Assembly: GCA_046760705.1 (NCBI GenBank)
Contig: JBHIER010000182.1
Coordinates: forward strand, 1-6,954
Source of the DNA: JBHIER01 sp046760705 [NCBI: bacterium]
GTDB lineage: Bacteria; JBHIER01; G020348925
DNA: 6,954 bases
Reading direction: 5' to 3'
The stretch's first letter is position 1. The number at the start of each line of letters is the position of its first letter. Below, piece by piece: positions 1 to 6,954 of this stretch. A program made the translations under genes and the position numbers. The notes beneath the pieces are model-generated. The model was not told the DNA's origin. It saw only the letters and a program-made list of their open reading frames with translations, and ran no database searches.

Positions 1-26
1 AATAACGTCACCGAAAGACGAAACGG

Positions 27-58
27 GCCCCGTTAGATATGAAGTTATCTCACGGGGC
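27..58. repeat. Strong inverted repeat (hairpin) in upstream non-coding DNA
   Basis: GCCCCGT (27-33) pairs with ACGGGGC (52-58). After one T-C mismatch, AGATA (35-39) pairs with TATCT (46-50), leaving a 6-base loop. A smaller hairpin, CGTC (6-9) with GACG (17-20), lies just before it. Neither arm is followed by a T-run on either strand, so it is not a standard intrinsic terminator. It could be the 3' part of a structured RNA or untranslated region whose beginning is outside the window. I do not recognise it as a known riboswitch or RNA family. Confidence 0.5.
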
Positions 59-73
59 GGGCATCGTAACCCT

Positions 74-147
74 AACCCAAAAACGATTTTGGTTGCGGCT
101 TTGCCGCGCTAAGTCTCTGAGAGTCTGCGGCGCATTATTTGGGTTTT
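74..147 (+). other. Non-coding segment with competing stem pairings
   Basis: Two local hairpins are visible: CCAAAA (77-82) with TTTTGG (87-92) around a 4-base loop, and GCGGC (95-99) with GCCGC (103-107) around TTT. The same strands can instead pair at a distance: AACCCAAA (74-81) with TTTGGGTT (138-145), enclosing GCCGC (103-107) with GCGGC (127-131). The two folds exclude each other. The distal stem is followed by only two further Ts. The segment lies directly upstream of the promoter at 152, so any transcript through it would start outside the window on this strand. It could be an attenuator, the end of an upstream transcript, or chance. Function is unknown. Confidence 0.35.
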
Positions 148-151
148 AATC

Positions 152-180
152 TTGACACACGGAGATGATTCCTTTATATT
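152..180 (+). promoter_or_regulatory. Sigma-70 type promoter for the small gene
   Basis: A perfect -35 box TTGACA (152-157) is followed by a 17-bp spacer and the -10 box TATATT (175-180), which matches TATAAT at five of six bases. Transcription would start near 187, giving a leader of about 47 bases before the start codon at 234. The surroundings are AT-rich, with a TTTATA/TATAAA dyad over the -10 region. This is the only near-consensus promoter seen in the window, suggesting strong, constitutive-type expression of the small gene. Confidence 0.75.
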
Positions 181-233
181 TATAAAATGTCGAGAAGGTA
201 TGGAAAACATTGGAAATATAAGGAGAGCCCATT

Positions 234-431
234 ATGGCAAAGGATAGAAGTTTTGCAGCGAAAGTGGCCAAGGCCTCAGGAAAGAGGGCTGACCAATGTC
301 CCGTTTGCAAGGGCCCGATCAGTCATGTGCTCTTTGTGAAATCGGTCCTCTCCAATCGGACGGGTTCATGGAGGTTCAACGAGGGACACATCAGAGTCTG
401 CAAGTGCAACCAACAAGAGGTGTATGGTTAG
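234..431 (+). CDS. Small zinc-ribbon-like protein of unknown function (65 aa)
   Basis: The reading frame has its own promoter (152-180), a good ribosome binding site AGGAGAG (221-227) six bases before the ATG, and an intrinsic terminator 45 bases after the stop, so it is very probably a real single-gene unit. The N-terminus is basic (K3, R5, K10, K13, K17, R18). C22-x2-C25 within CPVCKGPI and C56-x-C58 near the C-terminus give a four-cysteine set that probably binds one zinc ion. The middle is a plausible beta-strand region with a conserved-looking RTGSW stretch (42-46). No signal peptide or membrane segment is present, so it should be cytoplasmic. The basic start and zinc-ribbon pattern would suit binding of nucleic acid or a ribosomal or transcription partner, but that is inference and I do not recognise a named family. 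It is transcriptionally separate from the oxidoreductase operon downstream. Confidence 0.85.
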   Translation: MAKDRSFAAKVAKASGKRADQCPVCKGPISHVLFVKSVLSNRTGSWRFNEGHIRVCKCNQQEVYG

Positions 432-475
432 TCCAACGGCCGAGAGAAGAGAGTATTGACTGAGATCAAACGGGG

Positions 476-511
476 AAGAGGAAAGATGAGGCCATCGCTT
501 TCCTCTTTTTT
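476..511 (+). terminator. Rho-independent terminator of the small gene
   Basis: AAGAGGAAA (476-484) pairs with TTTCCTCTT (499-507). The stem continues as GATG (485-488) with CATC (493-496) around a 4-base loop, with GC (497-498) bulged out. A T-run follows to 511. The stem, short loop and T-tract form a textbook intrinsic terminator. It separates the small gene from the oxidoreductase operon, which therefore needs its own promoter or readthrough. Confidence 0.85.
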
Positions 512-600
512 GTTCTGTCGATGGTTCTGTGAGGTGCATGAGGGGTTGTCGCGGCCCTTTTGCTATCTTCCCTTTCGCCGGGCACAAAAAGCTTGCACGT

Positions 601-640
601 CCGATCTGTTCAACCCGGTTTGCCAGCGGCAAACGATCGG
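601..640. promoter_or_regulatory. Inverted repeat in operon leader, possible operator or RNA hairpin
   Basis: GTTTGCC-AGC-GGCAAAC (618-634) is a perfect 7-bp inverted repeat with a 3-base centre, ending 46 bases before the gamma-subunit start. Outer arms CCGATC (601-606) and GATCGG (635-640) can also pair, with an 11-base bulge on the 5' side only (607-617). No T-run follows, so it is not a terminator. Its place between the upstream terminator and the first operon gene fits a repressor or activator site, or a leader hairpin. It does not match the Rex consensus or any other operator I recall. In the rest of 512-680 I see no convincing -35/-10 pair and no gene; the operon promoter is unidentified. 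Confidence 0.45.
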
Positions 641-680
641 TCGCCTATCTGTTAACTGTTAGTGAAAGATGGAGTTTGCT

Positions 681-1250
681 ATGGTTGAGATTCGGATCCA
701 CGGTCGCGGTGGACAGGGTGCTGTCGTTGCCTCTCAGGTTTTGGCAACTGCTCTGTTTAAGGAGGACAAGTGTGTGCAGTCTTTCCCTACCTTTGGTGTG
801 GAGCGGCGAGGAGCGCCTGTGGCAGCGTTCACCCGGGTGGACGATCGGCAGATCAGATTGCGGTGCGAAATCTATGAGCCCGACCATCTGATGGTCCTCG
901 ATCCCACTTTGATTGAGGCGGTGGATATCACCTCTGGTCTGAAGGAGAACGGTTGGATCGTTATCAATAGTGACAAGCGGCCTGAGGAGTTTTGTCTGCC
1001 TCCGAAATTTCGGGTGGCCACCGTTGACGCTAACGCCATAGCGGTCAAACACAGGCTGGGGACACGGACCGCCCCCATCGTCAACACGGCCCTCTTAGGG
1101 GCTTTTTCAAGGGCAACTGGACTCGTGTCCATCGATGCCGTGGTTGAAGCCGTCAAAGAGGAGGTGCCCTTCAATCGAGAGGAGAACGCTGCGGCCTGCC
1201 GTGAGGCCTACGACGCGGTGAAGGGCCCTGAGGCCATTTTGAACGAGTGA
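681..1250 (+). CDS. porC: 2-oxoacid:acceptor oxidoreductase, gamma subunit
   Basis: This is the gamma component of a thiamine-dependent 2-oxoacid (probably pyruvate) oxidoreductase, which oxidatively decarboxylates a 2-oxoacid with CoA to acyl-CoA and CO2 in the cytoplasm. The 189-residue product opens with the family's glycine-rich signature HGRGGQG (7-13). Further on it has the ERRGAP motif typical of PorC/KorC proteins. Length and full-span character match stand-alone gamma subunits. I chose ATG 681 because GGAG (671-674) sits six bases before it and the protein then begins MVEIRIHG, as is usual; the in-frame ATG at 669 has no good binding site and would add four residues. It is the first gene of the operon, and its stop is 6 bases before the next start. 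It has no metal-binding cysteine motif, as expected for gamma. Substrate identity is inferred only. Confidence 0.93.
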   Translation: MVEIRIHGRGGQGAVVASQVLATALFKEDKCVQSFPTFGVERRGAPVAAFTRVDDRQIRLRCEIYEPDHLMVLDPTLIEAVDITSGLKENGWIVINSDKRPEEFCLPPKFRVATVDANAIAVKHRLGTRTAPIVNTALLGAFSRATGLVSIDAVVEAVKEEVPFNREENAAACREAYDAVKGPEAILNE

Positions 1251-1256
1251 GGAGAG

Positions 1257-3041
1257 ATGAAAAAGCGGCATGATCTGTCGGAGGAGATCATCACCTTCGC
1301 ATCTGAGAAGGTGATGCCGCCCCTGGCCATATCCCTGGGAAGTATGCGCTGGAACAAGACAGGGACCTGGCGTTACATTCGGCCGATATACGAGAACAAA
1401 ACCCCTCCTTGTGACGAGGCCTGTCCGGCTGGGGAGGATGTGGAGGGGGTCCAATACTTGTGCGGGCAGGGAAAATTTGAGGACGCCTGGAGATTGATCC
1501 TGGAGGAGAACCCCTTTCCTTCGGTTATGGGGCGGGTGTGCTCCCATCCTTGCGAGGAGGCTTGCAATCGCGATCAGTTCGACCAGGCCATCTCTATTCA
1601 CTCCGTGGAGCGCTTCGTCGGAGACTATGGCCTGGAACACGAAATGGTTCCGCCGAGGGGCGCGCCGAGGGGCGCGCCCAGGGGGAGAAAGGAGAAGGTA
1701 GCCGTAGTGGGTTCCGGGCCCGCCGGTCTGGCCTGCGCCTATCATCTGGTTCGAACGGGATACAGAACGTTGGTTCTGGAGGCCCACCCTGTGGCCGGCG
1801 GCATCCTGCGCGTTGGCATTCCCCAGTATCGGCTGCCCAAGGATGTGCTGGAGGCTGAAATTGAACGTATAAAAGACCTGGGGGTCGACATACAGACAAA
1901 CAGCCCAGTGGACCACGACGTCTTGAGAAAGGATTTGAAGGGGTTCGATGCCATCTTTATAGCCACTGGTGCCCACCGGAGCCGGAAATTGAATGTTCCT
2001 GGAGAGCACGCCCAGGGGGTTATGTCAGGACTTCAGTTCCTGATCGATCTCAATTTAGCAAGGAAGGTGGAGATTGGAAAGAAAGTGGCTGTCATTGGTG
2101 GCGGGAACACGGCCATGGATGCGGCCCGATCGGCTCTCAGATTGGGATCCGAAGTGGTGGTCGTCTACCGGCGCTCTCGGGCTGAGATGCCGGCCATCCC
2201 CTCTGAGGTGGAGGAGGCTCGGCGCGAGGGAATCCCCATCCATTTCTTGGCCGCCCCTGTTCGTGTCATCGCTGAGCACGGACGAGTGACAAAGATGGAG
2301 TGCGTCAGGATGAGACTGGGCGAGCCGGATTCGAGCGGCCGGCGACGGCCGGTGCCCATCGAAGGGTCTAACTTCACCATGGATGTCGATACCATCTTGT
2401 CCGCAATCGGTGAATCACCAGATCTCTCCTTTCTTTCCGAGGATATCAATACAGTGGGTGGGTCCATTGCCACCGATGGTTTCGGAAAGACGAGCAGAGA
2501 AGGGGTCTTTGCCGGCGGCGATGTGGTCGATCAGCCGCGCACCGTGGCCCATGCCATCGGTTCGGGGAAGATGGCCGCCGTGGCTATTGACACCTTTCTG
2601 CGCGGCAAAGGCATCGAGGCTGCCATCGATACTGTGAAAATCGGCCATAGAGGGTCCATCTCCATGGAGAGGTATCTGCGCGGAGAAATCCGCTTCAACG
2701 GCTCAAAGGTGGTGGGGTTTGAGGACATCAATCTGGCCTATTTTGAGCCCAAGGATCGGGTGGCCCTACCCAGAGAGAGCATCGCAGAGTCAAAGCGGTC
2801 CTTTGTCGAAGTCAACTTAGGTCTGAGTGAGGAGGCGGTCTTGACCGAATCTGACCGCTGCTTCAACTGTGGCGTGTGCAACATGTGCGACAACTGCTGG
2901 GTCTTCTGTCCTGATATCAGCATCTGGCGCAAAAAGGAGGGGTTTGGCTACGACATCGACTACGACCATTGTAAGGGCTGCGGAATCTGTGTCGAAGAGT
3001 GTCCCAGGGAAGCGATGTCCATGGAGGATGAAGCACGATGA
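1257..3041 (+). CDS. Fused GltD-like FAD/NAD(P)H oxidoreductase and 2x[4Fe-4S] delta subunit
   Basis: This 594-residue protein joins two modules. Residues about 45-125 form the iron-sulfur helical domain of glutamate-synthase small-subunit (GltD) type, with C52, C56, C95, C99 and C103. Residues 148-470 form a two-dinucleotide-binding flavoprotein: FAD motif GSGPAG (152-157), NAD(P) motif GGGNTA (281-286), a YRR...MP stretch that in GltD relatives goes with NADPH, and a late FAGGD motif for FAD. The C-terminus is a PorD-like ferredoxin domain with one cluster in the cysteine-rich run 535-551 and a second at C572-x2-C575-x2-C578-x3-C582-P. It probably carries electrons between the oxidoreductase core and NAD(P)+/NAD(P)H. 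AGGAG (1250-1254) is only two bases from the ATG, so initiation may be coupled to the gene before. A Pro-Arg-Gly-Ala repeat linker (133-143) joins the first two domains. The GltD first CxxC pair is missing. Domain calls are firm; electron direction and cofactor are inferred. Confidence 0.92.
   Translation: MKKRHDLSEEIITFASEKVMPPLAISLGSMRWNKTGTWRYIRPIYENKTPPCDEACPAGEDVEGVQYLCGQGKFEDAWRLILEENPFPSVMGRVCSHPCEEACNRDQFDQAISIHSVERFVGDYGLEHEMVPPRGAPRGAPRGRKEKVAVVGSGPAGLACAYHLVRTGYRTLVLEAHPVAGGILRVGIPQYRLPKDVLEAEIERIKDLGVDIQTNSPVDHDVLRKDLKGFDAIFIATGAHRSRKLNVPGEHAQGVMSGLQFLIDLNLARKVEIGKKVAVIGGGNTAMDAARSALRLGSEVVVVYRRSRAEMPAIPSEVEEARREGIPIHFLAAPVRVIAEHGRVTKMECVRMRLGEPDSSGRRRPVPIEGSNFTMDVDTILSAIGESPDLSFLSEDINTVGGSIATDGFGKTSREGVFAGGDVVDQPRTVAHAIGSGKMAAVAIDTFLRGKGIEAAIDTVKIGHRGSISMERYLRGEIRFNGSKVVGFEDINLAYFEPKDRVALPRESIAESKRSFVEVNLGLSEEAVLTESDRCFNCGVCNMCDNCWVFCPDISIWRKKEGFGYDIDYDHCKGCGICVEECPREAMSMEDEAR
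1653..1684 (+). repeat. 12-bp in-frame tandem repeat in interdomain linker
   Basis: CCGAGGGGCGCG occurs twice in direct tandem (1653-1664 and 1665-1676), followed by a diverged partial copy (1677-1684). It encodes P-R-G-A, P-R-G-A, P-R-G at residues 133-143. This lies between the N-terminal iron-sulfur domain and the FAD-binding fold, where length changes should be tolerated. The in-frame 12-bp unit suggests expansion by replication slippage. Two GGCGCGCC palindromes fall inside the array. Confidence 0.85.
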
Positions 3042-4192
3042 AGAAGGTGATCACAGGCAACTACGCTGTCTCTTACGGTGTGATGGTCTCTCGGGCCCAG
3101 GTCATCTCGGCCTATCCCATCACACCTCAGACGCAGATTGTGGAGCTGCTTTCGGAATTGTGCGCCGACGGCCGATTGGAGGCCAAATTTATTAAGGTCG
3201 AATCGGAACATTCGGCCATGGCCAGTTGCATTGGGGCCTCAGCCACCGGGGCTCGAGCTTTCACGGCCACCTCAGCCCAGGGTCTGGCCCTCATGCACGA
3301 GCTCCTCCACTGGGCCGCCCTGGGGAGACTGCCCATCGTTCTGGCCAATGTGAACCGGGCCATGGCCCCGGGCTGGTCCATTTGGACCGATCAAAACGAT
3401 AGCCTGTCTCAAAGAGACACGGGGTGGCTGCAGTTTTATTGCGAGAGCAATCAAGAGGTTCTCGATACCATCATCCAGGCCTTCAAGATCTCGGAGCAGG
3501 TGCTGCTGCCGACCATGCTGGTCTTGGACGCCTTCTTCCTCTCCCATACCTCGGAACCTGTGGATATCCCCGACGTAGAGACGGTGGACGCCTATCTGCC
3601 GAGGTATCAAGCCCAATACAGACTGAACGTCAAAAATCCTTATACTTTTGGCGGTTTAACTGGGCCAGATCACTATTTTGAGCTGCGGTATAAGATGCAG
3701 CAGGCCATGGAGGAGGCGGTGGCGGTGGCCCGGGGGGCTGATGAGGAGTTTGATCGCATCTTCGGCCGAAGCTACGGGTTGGTGGACCGCTACCAGAGCG
3801 ATGGTGCCGATCTGCTCTTAGTGGTCTCCGGCACCTTGGCCAGCACGGCCAGAGAGGCCGTCGACCGATTGCGGTCCGAAGGGAAGAAGGTGGGCATGTT
3901 GAAGATGAGAATGTTTCGCCCCTTTCCTCTTGAGGAGTTTCGGGAGGCGGTGAAGGAAGCCAGAAAACTGGCGGTGGTCGATCGGAACATCTGTGTGGGG
4001 TTCAGCGGCATATTTTATCAAGAGGTCAGTTCGGCCCTGTACGGTCACCGAGACGATCTGCCGATCTTCGGATTCGTGACCGGTCTCGGCGGTCGCGATG
4101 TGACACCGGAGGTCATCCGTGAGATTGTTGAGCATGCTGACGCTCTTGATCACCCTGAGAAGCAGATCATTTGGATCGGACTGAAGCGATGA
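3038..4192 (+). CDS. porA: 2-oxoacid:acceptor oxidoreductase, alpha subunit
   Basis: The 384-residue alpha subunit supplies the pyrimidine-side thiamine diphosphate domain and substrate pocket of the 2-oxoacid oxidoreductase. Family marks are GNYAVSYG (7-14), SAYPITPQT (24-32), VESEHSAM (54-61, with E55 the likely cofactor-activating glutamate), TSAQGL (78-83), NRAMAPGWSIW (106-116) and SQRDTGW (124-130). Residues from about 255 form the second conserved domain, with VVSGTLASTAREAVD and MRMFRPFP motifs. Length is normal for the family. The start overlaps the previous stop as ATGA (3038-3041), with GGAGG (3023-3027) ten bases upstream, indicating translational coupling. The DSLSQRDTGW region resembles pyruvate-type enzymes more than 2-oxoglutarate or branched-chain ones, but sequence alone does not settle the substrate. 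R107 may be the arginine that contacts the substrate carboxylate; this is from memory of characterised enzymes. Confidence 0.95.
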   Translation: MKKVITGNYAVSYGVMVSRAQVISAYPITPQTQIVELLSELCADGRLEAKFIKVESEHSAMASCIGASATGARAFTATSAQGLALMHELLHWAALGRLPIVLANVNRAMAPGWSIWTDQNDSLSQRDTGWLQFYCESNQEVLDTIIQAFKISEQVLLPTMLVLDAFFLSHTSEPVDIPDVETVDAYLPRYQAQYRLNVKNPYTFGGLTGPDHYFELRYKMQQAMEEAVAVARGADEEFDRIFGRSYGLVDRYQSDGADLLLVVSGTLASTAREAVDRLRSEGKKVGMLKMRMFRPFPLEEFREAVKEARKLAVVDRNICVGFSGIFYQEVSSALYGHRDDLPIFGFVTGLGGRDVTPEVIREIVEHADALDHPEKQIIWIGLKR

Positions 4193-5076
4193 GGTTTCAT
4201 ATTCCAGAGCAGGAACTGCTGGGCTCGGGCCATCTGGCCTGTCCGGGTTGCGGGGCAGCCCAGTCGATGCGTTACACGTTGAAGGCCCTGGGCGAGAAGA
4301 CGATCATCGTTCTGCCTGCCTGCTGTTGGTCGATCATCGCCGGCCCTTTCCCCTACTCCTCGCTGCAGGTGCCCTTATATCACACCGCTTTCGAGACGGC
4401 CGGCGCAGCCGCTTCGGGAATCAAGGCCGGACTGCACATCCAGGGGGATACCGAGACGAACGTCTTAGCCTGGGCCGGCGATGGGGGCACCTTCGACATC
4501 GGGATTCAGGCCCTCTCCGGCGCCGCCGAGAGAAACGACGACATCATCTATGTCTGTTACGATAACGAAGCCTATATGAACACCGGAATTCAGCGGAGCT
4601 CGGCCACTCCCTGGGGGGCCTGGACGACAACAACTCCTGTGGGCCACTTCAAGGACCGTCCCAAAAAGGACATCATGATGGTCATGGCTGCTCATAAGAT
4701 CCCGTACGCCGCCACAGCCTCGGTGGCCTTTCCTGACGACCTGATAGCTAAGGTGAAAAAGGCCAAGGAAATCCGTGGGACCCGGTTCCTGCACATTTTT
4801 TCTCCATGCCCTCCAGGATGGAAGATACCGTCTGAGATCGCCATTCGGATGGCACGCTTGGCAGTGGAGACGAGGGTCTTTCCCCTTTACGAGATAGAGG
4901 ACGGGGAGAGATATATTTTGAACAGACAATCCAACAGGACCCCGGTTGTCGAATACCTCAAACAGCAGGGGCGATTCAAACATCTGACCAAAAGCCAGAT
5001 GGAGGCCATCCAGAAAAATGTGGACAGAGAGTGGGAGAAGTTGCTCAACAGGGTGGAAAGAAGCCCACAGAGGTGA
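4189..5076 (+). CDS. porB: 2-oxoacid:acceptor oxidoreductase, beta subunit (TPP and [4Fe-4S])
   Basis: The 295-residue beta subunit carries the diphosphate-side thiamine site and the cluster nearest to it. The thiamine diphosphate/Mg motif runs from GDG (97-99) to the DNEAYMNTG stretch (125-133). Cysteines C18 and C21 in CPGCG, C45 or C46 in ACCW, and C207 in SPCPPGW match the four [4Fe-4S] ligands of stand-alone PorB proteins. Length is normal. I chose ATG 4189, which overlaps the alpha stop as ATGA (4189-4192); an in-frame TTG at 4171 would add six residues inside the alpha gene and is less likely. There is only a weak binding site, so translation is probably coupled to alpha. It is the last subunit gene of the operon; no terminator is visible after it. 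The C-terminal tail beyond about residue 235, with a charged and partly helical character, is typical of the family. Confidence 0.95.
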   Translation: MRFHIPEQELLGSGHLACPGCGAAQSMRYTLKALGEKTIIVLPACCWSIIAGPFPYSSLQVPLYHTAFETAGAAASGIKAGLHIQGDTETNVLAWAGDGGTFDIGIQALSGAAERNDDIIYVCYDNEAYMNTGIQRSSATPWGAWTTTTPVGHFKDRPKKDIMMVMAAHKIPYAATASVAFPDDLIAKVKKAKEIRGTRFLHIFSPCPPGWKIPSEIAIRMARLAVETRVFPLYEIEDGERYILNRQSNRTPVVEYLKQQGRFKHLTKSQMEAIQKNVDREWEKLLNRVERSPQR

Positions 5077-5212
5077 AATCCTTTTTCTCTCCAGATCACT
5101 TTCTGCCAGCCTGTTAAGGCCACCCCGTGCTTTTCATTTTGCCCCTCTGCGTGCCACAAGCCCAGGCAGGCATTTAGCACTTTTCAACATGTGAGAGGAA
5201 ATATTTGTCCTT
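5077..5212. other. Intergenic gap without clear promoter or terminator
   Basis: This 136-bp stretch separates the beta subunit from the radical SAM gene. It contains pyrimidine-rich runs but no stem followed by a T-tract and no convincing -35/-10 pair. The only stem candidate, TGCC (5152-5155) with GGCA (5165-5168), is too weak. Readthrough from the oxidoreductase operon into the next gene is therefore possible. Confidence 0.5.
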
Positions 5213-5248
5213 ATGAGTTCGATTCATAATATTTTACGGGAAATATTA
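5199..5248 (+). repeat. AT-rich inverted repeats flanking a start codon
   Basis: AAATATTT (5199-5206) lies just after the GAGAGGA ribosome binding site. TAATATTT (5227-5234) and AAATATTA (5241-5248) form a perfect 8-bp stem with a 6-base loop inside the first codons of the radical SAM gene. AAATATT (5199-5205) can instead pair with AATATTT (5228-5234), looping out the ATG at 5213, so two folds compete. This could tune translation initiation; that is inference. Confidence 0.45.
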
Positions 5249-6954
5249 CCTACCGTTATCAGACCCAGCAGGTACACTGGTACCGAACTCAACGTTGTTC
5301 AAAAAGACCATGCTACTGTCGATGTGAAGGTGGCTTTAGCCTTCCCTGACACGTATGAATTGGGGATGTCCTATCTCGGTTTCGCCATTCTCTATCACCT
5401 CCTGAACCGTCGGGAGGATGTTCTTGCTGAACGGGTCTATGCTCCCTGGGTGGATATGGAGGAGCGGATGCGGCAGCGGGGGGTTCCCCTCTTCGCCCTT
5501 GAGTCAAAAAAACCTTTGCGGGACTTTGACGTTGTGGCTTTCACCCTTCCCCACGAGCTCTGTTACACCAACATCCTGAACATGCTCGAGCTGGCGGCCA
5601 TTCCCCTGAAAAGTGAGGAGAGAAACGGAGACCATCCGCTCATCATTGGTGGTGGAATGGGTGCTTTCAATCCCGAGCCGTTGGCCGAGTTTGTGGATGC
5701 TTTTGTCGTCGGCGATGGTGAGGAGGTGGTGCTTGAGATCGTGGACACGGTCAAAACCCACAGGGGCTCACCTCGGCAGCAGATGTTGCAGGCGCTCTCG
5801 GAGCTGAAGGGAGTATATGTGCCCTCTTTTTATGCGGCCGATTATGATCACGGTGCTTTCGAGGGTTTGGTTCCCGTCGACCCCTCCCTTCCGAGCACGA
5901 TCGAATCTCGGACGGTGAAGACTTTGGCCGTCGACAATTATCCCCCCAAGCCGCTCGTCCCCTTCACCGAGATCGAGCACGATCGCTTGACCATAGAGAT
6001 CATGAGGGGGTGTTCGAGAGGGTGTCGGTTCTGCAATGCCAGCGTGCTCTATCATCCTCTGCGGCAGCGCCCGGTAGAGGAGATCCTGAGCCAGGCCGAA
6101 TCCGGGATCGCCAGCACGGGATATGACGAGATTTCCCTGCTCTCCCTATCGGCCACCGATTATTCAGCCTTGGAGGAGTTGATAGAAGCTCTCAATCGGA
6201 GGCTGGCCCAGAGAAGGGTGGCCATTGCTCTCCCGTCCCTGCGACCCGAGACCTTTTCCAAGGGTTTGGCCAAAGCTGTGCAGACTGTCCGTAAAAGCGG
6301 CTTGACTTTTGCTCCTGAGGCCGGAACTGATAGGCTGCGTCGGGTTATCAAAAAGAGCATCAGCGACGAGGATCTGCTCAGGGCCATTGAAATCGCCTAC
6401 GAGGGCGGGTGGAAGGTGATCAAACTCTATTTCATGATTGGCTTGCCCACAGAACAGCAGAAAGATATCGAGGCCATCGCTCATCTGGTTCGGGAAGCTG
6501 TACAATTGGGAAAGGGTTACGGTGGTGACAAGCGCGTCAACGTTGCCATTTCGCCCTTTTCACCAAAGGCTCACACGCCTTTCCAGTGGGCGGCCCAGGA
6601 GCAGATGGAGTCACTCCGAGAGAAGTCCACCTATCTGCGGGAGCGACTTCGGCACAGAAGGATTAGGCTCAAGTGGCGACCTCCGGAGGTCTCCTTTATT
6701 GAGAGCATCTTTGCTCGGGGAGACCGGCGACTTTCGGAAGTGCTGTCAACAGCCAAGCAGATGGGCTGCCGGTTTGACGGCTGGTCCGATCTCTTCTCCT
6801 ATACTCTTTGGCAGAGGGCGTTTGAAATTTCCAAAACGGATCCGCACCCATACACCTGCCGGCGAAGCCTCGACGAGCCTCTCCCCTGGGAGCACATTGT
6901 TGTGGGCATCTCAAAGGGCGCGCTGGCAAGGGAATGGCTCCGCTCTCAGGAGAG
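5213..6954 (+). CDS. Radical SAM protein, uncharacterised TIGR03960-like family (3' truncated by window)
   Basis: The frame is open from ATG 5213 to the window edge (580 codons and two bases), so the C-terminus is missing. The radical SAM cluster motif is C267-x3-C271-x2-C274 (MRGCSRGCRFC), which binds the [4Fe-4S] that cleaves S-adenosylmethionine. Other family marks are the early FPDTYELGMSYLG stretch, APWVDMEERM, YTNILNML, GGGMGAFNPEPLAEF (146-160), GDGEE (167-171), PEAGTDRLRR (368-377), MIGLP (408-412) and DEPLPWEHI near the end. The N-terminal 200 residues resemble the cobalamin-binding Rossmann fold of B12-type radical SAM proteins, but I see no DxHxxG cobalamin ligand motif. Family members run about 600 residues and are often followed by or fused to a DUF2344 protein, next to ribonuclease E/G and ribosomal protein L21/L27 genes. 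The reaction is unknown. GAGAGGA (5193-5199) is 13 bases from the ATG, longer than usual. Confidence 0.9.
   Translation, partial: MSSIHNILREILPTVIRPSRYTGTELNVVQKDHATVDVKVALAFPDTYELGMSYLGFAILYHLLNRREDVLAERVYAPWVDMEERMRQRGVPLFALESKKPLRDFDVVAFTLPHELCYTNILNMLELAAIPLKSEERNGDHPLIIGGGMGAFNPEPLAEFVDAFVVGDGEEVVLEIVDTVKTHRGSPRQQMLQALSELKGVYVPSFYAADYDHGAFEGLVPVDPSLPSTIESRTVKTLAVDNYPPKPLVPFTEIEHDRLTIEIMRGCSRGCRFCNASVLYHPLRQRPVEEILSQAESGIASTGYDEISLLSLSATDYSALEELIEALNRRLAQRRVAIALPSLRPETFSKGLAKAVQTVRKSGLTFAPEAGTDRLRRVIKKSISDEDLLRAIEIAYEGGWKVIKLYFMIGLPTEQQKDIEAIAHLVREAVQLGKGYGGDKRVNVAISPFSPKAHTPFQWAAQEQMESLREKSTYLRERLRHRRIRLKWRPPEVSFIESIFARGDRRLSEVLSTAKQMGCRFDGWSDLFSYTLWQRAFEISKTDPHPYTCRRSLDEPLPWEHIVVGISKGALAREWLRSQE

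Follow-up and report, generated by a model that had tools for sequence, protein, structure and literature searches.

A GltD-like flavoprotein module within the delta subunit of a candidate 2-oxoacid:NADP+ oxidoreductase

In this study we describe an operon, found in a 6,954-nucleotide stretch of bacterial DNA (the window), that probably encodes a four-protein, CoA-acylating 2-oxoacid:NADP+ oxidoreductase, with branched-chain 2-oxoacids as the most likely substrates. Its delta position is held by one 594-residue protein in which, judging from sequence comparisons, a GltD-like module sits inside the delta subunit, between the PorD arm and the PorD core. By sequence, the module itself is a circular permutation: the N-terminal segment that carries the RCxxC pair in classical GltD here lies beside the PorD core.

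Gene content of the operon

All four genes lie on the forward strand. The gamma subunit (PorC-type, 193 aa) is encoded at 669-1250 (PF01558, E=8.8e-38; TIGR02175, 207.7 bits, cut-off 81.1), the nested flavo-delta protein at 1257-3041 (NF009410/PRK12771, 581.8 bits, cut-off 516, residues 33-592) and the alpha subunit (PorA-type, 384 aa) at 3038-4192 (PF01855, PF17147; 9bt4_B, E=2.1e-105). The beta subunit (VorB/PorB-type, 295 aa) follows at 4189-5076, its ATG start codon at 4189 overlapping the alpha stop; it matches PF02775 and, with 429.2 bits against a cut-off of 405, the Vor-type model PRK11864, a subfamily model that is no proof of substrate. Hence alpha, beta, gamma and delta parts of a Por/Vor heterotetramer type 2-oxoacid:acceptor oxidoreductase are all encoded, and the scan of the window proteins revealed no further delta gene. 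Domain and NCBIfam profile matches bear out the first-pass annotation, which had called gamma, alpha and beta intact and had seen a single protein with GltD-like folds and two C-terminal [4Fe-4S] motifs in the delta position; the span it gave (1257-5076) holds flavo-delta, alpha and beta, but gamma lies outside it. Scans of the window with Rfam (gathering threshold) and for tRNAs gave no matches, nor did PADLOC for the 594-aa protein at E<=1e-20. A radical SAM gene lies downstream of the operon. We considered it as an operon partner and set it aside: as far as the contigs reach, L001 alone of 14 relatives' loci has one.

Anatomy of the delta protein

The PorD N-terminal arm comprises residues 27-47 (LGSMRWNKTGTWRYIRPIYEN; 1335-1397, forward strand). 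When the isolated 50-aa N-terminus was searched against NCBIfam (E<=1), four models matched, every one of them a delta subunit, and the arm residues T35, G36, W38, R39 and P43 are invariant in a six-row alignment. The PorD dicluster core, with two [4Fe-4S] motifs, occupies residues 541-590 (2877-3026, forward strand) and matches TIGR02179 and the PorD chain of a solved enzyme, 9bt4_G; the PorD/KorD model TIGR02179 gives 66.8 bits for the whole protein, above its cut-off of 60.05. Once the insert is removed, arm and core align to PorD as one continuous stretch, residues 28-113 of this query pairing with 11-81 of 9bt4_G, and the scores rise from 62.9 bits (core alone) to 78.7 for PorD_Arch and from 65.4 to 75.2 for TIGR02179. 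As a control, the N-termini of five related proteins (L001, L002, L108, L110, L116) match PorD models, and those of one GltA, one GltD, the EbN1 KorC-like protein, one DsrL-2-like and one NifJ-linked protein gave no PorD match. The TGxWR arm is likewise absent in the five DsrL-2-like alignment rows and, as judged by eye in the alignment, in the Stn-type N-termini. The description as a flavoprotein fused to the delta ferredoxin thus holds in that there is a single protein, but an end-to-end fusion understates what is, by sequence, an insertion into delta. The first pass had overlooked the arm, the permuted N-terminus of GltD and two extra cluster sites of GltD type.

Between the PorD ends lies the GltD-like body (residues 48-452; 1398-2612, forward strand), made up of the Fer4_20 remainder (PF14691, 48-128) and FAD and NAD(P) Rossmann domains (Pyr_redox_2, PF07992, 147-437); the remaining Pfam match, Fer4, covers 566-587. 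The classical GltD N-terminal segment with its RCxxCG motif was located by Smith-Waterman comparison and PRK12771 profile positions at residues 492-539 (2730-2873, forward strand), behind the body. Against the N-termini of two GltA and one GltD, 0, 1 and 0 of 1000 shuffles scored as well, a control that covered the window protein only. The N-terminal pieces of GltA and GltD match positions 471-511 and 464-513 of the 566 in PRK12771, and in 34/34 rows the best site for the three classical N-termini fell at 0.81-0.89 of the protein length. RCxxC follows the body in 70 of the 73 homologues scored, some of them from overlapping loci, and precedes it in none, whereas it precedes the body in 3/3 GltD/GltA controls. 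In classical GltD and NfnB the RCxxC pair stands upstream of the first conserved cysteine; here the first cysteine is C52. Our literature searches, which were not aimed at nesting or permutation, met no description of either. AlphaFold2, given three sequences, reached a mean pLDDT of 33.4, too low for a usable model.

Residues 304-306 (2166-2174, forward strand) align as a YRR motif, which in DsrL-2 goes with activity on NADP(H) only (PMC7596348) and which predicts NADP(H) for the window protein. The motif is present in 33/36 alignment rows and the NfnB-like ligand E118 in 34/36; E118 and R192, which aligns with StnC R239 and NfnB R201, are invariant in six rows. Two window-type relatives, L136 and L137, carry SLT or SLL instead of YRR, suggesting that NADP(H) use is not universal among them. 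The direct coupling to NAD(P) proposed earlier is thus supported by the anatomy, and the motif would narrow it to NADP(H).

Occurrence and known relatives

The same gene order was found in 13 other genomes from five phyla, part of this survey having scored only three candidates per genome; by sequence, the same construction turns up again in several bacterial groups that have been only sparsely sampled. The one-frame fusion with the same neighbours is present in L001 (76% identity), L002 (53%), L107-L113 and L126-L129, and this conserved open frame and setting rule out chance or mis-assembly. In 14 control genomes the PRK12771 model always found some match, but never one above its cut-off. In a tree with 11 other alphas, a 100/100 branch separates the alphas of this operon type (14 rows) from the rest; L114, whose very long row distorted a first tree, and L137, with its alpha match in two pieces, were excluded.

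The protein is not new in kind, and the novelty claimed for it at first is smaller than supposed. PRK12771, an 'NAD(P)-binding protein' model, spans it at full length; the model names no function, also accepts NifJ-linked and DsrL-2-like proteins, and narrowly leaves out the window-type relative L110 (513.9 of 516). DsrL, the NAD(P)H:acceptor flavoprotein of dissimilatory sulfite reductase, has the same domain order, namely GltD-like clusters, FAD/NAD(P) domains, a linker of about 100 aa and a C-terminal two-cluster ferredoxin (PMC7596348), and the window protein shares the YRR of the NADP(H)-only DsrL-2. However, DsrL partners DsrAB and is defined by a dsrAB-bearing organism and the lack of immediate linkage to POR genes (PMC7596348), whereas here the partner is a 2-oxoacid oxidoreductase whose genes adjoin the flavo-delta gene. 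Linkage of such genes to pyruvate/ketoisovalerate oxidoreductases was mentioned in passing in 2020 (PMC7596348). PorCDAB/VorCDAB 2-oxoacid:ferredoxin oxidoreductase (9bt4) has alpha, beta, gamma and both delta ends in common with our operon, but its delta runs through without a permuted GltD module set between those ends. NfnB, StnC and GltD share the FAD/NADP fold and cluster ligand residues; StnC has Lys where the window protein has Glu and carries other C-terminal domains. The 2-oxoglutarate:NADP+ oxidoreductase of Azoarcus evansii is another 2-oxoacid oxidoreductase that reportedly includes a flavo-Fe/S subunit (about 63 kDa) linking it to NADP. The EbN1 plasmid operon (FAD oxidoreductase-KorA-KorB type) has a two-subunit KorAB core, and its flavoprotein, 30.6% identical to ours, is without the PorD arm and has a tail that scores best on rnfB, not PorD.

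Proposed mechanism, alternatives and meaning

We suggest that the 2-oxoacid is decarboxylated at TPP by alpha, beta and gamma and that electrons would pass from there to the beta-subunit cluster and the two PorD clusters, with C541/C544/C547 plus C582 and C572/C575/C578 plus C551 as putative ligands. The next stop would be a distal GltD-type cluster held by C52, C103 and the relocated C535 and C538, the last of which lies three residues ahead of the first PorD cysteine; a proximal cluster (C56, C95, C99, E118) would then hand electrons to FAD and on to NADP+. The PorD arm may dock the whole module as delta, which would place the NADP reductase within the complex in cis. The DsrL of A. vinosum did not depend on its clusters for oxidising NADH or for the transfer to sulfite (PMC7596348), so that homology does not prove the cluster relay, and other residues have been proposed as distal ligands in DsrL (PMC7596348).

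As to substrate, the alpha subunit scores highest with PorA, the pyruvate synthase equivalog NF040682 (491.7, below the cut-off of 550), ahead of the ketoisovalerate model (439.8); its signature residues are W113 and Q119. Butyrate kinase, phosphobutyryltransferase or IlvE genes stand beside the operon in only 3/14 relatives' loci searched (buk-ptb-gamma-fusion-alpha-beta in L107, ptb at L002, ilvE after beta at L113), and no substrate-related neighbour was seen among the window proteins scanned. Together with the VorB-type beta, these neighbours suggest oxidative, branched-chain chemistry.

2-Oxoacid oxidoreductases are reversible, and the same complex might instead run backwards, using NADPH to carboxylate acyl-CoA reductively and so make 2-oxoacids. 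We keep this reading, also raised at first pass, as an unlikely rival: the potential of the acyl-CoA/2-oxoacid couple is well below that of NADPH, so that carboxylation would be uphill without ferredoxin, and the buk/ptb genes next to two relatives' operons suggest that acyl-CoA is consumed, even though canonical PorD-type operons, also present in four relatives' genomes (G001, G002, G026, G037), could take over the oxidative work and YRR points to NADPH, which in vivo is the more strongly reducing coenzyme (PMC7596348). The same canonical PorD genes, and the other partners of DsrL-type relatives (PMC7596348), would fit an independent NADPH:acceptor flavoprotein that is only co-transcribed while a separate PorD serves alpha, beta and gamma. 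We hold this to be quite improbable, given that the 594-aa protein retains the PorD arm and core and that the window proteins scanned include no second delta.

It is equally improbable that the FAD bifurcates or confurcates electrons among NADP(H), ferredoxin and the 2-oxoacid. The invariant E118 and R192 would be in line with such a three-way enzyme, but StnC has the same arginine and does not bifurcate (PMC10482914), the same Glu occurs in plain E. coli GltD, and the second flavin subunit of NfnAB has no NfnA-like counterpart among the six window proteins scanned. PadEFGHI, the phenylglyoxylate:NAD+ oxidoreductase, is a 2-oxoacid oxidoreductase with an NAD-linked flavoprotein, and a version of it with fused subunits seems very improbable here. 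There are family-level matches to PadE, PadG and PadI, and to PadF with the arm-plus-core query, but PadE, PadG and PadI stay below cut-off (174.5 of 300, 310.1 of 700 and 247.8 of 700), the PadH model gives the L001 orthologue 25.2 bits against a cut-off of 475, and in Pad itself PadF and PadH are separate, PadH coming from another family. On these scores we reject the kinship with Pad that the earlier comparison implied.

The preferred reading of an NADP+-linked oxidoreductase can be taken further. It is possible, although somewhat doubtful, that a permuted GltD NADP module inserted in PorD gave rise to a ferredoxin-independent, NADP-linked, acyl-CoA-forming enzyme, and that DsrL descends from such a delta, having lost the arm and kept the PorD-like tail. 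The nested, permuted architecture provides a practical criterion by which such enzymes can be recognised and offers a different assignment for the 'missing' distal-cluster ligands of DsrL-like proteins. Ferredoxin is the usual partner of 2-oxoacid oxidation at low potential; if the core plugs directly into NADP+, the energy and redox balances that genome-based models assign to the carrier bacteria would change. The architecture also suggests a possible origin of DsrL and, if this is true, part of dissimilatory sulfur metabolism would have borrowed its entry point for NAD(P)H from the metabolism of 2-oxoacids.

An operon with a nested delta subunit

The four operon genes are overlapping or closely packed on the + strand: gamma (669-1250; Pfam PF01558), a 594-residue flavo-Fe/S protein (1257-3041; Pfam Fer4_20 at residues 48-128, Pyr_redox_2 at 147-437 and Fer4 at 566-587), alpha (3038-4192; PF01855 and PF17147) and beta (4189-5076; PF02775). 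Coordinates and domains bear out the first-pass annotation of intact gamma, alpha and beta genes with a single flavo-Fe/S protein. It had further described the flavoprotein as fused to the delta ferredoxin. A PorD core indeed lies in the same protein, but our alignments place the flavoprotein rather inside PorD, with a PorD arm at the N-terminus and the core at the C-terminus.

Residues 1-50 alone gave four NCBIfam matches at E≤1, all of them delta subunits; PorD_Arch aligned residues 27-47 to model positions 11-31 (E=2.5e-4). With the insert removed we obtained a single continuous PorD alignment of 78.7 bits, compared with 62.9 bits for the core alone, and arm plus core also aligned continuously to the solved PorD chain 9bt4_G. 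Stand-alone PorD proteins from POR operons of other genomes carry the arm as TG.WR..RP in four of five cases, L041 reading TGSFANEVP. N-termini matching PorD models were found in the loci L001, L002, L108 and L110, which share the gene order of the window, and in L116, where the fusion follows alpha. No PorD model matched the N-termini of L035 (NifJ-linked), L119 (DsrL-2-like), Ilyobacter GltA, E. coli GltD or the KorC-like protein of EbN1. By eye, the arm is worn in the Kor-linked L114 (YWTQLRPVY) and absent from the two Stn-type rows.

Within the fusion gene, a 12-bp tandem repeat (2.8 copies, 1651-1684) runs in frame and codes for APRG repeats between the cluster and FAD domains; the remaining five rows of our six-row alignment showed none. 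A gene for a B12-binding radical SAM protein (TIGR03960, 700.5 bits, cut-off 462.3) occupies 5213-6952, open at the window end, and L001 likewise has one immediately 3' of its operon. A 65-residue Cys-rich ORF (234-431, CPVC...CKCN) has no Pfam match; its L001 counterpart, 75% identical, lies 5' of gamma at 6945-7139.

A permuted GltD body and its predicted cofactors

In all three GltD/GltA controls an RCxxC pair stands immediately ahead of the first conserved Cys; PMC7596348 gives NfnB Cys39/42 as distal-cluster ligands. The first Cys of the window protein is C52, and it is residues 492-539, ending in RCFNCG, that align to the GltA/GltD N-termini (0, 1 and 0 of 1000 shuffles of the window protein were as good). 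Independently of this alignment, the N-terminal pieces of GltA and GltD matched the 566-position model PRK12771 near its C-terminus, at 471-511 (E=1.7e-7) and 464-513 (E=5e-6). In all 34 non-classical rows the three classical N-termini aligned best at 0.81-0.89 of the protein length, with scores of 37-99 for which the shuffles cover the window row alone. In a wider locus set (some overlapping, one dropped) RCxxC followed the body in 70 of 73 rows, preceded it in none and did neither in three. The permutation is therefore common to Stn-type proteins too. In PMC7596348 the DsrL stretch ahead of the C-terminal ferredoxin is regarded as a linker of flexible nature, and Ser/Thr and Cys/Arg are put forward to replace the missing distal ligands; we infer permutation as an alternative to this view.

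Clusters and cofactors were assigned from conservation. The PorD clusters would be held by C541/C544/C547 with C582 and by C572/C575/C578 with C551, the GltD proximal cluster by C56/C95/C99/E118 and the distal one by C52/C103/C535/C538, residues that are invariant in all six aligned rows. E118 aligns with NfnB Glu117 and StnC K170; of 36 rows, 34 have Glu at this position and the two Stn-type rows have Lys. Residues Y304-R305-R306 reproduce a motif that, according to PMC7596348, binds the phosphate of NADP in NfnB and is characteristic of DsrL-2, an enzyme working with NADP(H) only. YRR is kept in 33 of 36 rows and replaced in L136 (SLT), L137 (SLL) and L037 (FVS); for the window-type operons L136 and L137 we would predict a natural switch to NAD(H).

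Recurrence and relationships

A search of genome contigs, which detects close relatives only, returned two loci, L001 (CP070758.1, labelled Gemmatimonadota; 76% identity) and L002 (labelled Chloroflexi MAG-37; 53%). The gamma-fusion-alpha-beta order was present in the single genome of G001's phylum, in 3/3 genomes of G026's (two copies in one), in the single genome of G033's and in 6/7 of G037's, where G446 (locus L130/L137) has alpha and gamma matches each split in two pieces. In the phylum of G002, labelled here as Chloroflexota after its record, it occurs in at least 2 of 400 sampled genomes, a lower bound with three first-look candidates scored per genome and 30 loci examined. On that scoring, 36 of the 400 had a match at E≤1e-150 (44 rows). 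Two of the 30 loci have the window-type order; POR beta precedes the fusion in five, with alpha also seen in four of these, and the three read further (L138-L140) are gamma-alpha-beta-fusion. The fusion follows Kor-type genes in one locus and precedes nifJ in seven. The other 15 gave no match to 2-oxoacid oxidoreductase queries within short flanks, and one of them, L075 (= L121), adjoins dsrA and dsrB. PRK12771 matched in all 14 control genomes, above cut-off in none.

Members of the flavoprotein family adjoin nifJ, which encodes a single-chain pyruvate oxidoreductase, at L035, L037, L083, L084, L086, L087, L089, L092 and L093; Methylovirgula and Phenylobacterium plasmids show this arrangement, and in two plasmids a dihydroorotate dehydrogenase-like gene is also there. 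At L113 one 787-residue ORF (7942-10302) unites gamma with the nested protein, possibly a gamma-flavo-delta triple fusion, and alpha, beta and ilvE follow. An HTH-cupin protein lies immediately 5' of gamma in L109 (9949-10596) and L133 (6451-7047), and by eye similar-looking proteins do so in L112, L134, L135 and L136.

In the alpha tree a 100/100 branch separates the 14 window-type rows from six canonical PorA and four fusion-after-alpha rows. W113 (3374-3376) is found in 14/14 window-type alphas and 0/11 others, Q119 (3392-3394) in 14/14 and 3/11; both adjoin the NR motif, where [AG]P[LI][NS]I..DH prevails among canonical alphas. In the flavoprotein tree the NifJ-linked rows form one side of a branch, as do the DsrL-2-like rows, a label resting on dsrA/dsrB neighbours at four of five loci (L118 has a partial dsrB, 339.3 of 341.5 bits; the one ORF tested in L120 gave no match). 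There the window-type operon takes three changes, while the well-supported branches still permit one origin; the L110 row is long and its placement uncertain.

Substrate and affinities

In L107 the genes 5' of gamma encode butyrate kinase (524.9 bits, cut-off 289.1) and a phosphobutyryltransferase-like protein; a gene for the latter also lies upstream in L002, and a branched-chain transaminase (370.3, cut-off 279) follows beta in L113. Among 14 window-type loci, several on short contigs, these queries matched in those three alone. Genes adjoining the window's own operon are uninformative on substrate. Its beta is above cut-off for PRK11864 (3-methyl-2-oxobutanoate type) alone, gamma for the general TIGR02175 alone, and alpha for no listed model. 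Because of these neighbours and the PRK11864-type beta we favour an oxidative reading: this operon type may oxidise branched-chain 2-oxoacids to acyl-CoA, delivering the electrons as NADPH, and the acyl-CoA would then yield acyl phosphate and ATP.

The family is not new, since PRK12771 already spans the whole window protein. A. evansii reportedly has a 2-oxoglutarate:NADP+ oxidoreductase, and an Aromatoleum EbN1 plasmid carries an operon of that layout; its flavoprotein, however, lacks the PorD arm and has a tail closest to rnfB. PMC7596348 briefly notes genes of this kind with links to pyruvate/ketoisovalerate oxidoreductases; no dedicated study of them was found in the literature searched. 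In all three DsrL-2-like tails compared, a PorD model was the best match after PRK12771 itself, weakly (PorD_Arch 27, 24.7 and 32.2 bits, cut-off 120, general ferredoxin models close behind). Because these tails are weakly PorD-like, and the arm occurs in window-type and L116-type proteins and in none of the DsrL-2-like rows, we hypothesize that DsrL may descend from a nested delta subunit. In conclusion, judged from its sequence, the operon protein is real and conserved, a variant form of a known module in which a permuted GltD sits within PorD; it is predicted to act as delta subunit in an enzyme of POR/VOR type, for which NADP coupling is likely and a branched-chain substrate, used oxidatively, is only suggested.
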